Shown: positions 1 to 64,000 of the stretch, one piece after another
Numbering within the stretch: the first letter of the stretch is position 1
Layout: each line of letters begins with the position of its first letter
Source: Chloroflexota bacterium
GTDB lineage: Bacteria > Chloroflexota > Dehalococcoidia > Tepidiformales > Tepidiformaceae
NCBI GenBank assembly: GCA_026702615.1
Contig: JAPPBY010000009.1
Location: 62,001-126,000, forward strand
Reading direction: 5' to 3'
Length of the DNA stretch: 64,000 nt
Notes under the pieces: model-generated
What the model saw: only the letters and a program-made list of their open reading frames with translations
Told to the model about the DNA's origin: nothing
Database searches by the model: none
Position numbers and translations under genes: made by a program

Positions 1-887
1 GGGTTCTTCTTCACCTCTTCGAACTGGTCGGGGCGGGTGTAGAGCATGTGGTACCACATGAGCGCGATGGCCTTGTCGGTCGTATCGCCACCCGCCGCCA
101 GGAGCAGGGCGATGAAGCCCTTGATCTCGTCGGCATTCATGCGCTGGCCGCGGAACTCGGCGTGGACGATGCGGGAGACGAGGTCCTCACCGGGAGCGTC
201 CTCGGCGCGGCGGATGAGCGGGTCGAGGTAGTCCCACATCTCGTTTCGGGCCTGGAGGCCGCGGGCGAGGTGCTCGCCGCCGAACCCCAGCCCCTCAATC
301 AGGTGCTGGTACCAGCGCACGAAGGTGTCCTCGTCCTCGCGCGGGAGTCCGAGCATGTTGGAGATGACGCGGATGGGGAACTGCGTCGTGAACTGGCTGA
401 CCAGCTCAACCTCGCCGGTCTTCGCGAATCCGGCGGCGATGTCGTCCGCAGACTTCGCCCAGATCCTCCCCATCATCTCGCGCGCGATCTGCTCGATGAA
501 GGGGAGGAAGGTCTGGAGGCGGTTGCCGACGAACTGATCGGCGACGACGTTGCGAAGGAAGCGGTGTTCGTCGCTGTTTCCGTACTCGAGGATGTTCGGC
601 CCGAAGACGTGCTTCTTGCCGAACTCGTAGTCGCCCTTGGGGTCGTACTCGGCGCGGTCGAAGTCGTCGTTGTTCTGGAAGATGGAGACGATGTCGTCGT
701 AGCGGGTGACGACCCAGTTGTTGTGGAAGAGGTCCTGGTATGCGGGATGGTGGTCACGCAGCCGCTTGTAGAGGGGGAAGGGATCCTTGATGTACTCGGG
801 GCTGTCGAACTCCTGGGGCTCGATGGCCAGCGCAAGCTGCGCCTTGATGGCCTCTTCCATGGTCATGGCTTCTTCGGCTGCTGTCAT
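1..887 (-). CDS. cytochrome P450, N-terminal part (cut by window edge)
   Basis: Heme-thiolate monooxygenase of the soluble bacterial type; 295 codons are visible and the C-terminus lies before base 1. The start ATG at 887 follows a GGGAGA ribosome site. The N-terminal region has the usual P450 layout (DPFPLYKRLRDHHPAYHNN, then a region with FGPNILEYG and EHRFLRNVV). The I-helix oxygen-activation motif AGGDTT is present near the visible end. The ExxR pair and the heme-binding Cys are outside the window, so activity cannot be judged. It resembles the three other P450s here. No ferredoxin or reductase is adjacent. Family assignment is firm; the substrate is unknown. Confidence 0.9.
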   Translation of the reverse strand, partial: MTAAEEAMTMEEAIKAQLALAIEPQEFDSPEYIKDPFPLYKRLRDHHPAYQDLFHNNWVVTRYDDIVSIFQNNDDFDRAEYDPKGDYEFGKKHVFGPNILEYGNSDEHRFLRNVVADQFVGNRLQTFLPFIEQIAREMMGRIWAKSADDIAAGFAKTGEVELVSQFTTQFPIRVISNMLGLPREDEDTFVRWYQHLIEGLGFGGEHLARGLQARNEMWDYLDPLIRRAEDAPGEDLVSRIVHAEFRGQRMNADEIKGFIALLLAAGGDTTDKAIALMWYHMLYTRPDQFEEVKKN

Positions 888-1001
888 CGTCGTCTCCCGC
901 AGGCAGATGTCGTGCGGGCAAAGGCTACCGCATTGGGGGGAGGGCTTGCCGCAGGAGAGGGGCGGAAGGGACGCGGTTGCTACAATCGCGAGAGGCCGCG
1001 A

Positions 1002-1076
1002 GCGGGAGTAGCTCAGCGGTAGAGCGCCTGCCTTCCAAGCAGGATGTCGCGAGTTCGATCCTCGTCTCCCGCTCCA
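1002..1076 (+). tRNA. tRNA-Gly (anticodon UCC)
   Basis: A full cloverleaf is readable: acceptor GCGGGAG pairs with CTCCCGC, the anticodon stem is CCTGC/GCAGG with loop CTTCCAA, giving anticodon TCC at 1034-1036, and the T arm carries GTTCGATC. The 3' CCA is encoded (1074-1076). A TACAAT box at 981-986 is a likely -10 element; no convincing -35 was seen. Confidence 0.97.
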
Positions 1077-1108
1077 GTGTCCCAACAAGGCACCGCACAG
1101 GATGAGCT

Positions 1109-2068
1109 ATGCCGAATCGTGACAAGTGGACCGCCGACGACATCCCCGACCTGACCGGCAAGGTCGCCGTCGTGACGGGAGCGAACAGCGGCATCGGTTT
1201 CGAGACCGCGAAGGAGCTCGCGCGCAAGGGCGCGGAGACGATCCTCGCATGCCGCTCGCCGGAGCGCGGAAAGGCAGCTTTCGACGCGCTAAGGGCAGAG
1301 ATTCCGGGGGCGAAGGCCGAGCTGATGGCGCTCGACCTCGCCAGCCTTGCTTCGGTCGAGCAGTTCGCCACGGAGTTCGCGGAGCGCTCCTCACGCCTGG
1401 ATTTGCTCATCAACAACGCCGGGATCATGGCGGTTCCGTGGGACCGGACCGAGGACGGCTTCGAGCTGCAGAACGGCACGAATCACCTTGGCCACTTTGC
1501 CCTGACGGGCAGGTTGCTCGATGTGCTGCTGGCGACGCCTGGAGCGCGGGTCGTGAACGTGAGCAGCGTCGGGCACCGCCGGGGCAAGATCGATTTCGAC
1601 AACTTCCTGTACGAGGGTGGAGACTACGGGCCCTGGAGGGCGTACTTCCGGTCGAAGCTCCTCAATTTGCTGTTCACGTACGAGCTACAGCGGCGGTTCG
1701 AGGCGGCGGAGGTGGAGGCGTCATCGCTGGCGGCGCATCCGGGTGGTTCGGCGACGAACCTCGGGGCAGCGTCAGTGCGTCCGCCGGGAACGGGATGGCT
1801 GTTCGGACTGGTCAATACTCTGCTGGCGCAGAGCGCGGCCATGGGCGCCCTCCCCACCCTGCGTGCCGCCGTCGATCCCGAGGCCGCCGGTGGCCAGTAC
1901 TACGGGCCATCGGGCTTCTACGAGACAAGAGGCCACCCGGTCGTCGTTTCGTCGATTCCCGCATCGCACGACAAAGAGGTGGCGCGGCGGGCCTGGGCGA
2001 CTTCCGAGGAGCTGACGGGAGTGCGCTACACGAAGCTGGAAGCGAGACACACCGATGTCCAGACCTGA
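1109..2068 (+). CDS. short-chain dehydrogenase/reductase (retinol dehydrogenase-like)
   Basis: NAD(P)-dependent oxidoreductase of the SDR superfamily, 319 aa, probably cytosolic. The cofactor motif TGANSGIG is near residue 25, NNAG follows, VNVSS carries the catalytic Ser, and YFRSK supplies the YxxxK pair. The length and the C-terminal GGQYYGPSG segment fit the retinol-dehydrogenase/WWOX-like branch. The ATG at 1109 is preceded by AGGATGAGCT. It overlaps the next gene by 14 nt, and the two proteins are close paralogues throughout, starting with the shared KWTADDIPDLTGKV. A tandem duplication with coupled translation is likely. The substrate is unknown. Confidence 0.93.
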   Translation: MPNRDKWTADDIPDLTGKVAVVTGANSGIGFETAKELARKGAETILACRSPERGKAAFDALRAEIPGAKAELMALDLASLASVEQFATEFAERSSRLDLLINNAGIMAVPWDRTEDGFELQNGTNHLGHFALTGRLLDVLLATPGARVVNVSSVGHRRGKIDFDNFLYEGGDYGPWRAYFRSKLLNLLFTYELQRRFEAAEVEASSLAAHPGGSATNLGAASVRPPGTGWLFGLVNTLLAQSAAMGALPTLRAAVDPEAAGGQYYGPSGFYETRGHPVVVSSIPASHDKEVARRAWATSEELTGVRYTKLEARHTDVQT

Positions 2069-3005
2069 GAAGTGGACCGCCGACGACATCCCCGACCTGA
2101 CCGGCAAGGTCGTGGTCGTGACGGGTGGGAACAGCGGAATCGGTTTCGGCGCCGCGAAGGCGGTGGCGCGAAAAGGGGCCCAGACGATCATCGCGTCCCG
2201 ATCGCAGGAGCGGGGCCAGCGCGCACTCGACGCGCTGCGGACGGAGATTCCCGATGCGAAGGCCGAGCTGATGGCGCTCGACCTCGCCAGCCTCGCCTCG
2301 GTCGAGCGGTTCGCCGGGGAGTTCGCCGAGCGGTACCAGCGCCTGGACGTGCTGGCGAACAACGCCGGGATCATGGTGATCCCCTACGGCAAGACCGAGG
2401 ACGGCTTCGAGCGGCAGGTCGGCACGAACCACCTGGGGCACTTCGCCCTGACGGGACGGCTGCTCAAGGTGCTGCTGGCAACGCCGGGCGCGCGGGTCGT
2501 CAATGTGAGCAGCCTGGCTCACAAGCGAACTGACCTGGACCTCGACAACCTGCTCTACGAGAAGGGCGGCTACGGAGACTGGGCGGCCTACGCCCGCTCG
2601 AAGCTGCTAAATATGCTGTTCACGTTCGAACTCCAGCGTCGGTTCGAGCGAGCCGGGGTCGACGCGCACGCGCTGGCGGCGCATCCGGGATTCTCTGCCT
2701 CGAACCTCACTGGCCACATGGCGGAACGACTGCACATGCGGTTTGGCCTGGCCATTTTCAACCGGCTCATCCAGGGGCCGGACATGGGCGCCCTCCCCAC
2801 GCTGCGGGCCGCCACCGACCCGAGTGCCAGAGGCGGCCAGTACTTTGGTCCCGCGCGCCTCAACGAGACGACGGGGCACCCGGTGCTCGTGGAAGCGTCG
2901 GTCGAGGCGCACGACGAGGCGGATGGGGCCCGGCTGTGGGAGATGTCGGAGGAGCTGACGGGGGTTCGCTTCCGGGGGCTGGAGGCGGAGGGGAACGAAG
3001 GCTGA
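2055..3005 (+). CDS. short-chain dehydrogenase/reductase, tandem paralogue
   Basis: Second copy of the SDR pair, 316 aa, with TGGNSGIG, NNAG, VNVSS and the catalytic pair YARSK. Its N-terminus is almost identical to that of the preceding gene. The ATG lies inside the 3' end of the first copy, so the two are almost certainly co-translated. The most divergent part is the substrate-binding region before the C-terminal GGQYFGPAR segment, which suggests related but different substrates. An exported peptidase follows after about 30 nt on the same strand. Confidence 0.93.
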   Translation: MSRPEKWTADDIPDLTGKVVVVTGGNSGIGFGAAKAVARKGAQTIIASRSQERGQRALDALRTEIPDAKAELMALDLASLASVERFAGEFAERYQRLDVLANNAGIMVIPYGKTEDGFERQVGTNHLGHFALTGRLLKVLLATPGARVVNVSSLAHKRTDLDLDNLLYEKGGYGDWAAYARSKLLNMLFTFELQRRFERAGVDAHALAAHPGFSASNLTGHMAERLHMRFGLAIFNRLIQGPDMGALPTLRAATDPSARGGQYFGPARLNETTGHPVLVEASVEAHDEADGARLWEMSEELTGVRFRGLEAEGNEG

Positions 3006-3034
3006 GGGCTCACCCGTCCTGCAAGGAGGCCGCA

Positions 3035-5107
3035 TTGAGACTTCGAGCCGCTCGCGCCATCTTCGCCGCCGTCCTTGTCGCCCTTGTGGTCTGGGCCGTG
3101 CCAACGCCCGAAACCACCCTCGCACAGGACGAGGCTCCGACGGTCACAACGAGGCTGTATCCCGGCTGGAACATGGTGGGCTGGGTTGGGAAGACCGCAC
3201 CTGTGACCGACCTCTTCGAAGCCATCCCGGAACTCCAGCAGGTACGCGGATGGGACACCGAGGCGCAGCGCTTCCGGCGATCGACCCGGACGAGCAGGGG
3301 ATACCGGATGAGCCGGGTGACCGGTGGGCAGGGGCTGTGGCTGGAGATTGCCGGTGATGCAGCGGTCGACTGGGAACGTCCCGTCAGCGACCGCTACGTG
3401 CTGCTCACCCTTGAGGGCGGCCTCAACCTGGTGGGTTGGACGGGGAGCGACGGCACACCGATCGAGGAAGCCTTCAGGCGGTGGAGTGATGCGGTTCACT
3501 ACGCGTTCCGGTGGGATGCGGAGGCCCAGCGGTTCGACACCTACGTGCCCGGGGGAGGCCCACTCAACACGTTCGCTGAGCTGAACCGCGGTGACGCCTT
3601 CTGGGTCGCGGTGGGCCGCGAGACGAGGTGGTGGCAGTCGGAGACGGGACGCACCCCGTTGGAGTTTGGCAAGGGCGTATCAGCCGAGCGCCAAGTGGAG
3701 GTTCGGAGGGCGCTGACGAACGTGATCGGCTTCTTCGCGGAGCGCTACGGAATCGAGCCACCGGAGTTCACCCTGAAGACGGCCGAGGACTCTCCCAGTC
3801 AGGTCACAACGCATTTTCGTGGCACTCCGCCCGCCAGCAGGGTCGTCCTTAGCGTGCTCGAAATCGGCAACAACCTTGTCGGGGCTCGGCTGGAAAGCGT
3901 GCTGGCGCACGAGTACTACCATGTGCTCCAGCACCGCTTCGCGAGATACCCCTATCCCCCTTCGTGGATGACCGAGGGGGCGGCGACGTATGCGGAGGGG
4001 ATCTACGAGGCGTCCTTGCTGGGCCGCGACGGCGGCACGATCCGGCTGAAGTGGGAGCATCGCGCGGAGGGCTTCGGGAGGGCGCTCACCTCGCTTGAGG
4101 ACAACACGGCGCCAGCCTATGACAACCAGGCGACGTATCCCCTGGGCGCGATGGCAGTGGACTGGCTGGTTGGGCACTCCGCCCTCGGACCAGGAGCAAC
4201 AGAGGACGCACCACAGCTTCTCCCGCTTGCTGAACAGGCGGAGCACGATTCGTACCTGGAGTACTACCGTCTGCTGGTCTCCTCGGGGAGCTGGCGGGAA
4301 GCGTTCGAGACGGCCTTCGGCATCGACCCGGACACCTTCTACGAGGCGTTCGAGCGCGACCGCGAAGCGAGGGCGGGACCAGTGGTCGTGTTCTTCGGAG
4401 ACGTGCCAGAGACCACACGAGCGGACTTTGAGACGCTGGCTACGGGCACCTACACGTTCTTCATCGAGAGCCTGGGCGTCAGGCCGTTCACCATCGCTTC
4501 GTACATCGCAGCAGACGAGGAGTCAGGGCGCCTGGCCCACGAGACGCTGGTCCGTGAGGGCGTGGTGGGATCGGCGCCATCCAGCTGCTCAGTCGGCCTG
4601 GTGAGAAGAGCGATCATCCACGAAGTGACCTGCGAACAGCCCCTGACGCACGAGGACTACTTGCGCCGGTACCTGGAAGTGCTGAACGCACGCGTTGCTA
4701 TCGGACCGCAGTGGCTCCTATCCGGGATCCACGCGTACCTGGAGACCGCCTACGCGGTGGGCGCAGGCCTTGCCGAGTACGACTCCGAGATCCGCTCCCG
4801 GACGGACCTGGTGCGGAGCAACTCAACTCCCCTGTCGCAGCTCACCGACGCCGACAGCTGGCGTGCCGCCGGCGCCGACGAGAGCCGGGCACTGGCCTTC
4901 GTGGCCATGGACCGTCTGCTCGACGAGGCGGATCAAGGAGCGCTCAAGGAGTACGTTGGGCTGCTTCCGAGAGGCGAACCCGATTGGCCGGAGTACGAAC
5001 CGGGCGCAGGGAGCTGGGAGGCGGCATTCGAGCGGGCCTTCGGCCTGACCATCCACGAGTTCTACGAGCAGTTCGCGGAGTACCGGGCGGAACTGACACA
5101 GCCCTGA
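3035..5107 (+). CDS. secreted gluzincin metallopeptidase with degenerate second peptidase module
   Basis: Predicted exported zinc peptidase, 690 aa. I place the start at TTG 3035, 7 nt after AAGGAGG. This gives a clean signal peptide (RLRAAR, a hydrophobic stretch, then TLA-QDE). Two repeats follow, recognisable by GWNMVGW and GLNLVGW, each with a GWD/RWDAEAQRF segment. Next is a Peptidase_MA-like domain with HEYYH at residues 292-296 and Glu314 in WMTEGAATYAEG, the H-x3-H-x18-E spacing of gluzincins. The second half repeats this fold, but the metal motif has become HEVTC (529-533) and the Glu loop reads LLSGIHAYLE, so it is probably non-catalytic. The true substrate is unknown. Confidence 0.8.
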   Translation: MRLRAARAIFAAVLVALVVWAVPTPETTLAQDEAPTVTTRLYPGWNMVGWVGKTAPVTDLFEAIPELQQVRGWDTEAQRFRRSTRTSRGYRMSRVTGGQGLWLEIAGDAAVDWERPVSDRYVLLTLEGGLNLVGWTGSDGTPIEEAFRRWSDAVHYAFRWDAEAQRFDTYVPGGGPLNTFAELNRGDAFWVAVGRETRWWQSETGRTPLEFGKGVSAERQVEVRRALTNVIGFFAERYGIEPPEFTLKTAEDSPSQVTTHFRGTPPASRVVLSVLEIGNNLVGARLESVLAHEYYHVLQHRFARYPYPPSWMTEGAATYAEGIYEASLLGRDGGTIRLKWEHRAEGFGRALTSLEDNTAPAYDNQATYPLGAMAVDWLVGHSALGPGATEDAPQLLPLAEQAEHDSYLEYYRLLVSSGSWREAFETAFGIDPDTFYEAFERDREARAGPVVVFFGDVPETTRADFETLATGTYTFFIESLGVRPFTIASYIAADEESGRLAHETLVREGVVGSAPSSCSVGLVRRAIIHEVTCEQPLTHEDYLRRYLEVLNARVAIGPQWLLSGIHAYLETAYAVGAGLAEYDSEIRSRTDLVRSNSTPLSQLTDADSWRAAGADESRALAFVAMDRLLDEADQGALKEYVGLLPRGEPDWPEYEPGAGSWEAAFERAFGLTIHEFYEQFAEYRAELTQP

Positions 5108-5192
5108 CGCCAGCAAGCAACACAGATAGCGAAGGCGACGCCCTCCGTGCGACACTCGCGCGGTACCGCCCGTGGGCGAAGAGGAGCAGGCC

Positions 5193-5576
5193 GTGCCGCT
5201 GGAACCTGGACCGATGCAGGTCATCCACAACGCCTTCACGACCAAGGAAGAGGTGCTGGAAGACATCAAGCGACTCGACCTCTGGCCCACGACCTACGTC
5301 TCGGAGCGGATGGAGGAGCTGCCCCTCCACTGGCACGACGTCGACAACTGCGGGTACGTGCTGGAGGGACGCAGCTACGTCCTCAACGAGCAGGGCGAGC
5401 GCTTCCCGCTAGGCCCGGGGGACAAGCTCGTGATACCCGCGGGGGCAGTCCACGCGGAGGGCGCGGTGAAAGAGCGGATGGTCTACATCGTCGGCATCTC
5501 CGAGGCGGCCAACCTCTTCGAAGTACTTGAGCTGCGCGACCCCGCCGAGAGCCCCCTCGCCAGGAAGGCAAGCTGA
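5193..5576 (+). CDS. small cupin-domain protein
   Basis: Single-domain cupin of 127 aa. The metal-site motif HWHDVDNCGYVLEG and the second motif PGDKLVIPAGAVHAEG are clear. I chose GTG 5193 because GAGGAG sits 6 nt upstream; an in-frame GTG at 5172 would add 7 residues but has no ribosome site. Small cupins can be dioxygenases, isomerases or sensors, so no reaction is assigned. It is followed by an LLM oxidoreductase after 7 nt, so they are probably one transcript. Confidence 0.82.
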   Translation: MPLEPGPMQVIHNAFTTKEEVLEDIKRLDLWPTTYVSERMEELPLHWHDVDNCGYVLEGRSYVLNEQGERFPLGPGDKLVIPAGAVHAEGAVKERMVYIVGISEAANLFEVLELRDPAESPLARKAS

Positions 5577-5583
5577 CCCGCAC

Positions 5584-6639
5584 ATGGAGAGGCGGCCGGA
5601 GTTCGGGCTGAACCGCTTCGACTGGACCTCGACCGAGGGGTTCGTAGCGGACGTCCAGCGGGCGGAGGAGCTGGGCTGGGGATACGCGCTCATCCCCTGG
5701 AACCCGCTTTCGCGGCGCGACCCCTACATGGAGCTGGCGGTCGCGGCGGGGCGCACGTCACGCATCAAGCTGGGGCTGCTGCTCGACAACCCGGTCCTGC
5801 ACCACCCGGCGGTCTCGGCCAGCTCGATCGCGACGCTCGACATCATGTCGGGCGGGCGGGCGCTGCTGACGCTGGGCGTTGGGGACACGGCGGTGCGGTG
5901 GCTGGGGCTGCGTCCCGCGCGTATGGCGGAGCTGGAGGAGGCGACCGTGCTCGCCCACCGGCTTCTGGCGGGGGAGGAGGTCGACGTGGGGGCGGTGCGG
6001 CCGGCGCAGCTCCTGCACGCGCGGCCCGTGCCTATCTGGATTGCGGCCGGCGGCCCGAAGACGATCGAGATGGCGGGGCGCGTGGCCGACGGCGTCTTCC
6101 TGCGGGTGGGGAGGCACCCGGAGAACCTGCGGACGGCGATCGAGCGGGTGCATGCGGGGGCGCGAGAGGCCGGGCGGGACCCACACGAGATCGGCATCGG
6201 GCTCATCTTCCACACGGTGATGAGCGACGACCCCGCCGAGATTCGCGCGACGGCGCGGTCGATGGCGGCGGGGTACTACGAGTACTCGCCGGCGCTCTTC
6301 GAGATTCCGGGGCTGCCCTGGGACGGCCCCTCCGTGGAGGAGCTGAAGAAGCAGGTCTACCCCGACTTCCACCACGCCCCGGACCTCGTGGAGTCGGGCA
6401 ACCTCGTGAGCTTCCTTGACGAGGAGACGGCGGACTCGTTCGCGCTGTTCGGGTCGGCGGACGACATCGCGGGGCAGGTGCGAGCGGCGATCGAAGCGGT
6501 GGGGCGGGTGGACATCGTCGTGCCGCACCCGGTCCCGATGCCGGTTCCCGGTGCTCCGATCCCGCGGGCGGTGGCCCCGGCGCTGGCGGGGGCGGACTAC
6601 AAGACCTGGTTCGCCGCCGAGGTGATGCCGCAGCTCTAG
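5584..6639 (+). CDS. LLM-class (luciferase-like) flavin/F420-dependent oxidoreductase
   Basis: TIM-barrel oxidoreductase of the bacterial luciferase superfamily, 351 aa from ATG 5584. The family signature is seen in SSIATLDIMSGGRALLTLGVG (SGGR and the G-x-G strand) and in PVPIWIAAGGPKTIEMAGRVADGV, which contributes to the flavin/F420 site. It uses FMNH2 or F420H2; the cofactor cannot be settled from sequence by eye. It lies directly behind the cupin gene. There are four such proteins in the window, consistent with a lineage rich in this superfamily. Confidence 0.9.
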   Translation: MERRPEFGLNRFDWTSTEGFVADVQRAEELGWGYALIPWNPLSRRDPYMELAVAAGRTSRIKLGLLLDNPVLHHPAVSASSIATLDIMSGGRALLTLGVGDTAVRWLGLRPARMAELEEATVLAHRLLAGEEVDVGAVRPAQLLHARPVPIWIAAGGPKTIEMAGRVADGVFLRVGRHPENLRTAIERVHAGAREAGRDPHEIGIGLIFHTVMSDDPAEIRATARSMAAGYYEYSPALFEIPGLPWDGPSVEELKKQVYPDFHHAPDLVESGNLVSFLDEETADSFALFGSADDIAGQVRAAIEAVGRVDIVVPHPVPMPVPGAPIPRAVAPALAGADYKTWFAAEVMPQL

Positions 6640-6690
6640 CGGAGCCTGAACATCACGCGTTTGCCGCAAGGATCATTGCAAATTGGAGTA

Positions 6691-6719
6691 TTGCAGCGCG
6701 TTGTGGGGCGGCGTAGCCT
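6691..6719 (+). promoter_or_regulatory. candidate sigma-70-type promoter
   Basis: TTGCAG (6691-6696), a 17-nt spacer, and TAGCCT (6714-6719). It lies in the 238-nt gap before the peptide-binding lipoprotein and would give a leader of about 150 nt. Confidence 0.45.
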
Positions 6720-6847
6720 GACGACAGCCCCAGGGCAGTTCTGCGTTGCGGAGGTACGTTCGTTTTCCACAGGTGGTCAGGCGTGACCCGGAAGCACAGG
6801 GACGCGCAAACCGATCGCCGAGAGCGAGCGGTTCCGCACAGGAGCTA

Positions 6848-6877
6848 GTGGTTGCCCCCGGGCGGGAGGGGAACCAC
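6848..6877 (+). promoter_or_regulatory. ribosome-site-occluding hairpin
   Basis: GTGGTT (6848-6853) pairs with AACCAC (6872-6877), and CCCC (6855-6858) pairs with GGGG (6868-6871), leaving one bulged G. The structure ends at the base before the ATG at 6878 and contains the GGGAGGGG ribosome site. It would hide the start site when folded. Confidence 0.5.
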
Positions 6878-8716
6878 ATGGCCGAGAACTACTGGCGAAG
6901 GCACTGGGACAGGAAGCGGGTCAGCCGGCGGGCACTCTTGAAGGGCACAGCCGCCGGGGCAGCGGGGGCGGGCGCGCTGGTGTTCGTAGGCTGCGGCGAC
7001 GACGATGACGACGAGCCCGTGGAAGAGCCGGCCGCTGCGACCGAAGCGACCGCAGCTCCCACCGAAGCGCCGACGGAGGCTCCCACCGAAGCTCCCCCAG
7101 CGGGCACTGTTCCTACCGACGGCGGGCAATACAGCTTCCACCGCGGCCTTGATGGGGCAACGCTGGACATGCACCGCGAGCTCTATCCGAACCGTGGCGA
7201 GATGCTCAGCCTGGCCTACAACCAGCTGGTGTCGTGGGACGACATCGAGGCGGCGACGATCCGGGGCGAGCTCGCACAGGGCGTACCTGAACAGCCCGAC
7301 GAGGTGACCTACACCTTCCAGATTCGCGACGACGTGAAGTTCCACGACAAGCCTCCCGCAAACGGGCGAGCGATGACGATGGAGGACATCCGCTGGAACA
7401 TCGAGCGCCAGCGCGAGCGCAAGCTGGCGGACGGAACCGAGACCGAGGACTTCTACCGCTACAGCGCCCTCTACTCGCACGTCGAGAACGTCGATTACAT
7501 CGACGACACGACGTTCACCATCACGCTGAACGCTCCGAGTGTCCTCTGGCTCTCGGAGATGTGCGACCGCTTCAACGTCATCAACGATCGCGAGACGGCT
7601 GAGGCGATCGAGCTCGACTTCGCCGTGACCAATGCCGAGGTCATCCTCGGAACGGGGCCCTACGTGTATGAGGAGTACAACCTCGACACGCGAGCACGGG
7701 CGCGGCGCCACCCCGACTACTTCCTCAAGGCCGCGGGCGAGGAAGTCCAGTACTTCGACGAAGTCATCTACTCGCCGATCGCTGATGCACAGGCAATCCG
7801 GCTGGCGTTCGAGCAGAAGCAGCTCGACATCATGCAATCGACGAACGACGTCATCTCGGCGGTCGAGGCGGCGCAGCCAGACGCGGTGCGGCTATCCGTA
7901 GGCGAGCCGAACAGCAACCTCGGGCTGACCTACCCGTATATCCAGAGCGAGGGCTGGAACAACAAGGACATCCGCAATGCAATCTTCATCGCCACGGACC
8001 GGGTGCTGAGCGGGCAGCAGTACTTCCAGGGAGTCGCACGTCCGAACCCGCCGGTTCCCTGGCCATTCCAGGACTGGGCCCTGTCCCAGGAGGAGCTGGC
8101 GACGGCGCCCGGGTACCGGGAGAACAAGGAAGAGGACATCAAGGAAGCCCGCGCGCTGTGGCAAGCGGGTGGTGGCGATGCCATCGACCCGATGTGGTTC
8201 GAGATGACGATCATCGACGTCCAGGATCAGGCCATCAAGGAGTGGTGGCCGGCCATGATGAACGAGAACCTCGGGACGGATAAGTTCTCCCTGCATACCG
8301 TGCCCGTGGGCACGCTCCTTCAGTACCTGCTTGACCAGGGCTCGGGAGGCTACCTCGGCGGCTGGACGCAGTGGCACTCACCCGACCCGCGGCAACGCTG
8401 GAAGGGTCTCTGGGGCATCGAGGGCAACATCAACTTCTACAAGACGACGACTCCGGAAATGGAGGAGTTGATTTCGGAGATGTTCGCCGAGTTCGATACG
8501 GAACGCGCGAAGGAGATCCTCAGGGAAGCGCAGCGCTTCACGCTCGGGGATGGCGGCACCGGACATATCCCCATCTCCGGTTCGCTGCGCCAGTACCTGC
8601 ACTGGCCGTACCTGCACGGCGCCGAGCCAGGGTTCCTGGACTTCGAGAAGAAGCTCGGCAGGCGAGCCTGGCTCGACCAGACGGATCCCACGTACGCGGG
8701 CAAGCCCACCTTGTAG
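6878..8716 (+). CDS. peptide ABC transporter substrate-binding lipoprotein (SBP family 5)
   Basis: Extracytoplasmic binding protein, 612 aa, feeding the DppB/DppC-type permeases downstream. The N-terminus has a Tat motif SRRALLKG followed by a hydrophobic stretch and lipobox FVGC (Cys39), so it is probably a Tat-exported lipoprotein. A GDDDDDE acidic run and a PTEAPTEAPTEAP linker follow. The body shows family-5 features such as EVTYTFQIRDDVKFHDKPP and FTITLNAPS. The start ATG 6878 has GGGAGGGG upstream, inside a hairpin. It is a paralogue of the protein at 22049-23869, with the same MAENYW start and Cys39 position. Confidence 0.93.
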   Translation: MAENYWRRHWDRKRVSRRALLKGTAAGAAGAGALVFVGCGDDDDDEPVEEPAAATEATAAPTEAPTEAPTEAPPAGTVPTDGGQYSFHRGLDGATLDMHRELYPNRGEMLSLAYNQLVSWDDIEAATIRGELAQGVPEQPDEVTYTFQIRDDVKFHDKPPANGRAMTMEDIRWNIERQRERKLADGTETEDFYRYSALYSHVENVDYIDDTTFTITLNAPSVLWLSEMCDRFNVINDRETAEAIELDFAVTNAEVILGTGPYVYEEYNLDTRARARRHPDYFLKAAGEEVQYFDEVIYSPIADAQAIRLAFEQKQLDIMQSTNDVISAVEAAQPDAVRLSVGEPNSNLGLTYPYIQSEGWNNKDIRNAIFIATDRVLSGQQYFQGVARPNPPVPWPFQDWALSQEELATAPGYRENKEEDIKEARALWQAGGGDAIDPMWFEMTIIDVQDQAIKEWWPAMMNENLGTDKFSLHTVPVGTLLQYLLDQGSGGYLGGWTQWHSPDPRQRWKGLWGIEGNINFYKTTTPEMEELISEMFAEFDTERAKEILREAQRFTLGDGGTGHIPISGSLRQYLHWPYLHGAEPGFLDFEKKLGRRAWLDQTDPTYAGKPTL

Positions 8717-8757
8717 AGTGGGCGTGCATCACCAAGGAGGCCAGCGGAGGTTGGGTC

Positions 8758-10494
8758 ATGGCTGAATTCGACACCGTCATCAAGGGCGGAACGGTCATCG
8801 ACGGGCTGCGAACACCGCGGCATGTAGCCGACATCGGCATCACCGACGGCCGCATCGCCTACATCGGGAAGCTGAGGGGTTCCGACGGTGAGCAGGTGCT
8901 CGATGCCGAGGGGCTGATCGTGGCGCCCGGGTTTGTCGATCTGCACACGCACTACGACGGGCAGGTCTACTGGGACCCGTACTGCTCGATCTCGGGCTGG
9001 CACGGGGTCACGTCGGTCGTCATCGGGAACTGCGGGTTCGGATTCGCACCCGTGAAGCCGGACGACCGCGAACGGGCGATGCTCTCGCTGGCGCGGAACG
9101 AGGCCATCCCCCTGGAGTCCATGCAGGAGGGAATGCCGTGGGACTGGGAGACGTATCCCGAGTTCCTCGACAGCCTCGAGCGCACGCCGAAGGGCGTGAA
9201 CCTGCTCAGCTACGTGGGCCTGAGCCCGCTGATGATGTACGTGATGGGGCTCGAAGCCGCGAAGAGCCGCCTTCCCAACGATGCGGAGATGGCGGAGATG
9301 TCGCGCATCCTGGAGGAGGCGATCAAGGCGGGCGGCTGCGGCTTCTCCGCCCAGGTGCTCGGGCCGGAAAGCGGTCAGCGCGACTACGACGGCACGCCGA
9401 TGATCACGGACACGATGGCGCCCGAGACGCTGGTGTCGTTCGCGGAGGTGCTCGGGAAGTGCCGGGCGGGTTTCATCCAGCTAACGGGCGGAAGCATGGA
9501 GCTGAACGAGCAGCTCGCCCAGGCGAGTGGGCGGCCTGTCATTTACAACCTGATCCTGGCCATGGCGCAGGACCAGCACGGCAACAAGATGGAGGGCCAC
9601 CACAAGACGATCGCCTGGCTGAACGAGGCGAATGCGCGCGGCAACCGCATCTTCGGGCAGGCGGTGACAGTCAAGATCGGCTACGAGTTCACGCTCGAAC
9701 ACTGGAACATGTTCGACACGTTCGAGTTGTGGCGGGAGATGACCCTTGGCACGGTAGAGGAGCGGATGGCGAAGATGGGCGATCCGGAGCGCCGCCCCGC
9801 CCTTCGCGCCGAGCACGACGAGGGTAAGGGCCCCAGCGCGCCGGGCCGGGACGAAGAGGCGGAGATCGCCGGCCATGTCGGGCGCGGACTGGAAGTGCTG
9901 ACCGTGCAGGAGGTCGAAGACCCCTCACTGAAGCACTTTGAGGGGCTCACGGTTCAGGAGATAGCGGACCAGAGCGGCAAGCACGTGATCGACGCGTTCC
10001 TCGACCTCGGCGTGGCAGACAAGCTGCAGACGACGTGGGTCACGCCGCCGGAGGAGACCGACGTCCAGTCGATGAGCGAGGTGGCGAACTCACCGTTCGC
10101 GATTCCGGGGGTCTCGGACGGCGGAGCGCACACGAAGTTCCTGGCGATGGGCGTGTATCCAACGGAAATGCTCTCGGAGCTGGTGCGCGACCACGAAATC
10201 ATGGACCTGGAGCAGGCCCACTGGCGGCTGAGCGCCTACCCGGCGATGGCCGCGGGTTTCAGGGACCGAGGCTGGATCAAGGAAGGCTCACCGGCGGACA
10301 TCGTCGTCTACGACCTGGAGAACCTTGGCAGCGGGCCGATGGAGAAGGTGTACGACCTTCCCGCGGGCCAGTGGCGCCGCGTGCGCCGGGCCGAGGGCTA
10401 TCGCTGGATTCTCGTGAATGGCGAGGTGACCTCGGAGGACGGGGAGACGACTGGGGCAACCCCCGGCCGCCTGCTTCGTTACGGCTCGGGGTAG
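8758..10494 (+). CDS. amidohydrolase, N-acyl-D-amino-acid deacylase (D-aminoacylase) family
   Basis: Metal-dependent amidohydrolase, 578 aa, from ATG 8758 with GCGGAGG 7 nt before it. The metal-binding HxH is in DLHTHYDGQ near residue 63, the conserved GNCGFGFAP segment follows, and the catalytic-loop Asp is in SDGGAH near the C-terminus. The family removes acyl groups from D-amino acids or hydrolyses related amides. Its position between a peptide-binding protein and two peptide permeases suggests it acts on the imported substrate. It is closely related to the minus-strand gene at 24001-25701. The exact substrate is unknown. Confidence 0.9.
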   Translation: MAEFDTVIKGGTVIDGLRTPRHVADIGITDGRIAYIGKLRGSDGEQVLDAEGLIVAPGFVDLHTHYDGQVYWDPYCSISGWHGVTSVVIGNCGFGFAPVKPDDRERAMLSLARNEAIPLESMQEGMPWDWETYPEFLDSLERTPKGVNLLSYVGLSPLMMYVMGLEAAKSRLPNDAEMAEMSRILEEAIKAGGCGFSAQVLGPESGQRDYDGTPMITDTMAPETLVSFAEVLGKCRAGFIQLTGGSMELNEQLAQASGRPVIYNLILAMAQDQHGNKMEGHHKTIAWLNEANARGNRIFGQAVTVKIGYEFTLEHWNMFDTFELWREMTLGTVEERMAKMGDPERRPALRAEHDEGKGPSAPGRDEEAEIAGHVGRGLEVLTVQEVEDPSLKHFEGLTVQEIADQSGKHVIDAFLDLGVADKLQTTWVTPPEETDVQSMSEVANSPFAIPGVSDGGAHTKFLAMGVYPTEMLSELVRDHEIMDLEQAHWRLSAYPAMAAGFRDRGWIKEGSPADIVVYDLENLGSGPMEKVYDLPAGQWRRVRRAEGYRWILVNGEVTSEDGETTGATPGRLLRYGSG

Positions 10495-10567
10495 CCATCC
10501 GAATCGCCGCTAGCGCCGTGGCCTCACGGCCCGGCCACGGCGCCGAGACCTCGATCGAGGGTGGTCC

Positions 10568-11548
10568 GTGACCCAGTACATCGCGAGACGCCTGCTCCTC
10601 AATCTCGTGGTCATCCTGATTGTGATGACCTTCATCTTCATTACCCTTCGCATCCTGCCGGGCGACTTCGCCGCACAGCAGGTTTCAGATCAGTTCTTCG
10701 CGGGTCGGGGAGGCGACCCCGACGAGGCGCTCCGCCTCGCCCGTGAACGCCTCGGGCTTCACGATCCCATCCCCATCCAGTACGGGAAGTTCCTCGGCGA
10801 CCTCTTCACGGGGGACTTCGGAACGTCGTTCCGGACGGGCGACTCCGCCCTGACCTCGGTTCGCGCCGCACTCCCGTACACCCTCCAACTGGGCCTGATG
10901 TCAGTGGTCATCGCCCTCATCCTGGCGTTCCCCGTGGGCATCATCTCGGCCCTGCGGCAGGACTCGTGGCTTGATGGCGGCCTGCGCCTCTTCGCGGTGT
11001 TCTTCCTGGCGGCGCCGCCGTTCTGGATTGCCACGCTCGGCTCCGGGTGGTCGCTCCAGTACGACATCCTGGAGTTGAACGTGATTGCGCATCCGGGCAT
11101 CTGGGAGGATCCCTGGGGGAGCTTCCAGCTCATGATCGTCCCCGCCCTGGCGGCCGGGCTGGCGTTCGGGGCCATCCTGATGCGATTCCTGCGATCGCAA
11201 CTCCTCGACGTGTTGCGGCAGGACTACGTACGCACGGCGAGGGCGAAGGGCCTGCGAAGCGGCGCCGTCATCACCCGCCACGTGCTGCGGAACGCGCTCA
11301 TCCCCATCGTCACCATTTTCGGGATCTCGCTGGCCGCGCTCGTCGGCGGCAACGTCATCCTCGAGACGATGTTCAACATCCCGGGCATGGGAAGGCTGCT
11401 GCTTGAAGCGCTCCTCATCCGGGACGTACCGGTAGCGCAGTCCATGGCTCTCCTGCTCGTGGTTGGAGTGGTGATGATCAACCTCCTCGTTGACCTGAGC
11501 TACTTCCTCATCGATCCAAGGGTCACGGTGGGAGCGGCCAGCGAATGA
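10568..11548 (+). CDS. ABC transporter permease, DppB/OppB family
   Basis: Inner-membrane permease of a peptide/nickel-type ABC importer, 326 aa, about six membrane helices. The N-terminus TQYIARRLLLNLVVILIVM is typical of DppB. The ATPase-contact (EAA) loop is at LLDVLRQDYVRTARAKG near residue 217. It starts at GTG 10568 and overlaps the next permease by 4 nt (ATGA). It belongs with the binding protein at 6878 and the amidohydrolase at 8758. No ATPase subunit is encoded nearby. Confidence 0.93.
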   Translation: MTQYIARRLLLNLVVILIVMTFIFITLRILPGDFAAQQVSDQFFAGRGGDPDEALRLARERLGLHDPIPIQYGKFLGDLFTGDFGTSFRTGDSALTSVRAALPYTLQLGLMSVVIALILAFPVGIISALRQDSWLDGGLRLFAVFFLAAPPFWIATLGSGWSLQYDILELNVIAHPGIWEDPWGSFQLMIVPALAAGLAFGAILMRFLRSQLLDVLRQDYVRTARAKGLRSGAVITRHVLRNALIPIVTIFGISLAALVGGNVILETMFNIPGMGRLLLEALLIRDVPVAQSMALLLVVGVVMINLLVDLSYFLIDPRVTVGAASE

Positions 11549-12513
11549 CAGCGGGCGCGGGCTTCGGGGACCAGGAACTGGCGGTGGTCGCCCTCGAGGA
11601 GGAGCGGTCCGTTGCGGCACGTGCGATGAGAGGCCTCGGGCGGTTCATCCGGCAGAAGAAGGTCGGCGCGCTCGGCCTCGGGATGGCGCTCATCTTCCTC
11701 GTTCTGGGGGCGGCGGGGCCTCATATCACGCCCTACGACAAGGACGAGACGTTCAGCAACGCGAACCCGAACTACGAACGGGGAAGCACAGACCCGGAAA
11801 AGATCAGCCCAACGACGCTGCTGCGGCTTGCGGGCCCATCATGGGAGCACCCCCTGGGGACAGACGACAAGGGGCGCGACCTACTGACGCGGGTGCTGGT
11901 GGGGGCGAGGCGCGCGCTCTACTTCGGCTTCGCCTCGGCGGCCATGGCGACGGTACTCGGGGCGATCATCGGAGTTGCATCCGGTTACTTCGGTGGCCTC
12001 GTGGACCTGGTTCTGCAGCGATTGGTCGACGCGATGATCGCCATCCCGGGCCTCATCTTCCTGCTCCTGCTGATCCAGATCGGGGAGGTGACCCTGTTCA
12101 GAGTCATCCTCGCCTTATCCATACTCGGATCATTCGGCGCCGCGCGGGTGGTGCGGTCAGCGGCGCTATCCACACGCAATGAGGTGTACGTGGAGGCCGC
12201 GAGGGTGGTGGGCGCCAGTCACTTGCGGATAGTGGCTCGCCACCTGCTGCCGAACATCGCTGCCCCGATCATCGTGATCTTCTCTATTTCGATCGGCACC
12301 GCGATCCTCGCCGAGGCCGGGCTCTCGTTCCTGAACCTGGGGGCGCCCGGTCCCAGCTGGGGAAAGATGGTGGCGCAGGGGCGCCTGACATTCGACTCGC
12401 AGCCGGTCATGAGCATCGTTGGGGGTGGCGCCATCACCTTCACCGTCGCGGCATTCAACCTGCTCGGCGATGCGATGCGCGACGTCCTGGACCCGCGGCA
12501 ACGGGGAACCTGA
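11545..12513 (+). CDS. ABC transporter permease, DppC/OppC family
   Basis: Second membrane subunit of the importer, 322 aa. It has the DppC N-terminal helix followed by HPLGTDDKGRDLLTRVLVGARRALYFG, and the EAA loop VYVEAARVVGASHLRIVARH. It ends in the usual GDAMRDVLDPRQRG. The ATG overlaps the stop of the DppB-type gene (11545-11548), so the two are translationally coupled. The DppD/DppF ATPases that normally follow are absent. The next genes are small cytosolic proteins instead. Confidence 0.93.
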   Translation: MTAGAGFGDQELAVVALEEERSVAARAMRGLGRFIRQKKVGALGLGMALIFLVLGAAGPHITPYDKDETFSNANPNYERGSTDPEKISPTTLLRLAGPSWEHPLGTDDKGRDLLTRVLVGARRALYFGFASAAMATVLGAIIGVASGYFGGLVDLVLQRLVDAMIAIPGLIFLLLLIQIGEVTLFRVILALSILGSFGAARVVRSAALSTRNEVYVEAARVVGASHLRIVARHLLPNIAAPIIVIFSISIGTAILAEAGLSFLNLGAPGPSWGKMVAQGRLTFDSQPVMSIVGGGAITFTVAAFNLLGDAMRDVLDPRQRGT

Positions 12514-12580
12514 GGCAGCAGCCAAGATCACACGGGCACGCCGGTGCTACCCTTCGCGCAACTGGCAGGAGGAATCGACC

Positions 12581-12967
12581 ATGCCGAAATTCGTGCTCAT
12601 CGGGCTCTGCGAGCCCACAGGCCCCGACGCCCAGGAGGCGTTCGACGAGTGGTTCGTCGACCAGCACATCGAGGACACGGCCAAGTGCCCGAACTTCATC
12701 CGCGGGAGCGTGTTCAAGCTGAGCGGTCCGCACGGCGGCGGCGAGACCGTCTCCGGCTACCTCTCCCTCTACGAGGTGGAGGCGGACAGCTACGACGAAG
12801 CCGAGACGACGCTGAACGCGTGGCAGCGCGACCCCGACGCCTGGGAAGGGCGCAAGCACCACCGGGAGACCGGCGAGAAGCTCGGTGGCATCCCTATCGC
12901 GGTCAACGGCTCCGGCTGGTACGAACTGATCAAGTACTGGGACGGGCCCAAGGCGAGCGCGCGGTGA
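12581..12967 (+). CDS. conserved hypothetical protein, 128 aa
   Basis: Soluble 128-residue protein starting at ATG 12581 after GGCAGGAGGAATCGACC, a strong ribosome site. I do not recognise a named family with confidence. The pattern (FVLIGLCEPTG, then FDEWFVDQHIEDTAKCPNF, and a closing GSGWYELIKYWDG) resembles ferredoxin-like alpha/beta-barrel proteins such as EthD-like monooxygenase relatives, but this is only a fold impression. A TACCCT box at 12548-12553 may be its promoter. It heads a tight run of oxidoreductase-type genes to 15453. Confidence 0.7.
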   Translation: MPKFVLIGLCEPTGPDAQEAFDEWFVDQHIEDTAKCPNFIRGSVFKLSGPHGGGETVSGYLSLYEVEADSYDEAETTLNAWQRDPDAWEGRKHHRETGEKLGGIPIAVNGSGWYELIKYWDGPKASAR

Positions 12968-12992
12968 CGGTTCCCTCGAAGGGGACTGGCGT

Positions 12993-13430
12993 ATGACCAG
13001 CCCTCGCGGCATGAGCCGCGACCAGATCGAGGCGTTCCTGGCGGAGCCCCGCAACGCGTTGGTGGGCGCCATCCGCAAGGACGGGCGCCCGCAGATGACG
13101 CCGAACTGGTTCCACTGGGACGGCTCGCGCTTTTACGTCTCGACGACGAAGGCGCGGCGGAAGTACGAGAACTTCAGCCGTGACCCGCGCGTGCAACTGG
13201 CCATCGACGACGCGACCGGGTTCCGCACAGTGCTGGTCGACGGCACGGTCGAGCTACGCGACGACCATGAGGCGGTGTTCGAACAGTTCAAGGCTATCCG
13301 CAAGAAGCATGGCCGCGAGCAGAGCGATGAGGACTTCCTGAAGGAACTGCGGCGGGACGAGCGCGTCCTGCTGGTGATTACGCCCGACAAACCGATCGAC
13401 GAATGGACCTCGTGGGGTCCGCCAGGCTAA
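12993..13430 (+). CDS. PPOX-class (split-barrel) flavin/F420-dependent oxidoreductase
   Basis: Split beta-barrel protein of the pyridoxamine-5-phosphate-oxidase superfamily, 145 aa. It shows ALVGAIRKDGRPQMTPNWF, followed by YVSTTKARRKYENFSRDP, the arrangement typical of F420-dependent PPOX proteins in which the K/R residues hold the cofactor phosphate. Start ATG 12993 has AAGGGGA upstream. It is 25 nt after the preceding gene and 13 nt before the next, so it is probably co-transcribed. It would reduce an enone or similar substrate with F420H2 or FMN; the substrate is unknown. Confidence 0.88.
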   Translation: MTSPRGMSRDQIEAFLAEPRNALVGAIRKDGRPQMTPNWFHWDGSRFYVSTTKARRKYENFSRDPRVQLAIDDATGFRTVLVDGTVELRDDHEAVFEQFKAIRKKHGREQSDEDFLKELRRDERVLLVITPDKPIDEWTSWGPPG

Positions 13431-13443
13431 AGGAGCAACACGA

Positions 13444-13899
13444 ATGGTTACCCCCCAGGAACTGTGCGAAATCGAGGAGATCAAGGAGGTTCGCTACCTC
13501 TACACGCATTACTACGACGGGCAGCGGGTCGAGGAGCTCGCGAACCTGTTCACTGAGGATGCGGTGTGCGAGTTCGGCGAGGAATACGGCGGAGACTGGG
13601 TCGGCCGGGAGCAGATCTACAACAACTACAAGAACTTCATCGAGGGCGAGGGTGACGACCCGCACGGGGTCATGCACGCGGTCGTGAACCCGTGGATCCG
13701 GTTGGCCGACGAGACGACGGCGCACGGGCGCTGGTACCTGCTCGACTTGCGGACGACGGAGGGCGTGGAGAACCCGCTCATCCTCTTCGGCATCTACGAC
13801 GAGACGTACAAGAAGACGGATGACGGCTGGAAGATCGCGCGCACGCGCATCGACTTCCTCTGGCCGCGGCGGGAATACCAGCCAAGCACCAACCTGTAG
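13444..13899 (+). CDS. NTF2/SnoaL-like family protein, copy 1
   Basis: Small cone-shaped alpha+beta fold protein, 151 aa. The pattern EIEEIKEVRYLYTHYYDG, then ELANLFTEDAVCEFGEEYGG and a C-terminal GWKIARTRIDFLWPRREY is typical of SnoaL-like proteins, which act as hydratases, isomerases or lyases or bind small hydrophobic ligands. AAAGGAG precedes ATG 13444. It is immediately followed by a close paralogue. Catalytic residues cannot be assigned. Confidence 0.87.
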   Translation: MVTPQELCEIEEIKEVRYLYTHYYDGQRVEELANLFTEDAVCEFGEEYGGDWVGREQIYNNYKNFIEGEGDDPHGVMHAVVNPWIRLADETTAHGRWYLLDLRTTEGVENPLILFGIYDETYKKTDDGWKIARTRIDFLWPRREYQPSTNL

Positions 13900-13911
13900 G
13901 GAGGTTCGACG

Positions 13912-14361
13912 GTGGTGACACCCGAGGAACTCTGCGAGATCGAAGAGATAAAGAACCTCCGCTACCTGTACGCGCACTACTACGACGGAAACCGGACCGA
14001 CGAGCTGGTCGACTTGTTCACGGAAGACGCGGTGTGCGACTTCGGAGAGAGCTACGGGAAGTGGGTCGGGAAAGAGGAGATTCAGCGGCAGTACGCGGCG
14101 GCGGCCGCGAGCGGGCGCACCGACTACGGCATCCTCCACAACGTCATGAATCCCTGGATCCGCCTCGTCAACGAGACAACGGCACGGGGCCGCTGGTACC
14201 TGATCAACATCCGCTCGACGGTGGGGGAAGCGAACCCGCTGATGCTGTGCGGCATCTACGACGAGACCTACAAGAAGACCGGGGACGGCTGGAAGATCCA
14301 CCGAACCCGGATCGACTTTCTCTGGCCACGCCGGGAGTACGCCGGCAGCACGGACCTGTAG
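13912..14361 (+). CDS. NTF2/SnoaL-like family protein, copy 2
   Basis: Tandem paralogue of the preceding gene, 149 aa, starting at GTG 13912 after GGGAGG. It keeps the same blocks (RYLYAHYYDGNRTDELVDLF, GWKIHRTRIDFLWPRREY) and differs mainly between residues 45 and 65. Adjacent NTF2-like pairs can form heterodimers, but that is only an inference here. It is 12 nt from the following LLM oxidoreductase gene, supporting one transcript. Confidence 0.87.
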   Translation: MVTPEELCEIEEIKNLRYLYAHYYDGNRTDELVDLFTEDAVCDFGESYGKWVGKEEIQRQYAAAAASGRTDYGILHNVMNPWIRLVNETTARGRWYLINIRSTVGEANPLMLCGIYDETYKKTGDGWKIHRTRIDFLWPRREYAGSTDL

Positions 14362-14373
14362 GGAGGCCCCGCA

Positions 14374-15453
14374 ATGGTGGAGTTCTGGACAACGGGCCTT
14401 GGGCTCCCGGCGGTGATCGCGAAGGCCGCCGCTCGGGCGGAGGAGCAGGGGTGGGACGGCTTCGGCACGCCCTACGCGCCCACGATGGCTCCCGATCCCT
14501 ACGTGTCGCTCTCCACGGCGGCGGCGGAGACGAGCACGCTGCAGCTGGCCACGTGGGTGGCCACCCCGGCCTCGCACACGCCGGCCGCCGCGGCGGGGTC
14601 GGCGAGGACGTTGCAGGCGGTGTCCGGCGGTCGCGCGGTGCTCGGCCTGGGGCGGGGCGACTCGGCGATGGCCTACCTGGGGATGGCACCGGCGCCGGTC
14701 AAGTTCTTCGAGGCCTACGTGAGCCGGCTGCGCAACTACCTGCAGGACGAGCCCCAGCCGTTCGATCTCGATCTCGACGGCGGCGGCCACTTCCCGCCGG
14801 TCGATCGCCTGGGGCTTGCGCAAACGGCGACCGAGGCGAAGTTCGGGTTGTTCATGCGGGGGACGCCCTCGGTACCGCTCGACCTGGTGGGCACGGGACC
14901 GCGGGTGCTCGGCATCGCCGCGCGCCACGCCGACCGGGTGACGACAGCCGTTGGCGCGAATCCGGAGCGGGTCGCCTGGGCGCTGGGCGTCGTGCGCGCG
15001 GCGCGCGAAGCGGCGAGCGTGACGCGGCCGCTCAGCCTGGGTGCGTGGGTGCCTGTAGCGGTGACGGACGATCGGGAGGCAGGACGCCGCATGCTCAGCG
15101 GCGTGGCCACCTCAATGGCGCGCTTCACGGCGATGTACGGGAAGGTCGTTGCCCCAGTCTCGGACGATGACCGCGAGGTGTACGAACGCATCCACGATGC
15201 CTACGAGTTGCACGGGCACTTTCGTGAGGGATCGCCCCAGTCGAAGGTGGTTCCGGGCGAGTTTATCGACCGGTTCACAATTATCGGACCGCCGAAAGAC
15301 TGTATTGAGCGACTGCGAGCGTTGATCGATCTGGGAATCGAGCGCTTTGTGATCGCAGGGCCCGCGCAGGGGGCGCTCGCCTCGTCCGCGCCAGAGCTGT
15401 CCGAGCGCGCGGTGCGGCAGTTCGAGGAGGAGGTCATGCCGGCGCTGCGCTGA
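14374..15453 (+). CDS. LLM-class flavin/F420-dependent oxidoreductase
   Basis: Luciferase-like TIM-barrel protein, 359 aa, start ATG 14374 with GGGAGG upstream. Visible family blocks are ARAEEQGWDGFGTPYAP, then TLQAVSGGRAVLGLGRGDSA and GIAARHADRVTTAVGANPERV. It ends the run of genes starting at 12581, which together look like a small F420/FMN-based catabolic unit. The C-terminal FTIIGPPKDCIERLRALIDL is the usual helix before the last strand. Substrate unknown. Confidence 0.9.
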   Translation: MVEFWTTGLGLPAVIAKAAARAEEQGWDGFGTPYAPTMAPDPYVSLSTAAAETSTLQLATWVATPASHTPAAAAGSARTLQAVSGGRAVLGLGRGDSAMAYLGMAPAPVKFFEAYVSRLRNYLQDEPQPFDLDLDGGGHFPPVDRLGLAQTATEAKFGLFMRGTPSVPLDLVGTGPRVLGIAARHADRVTTAVGANPERVAWALGVVRAAREAASVTRPLSLGAWVPVAVTDDREAGRRMLSGVATSMARFTAMYGKVVAPVSDDDREVYERIHDAYELHGHFREGSPQSKVVPGEFIDRFTIIGPPKDCIERLRALIDLGIERFVIAGPAQGALASSAPELSERAVRQFEEEVMPALR

Positions 15454-15498
15454 GCACCAGCCGGCGACCTCAAACTCCCGGACCTACCACAGGAACAG

Positions 15499-15514
15499 CC
15501 CGCCGATTGGCGGG
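15499..15514. terminator. weak hairpin between convergent genes
   Basis: CCCGCC-GATT-GGCGGG lies in the 115-nt gap between the convergent genes ending at 15453 and 15569. It lacks a T-tract, so it is at best a weak or factor-dependent terminator. No gene is seen in this gap. Confidence 0.3.
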
Positions 15515-15568
15515 CCGTTCGTTCGTAGGGCGAAGCCCCTGGCAGAACGGACGAAGCCGTTCCCGCGT

Positions 15569-16357
15569 CTAGCCGGACAGATCGAGGGCCATGATGAGGA
15601 GGTCACGCGGGAGGCCGCGACGGTCGGTTACCCAGCCATGCAACGTGGCCTCCTCCTTAAACCCGAGTCGCTCAAAGGCCGCGCGGGCGCCGCCCTGATC
15701 GACGGTCATCTGCGCCGTGATCTTGCGAGAGCCGAAGTTCGGGGCGACATCGATGACGTCGCGAACGAGGCGTCCACCAAGGCCGCTTCCGCGGTAGTCG
15801 CTGTCCACGATCACGCGTACTTCGCCCACATTGCGAGTCCAACGCATGGGCTCCCCGTGCAGGGACCCGTACCCGACGACCCGGCCGCCGGACTCGGCCA
15901 CCAGTGCGAAGTCGACGCCATCCTCCACGTTCCGGATCAGCCCATCAACGACTGCGCCGCTGGAGATGTCCTCGCGCAGGAAGAGGAGGTCGTCATGAGG
16001 AAGCGCGCGGGCGAACTGAAGGAACGCGCCTCGGTTCGAGCGGCTCAGCCTGTGGAGCTGCACCTCGCGCCCGTCGGCAAGGTTCCAGGTGACGGGGTAG
16101 CGCGCGTGGAGGTTGGGGCGCTCCTGCAGGCCGCGACGGATGCGGTCCGCCTCTGTGCCGCGCAGAATCTCCTCCTCCTCCCTGGTAAAGCTCTCGCCGC
16201 AGGTGTTGCAGCGATAGCTGCTCGCCTTGTCCTCAATGCCCATGTTCTCGGGCGAGTCCCAGTGCGGGACCAGGAGGACGCACTCACAGGTCTCGGAAGC
16301 ATCCTCAGCTACCTGGGCGCTGCTCGACTCACTCTCTCCACGTCGAAGGAACCGCAT
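15569..16357 (-). CDS. GNAT N-acetyltransferase with N-terminal zinc-ribbon-like segment
   Basis: 262 aa, from ATG 16357 preceded by GGAGGGG. Residues 20-60 hold four cysteines (C24, C26, C50, C53, the last two as CNTC) around HWDSPENMGIEDKASSYRC, which looks like a small zinc ribbon. From about residue 90 a GNAT domain follows; the acetyl-CoA pyrophosphate loop is YRGSGLGGRLVRD and the closing strand is RAAFERLGFKEE. It transfers an acetyl group to an unknown amine or protein. The ribbon could guide the enzyme to a partner, but that is inference. Confidence 0.85.
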   Translation of the reverse strand: MRFLRRGESESSSAQVAEDASETCECVLLVPHWDSPENMGIEDKASSYRCNTCGESFTREEEEILRGTEADRIRRGLQERPNLHARYPVTWNLADGREVQLHRLSRSNRGAFLQFARALPHDDLLFLREDISSGAVVDGLIRNVEDGVDFALVAESGGRVVGYGSLHGEPMRWTRNVGEVRVIVDSDYRGSGLGGRLVRDVIDVAPNFGSRKITAQMTVDQGGARAAFERLGFKEEATLHGWVTDRRGLPRDLLIMALDLSG

Positions 16358-16464
16358 GTCTACCCCTCCAGATTTCGACTACGCGACCAGCCTACTCCTT
16401 TTCGAGAGGGGCAAGCAGCCCCGCGGCGGGCTTTCGTATGCACGCTCGCTTCGTGCGGGTACGG

Positions 16465-17880
16465 CTAGGGTGCGGCAACGGAATCTGGAGCATCCGCCGT
16501 GGGGACCGGGGCTCGGGCCTGCTCGACCTTTGGGAGCAGGCGGAACCCGAAGAACGCGAGGGGGCCGGCGATGGCGAAGGCGGCGATGATGCCGATCTTG
16601 CTGAAGCGGAGGAGGTCGGGATCGGCGTAGGCCAGGTCGCCCACGAAGAGGGCAACGGTGAAGCCGATGCCAGCGACGAGGCCGATCGCCCACACTCCCC
16701 GCCACGTCACCCCCGCGGGACGCTGGGCGCCCAGGACGACCGCAATCCAGGTGGCTGCCACGAGGCCGACAGGCTTCCCTACCACGAGGCCGACGATGAC
16801 GCCCCAGGTGACGGTGCTCGCGAAGGCATCGGCGAGACCAGCCGGGTCCAGGTGGACACCGGCATTGGCGAGTGCGAAAGCGGGCACAACCAGGTAGGCG
16901 ACCCACGGATGGAGGTGGTGCTCGAGACGGTCGACGTGGGGCACGGCGTTGCTGCTCAGGTCACTCAGGCTGAGCAGGGAGTCGACCACCTGGTCGTGAC
17001 CAAGGGGCGTCTCGGGGTCCTCGTCCCCGGCTCGGAAGCGTTCGAGGAGCTGCCGGGCGGTACGGACAAAGCCGTCGAGGGGCATGGGCGGCCGCCAGGG
17101 CGTGAGGAAGCCGAGGACCGCGCCCAGCGTCGTGGGGTGCACACCGGAGTCGTGGATGGCCGCCCAGGCGACGACACCCATGCCGGCGAAGATGAACATC
17201 TGACGGAGCCCGAGGCGGTACACGAGGAGCATGAGCGCGACCAGCCCGGCCGTGAGCAGGAGCTGGTCGAGCTGGACATCGCCGGAATAGAAGAAGGCAA
17301 CGACCACGACGGTCCCGATGTCATCGACGATGACGAAGGTGAGAAGCATCGCGCGCAGGCCAAGGGGAACGCGTCTCGCGAAAAGGGTGGCGATGCCGAG
17401 GGCGAAGGCGACATCGGTGGCCATGGGGATGGCCCAGCCTTCACGGGCGTCAGCCGAGGCGCCCTGGGTGACAAGCAGGAAGATGCCGAGCGGCAGCAGC
17501 ATCCCGCCGATGGCCCCGACGACGGGCGCCGCCATCACCCGCGGGTCGGAGAGCTCGCCGATGGTGATCTCGCGCTTGACCTCGAGTCCGATAAGGAAGA
17601 AGAAGAGGACCATCCCCACTTCGTTCACCCAGAAGTGGAGGCTCCCTTCGACAGACCAGAAGGCAAGGTCAACCCCGAGTTGGACCGCCAGCAGCTCCTC
17701 GTACGAGTCACGCCAGGGCGAGTTCGCCCAGACCAGCGCCACGACGGCGGCGACCATGAGGAGGACGGCGCCCGCGCTCTCGGTCTGGACGAACTCCTGC
17801 ACGGGGCGGACAAAGTTCGTGAGCGGCCGCCGGGGGAGGCGCTCGCGCGGATCGAACCTGCGGATGACGCCCCCGAGCAT
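16465..17880 (-). CDS. nhaA: Na+/H+ antiporter NhaA
   Basis: Inner-membrane sodium/proton antiporter, 471 aa, about 11-12 helices, exporting Na+ in exchange for protons. Diagnostic blocks are GMVLFFFLIGLEVKRE, ATDVAFALG, and the ion-binding Asp pair in FVIVDDIGTVVVVAFFYS; GIGFTVALFVGDLAY occurs near the C-terminus. The N-terminus is about 20 residues longer than in E. coli and there is a long cytosolic loop near residues 280-310. The ATG has no ribosome site; a TACCCT box ends 7 nt before it, so translation is probably leaderless. Confidence 0.95.
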   Translation of the reverse strand: MLGGVIRRFDPRERLPRRPLTNFVRPVQEFVQTESAGAVLLMVAAVVALVWANSPWRDSYEELLAVQLGVDLAFWSVEGSLHFWVNEVGMVLFFFLIGLEVKREITIGELSDPRVMAAPVVGAIGGMLLPLGIFLLVTQGASADAREGWAIPMATDVAFALGIATLFARRVPLGLRAMLLTFVIVDDIGTVVVVAFFYSGDVQLDQLLLTAGLVALMLLVYRLGLRQMFIFAGMGVVAWAAIHDSGVHPTTLGAVLGFLTPWRPPMPLDGFVRTARQLLERFRAGDEDPETPLGHDQVVDSLLSLSDLSSNAVPHVDRLEHHLHPWVAYLVVPAFALANAGVHLDPAGLADAFASTVTWGVIVGLVVGKPVGLVAATWIAVVLGAQRPAGVTWRGVWAIGLVAGIGFTVALFVGDLAYADPDLLRFSKIGIIAAFAIAGPLAFFGFRLLPKVEQARAPVPTADAPDSVAAP

Positions 17881-17892
17881 GCATCTAGGGTA
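17881..17892 (-). promoter_or_regulatory. leaderless-type -10 box of nhaA
   Basis: On the minus strand, TACCCT (17892-17887) is followed by AGATGC and then the nhaA ATG at 17880. The spacing places transcription start at or next to the start codon. Confidence 0.5.
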
Positions 17893-17944
17893 GATGGCGT
17901 CGGGCCGGAGCGTGCGATGTCCCGGGCATTATCCCTCCGGCGTA

Positions 17945-17973
17945 TTGACCCGCCTGTGGCCGGTCGCTAGCGT
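17945..17973 (+). promoter_or_regulatory. sigma-70-type promoter
   Basis: TTGACC (17945-17950), exactly 17 nt, and TAGCGT (17968-17973). This is the best -35/-10 pair in the window. It would drive the LLM-hydrolase-permease operon starting at 18057 and is divergent from nhaA. Confidence 0.65.
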
Positions 17974-18056
17974 GGGCGCCGAGCCTCACGCGCCATGCCG
18001 TCGTTTCCGGGCTCCGCCGGATGGACATGCAGCGGGCCGCGGCTGGGAGGTCCCCG

Positions 18057-19322
18057 ATGAAGATCTCGATGTTCCACCTGATGCCCCACCGGGAGCTGCC
18101 GGACGACTTCGAGGAGCGTTACCACTCGGTCTGGGTCGACCCGCCGTTCCACGAGCTGGCAACCCCCGAGCGGGTCGGCGACTACTACAACTGGACGCTC
18201 GATGAGCTGATGCACGCGGCCGACCTCGGCTTCGACGGCATCTGCGTAAACGAGCACCACCAGAACGCCTACGGCTTCATGCCCGGCCCGAACGTGATGG
18301 GCGGGGCGCTGGCGCGCGCGACCCGCGGCCAGGACGTGGCGCTCGTACAGATGGGCGCGACGCTGCCGACGACGAACCCGCCGATCCGAATCGCGGAGGA
18401 GTACGCGATGCTGGACTGCATCTCGGGCGGGCGGCTGGTGGCGGGGATGCCGCTGGGCACGGCGATGGACGCCAATATGGGTTACGGCATCACGCCGATC
18501 GAGCAGCGCGAGCGCTACTACGAGGCGCATGACCTGATCCTGAAGGCGTGGCAGTCGCGCAAGCCCTTCCCCTACAACGGGAAGTACACGCAGCTGCCGA
18601 TGGTGAACCTGTGGCCGAGGCCGGTTCAGCAGCCGCATCCGCCCGTCTGGGTTCCCGGCATGGGCAGCCTCAGCACGTGGGAGTTCGCGGCGGATCAGGG
18701 GCATTGCTACTGCTTCCTGAGCTACTTCGGGCACGCCCGCGGCAAGGCGGTGATGGACAGCTTCTGGGAGTTCATGGACAGCAAGGAGAAGGAGCTGAAC
18801 CCGTACCGGGCGGGCTTCCTCCAGCTGGTGGCCGTCTCGGAGACGGACGCGCAGGCGGAGAAGGACTACGAGAAGCACATCAAGTACTTCTTCGAAAAGT
18901 GCCTGCACATCGCTCCCGAGTTCACGCCGCCGGGGCACCAGGACTACCGCAGCCTCGAGAACAATCTGCGGCGGATGCTCTCGCAGCAGATGTCGGAGCA
19001 GCAGCGGCTGAGCGACTGGTCGTTCAAGGATTATGTTGATAACCAGTACGTTATCTCGGGCGGCCCCGCGTCGGTGCGGGACCAGCTCGAGGAGCTGATC
19101 AAGAGCCTGCGCGTGGGGAACCTGATGCTTCTCCTGCAAATCGGCTCGATGCCGCACGAGCTGGCCATGAAGAACATCGAGCTGATGGCCACCGAGGTGA
19201 TTCCCCACATCCGCCACCACTGGACGGACGAGTGGGAGAACAAGTGGTGGCCGGAGAGCCTGCGCGGTGGGCGGCAGATGAACGCGGAAGCCGGCGTCGC
19301 GGCCGTGGCGGGCGGCTCCTGA
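18057..19322 (+). CDS. LLM-class flavin-dependent monooxygenase
   Basis: 421 aa, start ATG 18057 with GGGAGG 6 nt upstream. It belongs to the branch of the luciferase superfamily with the NEHHQNAYG motif, close to true alkanal/flavin monooxygenases. Further blocks are EYAMLDCISGGRLVAGMPLG and VWVPGMGSLSTWEFAADQG. It is the longest LLM protein here, with an extra C-terminal region that includes EWENKWWPESLRGG. Its stop overlaps the ATG of the alpha/beta hydrolase gene by one base (TGATG), so the two are coupled and probably act on the same substrate, for example oxygenation followed by hydrolysis. Confidence 0.92.
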   Translation: MKISMFHLMPHRELPDDFEERYHSVWVDPPFHELATPERVGDYYNWTLDELMHAADLGFDGICVNEHHQNAYGFMPGPNVMGGALARATRGQDVALVQMGATLPTTNPPIRIAEEYAMLDCISGGRLVAGMPLGTAMDANMGYGITPIEQRERYYEAHDLILKAWQSRKPFPYNGKYTQLPMVNLWPRPVQQPHPPVWVPGMGSLSTWEFAADQGHCYCFLSYFGHARGKAVMDSFWEFMDSKEKELNPYRAGFLQLVAVSETDAQAEKDYEKHIKYFFEKCLHIAPEFTPPGHQDYRSLENNLRRMLSQQMSEQQRLSDWSFKDYVDNQYVISGGPASVRDQLEELIKSLRVGNLMLLLQIGSMPHELAMKNIELMATEVIPHIRHHWTDEWENKWWPESLRGGRQMNAEAGVAAVAGGS

Positions 19323-20119
19323 TGGCAGCAGTCAGCGAGCGGGAGACAACGGTCTGGCAGGGCAAGGTGCAGTCGCGCGCGCTGGTCGCGGGCGACGGCC
19401 CCCCGCTGGTCTTCTTCCACGGGGCCATGGGGCTGACGTGGGACCCGTTCCTGGACGCCCTGGCGGAGTCTTTCACGGTGTACGCACCGGAGCATCCGGG
19501 GACGACCCCGGGCCAGCCGGATGCGATCAAGCCGATCGACAACCTCTGGGACCTCGTCCTCTCCTATTACGAGGTGTTCGACGAGCTGGGCCTGGAGAGC
19601 CCGGCAGTGGTGGGGCACTCGTTCGGGGGGATGGTGGCGGCGGAGGTCGCGGCCACGAACCCTTCGCGCGTGAGCCGCCTGGCCCTGATCGACCCGGTCG
19701 GGCTGTGGCGCGACGACGCGCCGGTGAAGAACTGGATGGCCACGGCGCCGGATAAGCTCGGTCCGTTGCTGTTTGCCGACCCCACGGGGCCGGCGGCGCA
19801 GGCGATGGCCACGCCCCCACCGGACCCGGAGACGGGCATCCAGATTGCGCTGCGAACGACATGGTCCCTGGCGTGCACGGGCAAGTTCGTGTGGCCCATC
19901 CCCGACAAGGGACTGAAGAAGCGGCTGCATCGCATCACCGCGCCGACCCTGATCCTCTGGGGCGAGCAGGACGGCCTTATCCCGCCGGTCTATGCGGGCG
20001 AGTTCGAGAACGCCATCCCCGACGCACACGTCGAACTGATCGCGGGGGCGGGACATCTCCCGCAGATGGAGCAATTCGAACAAACGGCGAACGCCGTGAG
20101 GGGATTCCTGAGCGAGTAG
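19322..20119 (+). CDS. alpha/beta-hydrolase
   Basis: 265 aa serine hydrolase. The oxyanion motif is FFHGAMG, the nucleophile elbow is VVGHSFGGM with the catalytic Ser, the acid is in LILWGEQDGLIPP and the His is in GAGHLPQMEQ. The ATG 19322 overlaps the preceding stop by one base, and the gene is followed by two peptide-type permeases after 6 nt. Its operon position suggests it opens or cleaves a product made by the LLM monooxygenase. The substrate cannot be named. Confidence 0.9.
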   Translation: MAAVSERETTVWQGKVQSRALVAGDGPPLVFFHGAMGLTWDPFLDALAESFTVYAPEHPGTTPGQPDAIKPIDNLWDLVLSYYEVFDELGLESPAVVGHSFGGMVAAEVAATNPSRVSRLALIDPVGLWRDDAPVKNWMATAPDKLGPLLFADPTGPAAQAMATPPPDPETGIQIALRTTWSLACTGKFVWPIPDKGLKKRLHRITAPTLILWGEQDGLIPPVYAGEFENAIPDAHVELIAGAGHLPQMEQFEQTANAVRGFLSE

Positions 20120-20125
20120 CGAAAC

Positions 20126-21070
20126 ATGGGGACGTACATCCTGCGGCGACTGCTTCTCGTGCCGGTGACGCTGTTCATCCTCTCTTTCGGCACGGCCATG
20201 GTCATTCGGCTCACGCCCGGCGACGTCGTCGACTACCGCCTCCAGAACAGCTACACGCCTGAGCGCGCCGACGCCCTGCGGGAGCAGTTGGGACTGAACA
20301 AAGGACCATTCGAAGCGTATTTCAGCTGGATGTCCAACGCCTTCCAGGGGGACTTTGGTAGTTCGTTCGTGAGCAGCAAGCCGGTCGTCGACGAGGTCAA
20401 GCGGCGCTTTCCCGTGACCATCGAACTGGTCGTCCTCACAGTCCTCGTGCAGGCGTTTGTCGCGATTCCGCTGGGGGCGATCGCGGCCGTGAGACAGAAC
20501 GGCCTGAGCGACCACTCCATCCGCATCATGAGTGTCCTCGTGCTCGCGGTACCGAGCTTTGTCGTCGCCGTATTCGCGCTGAAGTTTCCCCCCATCTGGT
20601 GGGGCTGGTTGCCCCCGCTAGGCTACGTGCCCTTCCAGGAAGACCCGCTGCGGAACATGCAGGTCTACTCGATCCCGGTCATCGTGGGAGCGCTGGGGTT
20701 GATGGCGACCCTTATCCGGCTCACCCGCACGGAGATGCTGGAGGTCCTTCGGCAGGACTACGTACGCACAGCCCGGTCGAAGGGTCTCCAGCAGGTGACC
20801 GTGGTCCGGCGGCACGCGCTCAGGAACGCGCTCATCCCGGTCATCACCGTCCTTGGGCTTTCCTTCGGCGGAGCACTCGGCGGGGTGGTCATCATCGAGC
20901 AGATCTTCAGCTTGCCGGGGCTGGGCTTGTACGCCCTCAACGCCGTGCAACAGCAGGACTATCTCGTCGTCCAGACGTTCGTGGTCTTCTCCGGCTTCAT
21001 GTTCGTGATGGTCAACCTCGTTGTTGACCTCATATACGCATGGCTCAACCCAAGGATTCGATACTCGTGA
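20126..21070 (+). CDS. ABC transporter permease, DppB/OppB family
   Basis: Peptide/nickel-type importer permease, 314 aa, about six helices. The N-terminus TYILRRLLLVPVTLFILSFG is typical, and the EAA loop is EVLRQDYVRTARSKGLQQV. It starts at ATG 20126, 6 nt behind the hydrolase. It overlaps the next permease by 4 nt if that gene starts at GTG 21067. Its partner binding protein is very likely the one on the opposite strand at 22049-23869. Confidence 0.93.
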   Translation: MGTYILRRLLLVPVTLFILSFGTAMVIRLTPGDVVDYRLQNSYTPERADALREQLGLNKGPFEAYFSWMSNAFQGDFGSSFVSSKPVVDEVKRRFPVTIELVVLTVLVQAFVAIPLGAIAAVRQNGLSDHSIRIMSVLVLAVPSFVVAVFALKFPPIWWGWLPPLGYVPFQEDPLRNMQVYSIPVIVGALGLMATLIRLTRTEMLEVLRQDYVRTARSKGLQQVTVVRRHALRNALIPVITVLGLSFGGALGGVVIIEQIFSLPGLGLYALNAVQQQDYLVVQTFVVFSGFMFVMVNLVVDLIYAWLNPRIRYS

Positions 21071-21966
21071 CGGAAGCCACCGCGCTCGCTACCAGCGCGG
21101 ACGACGCAAACGCCCTGGCGGCGCGCCCGGACATCTGGCGCCGGCTGGGAAAAACCGCCCGTGCTCAGCCTGTGGGCGTGTTCGGCCTCTTCCTCACGCT
21201 TGTGGTTGTCGTGATTGTCATCTTCGGGCCGTACCTCGCCACACACGAGCCGGATGCCGAGACGACGAATCTGCTGGCATCGCCATCGGGCGAGCACTGG
21301 TTCGGAACGGATCTTAAAGGCCGCGACTACTTCTCCCGCACACTGGCGGGCGGACGAATCACCGTGACGATCGCCGTGGTGTCGCTGGCGCTGGGGACAG
21401 CCGCCGGGACGCTCATCGGCATGGTGTCGGCCTACGTGCGGTTCCTTGATCTCCTGCTCCAGCGGCTCATCGACGCAATCCTGGCGCTCCCCGGGCTCTT
21501 CCTCATCCTCCTGTTCATCACCGTGTTCGGGAAAGAAGTCCAGATTCTCATCTATGTTCTCGCCTTGTCGGTAACGCCACCCCTGGTGCGCATTGCACGA
21601 GCGGCCACACTCTCAACACTGACGAACCCGTACGTCGAGGCAGCGGAGGTCGTCGGCGCTTCCTGGCTTCGCATCCTGCTGCGGCATGTGCTGCCAAACA
21701 TCGCTCCAACAGTGGGAACGATCTTCGCGGTGGGCGTGGGCAACCTCATGCTCGTGACCGGGGCGCTCGGATTCCTGGGCCTGGGCGTGCAGCCTCCCCA
21801 GTCCGAGTGGGGTCAGATGATCGCCAATAGCCGCCAGTACGTCGCCAGCGCCTCGCATCTGTTCATCTACCCGGCAATCGGCCTCGCCCTTGCAGTGCTG
21901 GGCGTGAACCTCCTCGGCGACTCGTTGCGTGACCTTTGGGACCCGCGACTGCGAGGGACGACCTAG
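21067..21966 (+). CDS. ABC transporter permease, DppC/OppC family
   Basis: 299 aa if started at GTG 21067, which has AAGGATT upstream and forms a GTGA overlap with the preceding stop, as in the other module. An ATG at 21040 would add 9 residues but has no ribosome site. Blocks: EHWFGTDLKGRDYFSRTLAG, EAA loop YVEAAEVVGASWLRILLRH, and terminal GDSLRDLWDPRLRG. No ATPase follows; a strong terminator does. The binding protein and amidohydrolase are encoded convergently beyond it. Confidence 0.92.
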   Translation: MTEATALATSADDANALAARPDIWRRLGKTARAQPVGVFGLFLTLVVVVIVIFGPYLATHEPDAETTNLLASPSGEHWFGTDLKGRDYFSRTLAGGRITVTIAVVSLALGTAAGTLIGMVSAYVRFLDLLLQRLIDAILALPGLFLILLFITVFGKEVQILIYVLALSVTPPLVRIARAATLSTLTNPYVEAAEVVGASWLRILLRHVLPNIAPTVGTIFAVGVGNLMLVTGALGFLGLGVQPPQSEWGQMIANSRQYVASASHLFIYPAIGLALAVLGVNLLGDSLRDLWDPRLRGTT

Positions 21967-21993
21967 GGCTCCACCACCCCCTCCAACCAGCAA

Positions 21994-22025
21994 GAGGCCG
22001 CCCCGAAGAATGGGGCGGCCTCTTT
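21994..22025. terminator. strong intrinsic terminator, probably bidirectional
   Basis: A perfect 11-bp stem GAGGCCGCCCC (21994-22004) and GGGGCGGCCTC (22012-22022) with loop GAAGAAT, followed by TTTC. It lies between the convergent permease gene (ends 21966) and binding-protein gene (ends 22049). The opposite strand also has a short T-containing tail. Confidence 0.8.
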
Positions 22026-22048
22026 CAATGTGCGGAGTTGATTGGTAG

Positions 22049-23869
22049 CTACGCTTCCTTCCAGAGGCGAGCGAAGTTGAAGGTCAGGCCGGCCGGAACA
22101 GGCTCGGCATGGCCATGGACGTAGCTGCGGGACACCGGCCAGAACACCAGCTGGGCCGTGAAGGCCTGGGGCGACTGCTCGATGATGGCCAGCGACGCAT
22201 CCCGGATCGCGTCCGCCCGAGCCTCCGGGTCGAGGGTCGCGCGCTGCTTCTGAAGCAGGCTGTCGACCTCGGGATCGGAGAAGGCGGTCCGGTTGAACGG
22301 GGCGCCCGTGTGGAAGCGGTGGTAGATGTAGGTATCGGGGTCGATCCCGCCGACCTCGAGACCGATGTTCATGATGAAGTTGCCCTGCGCGCGCTCGGCG
22401 AAGTAGTCGGCGCTGGTAGCCGGCTCGAGCTCGAGGTTGATTCCAAGCTGTTCCACGTCGGCCTTGATGCCGGTCGCGTGACAGGGGCACTGGATGGGCG
22501 TGTTGATGGTGATGGTCTCGTCGGCGCCAACACCCACGCCGGCGGCGTTCATGAGGGCGATGGCGTCGGCGATGTCCTGGTCCTTTTGCTCGCGCCAGCC
22601 CGGCATCTGGAGAAGCTCCTCCTCCGTGAATGCCTGGGGCACGAAGTTCTGGGGGACGGGACCCATGAGTACGCCACTCCCCGGACCGAGGGGATTGGCC
22701 GCGATCTGGCGGTTGATCACCAGGTGCACGGCCTGGCGCACGCGCACGTCGTTGAAGGGCGGCTTCTGGGTATGCATGTGCGTCTCCGAGATGGCGGAGT
22801 GCAACTTGCGGTAGACGTCGATGCGATCGCCCATCTGGCCCTGGAGGGACTCGGCCTCGGTCAGACTCAGGCCGGTTGTGAAGCTGACCAGGTCGACCTC
22901 ACCCGTGATGAAGGCGCCCTCGTAGGCCTCGCGCGAGAGCGCGACGAGCTCGATCCCGTCGAGGTAGGGCAGTTGCTGGCCGTCCTCGCCCATCTCGAAG
23001 TAGTTGGGGTTGCGGTCGACCTTGGCGTAGACGCCGGGGTCGAACGTGTTCCGGATGAAGGGGCCGGTACCGAGCTGATTCTCGTAGAGCTTCATCCCCT
23101 CGTCGCCGACGGCTTCCCGCTGCTCACGGTTGACCATGAGGACGGGGTCGTCGGCGAGGAAGCGGAGCATCGGGGCGAAGGGTTCCTTCGTCGTGATGCT
23201 GAAGGTGAGGTCGTCGATCACATCGATGCGGTCGACCTGGTCGAGCTGGCCCTGGATGAACTCGGCGTTGTCCTCGTTGAAGCGGTTGATGCCGAAGGCC
23301 GCATCCTCGGCGGTGAACTGCCGGCCGTTTGCAGGGGGCAGGTCGTGCCAGTGGATGTTGGGATTCAGCTTGAAGACGTAGGTGAGGTCGTCGGGCTGCT
23401 CGGGGAGCGACTCGGCCAACTCGGGATTCACCTGGCCGGTACCGTCGTAGTTCAGGATGCGGTTGAAGGTCCGCCCCATGGCGATCGCGTACGTGGTGGC
23501 GTGGTTGGTGATTGCCGGGTCGTAAACCTGGTCGCCGGTGACCGGGCTGGCGAGCGTCAGGATGCCACCGCGCGTGATGTCGGTGCGAACGGGCGCGGCC
23601 GTGGCCTCGGCGGCGGCCTCCGTAGCAGCCTCGGTTGCCTCGGCGGCAGCCTCGGTGGCTTCCGCGGCGGCCTCGGTCGCCTCGGCGGCGGCCTCGGTGG
23701 CCCGAGCGGTGGCGGCAGCCGGGGCGGCCGGCTCGTCGTCATCGTCATCGCCGCAGCCCATGAGCACGGCCGTGGCAGCGCCTCCAGCGGCGACTGCCGA
23801 CCCGGTGAGGAAACCCCTCCGGCTGATCGGACGCCTGCGCATGTACCTGGTCCAGTAGTTCTCGGCCAT
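22049..23869 (-). CDS. peptide ABC transporter substrate-binding lipoprotein (SBP family 5)
   Basis: 606 aa, start ATG 23869 with AAGGAGGG just upstream. It has a Tat signal (SRRGFLTG) and lipobox LMGC at Cys39, then GDDDDDE and a long Ala/Thr/Glu repeat linker (residues 57-91). Family-5 features include DLTYVFKLNPNIHWHDLPPA and LTFSITTKEPFAP. It parallels the binding protein at 6878-8716 in start sequence, Cys position and acidic run. It probably serves the permeases at 20126-21966. A perfect 7-bp hairpin lies in the leader at 23901-23917. Confidence 0.93.
   Translation of the reverse strand: MAENYWTRYMRRRPISRRGFLTGSAVAAGGAATAVLMGCGDDDDDEPAAPAAATARATEAAAEATEAAAEATEAAAEATEAATEAAAEATAAPVRTDITRGGILTLASPVTGDQVYDPAITNHATTYAIAMGRTFNRILNYDGTGQVNPELAESLPEQPDDLTYVFKLNPNIHWHDLPPANGRQFTAEDAAFGINRFNEDNAEFIQGQLDQVDRIDVIDDLTFSITTKEPFAPMLRFLADDPVLMVNREQREAVGDEGMKLYENQLGTGPFIRNTFDPGVYAKVDRNPNYFEMGEDGQQLPYLDGIELVALSREAYEGAFITGEVDLVSFTTGLSLTEAESLQGQMGDRIDVYRKLHSAISETHMHTQKPPFNDVRVRQAVHLVINRQIAANPLGPGSGVLMGPVPQNFVPQAFTEEELLQMPGWREQKDQDIADAIALMNAAGVGVGADETITINTPIQCPCHATGIKADVEQLGINLELEPATSADYFAERAQGNFIMNIGLEVGGIDPDTYIYHRFHTGAPFNRTAFSDPEVDSLLQKQRATLDPEARADAIRDASLAIIEQSPQAFTAQLVFWPVSRSYVHGHAEPVPAGLTFNFARLWKEA
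23597..23701 (-). repeat. in-frame Ala/Thr/Glu tandem repeat (about 21-bp unit)
   Basis: Encodes the heptad-like unit EATEAAA repeated about five times (residues 57-91 of the binding lipoprotein). It forms the flexible linker between the lipid anchor and the binding domain. Length polymorphism between strains is likely. Confidence 0.8.
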
Positions 23870-24000
23870 GTTCCCTCCTTGGTGGTCGAACCGGTGCCTG
23901 AGAATGCGAGGCATTCTATGGCATCGCGCAATGCTCCGTGACGCGGAGCGGGGCGCCCGATGGGCGCCCCGCGCTGGTGCGTTGCCGGTAGCGGTTCGAG

Positions 24001-25701
24001 CTAGGCCGAGCCGTGGCGGAGGAGCTTGCCGGTCGTCGCGCCCGTGCACTCACCGTCCACGAACGTCTCTTCGCCGTTGACCATGATGTGACGGTAGCCC
24101 TTCGGCTTCCGGACGAGGCGCCAGGCGCCCGCCGGGTAGTCGTAGGCCTTCTCCGTCTCGCCCATCTCCAGCTCCTCAAGGTCGTAGATGACGATGTCGG
24201 CGGGAGCGCCCTCGCGGATGGTGCCGCGGTCGCGGAAGCCCGCGGCCAGCGCCGGGTAGGCGCTCAGGCGCCAGTGGGCCTGCTCCAAGTCCATGACCTC
24301 GTTGTCGCGAACGAGGAGGGCGAGGAACTCGGTCGGGTAGCGGCCGAGGGTGATGAACTTCGTGTGGGCGCCACCATCGGAGACGCCGGGGAGGGCAAAG
24401 GCTGAGTTCGCCATCTCCCTCATGGCGGCCATGTCGTACGGACGCGGCGAGGTCACGAAGAGGGCCTTCATGTCGTCCTCGAGGGCGATGTCGAGCATCG
24501 CATCGATGACGTGCTGGCCCCGCTCCTCGGCGGCCTCGGCGACGGTGAGGCCGGTGTACTTTTCGAGCTCCGGCTTATGCACCTCGCCGATGATGAGGTC
24601 GTCCATGGAGAAGACGACGCCCTGGCCAGTGCGCTCGGAGTCGTCGTACTCGGCCTTGGCGGCGGCGCGACGCTCGGGGTCGGCGAGCTTGGCGGCGCGC
24701 TCGGGCACGGTCCCCAGAGTCATCTCACGCCAGACGGGGCTGGTATCGAACAGGTTCCACTCCTCGAAGGTGAACTGGAAGTTGTTTTCCGAGGTGAGCG
24801 CCTGGCCGAAGACGCGCGTGCCGCGCGAGTTGCAGTCGTCCAGCCACTGCATGGTGTCCTTGTACTGCGGCATGGCGACGCCGTGCTGGTCCATGGCGAC
24901 GGCGAGGACGTTGTAGATGACCGGGCGGCCGCTCTCGTCGGCCAGCGTCTCGGTGAGCTCGCGGGAAGCGCCGATGCACTGGATGAAGCCGCGGCCGACT
25001 TCGCGAAGGACGCGGGCGAAGGAGACGAGGTCCTGCTCCTTCATGAGGTTCGTGATCATGAGCGTGCCGTCGTAGTCGCGCTGCACGTCGTTGTCGCCGA
25101 ACTGGCCAGACCAGCCGCAGCCGCCTGCTTCGAGGCCCTCGATCATGAGGCGGCGCATCTCCGCCATCTCCTCATCGTTGGCGGGGCGGCCCTTCGCGGC
25201 TTCGAGCCCCATCACGTACATCATGAGCGGGTTGAGGGGCATGTAGCTGAGGACGTTCACCCCCTTCGGGATGCGGTCGAGGCTGTCGAGGAACTCGGGG
25301 TAGGTCTCCCAGTCCCAGGGCATGCCTTCCTGCATCGACTCAAGCGGGACCGCCTCGTTGCGCGACATCGTCAGCATGGCGCGGTCCTGGTCCTCGGGCT
25401 TGCAGGGAGCGAAGCCGAAACCACAGTTCCCGATGGCGACGGAGGTGACGCCGTGCCAGCCCGAGATCGAGCAGTACGGGTCCCAGAAGATCTGGGAGTC
25501 GTAGTGCGTGTGCAGGTCGATGAAGCCGGGAGCAACGTTCAGCCCGGTTGCATCGATGACCTTGCCTGCGTCGGAGGAATGAATCTTGCCCCCGATGGAG
25601 ACGACGTGGCCGTCCTTGATGCCGATATCGCCGTTGAAACGCGGCGTGCGCTGGCCGTCAAAGACCGTCCCGTTCTTGATGACGGTATCGAATTGGGGCA
25701 T
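24001..25701 (-). CDS. amidohydrolase, N-acyl-D-amino-acid deacylase (D-aminoacylase) family
   Basis: 566 aa, ATG 25701 with GGGAGGGAACCCC upstream. Metal-site HxH in DLHTHYDSQ, followed by GNCGFGFAPCKPED, and SDGGAHTKF near residue 440. It is a close paralogue of the enzyme at 8758-10494, sharing WDPYCSISGWHGVTSV and MQEGMPWDWETYPEFLDSL. It lacks the insertion GPSAPGRDEEAEIAGHVGRG seen in the other copy. It is 131 nt upstream of, and co-directional with, the binding protein gene, so both may be one transcript. Confidence 0.9.
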   Translation of the reverse strand: MPQFDTVIKNGTVFDGQRTPRFNGDIGIKDGHVVSIGGKIHSSDAGKVIDATGLNVAPGFIDLHTHYDSQIFWDPYCSISGWHGVTSVAIGNCGFGFAPCKPEDQDRAMLTMSRNEAVPLESMQEGMPWDWETYPEFLDSLDRIPKGVNVLSYMPLNPLMMYVMGLEAAKGRPANDEEMAEMRRLMIEGLEAGGCGWSGQFGDNDVQRDYDGTLMITNLMKEQDLVSFARVLREVGRGFIQCIGASRELTETLADESGRPVIYNVLAVAMDQHGVAMPQYKDTMQWLDDCNSRGTRVFGQALTSENNFQFTFEEWNLFDTSPVWREMTLGTVPERAAKLADPERRAAAKAEYDDSERTGQGVVFSMDDLIIGEVHKPELEKYTGLTVAEAAEERGQHVIDAMLDIALEDDMKALFVTSPRPYDMAAMREMANSAFALPGVSDGGAHTKFITLGRYPTEFLALLVRDNEVMDLEQAHWRLSAYPALAAGFRDRGTIREGAPADIVIYDLEELEMGETEKAYDYPAGAWRLVRKPKGYRHIMVNGEETFVDGECTGATTGKLLRHGSA

Positions 25702-25888
25702 GGGGTTCCCTCCCGGGGGAATAGACGTAACGCAATCCTACCGCCGCACCCCTTGCGATACCAGTATTTCGCGGTGTTCGCGGCCTCTGGTGACGGATTC
25801 CGGGACAGTTGTAGGGGCGCACGCGCGTGGCTATCGTGCCGGCACCAGCAGCGACCCGCGCTCGTGCGGCGCGGGCAGGAGCGAAACC

Positions 25889-26530
25889 ATGGGCGACCTC
25901 TCGGTCCACGAGGCGATCTTCACGACGCGGAGCATGCGGCACCTGAAGCCTGACCCGGTCGCGCGCGAGGACCTCGAGTACATCATCGAGGCGGCCACGA
26001 TGGCGCCGAGCGCGGGCAACACGCAGATGTGGGCCTTCGTGGTCGTGACCGACCCCGAGCAGATCGCGAAGATCGGCGCGGCCTATCGGGACGTCGGGGA
26101 ACGCTACATTCGCGACGGCGTGCTCGCCGACCCCGACATCACCGCGGACCGCCAGCGCGTCTACTCGAAGGCAATGCACAACGTCGAGCACCTGGACGAG
26201 TCGCCCGCCATCATCGTGCCGTGCCTGCACGGTCGGGCGCCTGACAACTCAGACGTTTCCTCGGGCTTCTTCAGCTCGACCTACCCGGCCGTCCAGAACA
26301 TCCTGCTGGCGGCCCGGTCGCGCGGCCTCGGCACGGTGCTGCTGACGCTGGCGACGGACTACACACCGGTCAGGCCCAAGGCCACGGCGGAAGTGCGCGA
26401 CGTGCTGGGCCTTCCGGAGGACGTCACGATCACCGCGCTCATCCCGGTGGGCTACCCGGAGGGTCCGTGGGGCCGCCCCTGGCGCAAGCCGTGGCAGGAC
26501 TGCACGCACTGGGACCGGTGGGGCGGGTAG
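25889..26530 (+). CDS. nitroreductase family protein (FMN-dependent)
   Basis: 213 aa, ATG 25889 with GGCAGGAG upstream. Nitroreductase-family features are the N-terminal FTTRSMRHLKPDPVAREDLE (FMN phosphate-binding Arg), AATMAPSAGNTQMWAFVVV, and the C-terminal ALIPVGYPEGPWGRP. Members reduce nitro groups, quinones or enones with NAD(P)H, or act as flavin destructases or dehydrogenases, so the role is open. It is divergent from the amidohydrolase across a 187-nt gap and sits just before two P450 genes. Confidence 0.88.
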   Translation: MGDLSVHEAIFTTRSMRHLKPDPVAREDLEYIIEAATMAPSAGNTQMWAFVVVTDPEQIAKIGAAYRDVGERYIRDGVLADPDITADRQRVYSKAMHNVEHLDESPAIIVPCLHGRAPDNSDVSSGFFSSTYPAVQNILLAARSRGLGTVLLTLATDYTPVRPKATAEVRDVLGLPEDVTITALIPVGYPEGPWGRPWRKPWQDCTHWDRWGG

Positions 26531-26625
26531 GGCCAGGGACAGCGCCTGGCAGTGGCAAGCCGGTTCGCGGAGTGCGAACATTCGGCTAACCCATCCGGCG
26601 CCTCCAGCGCCGATAGGAGTGCGTG

Positions 26626-27975
26626 ATGTCGATGACCCACCACGGAACCACCGAGGTTCCGACAGCGCCGGCGCAGTGCCCGGTCAATCACGAGGAGATC
26701 GACCTCTTTGCGGCAGGGTCGCAGGAGTGGTGGTTCGAGGCGTACCAGAGGCTCCAGGAAGAGTGTCCGGTGATTCGCCTGCCGGGCGAGGGCCGCGAGC
26801 CGGGGACGGACGCCTTCATCCTGACGCGGTACGAGGACATCGCGCGGGTCGCGCGTGACCGGAGTCTCGTGCTCGGCCGCGAAGACCAGGCCATGCAGGG
26901 GAACGGCAACAGCCCCCTGCAGGAGGAGATCTTCGAGGAGGCGGGCTTCGGCGACGCCTTCAACGCGCAGCAGGACCTGCGCTCGAGCGACGAGCAGGCG
27001 ATGCGCTACAAGCGCCTCGTGACCGACCCGTGGGTCGGGCCGGAGGGGGCGCAGCGCCACCAGAAGATGGCGGAGCGGGCCGCGCACGGGCTGATCGACA
27101 AGTGGATCGAGGACGGCGAGGTCGAGTTCGTCAAAGGGTTTGCGGCGGCGCTTCCCCAGATCGTGATCACCACCATCCTCGGGCTGCCGCTGGAAGACAT
27201 GCCAATGCTGCGGAAGATGGAGGAGGCGCAGGTGCGCCGCTTCGTCTACGGCAGGGGCGTGAACAGCACCATGAGCGACGAGGACGAGGTTGAGAACGCG
27301 CGCGAGCTCGTCGCCTTCAACGAGTACCTCTCGGAGCAGATCCAGGAGAAGCGCCGCAACCCCAAGGACGACATGATCTCCTATCTGACGCAGATCGAGT
27401 TCGAGGGGAAGAAGTTCAGCGACGGCGACATCACGAGCGTGGCCCTGCTGATGCACATCGGCGGGAACGAGACGACGCAGTACGCGCTCACGGCGGAGGC
27501 GATGCTGCTCGCGCAACACCCTGAGTTCGTCGAGGAGCTGCGCGCGGACCGGACCAAGGTTCGTTTCTTCGTGGAAGAGGCGCTGCGTCTCTACGCGCCG
27601 ACGCAGGGCCTGACGGCGCGAACGTCACGCGTCGACTTCGAGATGGGCGGGGTGCAGATTCCCGCCGGCTCGACGCTGCACCTGCGCTTCGGGGCGGGGA
27701 ACCGCGACCCGGAGCACTATCCGAACGCGGACCAGCTCGACCTGACGCGACCGCACGCGGGCCGGCACCTGACGTTTTCGCAGGGGCCGCGCTCCTGTCC
27801 GGGGGCGGGACTCTCGCGCATGGAGCAGAACGTGGCGGTCAACGCCCTGCTGGACCGGCTGGACACGATCGAGCTGAAGGACACGAACGACTTCCAGCAT
27901 CAGCCGGGGATCATGCTCGGGCTGTACCACCTCGACCTGGCGTTCACGAAGCGCCAGGCGGCGGTCACGGCGTAG
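26626..27975 (+). CDS. cytochrome P450
   Basis: 449 aa heme-thiolate monooxygenase. I start at ATG 26626, 6 nt after AGGAG; an in-frame GTG three bases earlier is possible. I-helix HIGGNETT, ExxR pair EALR in VEEALRLYAP, and heme loop FSQGPRSCPGAGL with the ligand Cys are all intact. The heme loop departs slightly from the usual F-G-x-G. It lies 7 nt before another P450, and the two probably form one operon. No redox partner is encoded nearby. Substrate unknown. Confidence 0.95.
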   Translation: MSMTHHGTTEVPTAPAQCPVNHEEIDLFAAGSQEWWFEAYQRLQEECPVIRLPGEGREPGTDAFILTRYEDIARVARDRSLVLGREDQAMQGNGNSPLQEEIFEEAGFGDAFNAQQDLRSSDEQAMRYKRLVTDPWVGPEGAQRHQKMAERAAHGLIDKWIEDGEVEFVKGFAAALPQIVITTILGLPLEDMPMLRKMEEAQVRRFVYGRGVNSTMSDEDEVENARELVAFNEYLSEQIQEKRRNPKDDMISYLTQIEFEGKKFSDGDITSVALLMHIGGNETTQYALTAEAMLLAQHPEFVEELRADRTKVRFFVEEALRLYAPTQGLTARTSRVDFEMGGVQIPAGSTLHLRFGAGNRDPEHYPNADQLDLTRPHAGRHLTFSQGPRSCPGAGLSRMEQNVAVNALLDRLDTIELKDTNDFQHQPGIMLGLYHLDLAFTKRQAAVTA

Positions 27976-27982
27976 CGCGAGG

Positions 27983-29131
27983 ATGGTCGACGGATACAAC
28001 CCGCTCTCGGACGAGGTCCGGGCCGAGCCGAGCGTCGCCTACCACCACCTCCTCGAAGAGGCGCCGGTGCACTTCTTCGAGCAGTTCGAGCCGCCGTTCT
28101 ATACGCTCTCGCGTTTCGCCGACGTGCAGGGCGCGCTGCTCGACATCGAGACGTACTCGAGCGAGTGGGGGCAGGGGCCGCGCCACAGTCCGCCGGGCGG
28201 GATGCTCTCGAACCCGCCCCAGCACACCTTCTACCGGGGCCTCGTGCAGCAGGCGTTCACGCCGCGGGCGATCGCCGAGTGGGCCGACCGCATCGTGGAG
28301 ATCTCGGAGGAGTTGCTCGACAAGAGGGCGGACGTCGGCAACTGGGACATGCACGACGACTACGCCTTCCCCCTGCCCGTGATCGTCATCGTGGAGATGC
28401 TTGGCGTACCCGGCGACGACCTGCAGAAGTTCAAGTACTGGTCCGACATCACCGTGGAAGCGATGGGCGCCGAGGATCCCACGCCCTGGGCAGCGGAGAT
28501 GGGTGAGCTGGCCGCCTACCTGCTGGACGTCATCCGCGAGCGGCGGGAGAACCCGCGCGACGACCTCATCAGCGAGCTCGTGACAGCCGAGCAGGACGGC
28601 AAGGGGCTGACCGACGAGGAGCTTCTCGGGGTCGTGAACCAGCTGTTCGTGGGCGGCAACGAGACAACGACGTCGCTCATCACGAACATGGTCTGGCGGC
28701 TGCTCCAGGACCGGCCGCTCTGGGAGCGGCTGGTGGCGGACCCGGGCCTGATCGACGCCGCGGTGGAGGAGAGCCTGCGTTTCGACCCGCCCGTCCTGGG
28801 CCTCTACCGGACCACGACGAAGGACGTCGATCTCGAGGGAGGAACGATCCCGAAGGATGCGAAGGTGATGATGCACTACGCCGCCGCGAATCGGGATCCC
28901 CAGGCATTCCCGTCGCCGGACGAGTTCTCGCTGGACCGCGAGCGAAACCGGCACCTGGGCTTCGGGCTGGGCGTGCACTTCTGCCTGGGAGCGCCGCTGG
29001 CGAGGCTGGAGGCCCGCGTCGCGCTGCGCACGCTGCTGCAGCGCTGCCCCGACCTGCAGCTCCTGGGGGATGGCGAACGCATCGCCCCCTTCTTCCTGTG
29101 GGGAAGGCGCCGGCTTCCGGTTTCGGGGTAG
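27983..29131 (+). CDS. cytochrome P450
   Basis: 382 aa, ATG 27983, 7 nt behind the previous P450. I-helix VGGNETTTS, ExxR in EESLRFDPP, and heme loop FGLGVHFCLGAPLAR are all intact. It is shorter than its neighbours mainly at the N-terminus and lies in the CYP107/CYP109-like bacterial range by appearance. Electron donors must come from elsewhere. The three MFS exporters follow on the same strand, but the first has its own promoter-like box. Confidence 0.95.
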   Translation: MVDGYNPLSDEVRAEPSVAYHHLLEEAPVHFFEQFEPPFYTLSRFADVQGALLDIETYSSEWGQGPRHSPPGGMLSNPPQHTFYRGLVQQAFTPRAIAEWADRIVEISEELLDKRADVGNWDMHDDYAFPLPVIVIVEMLGVPGDDLQKFKYWSDITVEAMGAEDPTPWAAEMGELAAYLLDVIRERRENPRDDLISELVTAEQDGKGLTDEELLGVVNQLFVGGNETTTSLITNMVWRLLQDRPLWERLVADPGLIDAAVEESLRFDPPVLGLYRTTTKDVDLEGGTIPKDAKVMMHYAAANRDPQAFPSPDEFSLDRERNRHLGFGLGVHFCLGAPLARLEARVALRTLLQRCPDLQLLGDGERIAPFFLWGRRRLPVSG

Positions 29132-29148
29132 CCACCCCCGCAGCCCTG

Positions 29149-29163
29149 TAGCATCGCCCGGAC
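29149..29163 (+). promoter_or_regulatory. leaderless-type start box of MFS gene 1
   Basis: TAGCAT (29149-29154), then 9 nt, then the GTG start at 29164. The block CTGTAGCATCGCCCG is repeated before all three MFS genes with identical spacing. No Shine-Dalgarno is present, so this is a likely -10 box for a leaderless message. Confidence 0.5.
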
Positions 29164-30501
29164 GTGGGAGCGCACTCGGATAGCCCGGGGCAACCCGGTC
29201 ACGGGGAGCCCACCCCTTCGACATTCAGCACCTTCCGCTCGAAGCCGTTCACGCTCCTGTGGGCGAACACGATCGTGTTCGCCGTCTCCCAGTCGATCCA
29301 GCAGTTCACGCTGGTGTGGCTGGGGCTCGAGATCGGCGAGGACGGGGTAGAGCTGTGGTCCGGGCTGACAGTCGGCTCCGGAACGGCCGTGGGGTTGATC
29401 GTCTTCGCGCTGGGGGTGCCGGTCCTCTTCTTCGGGCTGTATGCCGGCATCCTGACCGACCGGCTCGACCGACGGCTGCTGCTCTTCGGGAGCCAGGTGG
29501 CCGGCATCGTCATCACGGCTGGAGCAGCGGCGCTGGTGGCACTGGACACGCTCAACTTCTGGGGCATCTTCGGGCTCGCGGCCATGCTCGGCTTGATTGT
29601 CGCCTTCGGCATGCCGGTACGGCTGGCGATCGTGCCCTCGCTGGTGCGTCCCGAGCGCGTACTCAATGCGGTGACGCTCATGAACGTGGGGCAGCAGGTT
29701 GCCCTCGGCGGCGCGGCGGTCAGCGGCGCGATCATCAGCGTGGGGGGTACGGAGGCGGCGTTCGCCGCTCAGTCGGGATTGCTCGCGCTGGGGCTGATCG
29801 CGCTCATCCCGCTGCGGGTGCCGGTGGTGCGCACAGGCGTCCAGCGCAGCGTGCGGGAAGACCTGCGCGAGGGGTTTGCGTTCGTCGTCCAGCACGCGGG
29901 AATCCGCTCGCTGATGATCGTGCTGCTGGCAACGGCGCTGGTGATGGCGGGCGCCTTCCAGGCGTTGCTTCCGAAGATCGCGGTCGACCACCTGGGGGCG
30001 GGACCGTTCAAGGCTTCGGCGCTCCTGACGGTGATGCTCGGTGGCAACCTGATCACATCGCTGGTGCTCGCTTCCTTCCAGCGCGTGGATAGGGCGGGGC
30101 TCTTCTTCCTCGTGACGCTGGTGATCGGCGGGATCCTGAACGTCAGTGTGGGGCTGGCACCCTGGTACACGATCGCCCTCGTGATCATGTTCCTCAACGG
30201 GCTGGACGCGGGTGTCTTCGTGAACCTGAACATGGCGCTGATCCAGGCGCACACGCCGAACGCGATCATGGGGCGGGTGATGAGCATCTACCAGATGTGC
30301 ATGGCGGGCGGCATGCCGCTGGGTGCGCTGATTGCGGGCCTGATGGCGGACAGCGTCGGCACGCGCGAGTGGTTTGCCATCTGCGGCGCCATGCTGATCC
30401 TGCTTGGCCTCGGGATGATCGCCACGCAGCCGGCGCTGCGGCGGATGAGCTCGGCTCCCGACCCGGTGCCGGAGCCGGCCGGCGCCCCCGCCGGAGGCTA
30501 G
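29164..30501 (+). CDS. MFS transporter, EntS-like (DHA3/MFS_3), copy 1
   Basis: 12-helix exporter of the major facilitator superfamily, 445 aa. The loop-2 motif GLYAGILTDRLDRRLLL is seen, then AFGMPVRLAIVPSLVRPERV and the C-half motif NAIMGRVMSIYQMCMAG. The type resembles the enterobactin exporter EntS and macrolide exporters. Starts at GTG 29164 with no ribosome site. It is the first of three tandem paralogues. Downstream of two P450 genes, it may export their products or the toxic substrates, which is inference only. Confidence 0.92.
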   Translation: MGAHSDSPGQPGHGEPTPSTFSTFRSKPFTLLWANTIVFAVSQSIQQFTLVWLGLEIGEDGVELWSGLTVGSGTAVGLIVFALGVPVLFFGLYAGILTDRLDRRLLLFGSQVAGIVITAGAAALVALDTLNFWGIFGLAAMLGLIVAFGMPVRLAIVPSLVRPERVLNAVTLMNVGQQVALGGAAVSGAIISVGGTEAAFAAQSGLLALGLIALIPLRVPVVRTGVQRSVREDLREGFAFVVQHAGIRSLMIVLLATALVMAGAFQALLPKIAVDHLGAGPFKASALLTVMLGGNLITSLVLASFQRVDRAGLFFLVTLVIGGILNVSVGLAPWYTIALVIMFLNGLDAGVFVNLNMALIQAHTPNAIMGRVMSIYQMCMAGGMPLGALIAGLMADSVGTREWFAICGAMLILLGLGMIATQPALRRMSSAPDPVPEPAGAPAGG

Positions 30502-30553
30502 CCCGCGGAGCCGGCGAGTCGAGGGTCTCGGGGTAGGTACACCGGCAGCCCTG

Positions 30554-30568
30554 TAGCATCGCCCGAAC
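30554..30568 (+). promoter_or_regulatory. leaderless-type start box of MFS gene 2
   Basis: TAGCAT (30554-30559), then 9 nt, then GTG 30569. It lies in the same conserved block as the boxes of copies 1 and 3. Confidence 0.5.
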
Positions 30569-31927
30569 GTGGCAACCCTTTCGGAGTCGAAAACGGGGCC
30601 GGTCGAGGTATCGAGCGAGGGCGGGCGTGGCCTGTCGCGCTCCACGTTTGCCGTGTTCCGGCACAGGCCGTTCGCCCTGCTGTGGGGGAACACGATCACG
30701 TTCGCCCTCTCGCAGTCGATCCAGATGTTTACGTTCGCGTGGCTGGCGCTCGACATCGCCGGCGACGAGGGCGTGGAGCTCTGGGCCGGCTTTACGGCAC
30801 AGTCGGGCACAGTGGTGGGCCTCGTCATCGCCGCGCTGGGCCTGCCCGTCCTCTTCTTCGGTCTGTACGCCGGCATCCTCACCGATCGCATGGACCGGCG
30901 CCTGCTGCTCTTCGGCACCCAGATAGGCGGAATTGCGCTTGCGGCCGGCGCGGCGACCCTCGTGGCCCTGGGATCCCTGAACATCTGGGGGATCTTCGGC
31001 CTGGCGTTCGTGCTGGGGTGCACCACGGCCTTCGGGATGCCGGTGCGGCAGGCGATCGTGCCCTCGCTGGTCTCCCCCGAACGGGTCCTCAACGCCGTCA
31101 CCCTGATGAACGTCAGCGCGCAGGTAGCGCAGGCGGGGGCGGCGGTCAGCGGGGCCGTCATCGCGTTTGGGGGGATCGAAGCGGCATTCGCGGCGCAGGC
31201 AATACTCCTGACCGTGGGGCTGTTCGCTTTGATCCCGATTCGCGTCCCCAACGTCAGGGGCGGCACACCGCGACGGATAGGGGAAGATCTTCGGGAGGGC
31301 CTGTCCTTCGTGATCCACCACCCGGGCATCCGCACGCTCATGATCGTACTGCTCGCAACGGCCCTCGCGATGGCGGGCACGTTCCAGGCGCTCCTTCCCA
31401 AGATCGCGCTTGACGAACTGGACGCGGGACCGTTCAAGGCCTCGATGCTCTTCACCATCATGCTGTTCGGCACGCTGATCACGTCGGTCGTGCTGGCCTC
31501 GTTCCGGCGGGTCGACCGGGCAGGGTTCTATTTCCTCTGCACGCTTGTGGCGGGCGGGGTGCTGAACGTCGCGCTGGGCCTCGCGCCCTGGTATTACATG
31601 GCCCTGCTGATCATGTTCATCACCGGCTTCAACGCCGGGATCTTCATCAACCTGAACATGGCCCTTGTCCAGGCCCACACGCCGAACGCGATCATGGGGC
31701 GGGTGATGAGCATCTACCAGATGTGCATGGCGGGAGCGATGCCGATTGGCGCCCTGGTCGCGGGACCGATGGCGGACGTGGTGGGGGCGCGGGAGTGGTT
31801 TGCCATCGGCGGCGCGCTGCTGTTTGTGCTTGGCGTCGTCGTGATCGCGACGCAGCCGGCCCTGAGGCGGATGAGCTCGGCGCCCGACCCGGCGGCCACG
31901 GCAGCGGCCGCTGCGGCGGGGAGCTAG
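30569..31927 (+). CDS. MFS transporter, EntS-like, copy 2
   Basis: 452 aa, GTG start at 30569 without a ribosome site. Same architecture as copy 1: GLYAGILTDRMDRRLLLFG, FGMPVRQAIVPSLVSPERV, and NAIMGRVMSIYQMCMAGAMP. The C-terminal RRMSSAPDP tail is shared by all three copies. The extra residues over copy 1 are N-terminal, before STFAVFRHRPFALLWGN. Tandem duplication is clear; ligand differences cannot be read by eye. Confidence 0.92.
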   Translation: MATLSESKTGPVEVSSEGGRGLSRSTFAVFRHRPFALLWGNTITFALSQSIQMFTFAWLALDIAGDEGVELWAGFTAQSGTVVGLVIAALGLPVLFFGLYAGILTDRMDRRLLLFGTQIGGIALAAGAATLVALGSLNIWGIFGLAFVLGCTTAFGMPVRQAIVPSLVSPERVLNAVTLMNVSAQVAQAGAAVSGAVIAFGGIEAAFAAQAILLTVGLFALIPIRVPNVRGGTPRRIGEDLREGLSFVIHHPGIRTLMIVLLATALAMAGTFQALLPKIALDELDAGPFKASMLFTIMLFGTLITSVVLASFRRVDRAGFYFLCTLVAGGVLNVALGLAPWYYMALLIMFITGFNAGIFINLNMALVQAHTPNAIMGRVMSIYQMCMAGAMPIGALVAGPMADVVGAREWFAIGGALLFVLGVVVIATQPALRRMSSAPDPAATAAAAAAGS

Positions 31928-31971
31928 CATCGAGGGCCGGCAGATCAACGGTGGCGCAGCGACGGGCGCTG

Positions 31972-31986
31972 TAGCATCGCCGGTAC
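31972..31986 (+). promoter_or_regulatory. leaderless-type start box of MFS gene 3
   Basis: TAGCAT (31972-31977), then 9 nt, then GTG 31987. Third instance of the conserved start block. Confidence 0.5.
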
Positions 31987-33339
31987 GTGGGTTCTGTCTC
32001 CGACACAGCCGCGGATCCGGTAGCGGTTGAGCACGAGAGCCGCGGGCTCTCGCACTCGACGTTCGCTGCGTTCCGCTCGAAGCCGTTCACGTTGCTGTGG
32101 GCGAACACGATCACGTTCGCGCTCTCGCAGTCGATCCAGCAGTTCACGTTCGCCTGGCTCGCGATCGAAATCGGGGAAGGCGGCGCCCAGCTCTGGTCCG
32201 GGTTCACGGTGGGAGAGGGGACCCTGCTCGGGCTCGTCATCGCGGCCCTGGGGCTGCCCATCCTCCTCTTCGGGCTCTACGCAGGCATCCTCGCGGACCG
32301 GCTGGACCGGCGGTTGCTGCTCTTCGGGAGCCAGGGGGCGGGCATCGCGATCACGGCGGGGGCAGCCACGCTCGTGGCGATGGGCTCCCTGAACATCTGG
32401 GGCGTCCTCGGGCTGGCGTTCGTGCTCGGCTCCGCGGTGGCCTTCGGAATGCCCGTACGCCAGGCGATCGTGCCGTCGCTCGTGCCTCCCGAACGCGTCC
32501 TGAACGCGGTGACCCTCATGAACGTGGGAGCGCAGGTCGCGACAGGCGGCGCCGTGATCAGCGGCGCGGTCATTGAACTCGGCGGTATCTCCGCGGCCTT
32601 TGCGGCGCAGGCAGGGCTGCTGACGCTGGGGTTGCTCGCGCTCATCCCCCTGCGCGTCCCCAATGTGCGAGCGGGCATCTCCCGACGAATGAGCGAAGAC
32701 CTGCGCGAGGGGTTCACCTTCGTGGTCCACCACGCAGGTATTCGCTCACTCATGATCGCCCTGCTGGCGACGGCACTGGTGATTGGAGGAGCGTTCCAGG
32801 CGCTGCTCCCGAAGATCGCCGTCGACGACCTGGACGCAGGCCCCTTCCAGGCTTCGATGCTGTTCACCGTGATGCTAGGTGGGACGCTGATCACGTCCCT
32901 CGTCCTCGCCTCGTTCCGGCGGGTAGACCGCGCCGGCTTCTACTTCCTCATGACGCTGGTGGTCGGGGGCTTCCTGAACATCGGCCTGGGGGTGGCGCCG
33001 TGGTACACCCTGGCCCTCGTCATCATGTTCATCACGGGGTGGAACGCGGGCTTCTTCACGAACTTGAACATGGCGCTCGTTCAGGCGCACACGCCGAACG
33101 CGATCATGGGGCGGGTGATGAGCATCTATCAGATCTGCATGGCCGGGGCGATGCCCCTGGGCGCGCTTGTCGCCGGCCTGATGGCGGACGTGGTGGGAGC
33201 GCAGGAGTGGTATGCCATCTGCGGCGTGGGGCTGCTGGTGCTGGGCCTCGTCATGGTCGCCACGCAAACGGACCTGCGCCGCATGAGCTCGGCGCCGGAC
33301 CCGGAACGGGATGCAGTAGCAAGCGCCGCCGGCGGCTAA
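31987..33339 (+). CDS. MFS transporter, EntS-like, copy 3
   Basis: 450 aa, GTG start. Shares GLYAGILADRLDRRLLLFG, FGMPVRQAIVPSLVPPERV and NAIMGRVMSIYQICMAGAMP with copies 1 and 2, and looks closer to copy 2 in the first half. It ends 45 nt before a convergent small gene. All three are full length with no visible lesion, so they are likely functional and retained by selection. Confidence 0.92.
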   Translation: MGSVSDTAADPVAVEHESRGLSHSTFAAFRSKPFTLLWANTITFALSQSIQQFTFAWLAIEIGEGGAQLWSGFTVGEGTLLGLVIAALGLPILLFGLYAGILADRLDRRLLLFGSQGAGIAITAGAATLVAMGSLNIWGVLGLAFVLGSAVAFGMPVRQAIVPSLVPPERVLNAVTLMNVGAQVATGGAVISGAVIELGGISAAFAAQAGLLTLGLLALIPLRVPNVRAGISRRMSEDLREGFTFVVHHAGIRSLMIALLATALVIGGAFQALLPKIAVDDLDAGPFQASMLFTVMLGGTLITSLVLASFRRVDRAGFYFLMTLVVGGFLNIGLGVAPWYTLALVIMFITGWNAGFFTNLNMALVQAHTPNAIMGRVMSIYQICMAGAMPLGALVAGLMADVVGAQEWYAICGVGLLVLGLVMVATQTDLRRMSSAPDPERDAVASAAGG

Positions 33340-33384
33340 CCGCCGAACGCGTTGGTTCTTGCAGGACCGCTGGAGCCCTCCGGG

Positions 33385-33639
33385 CTACGAAACGACGAAA
33401 TACACCGACCCGTCGCGGACCCAGGTGTCCGCGCTCTTGCCGACGCGCTTGGCCGCACGAGAGATGCGGAGGGCGAGTCCACGAGTCGTCTCGCCCTCTT
33501 CAGGAGTGAGCTTTCCCGCCTCATCGGACTTCACCGAATTAACGTAGTCCTCGTACTGCCGCATTCGAGCAGTAAGCCGTCCCGTCTGTTTCATTGGACC
33601 GGGGGCAGCGGACGCCTTCACCGTTGAGAACTTCACCAT
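33385..33639 (-). CDS. small conserved hypothetical protein, 84 aa
   Basis: 84 aa from ATG 33639, with CAGGAG 9 nt upstream. Basic and largely helical: KQTGRLTARMRQYEDYVN, then LTPEEGETTRGLALRISRAA and KRVGKSADTWVRDGSVYF. The close resembles a helix-turn-helix-like end followed by a strand. No named domain is recognised. The codon use is ordinary for the genome. It is convergent with MFS copy 3 and divergent from the DUF3500 gene. A 263-nt gap (33640-33902) separates it from the latter; this gap is visibly less GC-rich, and I see no gene in it. Confidence 0.65.
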   Translation of the reverse strand: MVKFSTVKASAAPGPMKQTGRLTARMRQYEDYVNSVKSDEAGKLTPEEGETTRGLALRISRAAKRVGKSADTWVRDGSVYFVVS

Positions 33640-33902
33640 TGCCGGAATCTCCTGAGAATTGTGCATTCCAGAGTAACAGCAAGGGTTGAGAAGTTCACAC
33701 TCCAAGGCGGTTAACCAGGCGAACTCTATTGCCCGACGAGAGCGCGACGACAACGCTCAAACAAGAACCGTCACTTCAACCTCCGTGCGTGTACAACAGG
33801 GAGCCTGGAGAGCGCCGATCGAGACACCCCGGGGCGCTCAGTTCTCCAGTGCTTCACGCGGCCCTTCCCGAGCCGTAGGCTGCGCGGCGATCGGAGGTCA
33901 CG

Positions 33903-35030
33903 ATGAGCGTCGCCGCGAAGGATGTCGTTGCACGAATGGCGGAGGCGGCCAGCGACTGGCTCGACTCGCTGCCGGAGGAGCTGCGGTCCGCGGCCAACCC
34001 ACCATTTGCCGACCCGCGCCGGGAGGTCTGGTACTACACGCCCACGAATCACGAGGGCGTGCCGATGGCCGACCTGACCATGCGGCAGGTGCAGCTCGCG
34101 CACCGGCTGCTGGCCTCGGGCCTGAGCCTGCCGGCCTACCGGCGAGCGACGGTGATCATGAACCTGGAGGCCTGGCAGGACGCGCTCGGCGGTTGGCGCA
34201 TCCCACGAGGGTCCATGCGGGGCACGATGCACGGCTCGGATCCGGCGATGTACTTCGCGATGGTCTACGGGGAGCCCGGCAGCGACGCCTGGGGGTGGCG
34301 CTTCGGGGGGCACCACGTCTCGGTGCACAACACGATCGTGAACGGCGAAATCGTGTCGGTGACGCCGACGTTCTTCGGTGCGAACCCGCACGAAGCGGAC
34401 CTGAGCGACTACCAGACGCTGCGCCCCGTCGCGGGCGAGGAGGACATCGCGCGCGAGCTCGTGCACAGCCTCGACACGGAACAGCGTTCGGTCGCGATCA
34501 TCTCGAAGGCGGCGCCGTTCGACATCGTCCAGTCGAACCGCTCCCATGTTGAAGACGGAGCACAGCCCGAGTGGATCTCGATGGTGTTCAACGGGTTGCC
34601 CGACCAGGGGACGGCCGATCGCCTGACGATCATGCAGGACGATCTCGACACCCGGCAGGCGATGACGGACGCCGACCGCGAGGCGGCACGCTACTCGCTG
34701 ACGCCCAAGGGGCTGGCGGCGGCGGGTATGTCGCAGGCGCAGCTCACGATCCTCGAAGCGCTTCTGCGGGAGTACACGCAGCGGCTTCCCGAGCCCATGG
34801 CGGCAGCAGAACACGAGCGCCTCATGAGCATCCTCCCGGACCTGCACTTCGCCTGGGCGGGGGGAATCGAGCGGAAGCAGCCGCACTACTACCGTCTGCA
34901 GGGACCACGCGTGCTGATCGAGTACGACTGCGTCCAGAACAACGCCAACCACAGCCACACGGTCTGGCGCGATCCCGAGGGCGACTTCGGGCGTGACCTG
35001 CTGGCGGAGCACTACGCGGCGGCGCACTGA
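33903..35030 (+). CDS. DUF3500 domain protein
   Basis: 375 aa, ATG 33903 with CGGAGG upstream. DUF3500 blocks are visible: WGWRFGGHHVSVHNTIVNG, TPTFFGANPHEA, and the C-terminal HYYRLQGPRVLIEYDCVQNN ending in NHSHTVWRDPEGDFGRDLL. The family is widespread and of unknown biochemical function, often near catabolic genes; conserved His residues in GGHH and NHSH suggest metal binding, which is inference. A TAGGCT box 17 nt after TTCACG may be its promoter. Confidence 0.88.
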   Translation: MSVAAKDVVARMAEAASDWLDSLPEELRSAANPPFADPRREVWYYTPTNHEGVPMADLTMRQVQLAHRLLASGLSLPAYRRATVIMNLEAWQDALGGWRIPRGSMRGTMHGSDPAMYFAMVYGEPGSDAWGWRFGGHHVSVHNTIVNGEIVSVTPTFFGANPHEADLSDYQTLRPVAGEEDIARELVHSLDTEQRSVAIISKAAPFDIVQSNRSHVEDGAQPEWISMVFNGLPDQGTADRLTIMQDDLDTRQAMTDADREAARYSLTPKGLAAAGMSQAQLTILEALLREYTQRLPEPMAAAEHERLMSILPDLHFAWAGGIERKQPHYYRLQGPRVLIEYDCVQNNANHSHTVWRDPEGDFGRDLLAEHYAAAH

Positions 35031-35095
35031 CTAGTGGCTGGTGAACGGTGGTCGGTCCCCACCGCCCCACCCGAACGACACACAAGGAGAACCCC

Positions 35096-36385
35096 ATGAG
35101 CGACACGACGGACACAGCGGGAAAGACGCCGGACGACTTCAACTTCCTCGACCCGGAGGTGCAGGACTGCCCCTACGACGCGTATCAGGCCCTGCGCGAC
35201 CAGGCGCCGGTCTACCAGGACCCACACACGGGCCAGTACGTGATCAGCCGCTTCGATGACCTGCGCGAGGTGCTGCTCGATACGGAGAACTTCGGGAACG
35301 GGGGCAACCGCGCCGCCCAGGCCGAGGCGAGGCCCCAGCTGACCGAACGGCAGATGCGGATGCTCGCAGTGTATGAGGAGAACAACGGGTGGCTCCCGGA
35401 GCCGACGCTGGCGGCTCGCGACGACCCGAACCATCGCCAGATGCGGAACATGTTCGACAAGGCGTTCCGGCCCGGGAAGATCAAGCAGCTCGACCCGTTC
35501 GTCGAGAGCGTCGCGAACCGGCTCTTCGACGCGTTCATCGAGGACGGCCACTGCGACTGGGTGCACCAATTCGCGGTACCGCTGCCGCTCATCGTGATCG
35601 GGCACCAGATGGGCGTGAAGGAGGAGGACATCTGGCTCATCAAGCGCGCGACCGATGCCTGGGTGCGCCGCTTCGGCCAGATGGTGAGCGAGGAGGAAGA
35701 GCGCGAGGCGCTCGAGCTGGAGATCGAAGCGCAGCACTATTTCAAGAAGGTGTTCGACCGGCTGCGGGAGGAGCCCGACGACACGCTCCTTTCGGACCTC
35801 GTGAACTCGGAGATCCCGGAGTGGGGGCGGACGCTCACGGACGGCGAGCTGCAGTCGGAGATGATGTCGGACACCTTCGTGGGCGGCTCCGAGACGAGCA
35901 CGAACGCGATCGGCGAGGGCGTCAAGATCCTCATCGAGCAACCCGAGATCTGGGAGCAGCTCAAGTCGGACCCGGACACGTACCTGCGCACGTTCGTGGA
36001 GGAGGTGCTGCGGCTGGAGTCACCGGTGCAGATGCTGGGGCGGGTCGCGCTGAATGACGTCGAGATGCACGGCGTCACGATTCCGGCGGGCGCCTCGATC
36101 GGGACGCGCTACGCCGCCGCCAACCGCGACGAGCGGCGCTTCGAGTGTCCGGCGGACGTGGACCTGGAGCGCAATAACCCGATGGCGCACCTCACCTTCG
36201 GCGCGGGGATCCACTACTGCCTTGGCGCACCGCTCGCCCGTCGCGAGCTGTACTACAGCTTCAAGACGCTCGTGGAGCGGGTCGACGAGATGTGGTTCGC
36301 GCCGGGGAAGAACGACTTCAAGCACCACCCACACATGTTCCTGAGGGCGCTCAAGGAACTCCACATCGAGTTCAAGGCGAAGTAG
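35096..36385 (+). CDS. cytochrome P450
   Basis: 429 aa, ATG 35096 behind AAGGAGA. I-helix FVGGSETSTN, ExxR in EEVLRLESP, heme loop FGAGIHYCLGAPLARRE with the Cys ligand; all key positions are intact. The I-helix acid-alcohol pair is ET as usual. A LivK-like lipoprotein gene starts 9 nt later, so the two are likely co-transcribed, which is an unusual pairing. No ferredoxin is nearby. Confidence 0.95.
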   Translation: MSDTTDTAGKTPDDFNFLDPEVQDCPYDAYQALRDQAPVYQDPHTGQYVISRFDDLREVLLDTENFGNGGNRAAQAEARPQLTERQMRMLAVYEENNGWLPEPTLAARDDPNHRQMRNMFDKAFRPGKIKQLDPFVESVANRLFDAFIEDGHCDWVHQFAVPLPLIVIGHQMGVKEEDIWLIKRATDAWVRRFGQMVSEEEEREALELEIEAQHYFKKVFDRLREEPDDTLLSDLVNSEIPEWGRTLTDGELQSEMMSDTFVGGSETSTNAIGEGVKILIEQPEIWEQLKSDPDTYLRTFVEEVLRLESPVQMLGRVALNDVEMHGVTIPAGASIGTRYAAANRDERRFECPADVDLERNNPMAHLTFGAGIHYCLGAPLARRELYYSFKTLVERVDEMWFAPGKNDFKHHPHMFLRALKELHIEFKAK

Positions 36386-36394
36386 GAAGCGGCC

Positions 36395-37624
36395 ATGGAC
36401 CTGAAACGAAGAAGTTGGGCCCTCTGGCTGGCTGTGATCGCCGCCCTCGCCCTGATCGGCGGGACGGTCGCGGCCTGCGGCGATGAAGAGCAGACGCCCC
36501 TCAAGATCGGCGTGCTGCTGGTCAACAGTGAGACACAAACGGACACGGCCCTCGACCGGCTGCGCGCCTTCAAGCTCGCCATCAAGCACGTGAACGAGGC
36601 CGGCGGCGTCTTCGGCCAGCCGGTGGAAGTCGTGGAAGGCGACACCCTCAACCCCCAGGAGGAAGCGCGTCGCCTGATCGAGGAAGAGGGCGTCCACGCC
36701 ATCGTCGGGCCCAATTCCAGCGCGGATTCGCTCCTGGTGATCGAGGTCGCGGCGCCGGCGGGGGTGCTGGTGATCAGCCCCTCGGCCTCTTCTCCGCTCC
36801 TCACCGCCAACGAGGACGGCGACCTCTTCTTCCGCACGGTCCTCTCCGACGTCGCCCAGGGGCCCGCGCTGGCGCAGCTCACGCGCGAGCGGGGCTTCGA
36901 CAACGTGGGCGTGATCTACCGCGACGACGCATGGGGCCAGGGTCTGGCGGCGGCTTTCAAGGAAGCGTGGACCGGCGGCATCGTGGCGGTGAGCTCCCCG
37001 GCCGATCTGCAGGAGAGCTACCTCGACCTCATCGAGGAGAGCGCGCGCGAGGGAGCCCAGGCGCTCGTCCTGCTCACCTTCTGGCCCGAGGGCGAGGTCA
37101 TCCTCAGGGAGGCGCTCGATAGCGGCCTCTACGAACAATTTCTCTTTGGCGACGCGCTGCGGGTGGCCGATGTCGCCGAGGCCGTCGGTGGGGGAAGGCT
37201 GGCCGGCATGTACGGCACCGTCAGCAGCCCCTCTCATGAGAATCCGTCCACCGCGATCTGGGAAGAGGCCTTCCGTGACGAGTACGGGAGGGACACAGAG
37301 GCCACCTACGTCAGGGAAACCTACGACGCCACCATTGCGATCGCCCTCGCGGCGGAGGAAGCGGGCGAGGCCGAGGGAACGGCTATCCGCGACGCGCTGC
37401 GCGGGATCGGCGCCGCACCTGGCGAGCACGTCCGCCCCGGGGTGGAAGGCATCGCCCGCGCCCTGAGCCTCATCCGGGAGGGAGACGAAGTGGACTACGC
37501 GGGAGCCTCCGTCTCGATGGACTGGGACGAATTCGGCGATCTCCGGCGAGGCTACATCGGCACCTGGCGGTTCACGGCGGACGGCGCGATCGAAGACGTA
37601 GACGTCATCGCCTACGAGCGCTGA
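36395..37624 (+). CDS. branched-chain amino acid-type (LivK) substrate-binding lipoprotein
   Basis: 409 aa periplasmic-binding protein of the type I Leu/Ile/Val-binding family. Signal peptide with lipobox VAAC (Cys28), then LKIGVLLVNSETQTDTALDR and AIVGPNSSADSLLVIEVAAP, the ligand-contact Ser region. No LivHMGF permease or ATPase genes are adjacent, so it may work with a distant transporter or as a sensor input. It lies between a P450 and an LLM gene on one strand with short gaps. Confidence 0.88.
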   Translation: MDLKRRSWALWLAVIAALALIGGTVAACGDEEQTPLKIGVLLVNSETQTDTALDRLRAFKLAIKHVNEAGGVFGQPVEVVEGDTLNPQEEARRLIEEEGVHAIVGPNSSADSLLVIEVAAPAGVLVISPSASSPLLTANEDGDLFFRTVLSDVAQGPALAQLTRERGFDNVGVIYRDDAWGQGLAAAFKEAWTGGIVAVSSPADLQESYLDLIEESAREGAQALVLLTFWPEGEVILREALDSGLYEQFLFGDALRVADVAEAVGGGRLAGMYGTVSSPSHENPSTAIWEEAFRDEYGRDTEATYVRETYDATIAIALAAEEAGEAEGTAIRDALRGIGAAPGEHVRPGVEGIARALSLIREGDEVDYAGASVSMDWDEFGDLRRGYIGTWRFTADGAIEDVDVIAYER

Positions 37625-37639
37625 GGGAGGAGTCGGACC

Positions 37640-38551
37640 ATGCGGATCGGGATATCGATGACGACGGCGCTGCGGGCGCCGGACGCGCGCACGGGCGGGC
37701 GGTGGCTCGTCGACCGGGCGGCGGCGGCGCGGGAGGCGGGGCTCGACAGCCTTTTCGTGGGCGACCACCACAGCACCGCCCCGATGACCTACTACCAGAA
37801 CGTCCCGGTGCTGGGACGGGTGCTGGCGGAGTGGAACGACCGGCCGGCGGGGGCGCTCTTCCTGCTGCCACTCTGGCACCCGGTGCTGCTGGCGGAGCAG
37901 ATCGGGACGCTGGCGGCCCTGCACGAGGGGCCGTTCGTGATGCAGTGCGCCATCGGACCGGACGACAACCAGTTCCCGGCCTTCGGCGTGAACGTGAAGC
38001 ACCGGCCCTCGCGCTTCGAGGAGGCGCTGGACATCATGCGGCGGCTGTGGGCGGGCGAGACGGTGAGCTCTGAGGGGCGCTGGCATATCCAGGACGCGCG
38101 CATCAGCCCCGTACCGCCGGATGGGGTGGAGGTGTGGATCGGGGCGGTCGCGAGGCGCGCCATCGACCGGGCGGCGCGCCTCGGCGACGGCTGGCTGGCC
38201 TCGCCCGGGCTGACGGCGAAACAGGCAGCGGCGCAGTCGGCGGAGTACCACGAACGGCGACAGATCCACGGCCACCAGGAAACGGGTCCGGTCGCCATCA
38301 GGCGCGACATCTACGTCGGCGAGAGCGACGAGGAAGCGCAGGAGACGGCGCGTGCGGTCGTCGAGTCGGGCTACCGCGGTTTCGACAGCGAGGCGCTGGC
38401 GATCGGCAGTCCTGAGACGGTCGCGGGGCAGTTCCGGGCGCTGGAGGAGTCGGGATACACCGATGTCATCGTGCGCAACCTGATGCCGGCGCAGGAGCAC
38501 GCGATCGCGTCGATCGGGCGGCTGGCGGAGGTGCGGGCGAGCCTGGCGTAG
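37640..38551 (+). CDS. LLM-class flavin/F420-dependent oxidoreductase
   Basis: 303 aa, ATG 37640 with GGGAGGAG upstream. Starts RIGISMTTALRAPDARTGGR; further blocks are AREAGLDSLFVGDHHST, RFEEALDIMRRLWAGE and VEVWIGAVARRAIDRAARLG. The DHH motif near residue 47 is typical. Shorter than the other LLM proteins here. It is 15 nt behind the binding lipoprotein and 93 nt before the VOC gene. Confidence 0.9.
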   Translation: MRIGISMTTALRAPDARTGGRWLVDRAAAAREAGLDSLFVGDHHSTAPMTYYQNVPVLGRVLAEWNDRPAGALFLLPLWHPVLLAEQIGTLAALHEGPFVMQCAIGPDDNQFPAFGVNVKHRPSRFEEALDIMRRLWAGETVSSEGRWHIQDARISPVPPDGVEVWIGAVARRAIDRAARLGDGWLASPGLTAKQAAAQSAEYHERRQIHGHQETGPVAIRRDIYVGESDEEAQETARAVVESGYRGFDSEALAIGSPETVAGQFRALEESGYTDVIVRNLMPAQEHAIASIGRLAEVRASLA

Positions 38552-38644
38552 CTCCTCACAGGAGCCCTCCAGCCCCAACGCTGGCCCGCGGAGGCGGGAT
38601 CGCGTAGCGTGCGCGGGCACTCTGAACGCACGGAAGAGAGACCG

Positions 38645-39217
38645 ATGACCATCCACACCGGCAAGCCTGTCATGCACCACCTCGGGTTCGTCGTGAAAGA
38701 CGCCGACGAGATGGCGAACACGTACACGAACCTGCTGGGCGCCGAGTTCCGCCTGATGCCCCCCTACATGGTCCACTCGATGTCGGGCGAAGAGGCCGAG
38801 CTGCGCGTCTACTACGGCGCGATTGCCGGGAGCATCGCCGAGATCATCCAGCCGGTGCGGGGCGACACGCCTCACCAGCAGTGGCTCGACGAGCGAGGCG
38901 AGGGCGTCCAGCACCTCGGCCTGTACGTGGACGACGTGGTGTCGGCGACGAAGGAGCTGCTCGAGAAGGGCGGCGAGATTCGCTGGGTCTATCCCAACGC
39001 GGGCGTGGTCCAGCTGAATTTCGACAGCTCGCTCGACGAGATCATGGGCGAGACGCTGCCAGGCAGCCTGACGTACCTGCACGCAGCGGGCGGCGGGCCG
39101 ATCCTCGAGCTGCTGGGGCCCCCGATTCACCAGGGCGTGGTAGGCGGGGCCGTCGCCGGTCTCAACGACTACTGGGAGACGACCTTCCCGCCGGTGGAGC
39201 CTCTCCAGCAGGGATAG
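38645..39217 (+). CDS. VOC-fold (glyoxalase/dioxygenase superfamily) protein
   Basis: 190 aa, ATG 38645 after GGAAGAGAG. Two beta-alpha-beta-beta-beta halves start at HHLGFVVKDADEMANTYTN and HLGLYVDDVVSATKELLEKG, which provide the metal His positions. Resembles methylmalonyl-CoA epimerase or glyoxalase I-like proteins, but the function is not fixed. A TAGCGT box about 40 nt upstream could be a promoter. Confidence 0.85.
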   Translation: MTIHTGKPVMHHLGFVVKDADEMANTYTNLLGAEFRLMPPYMVHSMSGEEAELRVYYGAIAGSIAEIIQPVRGDTPHQQWLDERGEGVQHLGLYVDDVVSATKELLEKGGEIRWVYPNAGVVQLNFDSSLDEIMGETLPGSLTYLHAAGGGPILELLGPPIHQGVVGGAVAGLNDYWETTFPPVEPLQQG

Positions 39218-39232
39218 CTCCCGGCCAGACGA

Positions 39233-39517
39233 CTACTCCTCCGCCTCGCGCGGCTGGAATGTGTCCTGCGTGAGCGAAGCGACCTCGGCTTCGACGATGT
39301 GGGCGTGTTCGCGGAAGGCCGTTGCGGCATCGGTAAGGGCTGCGTTGTAGAGGTCGGGACCGGCGAGGTCGAGCACGAAGTCGAGAAGGAACCCGGCGGC
39401 GAGCTCGCCCACGTCCTCGTCGCGCTCCTCAAGCAGCCAGGCCTGGAGCTCGCGCACCATGGCGCGGCGACGGCGGGCGTCGATGCGCTCCGACAGTCCG
39501 CGGCCCTTGTCCGCCAT
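39233..39517 (-). CDS. DUF2164 family protein
   Basis: 94 aa, ATG 39517 preceded by GAGGGGG. The DUF2164 core is visible as ERDEDVGELAAGFLLDFVLD followed by AGPDLYNAALTDA. The family is small, mostly helical and of unknown function. A TACCCT box lies upstream on the minus strand, close to the divergent nfeD promoter. Confidence 0.78.
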   Translation of the reverse strand: MADKGRGLSERIDARRRRAMVRELQAWLLEERDEDVGELAAGFLLDFVLDLAGPDLYNAALTDAATAFREHAHIVEAEVASLTQDTFQPREAEE

Positions 39518-39573
39518 GGGGACCCCCTCGCGCTAGGGTAACGGCCTTCCCACCAAGCGCCGAACCCGCTGGC

Positions 39574-39587
39574 TATACTCGATGGAG
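39574..39587 (+). promoter_or_regulatory. -10 box fixing the nfeD start
   Basis: TATACT (39574-39579) followed by 8 nt and ATG 39588. An ATG at 39582 would lie upstream of the expected transcription start, so 39588 is preferred and the message is probably leaderless. Confidence 0.55.
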
Positions 39588-40907
39588 ATGCGTTCCCTCA
39601 AGACGGTTCGGCGTGCCTTCCTGCTCATCCTGATCGCAGTCGGGATCGGGGTGGCGTGCGGCAGTGACGACGTCGAGCCGGGCGCCATCCACCTGCTGGA
39701 GATCGATGGCGGCATCGGCCCGATCACCGAGCGCTACATCGACCGCGGCATCAACAAGGCCGAGGACGAGGGCGCCAGGCTCATCGTGATCCAGCTGGAC
39801 ACGCCGGGCGGGTTCAGCTCGTCGATGCGCGAGATCGTGCAGCGCATCGAGGCATCGAACGTGCCGGTCGTCGTGTACGTGTCGCCCTACGGGGCGCGGG
39901 CGGCGAGCGCCGGGACGTTCATCACGATGTCGGCGCACGTGGCCGTGATGGCGCCGAACACGTCGATCGGCGCGGCCTCGGCGATCAACGCGGACGGCAG
40001 CGACATCGATGGCACGCTCGGCAAGAAGATCGAGAACGACGCCGTCGCGTTTATCCGCGGCATCGCGGAGCTGCGCGGACGCAATGCCGACTGGGCCGAA
40101 GAAGCGGTCCGCGAGGCGGTCGCGGCCACCCAGACCGAGGCGGTCGAGCTGAACGTGGTCGACTTCGTGGCGAGTGACGTGGACGAGATCCTGGAGCGCA
40201 TCGAAGGCACGACTATCGAGCTGAAGCCGGGGCTGCTGGTGACGCTCAATGGCCTTCCCGAGGCGGAGCGGGTAAACACGAGCATGACCGTCTGGGAGCG
40301 GATGCTGGAGCACCTCGCCAACCCGACGCTCGCGACCATCCTGATCTCGCTGGGGATGATCGGCCTCTTCATCGAGCTCACGAATCCGGGCGTCATCTTC
40401 CCGGGCGTGGCGGGCGTGCTCGCGATCGCGATCGGCTTCCTCGCCCTGGGCGTGCTGCCGGTCGACACCATCGGGCTCGTCCTGATCGGAATCGCGCTCC
40501 TCTTCTTCGCGCTGGAGCTGTTCGTACCGTCCGGGGGGATCCTCGCCGGGGGCGGACTGGTGGCGCTCGTGCTGGGGGCGATCATCGCCTTCCGGGACAC
40601 GCCCACGGAGTTTCAGCCGAACCGCATCGTCGTCGGCATCCTGGGGTTCCTGCTCGTGGTCGTGTTCGTCTCGATGGCGATTGGGCTGGCGCGGATGCGG
40701 AAGATGCGTTCGGAAACCGGAGCGGAGGCGCTTGTCGGTAGAATGGCGGTGGCTCGTACACCGCTTACGCCTGACGGCACGGTCTTCATCCAGGGCGAGC
40801 GCTGGCACGCGGAGCTGGAAGACGGCTCCGCCGCCGAGGGTGAAGAGGTGCGCGTGGTGAGCGCCGATGGCCTTAGGCTGAGGGTACGGAAGGAGAACCA
40901 TCCATGA
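39588..40907 (+). CDS. NfeD family membrane serine protease (ClpP-class)
   Basis: 439 aa long-form NfeD. After a signal segment with a possible lipobox GVAC (Cys24), a ClpP-like domain carries the catalytic Ser in [11 protein letters not shown] and the Lys in [15 protein letters not shown], matching the Ser-Lys dyad known for archaeal 1510-N proteases. About four membrane helices follow, then a C-terminal OB-fold domain ([16 protein letters not shown]). It overlaps the slipin gene by 4 nt (ATGA), the classic nfeD-stomatin pairing in which the protease cleaves the slipin tail. Confidence 0.92.
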
Positions 40908-41731
40908 CCCAGGAATTGCCACAACCGGAACAGATCGACCAGGAGCCCCCGAGCAGCCTGCTTGCGACCATCATTCGCGTCTTCCTGCTGGGCCTGAGCG
41001 CGATCCTGCTGGTTCCACTGCTCCCCTTCCAGGTACGGGTGGTGGCGGAGTACGAGCGGGGTGTGATCTTCCGCCTCGGACGCCTGCAGGGAGCGAAGGG
41101 GCCGGGCCTCTTCGTGCTGCTGCCGTTTATCGACCGGATGGTGAAGGTCGATCTGCGCACCATCACGCTGGACGTGCCCTCGCAGGACGCGATCACGCGA
41201 GACAACGTGACCGTGCGGGTAAACGCGGTCGTCTACTTCCGGGTGGTCGAGCCGACCATGGCGGTCGTGCGCATCCTCGACTTCGTGCGCGCTACCTCGC
41301 AGATCTCGCAAACAACCCTCCGCTCCGTCATGGGGCAGACGGACCTCGACGGGCTGCTCTCCCAGCGCGAGGAGGTCAACCAGGAGCTGCAGGCGATCAT
41401 CGACGAGGAAACGGAGCCGTGGGGCATCAAGGTCAGCGCGGTCGAGGTGAAGGACGTGGAGCTGCCGGAGCAGATGCGGCGCGCGATGGCGGCGCAGGCC
41501 GAGGCGGAGCGCGACCGGCGCGCGAAGATCATCGCCGCCGACGGCGAGTTCCAGGCCAGCGAGCGGCTGCGTGAAGCAGCAGACGTCATGGCGGAGCAGC
41601 CGATCACGCTGCAGCTGCGCTACCTGCAGACGCTCGGCGAGATCTCCGTTGAGAACAACTCGACGATCGTGTTCCCGTTGCCGATGGACCTCATCCGCAT
41701 GTTCATCGAGGACGACGACGACGACGAGTAG
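40904..41731 (+). CDS. slipin/stomatin-like SPFH-domain protein
   Basis: 275 aa membrane-anchored SPFH protein. One hydrophobic helix (residues 20-45) precedes [19 protein letters not shown], then [19 protein letters not shown] and a coiled-coil region rich in A/E/R. It ends in a very acidic EDDDDDE tail. Slipins form membrane rings and are substrates of NfeD proteases. Translation is coupled to nfeD. Its stop lies 9 nt from the convergent birA gene. Confidence 0.93.
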
Positions 41732-41740
41732 CGAGCGGCG

Positions 41741-42520
41741 TCACGCTCCGGGACGAACGGAGACATCGGCGGCGAGCACTGTGAGGCGCTCGCCGCCTTC
41801 GCGTTCAACGACAAGGGCTCCATCGGGCGCAATCTCCAGCGCGCGCGCCTCGTAGGCGCCCTCGGGCTCCTCGACGGTAATCAAGCGGCCGAGCACGAGG
41901 CTGACGGCGCGATACGCATCGACGAGCTCGGCCTCTGGAGCGTCCATGGCGCCCTCGAGCTGGTCGCAGATGCGGGCAAGAAGCGACTCGCGGCCGACTT
42001 CGCGGCCAAGCTCGCGGGCGAGGCTGGTGGCGGTATCGCGCAGGGCGTCGGCGGCGGTGGGGTCGGCGTTCACGTTGATGCCGATGCCCGCGTAGGCGGT
42101 AAGGCCGCCGGGGCCAGTCTCGCCGTCGATGAGCATGCCGCACAGCTTGCGCTCGCCGACCCAGATGTCGTTGGGCCACTTGATGCGGGCATCGACGCCC
42201 TCATGGGCGCAGGCCTGGCAGACGGCAAGGGGGACGGCGAGAGGGAGGCGGCCGTATGCGTCCCGGGAGGGGCGCAGGATGAGCGTGAAGTAGAGGCTTC
42301 CGCCGGGGGGGCTGAAGAAGCCTCGCCCCCGGCGCCCACGGCCCGCGGTCTGCGCCTCAGCGAGGATGAGGGTCCCGTGGGGGGCGCCGTCCGCGGCAGC
42401 GGTACGGGCGAGGTCCATGGTCGAGGGGGTTTCGAGGACGTAGCGGAAGTCGCGGCCAAGGGCGGTGGTCTGGAGCGCGCCGGCAAAGCGATCGGTGTCG
42501 AAAGCGGGGGAATCGGGCAT
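41741..42520 (-). CDS. birA: biotin--[acetyl-CoA-carboxylase] ligase
   Basis: 259 aa from ATG 42520. The catalytic domain is clear: STMDLARTAA, the biotinyl-AMP loop QTAGRGRRGRGF, KWPNDIWVGERKLCGMLI and GIGINVN. There is no N-terminal helix-turn-helix, so this is a monofunctional ligase and not a repressor. Attaches biotin to carboxyl-carrier proteins in the cytosol. An upstream in-frame GTG (42568) lies inside a terminator stem, so ATG 42520 is preferred although no ribosome site is obvious. Confidence 0.9.
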   Translation of the reverse strand: MPDSPAFDTDRFAGALQTTALGRDFRYVLETPSTMDLARTAAADGAPHGTLILAEAQTAGRGRRGRGFFSPPGGSLYFTLILRPSRDAYGRLPLAVPLAVCQACAHEGVDARIKWPNDIWVGERKLCGMLIDGETGPGGLTAYAGIGINVNADPTAADALRDTATSLARELGREVGRESLLARICDQLEGAMDAPEAELVDAYRAVSLVLGRLITVEEPEGAYEARALEIAPDGALVVEREGGERLTVLAADVSVRPGA

Positions 42521-42542
42521 GGCTGGCGGGAATCCGGGAATG

Positions 42543-42580
42543 AAAAAGGGGCCTGGCGGCAATCGCACCGCTCAGGCCCC
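42543..42580 (-). terminator. intrinsic terminator upstream of birA
   Basis: On the minus strand GGGGCCT (42580-42574) pairs with AGGCCCC (42554-42548), the stem continues imperfectly, and TTTTT follows (42547-42543). It would end transcripts from the tiny ORF upstream, just before birA. Confidence 0.7.
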
Positions 42581-42601
42581 GTTCGTAGCTCAACGCATGT
42601 T

Positions 42602-42658
42602 CTAGGAGGAGGTCACCTCCTGCGCTAGATGGGGTTGGCTACTACTGTGGTCGTCCAT
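42602..42658 (-). CDS. candidate 18-aa peptide gene with full-length Shine-Dalgarno
   Basis: Encodes MDDHSSSQPHLAQEVTSS. AAGGAGGTGAT (42673-42663), an 11-nt perfect match to the 16S rRNA tail, lies 8 nt (from GGAGG) before ATG 42658; an in-frame ATG at 42664 is too close. A TATCGT box lies further upstream, and an intrinsic terminator follows. The end of the ORF has AGGAGGT-G-ACCTCCT, a near-perfect palindrome that could fold back on the ribosome site. It may be a leader peptide controlling birA or a stand-alone peptide. No family is recognised. Confidence 0.45.
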   Translation of the reverse strand: MDDHSSSQPHLAQEVTSS

Positions 42659-42832
42659 GCGCATCACCTCCTTCCTTGCAGCTAACGATAAACGTCCGCC
42701 CGCCCGGTGGCTAGAGGTGAAGGTTTGGAAGGCTCGCGCTTCCGCGTGTGGGGGAGCACCGGTATTCTGAGCGGGCGCGCGGCGCCTGGCGCTCTGCGTC
42801 AAATCTATGCGTCGCGCAGAAAGGGGCGGACC

Positions 42833-43684
42833 TTGGTCACGCCCGTCACGATGAAACAGCTCCTCGAAGCCGGTGTGCACTTCGGCCACCAGACACGTCG
42901 CTGGAACCCGAAGATGCAGCACTTCATCTTCACGGAGCGCAACGGCATCCACATCATCGACCTGCAGCAGACGGTCACGCGGCTGGACGAAGCGATCGAC
43001 TTCGTGCGCGAGGTCGTCGCCAGCGGCAACGACGTGCTCATCATCGGCACGAAGAAGCAGGCCCGCGAGACGGTCGAGCAGGAGGCGCAGCGCGCCGGCC
43101 TGCCCTATGTAAACAACCGTTGGCTGGGCGGCACGCTCACCAACTTCCGGACGATCCAGGCGCGCATCCGCCACATGCGCGACCTCGAGGATCGCACCGA
43201 GCGCGGCGAGTTCGCGCGGCGCGCCAAGAAGGAGCAGCTCGATATCGCCAACGAGATCGAGCGGCTGAACCGCTACTTCGGCGGCATCAAGTACCTTGAC
43301 CGGCTTCCCGGAGCCGTCTTCGTCATCGACACGATGAAGGAGGCGATCGCGGTGGCCGAGTGCGATCGGCTGGGAGTCCCGATCGTGTCGCTGGTCGACA
43401 CGAACTGCGACCCGGACCCGATCGCCTACCCGATCCCGAGCAACGACGACGCCATTCGCGCGATCAAGCTCATCCTCGGCAAGATTGCCGACGGCGCGAT
43501 CGAGGGCCGCGCGGCCCGCGAAGCGGGAGTCGGCGCCGAAGCCTACAGCGAGGAGATGGCGCAGCTCGCGGCCGAGCAGGAAGCCGCGGCAGCCGAAGCC
43601 GAGACTGAAGCCGAAGCGCCAGCAGCAGAAGAACCGGTCGCCGCGGCGGCCGTACCGGCATCAGAGGAGCAGACCACTGGCTAG
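42833..43684 (+). CDS. rpsB: 30S ribosomal protein S2
   Basis: 284 aa. The core [20 protein letters not shown] starts just after TTG 42833, which has AAAGGGG upstream; the next ATG (42851) would remove conserved residues. Other blocks: [22 protein letters not shown] and [20 protein letters not shown]. The C-terminus has an Ala/Glu-rich tail. A TATTCT box at 42763-42768 is a likely -10. First gene of rpsB-tsf-pyrH-frr-uppS-cdsA. Its stop overlaps tsf if tsf starts at CTG 43677. Confidence 0.95.
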
Positions 43685-44183
43685 CATCTCAACAGCGATG
43701 GTGAAGGAGCTGCGCGACTCGAGCGGCTCCGGGGTAATGGACGCAAAGCGCGCCCTGGAAGAGGCCGACGGCGACATGACGCAGGCGGCCGCCATCCTGC
43801 GGGAGCGGGGACTGGCGGCGGCGGCGAAGCGCGCCGAGCGCGAGACCGGCCAGGGGGTCGTCGACACCTATATCCACGCGGGCGGCCGCATCGGTGCACT
43901 CGTGGAGGTGAACTGCGAGACGGACTTCGTGGCGAACACCGACGAATTCCGGTCGCTCGTGCACGAGATCGCGATGCAGGTCGCGGCGATGAATCCCGTC
44001 GTCGTCTCGGCGGACGACCGCGAGGCTGGACTTGAAGGCGACGACGACGAGGTCGCGCTGTTGAGCCAGCCGTGGGTGAAGGACGCATCGAAGACGATCT
44101 CGGACCTGGTCCAGGATTCGATGGCAAAGACGGGGGAGAACATCCGCGTGCGGCGTTTCGCACGCTTCGAACTCGGATCGTAA
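43677..44183 (+). CDS. tsf: elongation factor Ts (short form), apparent CTG start
   Basis: Nucleotide exchange factor for EF-Tu, 168 aa. The conserved N-terminus of EF-Ts (A-x-I-x-x-x-x-V-K-x-L-R) is present only if translation begins at CTG 43677, giving [26 protein letters not shown] ends 7 nt before this CTG. The first ATG, 43698, has no ribosome site and would cut off seven residues. The TDFVAN motif that contacts EF-Tu is intact. The protein is shorter than E. coli EF-Ts, with only one core subdomain. It overlaps rpsB by 8 nt. Confidence 0.9.
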
Positions 44184-44194
44184 GAGGGGGAGCC

Positions 44195-44941
44195 GTGACC
44201 GACGCGTACGGGCGCGCGCTCGTAAAGCTCAGCGGTGAGGCCCTGATGGGCGACCGCGAGTTTGGCATCGATCCCGACACGATCGCCAATCTCGCCGAAC
44301 AGATCGCGTGCGCCTCGGCCGGTGGGGTCGAGGTCGCGATCGTCGTCGGCGGCGGGAATTTCTGGCGGGGCCAGGCGGCGGCGGAGACCGGGATGGACCG
44401 CGCCACCGCGGACTACGCCGGGATGCTCAGCACGATGATGAACGCACTCGCACTGCAGGACGCGCTCGAGCACGCCGGCGCGGAGGTTCGCACGCAAACG
44501 GCGCTGACGATGGCGCAGATCGCGGAGCCCTACATCCGGCGCCGGGCGATTCGGCACCTGGAGAAGGGGCGGGTCGTCGTGTTCGCCTCGGGGACGGGCA
44601 ACCCGTTCATGACTACGGACACGGCGGCGGCCCTGCGCGCCATCGAGGTCGACTGCGAGACGCTGCTGATGGCGAAGAACGGCGTGGACGGCGTGTACGA
44701 CGCCGACCCGGCAACCTCGCCGGATGCCAAGCGGTTCGAGCGCTTGAGCCACATCGAGGCGATCCAGCGGCGCCTGCAGGTGATGGACAGCACAGCCCTG
44801 AGCCTCTGCATGGAGCACGAGCTTCCCATCGTCGTCTTCGACGTGCGGGCGAAGGACAGCATCTACCGGGCGCTCAACGGGGAGCGCATCGGCACGACCG
44901 TGAGCGCGGGAGCGCTCACCGAGCCCGCCCATCCGGGTTAG
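44195..44941 (+). CDS. pyrH: UMP kinase
   Basis: 248 aa hexameric bacterial-type uridylate kinase: UMP + ATP to UDP + ADP. Starts at GTG 44195 with AGAGGGGGAG upstream, 11 nt after tsf. Blocks: [42 protein letters not shown], and [21 protein letters not shown]-terminal domain intact. Usual place between tsf and frr. Confidence 0.96.
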
Positions 44942-44956
44942 ATCGAGAGCAGACGC

Positions 44957-45520
44957 ATGGCCGACCCAGAAGAGATCATGCTCGACGCGGAGATGCGCAT
45001 GGACGGCGCCGTGGAGGCGTTCCATCGAGAGCTTGCCGGTGTCCGCACGGGCCGTGCCCACCCCAGTCTCATCGAGGGGCTGCAGGTGGAGCACTACGGG
45101 CAGACGCAGCCGCTCAACCAGCTCGGCACCATCAACGCGCCCGAGGCGCGGCTGCTGGCCGTACAGGTGTGGGACGCCGGGGCCGTGCAATCGGTCGTGA
45201 AGGCGATTCAGACCTCCGACCTGGGCCTGAACCCGAACATCGACGGGCAGCTCATCCGCCTGCCGATCCCCCAGCTCACGGAGGAACGCCGCCGCGAGTT
45301 CGTGCGGATGGTCCACCAGAAGGCGGAAGACGCACGCGTCGCGGTTCGCAATGTGCGCCGGCACACGCACGACGACCTGCGCAAGGGCGAGCGCGAGGGC
45401 GACATGACGCAGGACGACCTGCGCGACTACGAGAGCGACCTGCAAAAGCTCACCGACTCCCACACCGGCCTGATCGACGAGGCGATGAAGCACAAGGAGG
45501 AGGAGCTGCTTGAGCTATAG
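44957..45520 (+). CDS. frr: ribosome recycling factor
   Basis: 187 aa, ATG 44957. Blocks: AVEAFHRELAGVRTGRAHPS, NQLGTINAPEARLLAVQVWD, GLNPNIDGQLIRLPIPQLTE and ERRREFVRMVHQKAEDARVA. Works with EF-G to split post-termination ribosomes. Its 3' end AAGGAGGAGGAG doubles as the ribosome site of uppS, and the two genes overlap by 11 nt. Confidence 0.97.
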   Translation: MADPEEIMLDAEMRMDGAVEAFHRELAGVRTGRAHPSLIEGLQVEHYGQTQPLNQLGTINAPEARLLAVQVWDAGAVQSVVKAIQTSDLGLNPNIDGQLIRLPIPQLTEERRREFVRMVHQKAEDARVAVRNVRRHTHDDLRKGEREGDMTQDDLRDYESDLQKLTDSHTGLIDEAMKHKEEELLEL

Positions 45521-46310
45521 GCTGGCGCAGCGCGCGGGGACCGAATCCCGAACCGACCCCGGCGGCGACCGCATATCGTCGCTGACGGGTGGGCGCGTGC
45601 CCGGCCACATCGCGATCATCATGGACGGCAACGGGCGCTGGGCCACGGAGCGCGGCCTGCCGCGCGCGGCCGGGCACCGGGCCGGAGCGGAAAACATCCG
45701 GCGCGTGATCGAGCGCTTCGCCGAGCACGACGTCCGTTACGTCACGCTCTTCGCCTTCTCGACCGAGAACTGGAACCGGCCGGCGAGCGAGGTGTCGGTC
45801 ATATTCCAGCTGATCGACCGGTTCCTCCAGCGGGAGCTGGACAACATGCAGCGCGATAACGTGCGCATCCGCCACTTCGGCCATCTCGAGCAGCTCCCGG
45901 CGGCGCTGGCCGTGCGAGTCAAAGAGGCGGTGGCGGTAACCCGCGAGAACGACGGTCTGAAGCTGAACATCTGCCTGAGCTACGGCAGCCGCGACGAGAT
46001 CGTGACCGCCATCCAGCGGATCGCCGAGGAGGGCATCCCCGCCGCGGAGATCGACGAGGAGGCGGTGTCGTCGCGGCTGCTCACGGGCGGCCTCCCGGAC
46101 CCCGACCTGGTCATTCGTACGGCGGGGGAGCAGCGCATCTCGAACTTCCTGCTCTGGCAGAACGCCTATGCGGAGCTCTACTTCACGTCCGCCTACTGGC
46201 CGGATTTCGGGCGGGAGGACGTGGACCTCGCGCTCGCCGAGTACGGCCGCCGCAAGCGGAAGTTCGGCAAGTTGCTGCCGGAAGACCTCGACGCGTTCGA
46301 GGACGCCTAG
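45510..46310 (+). CDS. uppS: isoprenyl transferase (undecaprenyl diphosphate synthase)
   Basis: 266 aa cis-prenyltransferase making the lipid carrier for cell-wall glycans. Start TTG 45510 is preceded by AAGGAGGAGGAG. Catalytic region HIAIIMDGNGRWATERGLPR, then TLFAFSTENWNRP, and PDLVIRTAGEQRISNFLLWQ with YAELYFT. The N-terminal 30 residues are extra compared with many homologues. Its stop overlaps the cdsA GTG by one base (TAGTG). Confidence 0.95.
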   Translation: MSYRLAQRAGTESRTDPGGDRISSLTGGRVPGHIAIIMDGNGRWATERGLPRAAGHRAGAENIRRVIERFAEHDVRYVTLFAFSTENWNRPASEVSVIFQLIDRFLQRELDNMQRDNVRIRHFGHLEQLPAALAVRVKEAVAVTRENDGLKLNICLSYGSRDEIVTAIQRIAEEGIPAAEIDEEAVSSRLLTGGLPDPDLVIRTAGEQRISNFLLWQNAYAELYFTSAYWPDFGREDVDLALAEYGRRKRKFGKLLPEDLDAFEDA

Positions 46311-47119
46311 TGCGAATCCCCCGCAATCTCGCGCTTCGTTTGGCGACGGCGGCGGTGGGCGTGCCCCTGCTGCTGCTGGTCGTCTGGGCCGGCGGCTGGC
46401 CGTTCGCCATCGTGGCGGGATTGATCACGCTGGGCGGCACGATCGAGTTCGCGCACGCGTGGCTCATGCCCACGCGGCCCTACCGGGAGGTGGTGCAACT
46501 CGGTCCGGGGCTGCTTGCCCCGGCCGTCGTGGTGGCGGGAGTCCACGCCGACGAGCGTTTCCTCATCGCCGGAGCCCTGCTGACTGCGCTCTTCCTCGCC
46601 GCGGGCTATTCCCGCTCCAACCTCTTCGGACCGCGCAAGCCGCTCCGGGTCGCGGGCTGGGCGATCGTCTATCCGGGCATCATCTTCTCGACGATCGTGC
46701 TGACGCGGGATCTCGATCAGGGCCGCGACTGGGTGCTGCTGACGGTGCTGACGACCTTCACGATCGACACGGGCGCCTACTTCACCGGATCCCTGCTCGG
46801 GCGGCACAAACTGTGGCCTGCCATCAGCCCGCGGAAGACGTGGGAAGGCGCCGTTGGAGGGTTATGCGGGGGTGTGCTGGCCACCGGGGTGCTCTCGCCG
46901 TGGATGGACCTTGGATTGGGCGTGGGCGCCATCGTGGGGCTGGGGGTGGGGCTGGGCGTGGCGGCGCAGGCAGGCGACCTGCTGGAGAGCTGGATGAAGC
47001 GCAAGGCCGACATCAAGGACTCCTCGGGCTTGCTGCCCGGACACGGGGGCCTACTCGACCGGCTCGACTCGATCGTGTTCGTGGCGCCGGTCGTGTACCT
47101 GGTCGCGAACTTCACCTGA
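46310..47119 (+). CDS. cdsA: phosphatidate cytidylyltransferase
   Basis: 269 aa, about 8 helices, making CDP-diacylglycerol from phosphatidate and CTP. The family signature is at the C-terminus: KRKADIKDSSGLLPGHGGLL followed by DRLDS. TFTIDTGAYFTGSLLGRHK and ISPRKTWEGAVGG are also typical. GTG start overlaps the uppS stop. Last gene of the rpsB operon; next is an alpha/beta hydrolase with its own start box. Confidence 0.94.
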   Translation: MRIPRNLALRLATAAVGVPLLLLVVWAGGWPFAIVAGLITLGGTIEFAHAWLMPTRPYREVVQLGPGLLAPAVVVAGVHADERFLIAGALLTALFLAAGYSRSNLFGPRKPLRVAGWAIVYPGIIFSTIVLTRDLDQGRDWVLLTVLTTFTIDTGAYFTGSLLGRHKLWPAISPRKTWEGAVGGLCGGVLATGVLSPWMDLGLGVGAIVGLGVGLGVAAQAGDLLESWMKRKADIKDSSGLLPGHGGLLDRLDSIVFVAPVVYLVANFT

Positions 47120-47156
47120 CCGAAACGCGCCGGCCTGCCCGTTCCGGGCGCTCGCC

Positions 47157-47169
47157 TAAGATAGGACTA
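47157..47169 (+). promoter_or_regulatory. leaderless-type -10 box
   Basis: TAAGAT (47157-47162), 7 nt, then ATG 47170. No ribosome site is present. Separates the alpha/beta hydrolase from the rpsB operon. Confidence 0.5.
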
Positions 47170-48045
47170 ATGGCTCCCGAAGCGCCGTTCGAGCCCCAGC
47201 ACCGCCAGGTCGTGGCGAACGGCTTACGCATGCATTATGTGGAGGGCGGCGAGGGCGAGCCGGTTGTGTTCCTGCACGGCTTCCCGGAGTGCTGGTACTC
47301 GTGGCGGAAGCAGCTGCCGGCGCTGGCGCCGAACTACCACGTGATCGCCCCCGACCTGCGGGGCTACCACGAGACCGAAGCGCGGCCTCCTTACGACACG
47401 GAGACGCTCCAGCAGGATGTGCTCGGGCTCATCGAGACGCTGGGCGAGAGCAGCGCGCACATCGTGGGGCACGACTGGGGCGGGGCGATCGCCTGGCAGC
47501 TGGCCATGAATCACCCGGCCGCCGTCCGCTCACTCGCGGTCCTGAACATCCCGCACCCGGCGCTCTTCCGCGAGGGGCTGCGCAGCGTCGCACAGCTGCG
47601 GCGGAGCTGGTACATCGCCTTCTTCCAGCTGCCGTGGCTGCCAGAGCAGATGCTGTCCTTCGATGGCTACCGGCGACTGGCACGCTCGGTCTGCCGGGGG
47701 ATCCCGGCAGGGGAGGAGCGGCGGGCCGACCTGGCGTTCTACCGGAAGAGCTGGCGAGAGCACGGCCTCACGGGCGGGATCAACTGGTACCGCGCCCTCC
47801 TTCGTAGCCCGCAGTCCCTCCCCGATCCCGTGCCCATCATCGGAGCGACGACGACGATGATCTGGGGCGAGGAAGACGTCGCCCTCGGCAAGGAGTTGAC
47901 GGTCGGCACGGAGCGGTTCGTGCACGACTTCAACCTCCACTACGTTTCGGGGGCCGGGCACTTCGTGCAGCAGGATGCGCCGAAGCGAGTCAACGAGCTG
48001 TTGTTGGCACACCTGGAGCGGGCGGGGAGCCGTTCGAATGGCTGA
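47170..48045 (+). CDS. alpha/beta-hydrolase, epoxide hydrolase-like
   Basis: 291 aa. HGFPE oxyanion motif, nucleophile Asp in VGHDWGGAIAW (Asp instead of Ser, as in epoxide hydrolases and dehalogenases), acid in MIWGEEDVALG, and His in GAGHFVQQ. The cap domain includes WYIAFFQLPWLPE and NWYRALLRS; the two lid Tyr residues typical of epoxide hydrolases are plausible in this area. Likely opens an epoxide to a diol, though haloalkane or fluoroacetate dehalogenation is possible. It overlaps the next gene by 8 nt. Confidence 0.88.
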   Translation: MAPEAPFEPQHRQVVANGLRMHYVEGGEGEPVVFLHGFPECWYSWRKQLPALAPNYHVIAPDLRGYHETEARPPYDTETLQQDVLGLIETLGESSAHIVGHDWGGAIAWQLAMNHPAAVRSLAVLNIPHPALFREGLRSVAQLRRSWYIAFFQLPWLPEQMLSFDGYRRLARSVCRGIPAGEERRADLAFYRKSWREHGLTGGINWYRALLRSPQSLPDPVPIIGATTTMIWGEEDVALGKELTVGTERFVHDFNLHYVSGAGHFVQQDAPKRVNELLLAHLERAGSRSNG

Positions 48046-48832
48046 GCAAGGCTCCGCGCGCACGCTGCGCAAGCCCACCATCACGGACTTCGTTGCGGAA
48101 GGGGAGGAGACGCCGATCCTGTTGCGGCCGCGCGTGCTGGCAGGCATCGCGGTGGTGTTCCTCGGGCTGGTCGCGGCCTACTTCATCCTGGCCGACGTCT
48201 TCGACATCTCTCTGCAGTTCGACGCCGAGCCCCTGCAGGACTGGGTGGAGCAATGGGGCGTCTGGGGCCCGATCGCGTTCATGGCCGTAATGGCCTTCTC
48301 CGTGCTGTTCGCGCCTGTCCCGAACGCACCCATCTTCATTGCGGCGGGGCTCGTCTGGGGGCCGGTGCTGGGCACCGTCTACTCGATGATCGGGATGATG
48401 TGGGGTTCGGCCATGGCGTTCTGGGTGGCTCGCTGGCTGGGCCGGCGCCACCTGCCGAAGCTGGTGGGGAGCAAGGCGGCAGCCAACATGGATTCCCTCT
48501 CCGTCCGCATGGGCGGGCGGCTCATCTTCTGGGCGCGCATGCTGCCGGTCGTGAACTTCGATTGGATCAGCTTCCTCGCGGGGCTGACGGCGATGCGCTT
48601 CTGGCGGTTCTTCTTCTTCAGCTTCCTGGGCATGCTCACGCCGACAACCGTCGGCGTGGTCGCGGGTGACAGCCTCGGACGTGACCTGCGCATCACGCTG
48701 GTCATCGTGGCGGTCTGGGTAGCGGCCATCATCCTGAGCGGCCTCTACCTCTGGTGGCGGCGGCGGCAGGCGCGAATGCAAGCGCCGCCTCCACCCTCGA
48801 AACCGCTGGCTGAGGGGCAGCCGGGGCCGTAA
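48038..48832 (+). CDS. TVP38/TMEM64 (DedA/VTT-domain) membrane protein
   Basis: 264 aa with about five to six membrane segments. VTT-domain blocks: FAPVPNAPIFIAAGLVWGPV, GSAMAFWVARWLGRR and GGRLIFWARMLPVVNFDW. The family handles membrane lipid scrambling or flipping. The ATG lies inside the 3' end of the hydrolase gene, so translation is coupled. The C-terminal tail is basic and Pro-rich. Convergent with the SDR gene that ends at 48843. Confidence 0.88.
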   Translation: MAEQGSARTLRKPTITDFVAEGEETPILLRPRVLAGIAVVFLGLVAAYFILADVFDISLQFDAEPLQDWVEQWGVWGPIAFMAVMAFSVLFAPVPNAPIFIAAGLVWGPVLGTVYSMIGMMWGSAMAFWVARWLGRRHLPKLVGSKAAANMDSLSVRMGGRLIFWARMLPVVNFDWISFLAGLTAMRFWRFFFFSFLGMLTPTTVGVVAGDSLGRDLRITLVIVAVWVAAIILSGLYLWWRRRQARMQAPPPPSKPLAEGQPGP

Positions 48833-48842
48833 GCCGGGGGGC

Positions 48843-49643
48843 CTACTGGAACCGGTGGGGCAGGGGGTCGACCCTCGGCGGCAGGGCGATCTCGTGGTCG
48901 AGCCAGATGCCGATGTTCTCGCCGGTGCGGCCATCGGGGCCCTCCTCGAGGAGGTCGACGAGGAGGCCGGCGATCTGCTCGGGACGCATCCAGCGGTCGA
49001 GGAGCTCCTGCGGAGGCGTCATGCCGAGGGCGCCCCGGATCATCTCCGAGTCGGTGGCGTCCATGCAGAGGGCGTTCACGCGCACGCCGTGGGGCTCCAG
49101 TACGCGCGACCACGCCTGCGTGAAGCCGTTGATGCCCCACTTGGAGGCGTCGTAGACATCCATGCGGGTACCGCCGCCGGTGTTGTAGCCGGGTGGCGGA
49201 CAGATGTGGTCGGTGGCGATGTTGACGATGTTGCCACCGCCCATCTCCGTCATGTGGGGCGCGATGGCGCGCCCGCAGAGGAACACGCCCTTGAGGTTCG
49301 TCCCGACGAGGGCGTCGAAGTCGTCGACGGCCTTCTCCCAGGGGTCGAGGGGGGAGGTGGCGCGCCAGATGCCGGCGTTGCTGACCATGGTGTGGATGCG
49401 CCCGAAGCGCTCGATAGCCGCATCGACGAAGGCGCGGACGGCCGCAGGATCGCTGACGTCGGCCTCAGCCGCCATGACGCTGGCACCGTCCGCCTCAAGC
49501 TCGGCGGCGAGATCGTGGACGGCGGGGGCGATGTCGCAGAGGGCGAGAGCGACGCCCTTACCCGCGAGGACGCGGGCAATGCCGTTGCCGATGCCGTGGG
49601 CGGCTCCGGTGACGATAGCGGTGGTTCCTTCGAGGTCGCTCAT
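48843..49643 (-). CDS. short-chain dehydrogenase/reductase
   Basis: 266 aa, classical SDR. TGAAHGIGNG cofactor loop, NAGIW, and YDASK for YxxxK. The position of the usual catalytic Ser reads NIATDH, so the Ser may be replaced by Thr or shifted; activity is therefore less certain. The ATG (49643) overlaps the stop of the upstream selenoprotein gene by 4 nt (ATGA), so the redoxin and the SDR are translationally coupled. That suggests a shared redox function, but no substrate can be named. Confidence 0.9.
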   Translation of the reverse strand: MSDLEGTTAIVTGAAHGIGNGIARVLAGKGVALALCDIAPAVHDLAAELEADGASVMAAEADVSDPAAVRAFVDAAIERFGRIHTMVSNAGIWRATSPLDPWEKAVDDFDALVGTNLKGVFLCGRAIAPHMTEMGGGNIVNIATDHICPPPGYNTGGGTRMDVYDASKWGINGFTQAWSRVLEPHGVRVNALCMDATDSEMIRGALGMTPPQELLDRWMRPEQIAGLLVDLLEEGPDGRTGENIGIWLDHEIALPPRVDPLPHRFQ

Positions 49644-50686
49644 GAGGCGCTCACCGGCTCAATAGGGCGATAGAAAGCGTTCCCGGCCTCGGTCCACTCA
49701 TTCACGATCTTCATGAAGTCCTCCCCCATGGGGTCGAGGCCTCGGATGAGCATCGAACCCCGTCGGATGGTGAAGTCGTGGGGCGCGAGCTCGCCGGCGC
49801 GCACGTAGTGGGACTCGGCGTCCTCGGCGTGACCCCGCTGGGAGAGCCACCAGGCGAGGGTGAACTCGGCGCGGGCCTCCTGCTCGGCAGCCGTGGGGAG
49901 GGTCTGCACGGCTCGCGTCTCCTCAGGAGTCATGGCGGGGCCCTCACCCCGCACCCAGGCGCGCAGGCGCTCAAGGTGCAGTTCGGAGTCGATGCCCGTC
50001 ATCTCCTTGAAGTCGTTGGACCCGAAGGCGACGTCGTTGGGACGCGCGATGCGGCCTTCCTCGTCGATCCAGAGGATGGTCGGCACATTGATCATGCCGT
50101 AGAGGTCCGGGACCAGGTGCTCGGTATCGATGAGGCTGGGATGCTCGGCGCTGGCGGCCTCGATCCAGGGGCGGGCATCGTCGGCGGAACGCTCGATCGC
50201 GATCGTGATGACGGTGAAGCCCTCGTCCTTGAGCTCCTCGTAGACGGACTGCCAGACCGGCAGGTCGTAGCGGCAGCCTCACCAGGAGGCGTACGCGACG
50301 AGCAGGACCTTCTTGCCGCGCTGGTCGCTCAGGGAGTGCGGGTTCCCGTCGAGATCGGGGAGGGTGAAGTCGGGCGCCTGTAACGAGGCGAGAGCCTCCC
50401 CGCGGTCATGGTGGGAGGCGCCCAGCGCGGCCACATCATGCTTCTCGTCGGTCACCAGCGGGCGCTGGAGGGCATCGGCGAACACGCCGAGGTCGAGGCC
50501 ACCGTCCCCGACAAGTGCGTCCTGATCGACGGGCACGCACATCGGACCCTGGCAGAGCCCTTCGGGCTGCAGCTCCCAGCCGAGCGCCACCTCAAGGTCT
50601 TCCGGGGAGATGGCCGGGCGGGCGGGGTCGGCGCCAGCGAATTCGTCGCTACGGCCGTCGTGCAGCAGGGTCAGGGTGGCGGACAT
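49640..50686 (-). CDS. predicted selenoprotein: thioredoxin-fold redoxin with U-G-C motif, copy 2
   Basis: 348 aa if the in-frame TGA at 50281-50279 is read as selenocysteine (residue 136). The N-terminal domain has LGWELQPEGLCQGPMCVPV (C45 and C50). A TlpA/ResA-like thioredoxin fold follows: APDFTLPDLDGNPHSLS, KKVLLVAYASW-U-GCRYDLPVW, and the cis-Pro loop INVPTILWIDEEGRI. A TPR-like C-terminus has AHYVRAGELAP-type spacing (ESHYVRAGELAPHDFTIRRG). ATG 50686 has GGGAG upstream. Routine calling would give two fragments around the TGA. Many other genes here end in TGA, so it is not a sense codon genome-wide. Coupled to the SDR by ATGA. Confidence 0.85.
50247..50266 (-). promoter_or_regulatory. 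SECIS-like stem-loop of selenoprotein copy 2
   Basis: Minus strand: CTGCC (50263-50259) and GGCAG (50253-50249) close a GGTCT loop (50258-50254); GA/TC extends the stem below a bulged C. The loop starts 20 nt after the TGA. A 4+ bp upper stem, G in the first two loop positions, and a UGA-to-loop distance of 16-37 nt are the known bacterial SECIS criteria. Confidence 0.7.
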
Positions 50687-50716
50687 GGATAGCTCCCGGG
50701 AATGGCAAGTGCAGCG

Positions 50717-50732
50717 GATTCTACGGGGCGGG
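50717..50732 (-). promoter_or_regulatory. duplicated promoter-like element, copy 2
   Basis: Minus-strand CCCGCCCCGTAGAATC contains a TAGAAT -10 box. The same 16 bases occur upstream of the paralogous gene (51831-51846). It suggests each selenoprotein gene has its own promoter. Confidence 0.45.
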
Positions 50733-50757
50733 TGAAGGGGGCGGGTGTGCCCGGGGG

Positions 50758-51798
50758 CTACGCAGGGCTGTCCTCGATCCGGCGGTACAGGGGCGTGCGC
50801 GTCAAAGCGCTCTTGATCGCGATTTTCAGGAAGGCGAAGCCCATGGGGTTGAGGCCGCGGGTGCGCATCGAGCCGCGCCGGATGGTGATGTCGTGCGGGG
50901 CGAGTTCGCCGGCGCGCTCGTAGTGGCGCTCGGCATCCTCGTCGTGGCCTTCCCGGGAGAGCCACCAGGCAAGCGTGAACTCGGCGCGCGCCTCCTGCTC
51001 GACGGCGGTCGGGAGTTCCTGGTGCTTGCGGACCTCGGACGGCGTGAGGGCGGGGGCGTCACCGCGTACCCAGGCGCGCAGCCTTCTGAGGTGGCGCTTG
51101 GAATCCAGGCCCGTCAACAGCTTGAACCGGTTGGAGGCGAAGGAGGCGTCGTTGGGGCGGGCGATGCGACCTTCCTCGTCGATCCAGACGACGGTGGGGA
51201 CGTTGATCATGCCGTAGAGGTCGGGCACGAGGTGCTCGATGTCGATGAGGCTGGGGTGCTGGGGACTGGCCTTTTCGATCCAGGGCCGGGCGTCCTCAGG
51301 CGAGCGCTCAATGCCAACCGTGATGACGGTGAAGCCCTCATCCGCGAGCTCTTCATACAAGGACTGCCAGACCGGCAGATCGTAGCGGCAGCCTCACCAG
51401 GAGGCGTAGGCGACGAGCAGCACTTTTTTGCCGCGCTCGTCGCTGAGGGAGTGGAGATTGCCAGCGAGGTCGGGGAGGGTGAAGTCGGGAGCATCGAGGG
51501 AGTCGAGGGCCTCGGCCCGGTCGTGGTGCGAGGCGCCGAGTGAGGCGACGGCGTGCTTCTCTTCCGTGACGAGGGGCCGCTGGAGGGCATCGGCCAGCAC
51601 GCGAAGGTCGAGGCCGTCCTCACGAACGAGGTCATCCTGGTCGACGGGGATGCACATGTAGCCCTTGCAGAGGCCTTCGGGCTTCAATTCCCAGCCAAGC
51701 AGGCTCTCGACTTGTTCGGGGGAGATGGTGGGGCGGGCAAGGTCGGCGACGGAGATTTCGTCTACGCGGCCATCGTGCAGGAGGGTCAGTGTAGGCAT
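50758..51798 (-). CDS. predicted selenoprotein: thioredoxin-fold redoxin with U-G-C motif, copy 1
   Basis: 346 aa with the TGA at 51396-51394 as selenocysteine 135, followed by Gly and Cys137. Domain order matches copy 2: LGWELKPEGLCKGYMCIPV (C44, C49), APDFTLPDLAGNLHSLS, VLLVAYASW-U-GCRYDLPVW, INVPTVVWIDEEGRI, then a TPR-like tail (ERHYERAGELAPHDITIRRG). ATG 51798 has CTGGAG upstream. Both halves lie in one frame with no other stop. The U-x-C spacing differs from CxxC thioredoxins by one residue; the Cys aligns with the resolving Cys before Arg. Likely a thiol oxidoreductase or peroxidase; the partner is unknown. Confidence 0.85.
51362..51381 (-). promoter_or_regulatory. SECIS-like stem-loop of selenoprotein copy 1
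   Basis: Same structure as in copy 2: CTGCC-GGTCT-GGCAG (51378-51364), loop GGTCT 51373-51369, 20 nt after the TGA. The bulged base is T here (C in copy 2), a synonymous GAC/GAT change that leaves the stem intact. E. coli fdhF also has a bulged U below a GGUC loop. Confidence 0.7.
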
Positions 51799-51830
51799 GA
51801 GTAATAACTCCAGAGACAGCAGCCGGGTCC

Positions 51831-51846
51831 GATTCTACGGGGCGGG
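51831..51846 (-). promoter_or_regulatory. duplicated promoter-like element, copy 1
   Basis: Minus-strand CCCGCCCCGTAGAATC, identical to 50717-50732, with TAGAAT as the probable -10 box. It lies between the tRNA-Ser gene and selenoprotein copy 1. Confidence 0.45.
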
Positions 51847-51871
51847 AATTGAGTGCGGTGTAAGCAAGACA

Positions 51872-51960
<89 letters not shown>

Positions 51961-52063
51961 TCGTTCGATTGTAGTGGGGGATGGGCGGAGCCGGAGTTAG
52001 CAGTCACCATCGGAGAGTGCTAAACTGCGGGGGTCACACTCCGCTCAGCCTGGACGGACTCCC

Positions 52064-52360
52064 GTGCCCACCTACGAGTACCACTGCGAAACCTGCAAGC
52101 GCAGATACGACCTGCGCGAGGGGTTCGACGCGCCCAGCAGCCACCCCTGTCAGCGCTGCGACGAGGGCACGGCGACGCGTGTTCTGCACGCGCCCACGGT
52201 CGTCTTCAAAGGCAGCGGGTTCTACGTGAACGACAGCCGCAAGTCGGAGAAGAGCACCAGCTCGAGCGAAAAGACGATGAGCCTGCCCAGCGACTCTGGC
52301 AAGAGCGACAGCAAGAGCAAGGGCAAGAGCGCGAAGTCCAGCAGTTCCTCGAAGGACTAG
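52064..52360 (+). CDS. FmdB-family zinc ribbon protein
   Basis: 98 aa, GTG 52064. The N-terminal CxxC...CxxC ribbon is seen in PTYEYHCETCKRRYDLREGF and HPCQRCDEG, then VFKGSGFYVNDSR, the FmdB pattern. The C-terminal third is low-complexity Ser/Lys (EKSTSSSEKTMSLPSDSGKS onward). Proposed in the literature as a regulatory protein; its actual role is unclear. A TAAACT box lies about 40 nt upstream. Confidence 0.88.
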   Translation: MPTYEYHCETCKRRYDLREGFDAPSSHPCQRCDEGTATRVLHAPTVVFKGSGFYVNDSRKSEKSTSSSEKTMSLPSDSGKSDSKSKGKSAKSSSSSKD

Positions 52361-52366
52361 CACCGC

Positions 52367-52831
52367 GTGCGGGCCCTCGTGCAGCGCGTGAGCCGTGCGA
52401 GCGTGCGCGTGGACGGCGAGGTCACTGGCGCCATCGAGAACGGCTTCCTAGTGCTGCTGGGCGTCACCCACGGCGACGACGAAGCGGTTGCGGATGCGCT
52501 CGCGCACAAGGTCGCGGGACTGCGGGTGTTCGAGGATCCGGACGGGAAGATGAACCTCGACTTGGCGGCCGTGGGCGGCGCCATGCTGTGCGTCAGCCAG
52601 TTCACCCTCTACGGGAACGTGCGGAAGGGGCGGCGGCCGTCGTTCACGGAAGCAGCAGAGCCGGAGCTGGCAGAGGCGCTCTACGACCGCTTCTGCGCGG
52701 CGGTCGAGGGGGAGGGGGTGCGGTGCGAACGGGGACGCTTCGGCGCGCACATGGAGGTCGAGAGCGTGAACGACGGGCCCGTCACGCTGTTCATCGATAG
52801 CGCCGACCTGGAGCGCCCGCGCCGCGCTTGA
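52367..52831 (+). CDS. dtd: D-aminoacyl-tRNA deacylase
   Basis: 154 aa, GTG 52367, 6 nt after fmdB. Removes D-amino acids (and Gly from tRNA-Ala) in trans. The two signature motifs are intact: SQFTLYGN near residue 80 and NDGPVTLFID near the C-terminus. It begins RALVQRVSRASVRVDGEVTG, as is usual for DTD1. Together with proS downstream it forms a translation-quality group. Confidence 0.95.
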   Translation: MRALVQRVSRASVRVDGEVTGAIENGFLVLLGVTHGDDEAVADALAHKVAGLRVFEDPDGKMNLDLAAVGGAMLCVSQFTLYGNVRKGRRPSFTEAAEPELAEALYDRFCAAVEGEGVRCERGRFGAHMEVESVNDGPVTLFIDSADLERPRRA

Positions 52832-52861
52832 CCGGAGCGATGGGGCGGGGAGAGTAGGCCT

Positions 52862-54568
52862 ATGACCGTGTCGACGCGGATGAGTCGCTACTTCCTGAAG
52901 ACGCTGCGGGAAGCGCCCGCCGAGGCGGAACTGCCGAGCCACCGGCTGCTGCTGCGCGCGGGGCTGGTAATGCCGCTGGCAGCGGGGCTCTACTGCTTCA
53001 CGCCCCTGGGGTGGCGCGCGATGCGGCGCGTGGAGGAGCTGGTCCGCGAGGAGATGAACCGGGCAGGCGCGCAGGAGCTGCGGCTGCCGGCCCTCCAGCC
53101 GGTCGAGCTGTGGGAGCAGTCGGGACGCAACGAGATCTTCGGGGACGTGCTCTACCGCGTCTCAGACCGGCGGGAGCGGGACTTCGTGCTCGCCCCCACG
53201 CACGAGGAGGCGGTGAGCGCGCTGGCGGCCTCGCAGGTCCAGAGCTACCGCGACCTGCCCGTGACCCTCTACCAGTTCCAGCAGAAGTTCCGGGACGAGC
53301 CCCGTCCTCGCGGCGGGCTGATCCGGCTGCGGGAGTTCTGCATGAAGGACGCCTACAGCTTCGACCCGGACTGGGAGACGCTGGACGAGTCGTACCAGGC
53401 GATGTTCGACGCCTACGCACGCATCTTCGCGCGGGCGGAAGTGCCCGCCGTGCCGGTCGAAGCAGACTCGGGGGCGATCGGGGGGAAGGACAGCCAGGAG
53501 TTCATCTACCTGAACGAGAATGGCGAGGACGAAGTGCTGCTGTGCTCCTCGTGCGGGTACGCCGCGAACGCAGAGAAGGCGACATTCCGGGCGGAACCGC
53601 CGGTCGCGGCCGAGCCTGCACCGGTCGAGCGAGTGAACACGCCGGGGGTGGGCACGATCGCGAGCCTGGCGGCGTTCCTCGGAGTAGAGGAGCGGCAAAC
53701 CGTGAAGGCCGTGTTCTACGCCGCGGACGGCGAGCCGGTGTTCGTCGCCATCCGGGGCGATCTCGAAGTGAATGAGACGAAGCTGCGGAACCTGCTCAAG
53801 GCAGTCGAGCTCGAGCCGATGGACGACGGGGCCGTGGCGCGACACGGGCTCGTGGCGGGGTCCGCCTCACCGGTCGGACTGGAGGGGATGCGGGTGGTGG
53901 CGGACACGAGCGCCACGAAGGCGGTGAACCTGGTCGGCGGGGCGAACGAACCGGACGCGCATCTGCTCAACCTGAATTACGGCCGCGACTGGACGGCGAC
54001 CCTCGTCGACGACATCGCCCTGGCCGAGGCGGGACACCGTTGCCTCAGCTGCGAGGGCACGCTGGACGTGCGGTCGGGGATGGAGCTCGGGCACGTCTTC
54101 AAGCTGGGCTCGACCTACGCCGAGGCCCTCGATGTCCGCTACCTCGACGGCGAGGGCGAGCGGCATCACGCCGTGATGGGCTGCTACGGCATCGGCGTCG
54201 ACCGCCTGCTGGCGGCGGTCCTCGAGGCGAACCACGACGAGGACGGCATCATGTGGCCTGCGACCCTGGCGCCGTTCGACGTACACGTGGTCGTGCTCGG
54301 CGGCGACAAGCCGGAGGTGGAGGCGGCGCTGGGCGAGCTGGAGGCGGCTCTGGAGGCGGCGGGGCTGGAAGCGCTCGTGGACGACCGCGACGAGTCGCCC
54401 GGGGCGAAGTTCAAGGACGCGGATTTGCTGGGAATGCCGATCCGCCTGACCGTGAGTCCGCGCGCGCTCGGGCAGGGCGGCATCGAGGTGCAGGTCCGGG
54501 CCTCGGGCGAGCGTGAGGTCGTGCCGCTGGGGGAGGTCGTGCGGAGGATCCGGGAGCGGGGGGCGTAG
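52862..54568 (+). CDS. proS: prolyl-tRNA synthetase (bacterial type, with editing domain)
   Basis: 568 aa class II synthetase, the E. coli-like length. Motif region RVEELVREEMNRAGAQELRL, ATP-site motif 2 QFQQKFRDEPRPRGGLIRLR, and REFCMKDAYSFDPDWETLDE. The YbaK/INS editing domain lies at about residues 225-380 and the anticodon-binding domain is C-terminal (DVHVVVLGGDKPEVEAALGE). ATG 52862 follows GGGGAGAG. Charges tRNA-Pro in the cytosol. Confidence 0.97.
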   Translation: MTVSTRMSRYFLKTLREAPAEAELPSHRLLLRAGLVMPLAAGLYCFTPLGWRAMRRVEELVREEMNRAGAQELRLPALQPVELWEQSGRNEIFGDVLYRVSDRRERDFVLAPTHEEAVSALAASQVQSYRDLPVTLYQFQQKFRDEPRPRGGLIRLREFCMKDAYSFDPDWETLDESYQAMFDAYARIFARAEVPAVPVEADSGAIGGKDSQEFIYLNENGEDEVLLCSSCGYAANAEKATFRAEPPVAAEPAPVERVNTPGVGTIASLAAFLGVEERQTVKAVFYAADGEPVFVAIRGDLEVNETKLRNLLKAVELEPMDDGAVARHGLVAGSASPVGLEGMRVVADTSATKAVNLVGGANEPDAHLLNLNYGRDWTATLVDDIALAEAGHRCLSCEGTLDVRSGMELGHVFKLGSTYAEALDVRYLDGEGERHHAVMGCYGIGVDRLLAAVLEANHDEDGIMWPATLAPFDVHVVVLGGDKPEVEAALGELEAALEAAGLEALVDDRDESPGAKFKDADLLGMPIRLTVSPRALGQGGIEVQVRASGEREVVPLGEVVRRIRERGA

Positions 54569-54616
54569 GGCGAGGCGCGGGTTTCTTGTGCCTGCCCTGT
54601 CTTGAGCCAGGGAGCG

Positions 54617-54739
54617 TCAGCGTCCGACCTTGCTCGTCAGCCACCACAAGAGCAGGAAGAACGCTCCTGCCAGCAGCGGGATCCCGACCATCAGGAGCAG
54701 GTCCATCTCGCCGAAGTCGCGCATCGCGTAGTCGGGCAT
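54617..54739 (-). CDS. possible 40-aa single-helix membrane protein
   Basis: Starts MPDYAMRDFGEMDLLLMVGI and continues with a hydrophobic helix (PLLAGAFFLLLWWLT) and basic end SKVGR. One membrane span with positive C-terminus. The third codon positions are GC-rich like the neighbours. The ribosome site is weak (GGAGAAGG is 20 nt away). It occupies most of the 300-nt gap between proS and tRNA-Phe, where nothing else is apparent apart from the tRNA promoter. Confidence 0.4.
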   Translation of the reverse strand: MPDYAMRDFGEMDLLLMVGIPLLAGAFFLLLWWLTSKVGR

Positions 54740-54831
54740 GCTGTCGGCCTCGCCGCCTTCTCCGACCTAGATACGAGAATCCCATAGCAGCCGCACAGGG
54801 CACTCGGCCAGGAAGCTGCAGGCTCCGCTCC

Positions 54832-54860
54832 TTGCCCCTGCCGGATGCGGTTCCTACGAT
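54832..54860 (+). promoter_or_regulatory. promoter of tRNA-Phe
   Basis: TTGCCC (54832-54837), 17-nt spacer, TACGAT (54855-54860), with the mature tRNA starting 9 nt later. Confidence 0.6.
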
Positions 54861-54868
54861 GGCCGCAC

Positions 54869-54944
54869 GCTGAGGTAGCTCAGTTGGTAGAGCACTGCGC
54901 TGAAAACGCAGGTGTCCCCAGTTCGATTCTGGGCCTCAGCACCA
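54869..54944 (+). tRNA. tRNA-Phe (anticodon GAA)
   Basis: Acceptor GCTGAGG pairs with CCTCAGC, D arm AGCTCAGTTGGTAGAGC, anticodon loop CTGAAAA with anticodon GAA, T arm GTTCGATTC, and encoded CCA. Confidence 0.97.
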
Positions 54945-54963
54945 CCCCTTCACCCTCACCGCG

Positions 54964-56304
54964 CTACTTCGCAGCCGGCGTCAGCTCCGGCGAGCGGCGG
55001 CCGCGTCGGTCCAGCTCGCCGAACTCGATCTCGGCCTCACGTGTGCTGGTGTCGATGCGGCGCAGGGCGGGGCTGAACAGGAAGAAAAGCACAGCCAGAA
55101 TCATCATGAGGCCGGTAGAGAGAGCAAGGACGATGGGCGCCTCGAACTCCTCGGCCAACCAACTAATGGGGAGTGCGGCAAACGGCGTCAGGCCGAAGGA
55201 CATCATCAGCAGGCTCATCACGCGGCCGCGGACATAGTCGGGAATCAGAACCTGGATGGCCGTGTTGTTCAACACCATAAAGATGGTTACGAAGACATCA
55301 GCGAGCAGGATCAGCGGTAAGGCGATCCAGATGATGGGGCTGTAGCAAAACAGAACAAGCGTGGCGCCAAAGGCGTAGATGCTAGCCATCATGACGCGCA
55401 GGCGTTTGTGCGACTCACCCCCCCAGGCCACCCAGATGGCACCAAGCAGACCGCCGACACCGGCGGCCGCGTTCAGTAGCCCGAGACCGAATTCACCCTT
55501 TTGCCAGACATCAATGGCGAATACGACGAGCAGAACCTGGAACGGCATCGCCAGGAGAGTAGGTACGAGGCCGAAAGCGAGCAGAACGCGTACCGGGGGG
55601 TGCTCCCAGACGTAGCGGAAACCATCGACGATGTCCCCGAAGACGGAGCCACGGTCTTCCATGTCGTCGGGGAAGGAGGGACGAACGCGCAGCATCGCGG
55701 CAAGTCCCACGCCATAGAGCACGAGGGCGACCGCGTAGGTAGGCGTCATGCCCACAAGGGGGATGAGCGCCCCCGCGGCAACGGGCCCCGTGATGCGGGT
55801 GACGTTCATCCCGCCCATCTGGAGGGCCATTGCGTTGCCGAGGCCACCCCTGCCGACAACGTTCGCCACGATGGCCTGGCGGGCCGGCATCATGAAGGGG
55901 AAGAGGACGCCAAGGAAGCAAGTGAGCACGAGGAGATAGGGGAACGTCAACTGGTCGGTCATCAGGAGGAAGAAGACGAGGGCTTCATCAACGAGAACCG
56001 CAGTCTGCACGAGAAGAACAAGCCTGCGGCGATCAATCCGGTCGGCGATGGCGCCACCGAGTGGCGAGACCACAACCATAGGGAGGCCGACGACGAGGTT
56101 CACGATGCCGAGGGCGAAGGCGTTGTTGTTGGTGAGGTCGTAGGCAAGGACGGAGCGGACCAGGAACATCGCCATCATGGCGAACATGAAGGCCATGTTG
56201 CTTATGTAGAGCCAGCGGAACTGGTCGTAGCGGAGCGAGGAGGTCAGCCGGTCCCAGGACGAGTTGTAATGCGCCTCGACCACGTGGACGCCGGAACGGG
56301 ACAC
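54964..56304 (-). CDS. MFS transporter, EntS-like
   Basis: 446 aa from GTG 56304, which has GGAGGG 7 nt upstream; an in-frame GTG at 56322 lies between a TAGAAT box and the expected transcript start and is less likely. Twelve helices. GGAIADRIDRRRLVLLVQT (loop 2), PFMMPARQAIVANVVGRGGL and VRGRVMSLLMMSFGLTP are family features. Related to, but clearly more distant than, the three tandem copies at 29-33 kb. Ligand unknown. Confidence 0.9.
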   Translation of the reverse strand: MSRSGVHVVEAHYNSSWDRLTSSLRYDQFRWLYISNMAFMFAMMAMFLVRSVLAYDLTNNNAFALGIVNLVVGLPMVVVSPLGGAIADRIDRRRLVLLVQTAVLVDEALVFFLLMTDQLTFPYLLVLTCFLGVLFPFMMPARQAIVANVVGRGGLGNAMALQMGGMNVTRITGPVAAGALIPLVGMTPTYAVALVLYGVGLAAMLRVRPSFPDDMEDRGSVFGDIVDGFRYVWEHPPVRVLLAFGLVPTLLAMPFQVLLVVFAIDVWQKGEFGLGLLNAAAGVGGLLGAIWVAWGGESHKRLRVMMASIYAFGATLVLFCYSPIIWIALPLILLADVFVTIFMVLNNTAIQVLIPDYVRGRVMSLLMMSFGLTPFAALPISWLAEEFEAPIVLALSTGLMMILAVLFFLFSPALRRIDTSTREAEIEFGELDRRGRRSPELTPAAK

Positions 56305-56361
56305 AGGTGCGCCCTCCGCCACGATTCTAGCGGCTTGGCCTGGACGGTCGGCGGTGGGAAC

Positions 56362-57159
56362 TTATGTCCAGGTGCCCTTCCAGTCGGGGTCGCGCTTCTC
56401 GGCGAAGGCCCGCGGTCCCTCCACGGAGTCGGGGGACTGGCGGCGGCGGCTCTCCCAAGTGAAGACGGTCTGGGAGGCATCAGGAAGGGCCATCTCGAGC
56501 CCGCGCATGGCCGTCTCCTTGGTGGAACGCACGGAAAGGGGCGCGCAGCTGAGGATGTCGGTGACCCAGCGGTCGACGGCTTCGTCGAGCTCCTCGAGGG
56601 GGACGACCTCGTTCACGAGACCCAGCTCATAGGCGCGCTGGGCAGTCATGTGGCGACCGGTGAGCATGTGGCCCATGACCGCCTTGAGGGGACCCTGGCG
56701 GGGCAGGCGGTGGACGCCGTTGGCCCCGGCGATGAGCCCGACCTTGGGCTCGGTGAGGCCGAAGCGGGCGTGCTCGGCGGCGACGACGATGTCGCAGGCG
56801 AGGGCCATTTCGAATCCACCGCCGAGGGCGTAGCCGTTCACACGGGCGATGATCGGCTTGTAGAGGTTGAAGCGGCTGGTGAGGCCGCCGAAGCCGGTGC
56901 CGGGCCAGCGCACGGCTGGGCGCTCGGAGGCGGGCAGGCGGGACATCTCGGCGGTGAACTTGAGGTCGTTGCCGGCGCTGAAGGCGCGACCGCCCTCACC
57001 GGTGAAGACGGCGACCCAGAGGTCGTCGTCGTTGGCGAAGTCCTCCCAGACCTCATGCAGCTCAAGGTTCGCGTAGACGTGGAGTGAGTTCATCACCTCG
57101 GGACGAGTGATGGTGATGTAGGCGACACGGTCCTTCTTCTCGTAGCTGCAGAACTCCAC
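56362..57159 (-). CDS. enoyl-CoA hydratase/isomerase family protein
   Basis: 265 aa crotonase-fold enzyme. GTG 57159 has GGGAGG 8 nt upstream. Blocks: TRPEVMNSL, AFSAGNDLKF (oxyanion hole), GYALGGGFEMALACDIVVAA, and FGLTEPKVGLIAG. The Glu residues in GGGFE and TEPKVG occupy usual positions near the active site. Members hydrate enoyl-CoA or perform related reactions on CoA thioesters in fatty or aromatic acid degradation. Divergent from a small membrane protein gene. Confidence 0.92.
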   Translation of the reverse strand: MEFCSYEKKDRVAYITITRPEVMNSLHVYANLELHEVWEDFANDDDLWVAVFTGEGGRAFSAGNDLKFTAEMSRLPASERPAVRWPGTGFGGLTSRFNLYKPIIARVNGYALGGGFEMALACDIVVAAEHARFGLTEPKVGLIAGANGVHRLPRQGPLKAVMGHMLTGRHMTAQRAYELGLVNEVVPLEELDEAVDRWVTDILSCAPLSVRSTKETAMRGLEMALPDASQTVFTWESRRRQSPDSVEGPRAFAEKRDPDWKGTWT

Positions 57160-57228
57160 GTTGGCGACCTCCCGAGGTGTGAGTGGCACTCTACCGCCCA
57201 CCGGCCTACTGCGCCGCCACAGCCTCGC

Positions 57229-57241
57229 TAGACTGGACCTC
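57229..57241 (+). promoter_or_regulatory. leaderless-type -10 box
   Basis: TAGACT (57229-57234), 7 nt, then GTG 57242. Confidence 0.5.
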
Positions 57242-57397
57242 GTGTCGTTCCTCATCGGGCTCGTGCTGCTGCCGTTCTTCGTGTGGTCGTGGATCAAGCA
57301 CGACGCCGACGAGGACGCGGCGGCAGCCCTCTCGATCGCGGCCTGGATGGTGATCGGCGTGAGCGCAATAGCGGCCTTCTGGTACGCCTTCGGGTAG
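57242..57397 (+). CDS. small two-helix membrane protein, 51 aa
   Basis: Starts at GTG 57242 as SFLIGLVLLPFFVWSWIKHD (after Met), followed by an acidic hinge ADEDAAAA and a second hydrophobic helix SIAAWMVIGVSAIAAFWYAF. No ribosome site; a TAGACT box 7 nt upstream suggests a leaderless message. No family recognised. It is divergent from the enoyl-CoA hydratase and 51 nt before the methyltransferase. Confidence 0.6.
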   Translation: MSFLIGLVLLPFFVWSWIKHDADEDAAAALSIAAWMVIGVSAIAAFWYAFG

Positions 57398-57448
57398 GGC
57401 AGTCGTACCGCTGGCCCGCTCCCCGGACCCGCGAGAGAATGGGAGCTC

Positions 57449-58471
57449 ATGCCCGCCACGACTGACGATCTCGAGGCCGCAAGGCTGCGCATCTATGCGC
57501 TGCAGGACGGCGCGATGCGCGCGCAGGCGCTCGCCTTCTGTCTGCGCAGCGGCATCTTCGAGCGCCTTTCGAGCGGGCCGTCGACACCGGATGACCTGGG
57601 GCTGGCGCCTCGCGTGGCGCCCGCACTGCTCGCATTCCTGACGAGCCAGGGGCTCGCGGAGCGCGACGAACAGGGGCGCTTCCGGGCGACACCCGCAACC
57701 AACGCGTTCCTGGTGCGGTCGAGTCCGCGGTTCGCGGGGGGACGGTCGCTCCTGTTCCAGGGCTTCCACGAACAGATCGGCCGGCTCGGCGAGGCCCTCG
57801 GGAGCGGGAAAGCGCTGGCAGAGGCCGGGCAAGCGGACCTGTTCGGGGGCTTCGATGACGAGGACCGGCGCTGGTTCGCCGAGGGGATGCTCGCGAACGC
57901 CATCGCGGGGGCGGAGGACCTCCTGTGCGAGGTGGACTTCGCGCCGTTCCGGCGGCTGCTGGATGTAGGCGGCAGCAGCGGCGGCTACGCGCTCTCCCTG
58001 CTGGAGGCTCATCCGTCGCTGGAGGCGACGATCTTCGACCTGCCGGCCATGCGCCCGCTCGCCGAGGAGCGGATAACGGAGCACGGGCTCGGTGGCCGCT
58101 GCGGTTTCGTCGCCGGGTCGTTCTTCGACGACCCGTTGCCACGCGGCCACGACGTGCTGCTGCTGGCGAACATCCTGCACGACTGGGAGACGCCGGAGTG
58201 CCGGCGCATCCTGGCGGCGTGCCACGACGCAATCGAGCAGGAGAGTACGATCGTGGTTGTGGAGCCGATGCTGGCCGAAGACCTCGCGGGGCCCGACCAC
58301 GCGTCCGTCAGTGGCCTGACCATGGCGATGCTGGGAGGAGAGAACCGCACGCAAACCCGTATCGGGGAGCTGCTGGAGGAGGCGGGGTTCGGGGGCGTGT
58401 GGCACTCGGCTATCGGGGAGCAGAACAGCGTGGTGACAGCGCGAAAGCCGGGAGGGAGCAGCTCGTGCTGA
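57449..58471 (+). CDS. SAM-dependent O-methyltransferase (acetylserotonin/hydroxyneurosporene type)
   Basis: 340 aa, ATG 57449 with GGGAG upstream. An N-terminal winged-helix dimerisation region (CLRSGIFERLSSGPSTPDDL) is followed by the SAM-binding motif LLDVGGSSGGYALSLL near residue 171, and NILHDWETPECRRILAA carrying the catalytic His/acid area of this family. Methylates a hydroxyl on a small molecule, often a secondary metabolite. It overlaps the next small membrane gene by 7 nt. Confidence 0.9.
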   Translation: MPATTDDLEAARLRIYALQDGAMRAQALAFCLRSGIFERLSSGPSTPDDLGLAPRVAPALLAFLTSQGLAERDEQGRFRATPATNAFLVRSSPRFAGGRSLLFQGFHEQIGRLGEALGSGKALAEAGQADLFGGFDDEDRRWFAEGMLANAIAGAEDLLCEVDFAPFRRLLDVGGSSGGYALSLLEAHPSLEATIFDLPAMRPLAEERITEHGLGGRCGFVAGSFFDDPLPRGHDVLLLANILHDWETPECRRILAACHDAIEQESTIVVVEPMLAEDLAGPDHASVSGLTMAMLGGENRTQTRIGELLEEAGFGGVWHSAIGEQNSVVTARKPGGSSSC

Positions 58472-58701
58472 AGGCGCCGATTTCACCCTACGTGGTGGCC
58501 GGGCGCATCCTCTCGATTATCGGGATGTCGTTCTTCACGGCCGCGGGCATCCTCTTCTGCATCGGGGGGTTCTGGTTCTGGGGTCTGGGAGCGCTCATCG
58601 GCTTCATCCCCTTCTTCGCGCTCATCGTGGCGGTGGAGCGCTACTCGACCAAACACGGACTGATTGGCCCTGAGCCAGACCCGCCGTTCGACGACGAGTA
58701 G
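58465..58701 (+). CDS. small membrane protein, 78 aa
   Basis: GTG 58465 has GGAGGGAG upstream. Two hydrophobic segments (VVAGRILSIIGMSFFTAAGI and an aromatic-rich FWFWGLGALIGFIPFFALIV), then a hydrophilic tail ending PPFDDE. It overlaps both neighbours, so the methyltransferase, this gene and the lipoprotein gene probably form one operon. No family recognised. Confidence 0.7.
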   Translation: MLKAPISPYVVAGRILSIIGMSFFTAAGILFCIGGFWFWGLGALIGFIPFFALIVAVERYSTKHGLIGPEPDPPFDDE

Positions 58702-59269
58702 GGCGGGAATCGCCCTCGCCGCGCTGGGAATCGTCGCGGTGCTGGCCGCGTGTTCGGGCGACCCGGAACTGCTCGCCGATCGCGCCTGCCAGGAGGAGCA
58801 CCTCCCGAAGGGGCTCGAGCGCCTGACGTTCGGGAACCTGTCCCGCAGCGAGATGGGACGCGAGGTGGGGGCGGCCCCGCTGGAGGCAGCGGGCGTCGAG
58901 GGGGGGTACTTCGCCTACTGGAAGGAGCGTCGCGACCGCCTGGAAAGTGATCCGCCGATCGAGATCGTGTGCCAGGTTGTCGCCTTTAGAGATGGCGGGG
59001 AAGCGTCGCGCTTCGTGGCGGAGCTGCCAGCCAACGCCGACTGGCTGAGCGTCACGGTCGCGGGCATCGCGCTGGCAGAAGGTACGGGCATCGAGGAAGT
59101 GGCGGCGGAGGGGGCGCGGGCATTCCGGCTCGACGAGCCGGACGGGAAGATTCGCCACGCAGTGGCAGTCGCCCGGGACCGGTTCGTGCTGAGCGTGCAC
59201 CTGGGCGGCCCCGAGGGGGCCGTGTCGGTGGAGGCGGCGATCGCGATCCTGGAGACGATGGCGCGGTAG
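58664..59269 (+). CDS. putative lipoprotein, 201 aa
   Basis: TTG 58664 start, overlapping the previous gene by 38 nt. Signal peptide RRSTTSRAGIALAALGIVAV with lipobox LAAC, so probably anchored outside the membrane. The mature part has Cys residues in DRACQEEHLP and EIVCQVVAF and no recognised domain; the C-terminal two thirds look like an alpha/beta fold. The TTG choice is uncertain because the ribosome site is weak. Confidence 0.68.
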   Translation: MALSQTRRSTTSRAGIALAALGIVAVLAACSGDPELLADRACQEEHLPKGLERLTFGNLSRSEMGREVGAAPLEAAGVEGGYFAYWKERRDRLESDPPIEIVCQVVAFRDGGEASRFVAELPANADWLSVTVAGIALAEGTGIEEVAAEGARAFRLDEPDGKIRHAVAVARDRFVLSVHLGGPEGAVSVEAAIAILETMAR

Positions 59270-59280
59270 TCTGGTAGACT

Positions 59281-59304
59281 TGATCGGTCAGAATAACCGG
59301 TCAG
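59281..59304 (+). promoter_or_regulatory. candidate operator of the Phd antitoxin
   Basis: Direct repeat GGTCAG (59286-59291 and 59299-59304) with an overlapping inverted repeat CGGT/ACCG, just before the antitoxin ATG and after a TAGACT box. Phd-type antitoxins repress their own promoters through such sites. Confidence 0.4.
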
Positions 59305-59311
59305 GACAGAC

Positions 59312-59563
59312 ATGCGCGAGATCCAGTCCACAGAGGCCAAGGCCCGTTTCGCCGAACTGCTTCGCCGAGTCGAAAATGGGGAGACGGTCGCCATCACGCG
59401 ACACGGGAAGACCGTCGCCTGCCTGGTTCCCGCTGGCGATCAGGAGCAGGCCGAGCGGGACCGCGCAGTTGAGCGGTTCCTGGAGCTTCGCCGGAGCTGG
59501 GCGCCCACGGGCATGACCGAAGAGGAGATCCTGGCCGCCCGCCACGAGGGCCACCGCATATGA
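59312..59563 (+). CDS. Phd/YefM-type antitoxin (prevent-host-death family)
   Basis: 83 aa, ATG 59312. N-terminal REIQSTEAKARFAELLRRVE, then GETVAITRHGKTVACLVPAG are the Phd DNA-binding dimer pattern, and the tail APTGMTEEEILAARHEGHRI is the toxin-neutralising segment. It is followed by an overlapping 30-codon ORF that shows no PIN toxin sequence, so the cognate toxin seems lost. Confidence 0.88.
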   Translation: MREIQSTEAKARFAELLRRVENGETVAITRHGKTVACLVPAGDQEQAERDRAVERFLELRRSWAPTGMTEEEILAARHEGHRI

Positions 59564-59652
59564 GCGGCACGCGGGGCCTGCTCTTGCGACCTGAGACTGG
59601 ACAGCGGAAGCGCGATGAGCGTACTCTAAACTGGTCAATTTATTCACTTTAG
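59560..59652 (+). pseudogene. 30-codon remnant where a VapC toxin is expected
   Basis: ATG 59560 overlaps the antitoxin stop (ATGA), exactly where a toxin gene would begin, but the frame ends after 30 codons (MSGTRGLLLRPETG and on). It has none of the PIN-domain Asp motifs. Probably what remains after a deletion, or non-coding. Confidence 0.4.
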
Positions 59653-59661
59653 GGTGAGCGT

Positions 59662-60204
59662 TTGCGCAAGATTCCATCAACCGAAGCCAAAGCGAACTTC
59701 GCTGAACTTGTTCGAAGGGCCGAGCACGGAGAATCCGTCGCTATTACTCGGCATGGAAGGGCGGTCGCCCACGTGGTTCCAGCCGACCACCATTTGGCGG
59801 TGGATGCCTTCGTGGTCGCCGACTCGTTCCTTGACCTCGATGCAGAGCTCTATTCTGTCGCGGCGATCGAGCTACTCAGTAGGGGCCGAGCCCGAGGGCT
59901 TGCGCCGCCGAATTGGCAGTCCGAAGTCCGAAGCGCGCTGCTTGAGTTCGCGCGAGATAAGCGACTGCCCGAAGGGGAGACCGTGAAGGGTAACCTTGAT
60001 TTGCTAAGTGACCTACCGATTGACACTGACCAAGAGGAAGACGCGCAGACAGCGATGGACCTGTGTCTCACCCACAACCTGCCCTATCGCAGTGGCCGGT
60101 ATTTGGAGCTAGCCCGCAGGCGTGGCGTACAACTCGCGACACTGGACGCAGACTTGGAGCGCGCCGCCCGTGCCGAGGGTGTGGACGTCTTCCACGCTTA
60201 CTAG
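59662..60204 (+). CDS. Phd antitoxin-PIN toxin fusion, likely inactive
   Basis: 180 aa, TTG 59662 with AGGGTGAG upstream. Residues 1-42 repeat the Phd N-terminus (RKIPSTEAKANFAELVRRAE, ESVAITRHGRAVAHVVPAD). From residue 46 a VapC-like PIN domain follows: FVVADSFLDLD, PPNWQSEVRSALLEFARDKR, YLELARRRGVQLATLDADLE. The YDA motif with the third catalytic Asp is replaced by LPYRSGRYLELA. The neutralising tail of Phd is missing. A deletion fusing antitoxin to toxin is likely. The area is less GC-rich than its neighbours, suggesting transfer. Confidence 0.75.
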   Translation: MRKIPSTEAKANFAELVRRAEHGESVAITRHGRAVAHVVPADHHLAVDAFVVADSFLDLDAELYSVAAIELLSRGRARGLAPPNWQSEVRSALLEFARDKRLPEGETVKGNLDLLSDLPIDTDQEEDAQTAMDLCLTHNLPYRSGRYLELARRRGVQLATLDADLERAARAEGVDVFHAY

Positions 60205-60227
60205 CATTGCGGCCGGGATGACGGGCT

Positions 60228-61328
60228 TCATACCACCAGCAGGATTGCCGGCACTGCGACAATGACGCCCAAAAAGGCGACGAGTCGCCGGGGGTGGGCG
60301 GCGATCCAGCGCTCGCTGCGGAGGATGGCGGTTCGGTAGGGCTTGTAGAGCGCCGTCAGGACGATGCCGGCCACGACGGTGGTCGAGGCGACCTGGGCGA
60401 GGACGACGGCGACGGCAGCTTCGCCGCCGACGAGGACGCTGGCGGCGAGAGTATCGACGAAGGTCGCGATGTTGGCCCCGAGGACGTACGGAATGATGTG
60501 CTCGCGGCGCACGTAACCGCGCAGGGCGAGGGGCACGAGGACGGTCAGGGAGACGGCCACGCTGAGCGTCGTGAGCGTGATGATGACGCCCATCAGGAAC
60601 ATCAGGGGCCGGCGGTTGAGGACGTCGAGGCGACGCCGGATGCCCTCGGCCTCGCCTTCCAGCTGGGGAAGGGCGCGTTCGAAGACGGCGAAGGCGAGGA
60701 GGAGGACGCCGGCGCCGACGACGAAGACGAGAAGGCCGGGCAGGAAGGAATCGAGGGCCTCAGTGACGGGGCCGAAGGCGGCGTCGGTGCCCTGCAGGAG
60801 GGCGTCGGGGGCGGAGGGGGTCGCGCCGTCGAACCAGCCCAGATGGAGCGCCAGGAACCCGAGCGCGACCGCCGGACCCTGCGTCGTGAAGGTGACGAGC
60901 ATGGCGACGATGCCGATGGCGACGCCATCGCCGCTGCGGCGGCCGAAGCGGAAGGCAAGGAAGCCGACGGCGAGGACGACGAAGGACGCGCCGAGCCGGG
61001 AGCCGGCGATGACGGCAAAGGCCTCGGTGGTGTGGAAGACGCCTTCGGAGAGGAGCGTGACGCCGATGGCGGCCACGGGGGAGCCACTGAGGACGACGTA
61101 GGCGAAGAGCCACCCGAAGCCGAGGGCGTTGGCGACGCCCTCGGCGCTGATGTCGGAGAGCAGGGGCGCCAGGGAGCCGGCGCCCGCGCGCGTGATCTCG
61201 AGGGCGAGGGCGAACAGCGCGAGCCCGACGACCGCGCAGGCCAGGCGCAGGAGCATCGTGGGGCGCAACCAGGAAAGGCTGCGCGCAGCGGGCGGCGCGT
61301 CGCGCACGGCGGAGCGCGCCCGCTGCAT
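60228..61328 (-). CDS. Na/Pi-cotransporter-family membrane carrier
   Basis: 366 aa from ATG 61328, about 8-10 helices in two inverted halves. Repeat signatures: SGSPVAAIGVTLLSEG in the first half and GANIATFVDTLAASVLVGG in the second, like the paired motifs of NptA/NPT2 sodium-phosphate carriers. The ATG lies 4 nt after the stop of sat, and the whole sat-cysC group reads toward it. The position suggests it may carry sulfate or another oxyanion instead of phosphate, which is inference. Confidence 0.8.
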   Translation of the reverse strand: MQRARSAVRDAPPAARSLSWLRPTMLLRLACAVVGLALFALALEITRAGAGSLAPLLSDISAEGVANALGFGWLFAYVVLSGSPVAAIGVTLLSEGVFHTTEAFAVIAGSRLGASFVVLAVGFLAFRFGRRSGDGVAIGIVAMLVTFTTQGPAVALGFLALHLGWFDGATPSAPDALLQGTDAAFGPVTEALDSFLPGLLVFVVGAGVLLLAFAVFERALPQLEGEAEGIRRRLDVLNRRPLMFLMGVIITLTTLSVAVSLTVLVPLALRGYVRREHIIPYVLGANIATFVDTLAASVLVGGEAAVAVVLAQVASTTVVAGIVLTALYKPYRTAILRSERWIAAHPRRLVAFLGVIVAVPAILLVV

Positions 61329-61332
61329 CACC

Positions 61333-62493
61333 TCAGCCGCCCCGGGCGCTCTCCATCAGCACGGCGGCAACCTCCGGACGCGTGAACTCAACGGGGAGGT
61401 CCTCGCCGTTGGCGAGCATCTCGCGCACCTTCGTCCCCGAGAGGAAGAGGCGCTCCTCGGGCGTAGCCGAGCTCGTCTTCGTGGTCGCCATGGCGCCACT
61501 GCGGAGGCACCAGAAGGCGTGTTCGAAAAAGAGCGGCTGGATGCCGAGGGCGTCGAGGTCGATGTCGTCGAAGATGCGCTGGGCGTCGTAGGTGCCGTAG
61601 TAGTTGCCCACCCCAGCGTGATCGCGTCCGACGATGAAGTGAGTGCAGCCGTAGTTCTTGCGCATGATGGCGTGGAAGATCGCCTCGCGCGGGCCGGCGT
61701 AGCGCATGGCCGCGGGCAGCACCGAGAGTTGCACGCGGTCCTCGGGGAAGTAGCGGTCGAGCAGCACCTGGTAGCACTGCATACGCACATCGGCGGGGAT
61801 GTCGTCGTCCTTCGTGTCGCCCACGAGGGGATGGATGAGGGCGCCGTCGACACCCTCAAGGGCGACCTTGATGAGGTACTCGTGGGCGCGGTGGATGGGG
61901 TTGCGGGTCTGGAAGCCGACGACCGTGCGCCAGCCGCGCTCGGCGAAGGCGGCGCGGGTCTGGGCGGGGGTGAGGCGGTGGTCGGGGAAGTTGCCGTGGT
62001 CGGGAAGGCGGAGCGCTTTCACCGTGCCACCCAGGACCAGGTCGCCGGAGGCGTAGACAGCGGCGACGCCGGGATGGGCCTCGTCTGTGGTGCGGTAGAC
62101 CTGCTCGGCCAGACGCGTCTTGTCGCGCCGGTAGACCTCCTCGATGTCGATGACGCCGAGGGGGAAGCCTTCATCGTCGCGCAGGTCGGCGCGGACGCCG
62201 GGGGTCAGTTCGCCGGCGCGAGACTCGTCGACTGAGAGGGTGACGGGCATCGACCAGGGGAGGCCGTTCGCCAGCGTCATGTTCTCGACGACGGAGTGGT
62301 AGTCGGCCTCGCCCATGAAGCCGGTGAGGGGACTGAATCCGCCGTTGGCAAGGAGCTCGAAGTCGGCGAGGTGCCGGGAGTCGAGCTCGATGGTCGGAAG
62401 GCTTGCGACCTCGCGGCCGATTTCAACGTGCTCCTCTTCATCGACGAGGAGGTCGACAAGGGTTCCGCCGTACGGTTCGCCAAGGTTACTCAT
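61333..62493 (-). CDS. sat: sulfate adenylyltransferase
   Basis: 386 aa ATP sulfurylase of the homo-oligomeric (not CysDN) type: sulfate + ATP to APS + PPi. PUA-like N-domain, [13 protein letters not shown], the catalytic [13 protein letters not shown] (QxRN and HxxH), [12 protein letters not shown], and [16 protein letters not shown]. The ATG overlaps the cysC stop by 4 nt (ATGA), so the two enzymes are made together. Confidence 0.95.
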
Positions 62494-63044
62494 GACTGCG
62501 CCTTCCCGATGAGCCCACGGGACTCGAGGTAGTCGAGGATCTGATCGAGGCTGCGTTCTTCGGAATCGAGACCGGTCTCGCAGCGCACCTCCGGGCTGGG
62601 AGGCTCCTCGTAGGGGTCGTCGATGCCGGTGAAGCCCTTGATCTCGCCGGCGCGGGCCTTGGCGTAGAGGCCCTTCACGTCGCGCGCCTCGCACTGCTCG
62701 ACGGTAGCGGCGGCGTGCACCTCTACGAACACGGCGCCGTCGCCCTCGGTCATGGCGCGGTTCTCGTCGCGAATCTCCTGGTAGGGGGAGATGGCGGCGG
62801 TGATGACGCCCACGCCGTTGCGGGCAAGGAGGCTGGCGACGAAGCCGATGCGGCGGATGTTCGTGTCGCGATCCTCTTTGCTGAAGCCGAGGCCCTTCGA
62901 GAGGTTGGTGCGAACGATGTCGCCGTCGAGGATCTCGACGTTGCGGCCGCGCTCACGCAGCACGGGCGCGAGCGCCTCGGCGAGGGTGCTCTTGCCGGAG
63001 CCCGAGAGTCCGGTGAACCAGATGACGAAGCCCTGATTGCTCAT
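62490..63044 (-). CDS. cysC: adenylylsulfate kinase
   Basis: 184 aa; APS + ATP to PAPS. Walker [10 protein letters not shown] near residue 12, [37 protein letters not shown], and [20 protein letters not shown], as usual for CysC. Its ATG overlaps the stop of a 7-codon mini-ORF (63041-63064). Coupled to sat downstream. Confidence 0.95.
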
Positions 63045-63064
63045 TGGCTGTACTCCAAACGCAT
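63041..63064 (-). CDS. 7-codon mini-ORF coupled to cysC
   Basis: ATG 63064 encodes MRLEYSQ and its TGA overlaps the cysC ATG (ATGA). It has GGGAG upstream. It may couple ribosome loading to cysC. There is no Cys or Met run, so it is not a classic attenuator peptide. Confidence 0.35.
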
Positions 63065-63121
63065 TGGTGTTACTCCCTGACTATCGTGGTGGCGCCCGCG
63101 AGGCGCCGGATGCGCATCAAG

Positions 63122-63143
63122 ACGGCGGCCCGATGGCCGCCGT
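63122..63143 (-). terminator. GC hairpin between cysH and cysC
   Basis: Perfect 9-bp stem ACGGCGGCC/GGCCGCCGT with a 4-nt loop, 26 nt after the cysH stop. No T-run, so it may attenuate or stabilise the upstream message instead of ending it. A second small hairpin (GGCGCC arms) follows. Confidence 0.45.
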
Positions 63144-63168
63144 GCGGAGGTGGTGGACGCGGGCCGGC

Positions 63169-63867
63169 TCAGGTGTGGAGTCCGCACTCGTCCTTCTCGA
63201 AACCTTCCCAGCGCCCCTGCCGGCCCTGCTTGCCGGGCACGGTGCAATTGAAGCAGCCGATGCTGACGAAGCCATGGTCGAGCAGGGGGTTGTAGGGAAC
63301 GTCGTGATGACTGATGTAGTTCCAGGTGTCTTTCTCGGTCCAGCGGGCAAGCGGGTTGATCTTGATGAGGCCGAACCTCTGGTTCCAGGCGACGATGGGA
63401 ACGTCGGAGCGGCCCTCGGACTGGTCGCGCCGGAGGCCGGCGATCCAGGCGGTCTTGCCGGCGAGAGCACGCTGGTTGGGCTCGACCTTGCGGAGGTCGC
63501 AGCAGAGGTCGGGGTCACGCATCCAGAGGGCGGCGCCGTGCTGGGCGGCCTGCTCCTCGTGGGTCAGCTTCGACTTGTAGACCTGGACGTTCGTGAGGTT
63601 GAGGGCGGCGGTGGCGCGCTCGCGGGTCTGGTGGGTTTCGTCGAAGAGGTAGTCGGTATCGAGCACGAAGACGTGGACGTTGGGCTTGAGCTGGGCGGTC
63701 ATGTGGAGGATGGCCATGCCCGTGGGGCCACCGAAGCTGGCGCCGACGGAGAGGCCATCGCCGAACGTGTCGACAGCCCAGCGCACGATCTCCTCGGGCG
63801 TCGCATCCTCGAAGCGCTCGTTGAGCGCGGCGATGGCGGTGTCGTCGAGGGTGGCGGTGAGGGACAC
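63169..63867 (-). CDS. cysH: adenylyl-sulfate reductase (4Fe-4S CysH type)
   Basis: 232 aa from GTG 63867, with GGAG upstream. An upstream in-frame TTG (63933) would add 22 residues, but those codons are AT-rich at third positions, unlike coding DNA here. PP-loop-like SVGASFGGPTG, then the iron-sulfur Cys motif CC (DLCCDLRK) and CxxC (IGCFNCT), and C-terminal ECGLH with the catalytic Cys. The CC...CxxC set marks enzymes that can reduce APS directly to sulfite. Read in the same direction as cysC and sat. Confidence 0.93.
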   Translation of the reverse strand: MSLTATLDDTAIAALNERFEDATPEEIVRWAVDTFGDGLSVGASFGGPTGMAILHMTAQLKPNVHVFVLDTDYLFDETHQTRERATAALNLTNVQVYKSKLTHEEQAAQHGAALWMRDPDLCCDLRKVEPNQRALAGKTAWIAGLRRDQSEGRSDVPIVAWNQRFGLIKINPLARWTEKDTWNYISHHDVPYNPLLDHGFVSIGCFNCTVPGKQGRQGRWEGFEKDECGLHT

Positions 63868-63895
63868 GGGGAGGGGCTCCGCGTAAAGCTGAGTT

Positions 63896-63957
63896 CGTTG
63901 CTCAACAATATCAACAACGTGACTTGCCAGCAACGACTGGGCGCGTCCTACATGCTA
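63896..63957 (-). promoter_or_regulatory. cysH promoter box and structured leader
   Basis: Minus strand: TAGCAT (63957-63952, in CTGTAGCAT as at the MFS genes) is a probable -10. The leader holds an inverted repeat, CGTTGCT (minus, 63935-63929) and AGCAACG (63902-63896). It is clearly more AT-rich than the genes. Confidence 0.45.
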
Positions 63958-64000
63958 CAGTCGCTTCACACACTCCCAGCCCGCGAAGGCCGGCCCTGAC

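Follow-up and report, generated by a model that had tools for sequence, protein, structure and literature searches.

A predicted RNA mini-gene upstream of birA belongs to an apparently undescribed, Chloroflexota-wide RNA family

The window—the whole 64,000-nucleotide stretch of Chloroflexota DNA analysed here—carries on its minus strand a short open reading frame (ORF) that is preceded by a sequence complementary to the 16S 3' end, followed by a terminator, and placed directly ahead of the biotin protein ligase gene birA. The preliminary description of this DNA had set out SD1, an 18-codon ORF, the self-pairing AGGAGGTGACCTCCT, a terminator and then birA, and we confirm that layout. A pairing of ORF segment A with post-stop segment D, a fixed distance from SD2 to the stop, a probable promoter and copies remote from birA are additions to it. 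The parts of the locus are listed below.

42708-42713, minus strand: weak -35, TAGCCA, partner of the probable -10 box
42685-42690, minus strand: probable -10 box, TATCGT (in silico only; matching position in relatives)
42663-42673, minus strand: SD1, AAGGAGGTGAT, 11 nt complementary to the 16S 3' end (sequence)
42656-42671, minus strand: S1, GGAGGTGATGCGCATG, SD1 core plus spacer and start codon; predicted partner of S2 in RNA cut at the stop
42602-42658, minus strand: ORF, MDDHSSSQPHLAQEVTSS, 18 codons, ATG at 42658-42656 and stop TAG at 42604-42602
42634-42642, minus strand: ORF segment A, GTAGCCAAC, able to pair with post-stop segment D (cognate versus non-cognate duplex test)
42605-42625, minus strand: S2, GCGC...ACCTCCTCC, anti-start-site segment (S1 pairing in folds and duplexes)
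42613-42621, minus strand: SD2, AGGAGGTGA, about 10 nt 5' of the stop (anti-SD energy peak, 42 elements)
42621-42607, minus strand: self-pairing AGGAGGTGACCTCCT, AGGAGGT-G-ACCTCCT (sequence)
42585-42594, minus strand: S3/D, post-stop segment, GTTGAGCTAC (duplex test and folds)
42543-42580, minus strand: intrinsic terminator, hairpin 42580-42548 and TTTTT 42547-42543 (sequence and fold)
41741-42520, minus strand: birA (biotin protein ligase), ATG at 42520, Pfam PF03099 and PF02237 (BPL)

SD1 by chance is ruled out by its conservation in the family together with a shuffling control; the window has a single AAGGAGGTGAT, whereas 100 shuffles gave 0. A promoter for the mini-gene probably lies at about 42690, judging from the sequence. 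Relatives have TTGACA or TTGACG, a spacing of 17-18 nt and TANNNT, and in nearly all of them 25-26 nt separate the end of the -10 from the ATG.

The window's family (f1), which by named records comprises Tepidiforma and relatives in the Dehalococcoidia, Chloroflexota, holds the element in 36 of 38 genomes, once each, with an extra short match in one genome. The order of the elements is conserved among these relatives, a condition that the preliminary description had set, and birA lies directly 3' in 34 of 35 parsed loci (the exception is L033). The gene rpsB is divergently oriented at about two thirds of the family loci; a plus-strand rpsB leader was dropped as an explanation because rpsB does not adjoin all copies and birA nearly always does. 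SD1 is near-invariant in the relatives, which were themselves retrieved through SD1. Insertions and deletions within the ORF are multiples of three and leave the frame open, and the third codon position varies most (171 changes versus 86 and 84, counted pairwise and so not independent)—both support the earlier proposal of a small frame that looks translated.

The second anti-SD-matching site, also proposed earlier, is borne out; both SD1 and SD2 are conserved. Along the ORFs of 42 elements, anti-SD energy peaks at -7.5 kcal/mol in windows that start 16-13 nt before the stop, which leaves about 5-8 nt between SD2 and the last sense codon. An SD spacing of 5-8 nt is typical of initiation complexes; no start codon was noticed at the position expected for SD2 in the copies read, and we know of no counterpart for an SD placed at initiation-like spacing before a stop. 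Element stops are nearly always TAG or TAA and rarely TGA, while about 18 of 46 long ORFs in the window end in TGA, a difference that is suggestive only. The ORF ends 5' of SD2 in L079 (f50). The usual stop has gone in L159 (f105) and in L192 and L179 (f96), and these three loci keep the RNA pairings.

The element appears to be built around three segments: S2, within the ORF, can pair alternatively with S1 at the start site or with S3 after the stop. Covariation in relatives, suggested beforehand as a check, was examined for both pairings, and both covary. The cleanest form is that of f130 (L209 and L210), in which S1 is GGUGAUGCCC between SD1 and the AUG, S2 in the ORF is GGGCAUCAC(C/U), and S3 repeats GGUGAUGCCC after the stop. 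S2:S3 has 93.8% standard pairs over 26 distinct sequences, and S1:S2 is 97.7% paired; these percentages lean upward because the windows were picked for pairing, a choice that biases the double-change counts and the cognate tests less. There are 25 double-change cells for S2:S3 against 5.4 ± 1.9 after shuffling (0 of 500 shuffles), and 4 against 0.4 for S1:S2; when the S2:S3 helix is slid out of register, its paired share falls to 33-59%. Cognate duplexes between ORF and post-stop RNA are stronger than non-cognate ones across 23 families (p < 5e-5), with an earlier set in agreement. The A:D test, at first limited to the 32 nt ahead of the terminator and so blind to f24 and f50, was run again on the entire post-stop stretch. 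The NNN spacer from SD1 to ATG also covaries with the triplet beside the constant part of S2 (p about 1e-4), and in f124 two extra bases (GG) lengthen the spacer and S2 gains a matching CC. The earlier suggestion that CCTCC can pair with the first SD, and so could mask it, is supported by S1:S2 folds, duplexes and covariation, as a modelled result. Within the window's family, S2 (GCGC...ACCUCCUCC) and the A/D helix do not share a segment, and a pseudoknot that contains both pairings is therefore also conceivable; the A:D helix is weak in the window copy and strong in most relatives.

Folding predictions point the same way. Mean accessibility from SD to AUG over 23 families is 0.28 when the RNA is cut at the stop, 0.44 for the full RNA and 0.24 with a shuffled tail (p 2.5e-4 and 2.6e-5), a measure that was adopted after the GGAGG core alone had failed to separate cut from full RNA (p 0.75); S2 covers SD-to-AUG in most lineages. 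The expected number of pairs between start site and ORF is about 11.7 for RNA cut at the stop, 6.0 with the real post-stop stretch and 10.6 with a shuffled one. Some families, namely f104, f90, f24 and f133, show little or nothing of the switch in these predictions.

The element is found well beyond the window's family. An exact start-region pattern matched 37 of 294 genomes of the class, mostly one copy each, and the reversed pattern gave 0 matches; seven families of the class have the element. It lies 5' of birA in f23, f24, f26, f50 and f70, and birA (by Pfam) also follows it in f121. Six f17 genomes have the element without birA nearby, and the f17 birA is located elsewhere. Phylum-wide searches added f96, f104, f105, f106, f130, f144 and others, with roughly a single copy in each genome; smpB follows the element in f104 (Pfam in L163), and in other lineages the element is mostly alone or beside unrelated genes. 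The matches L173, L175-L177, L194, L214 and L220-L222 were discarded as ordinary genes or as sequences without the pairing. No plasmid or viral copies were found in a search for them, and a strict pattern run over GTDB 220 matched in this clade only.

Several single loci deserve mention. Genome G181 (f70) has two leader-birA copies, at C1:223558 (L085) and C1:1524554 (L127), with leaders that look identical and equal BPL scores—either a duplication or an assembly artefact. At L164 (f104) a tmRNA gene lies within 1.2 kb of the element, which, with smpB 3' of the element in relatives, is a link to ribosome rescue genes. Loci of f96 and f130 share a conserved TGCCG..CAGGC 5' of SD1, possibly a small hairpin, and their 5' leader is apparently longer than in f1.

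A covariance model (R1), trained on 19 sequences that all came from classes outside the window's, ties these copies together. It matched 66 of 400 genomes with one copy each, save one exception, among them all 23 sampled f96 genomes, all 9 sampled f130 genomes and all those sampled from f106, as well as f124 and f139, neither of which was in the training set. With no f1 sequence in training it recovered the window element at 42678-42607 on the minus strand (E 8e-4 in 100 kb, E-values of this model being rough). As predicted from sequence, the window mini-gene is a member of a Chloroflexota-wide, usually single-copy family of RNAs of about 130 nt. Their common anatomy begins with a promoter and an SD1 whose anti-SD complementarity reaches up to 12 nt, continues with 13-26 codons and an SD2 at a fixed distance before the stop, and closes with a terminator.

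How such an RNA might act can be weighed against what lies downstream. One reading takes the element as a birA leader, in which translation of the ORF and a ribosome at its stop set read-through of the terminator. The constancy of birA in f1 and its presence 3' in six further families speak for this, as does the gap from hairpin to birA; it is usually 14-50 nt (in the window birA starts 27 nt 3' of the hairpin, without an SD, and many relatives have a similarly short gap), which leaves no space for a promoter and makes read-through likely. In this clade birA is probably transcribed in that way. A ribosome on a stop codon less than about 27-30 nt away represses a terminator in E. coli (PMC4824070); the stop-terminator distance is about 21 nt in the window, and by analogy a terminating ribosome could raise birA read-through where that spacing is short. 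Against it stand the 46-64 nt in many copies before birA and a terminator stem that is 0.90-1.0 formed in the predicted ensemble of nearly all families (0.50 in f90). It has few pairs with upstream RNA, no antiterminator overlapping it was seen, and in these models the terminator plays no part in the switch. Nor is there a fixed regulated gene (birA, smpB or none follows) or a run of regulatory codons for a downstream pathway; the window peptide is Ser-rich, relatives are not uniformly so, and peptides differ between families. The preliminary proposal of an attenuator specific to birA is too narrow and finds no support in that form, given the lone copies (f17, f96 and others), smpB in f104 and a terminator at least 90% formed in nearly all families; a birA-only role was demoted once the lone copies turned up, and we regard leader attenuation as a possible but unlikely account.

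Two further readings seem improbable to us. A functional peptide of 13-26 residues, tightly gated, would fit the conserved frame and the third-position changes within the family; however, the peptides are almost wholly different between families, and S2 and SD2 dictate much of the ORF. If abundant, an RNA that carries two sites matching the anti-SD could titrate 30S subunits, as the preliminary description had also suggested, in keeping with the conservation of SD1 and SD2; however, SD1 is predicted to be masked in part of the ensemble. The best-supported reading, from the modelled folds, is that the element is most likely a small mRNA or sRNA whose start site opens once S3 is present.

Known systems offer partial parallels. 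Rfam 15 returned no family at its curated score for the element, whether in the window, at 18 loci or in two clean copies, and a known Rfam RNA was set aside on that ground; one copy gave sub-threshold matches to Leu, Phe and Thr leaders. The aapA3 mRNA of Helicobacter pylori, a type I toxin, has a metastable SD-masking hairpin (PMC6733600). In such mRNAs (aapA3, hok) RNA close by, ORF sequence included, covers the SD while transcription is under way, and a 3' segment then alters the fold, as is predicted here; however, the full-length aapA3 and hok RNAs are closed and opened by 3' trimming, whereas the 3' segment of the element is predicted to open it. Masking of the SD by alternative pairing is indicated for the element by prediction and covariation; a hydrophobic toxin peptide was not found, since the element peptides, as read from the sequences, are hydrophilic and rich in Ser, Arg and Asp. 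Leader-peptide attenuators of trp, leu and his share the strong SD, short ORF and terminator, but the element has no regulatory codon run or antiterminator and often no downstream gene. Dual-function small RNAs are likewise small lone transcript units with a short ORF, the transcript being predicted in our case, but the element adds a start-site switch that is conserved and an SD2 close to the stop. The recoding site of prfB (RF2) has an SD-like sequence just 5' of a stop, with a spacing of 3 nt; in contrast, SD2 of the element is set at its longer distance, and no conserved slippery codon was seen. The element is not described in the open papers searched, and the RNA family is apparently undescribed.

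Anatomy, conservation, covariation and the predicted switch were established in silico; expression, ribosome holding and feedback we infer. The mechanism we favour, at somewhat better than even confidence, is a self-contained mini-gene whose start site is masked by S2 until S3 captures S2, thereby gating ribosomes. Counting against it are the families in which the predicted switch is weak or missing, the aberrant ORF ends of L079, L159 and L192, and the low conservation of the peptides. The promoter would give an RNA of about 130 nt that ends at its own terminator. S2 would mask S1 until the post-stop S3 is made and captures it; the 13-26 codons would then be translated, and SD2, at initiation-like spacing, would slow release of the ribosome at the stop. 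We conjecture that this held ribosome keeps S2 off S3 and lets S2 re-close S1, from which we propose about one ribosome per RNA at a time. The RNA would thereby read ribosome supply or termination/recycling. A wider role as a phylum-wide housekeeping RNA, loaded with one ribosome at a time that is held at the stop by the terminal SD, and sensing ribosome supply or termination/recycling, is a tentative extension that we doubt more than we believe.

Many Chloroflexota families have in common a conserved, usually single-copy and apparently undescribed RNA gene, with covariation behind both helices of its predicted switch; from its conserved SD2 before the stop follows a specific prediction for ribosomes that terminate there.
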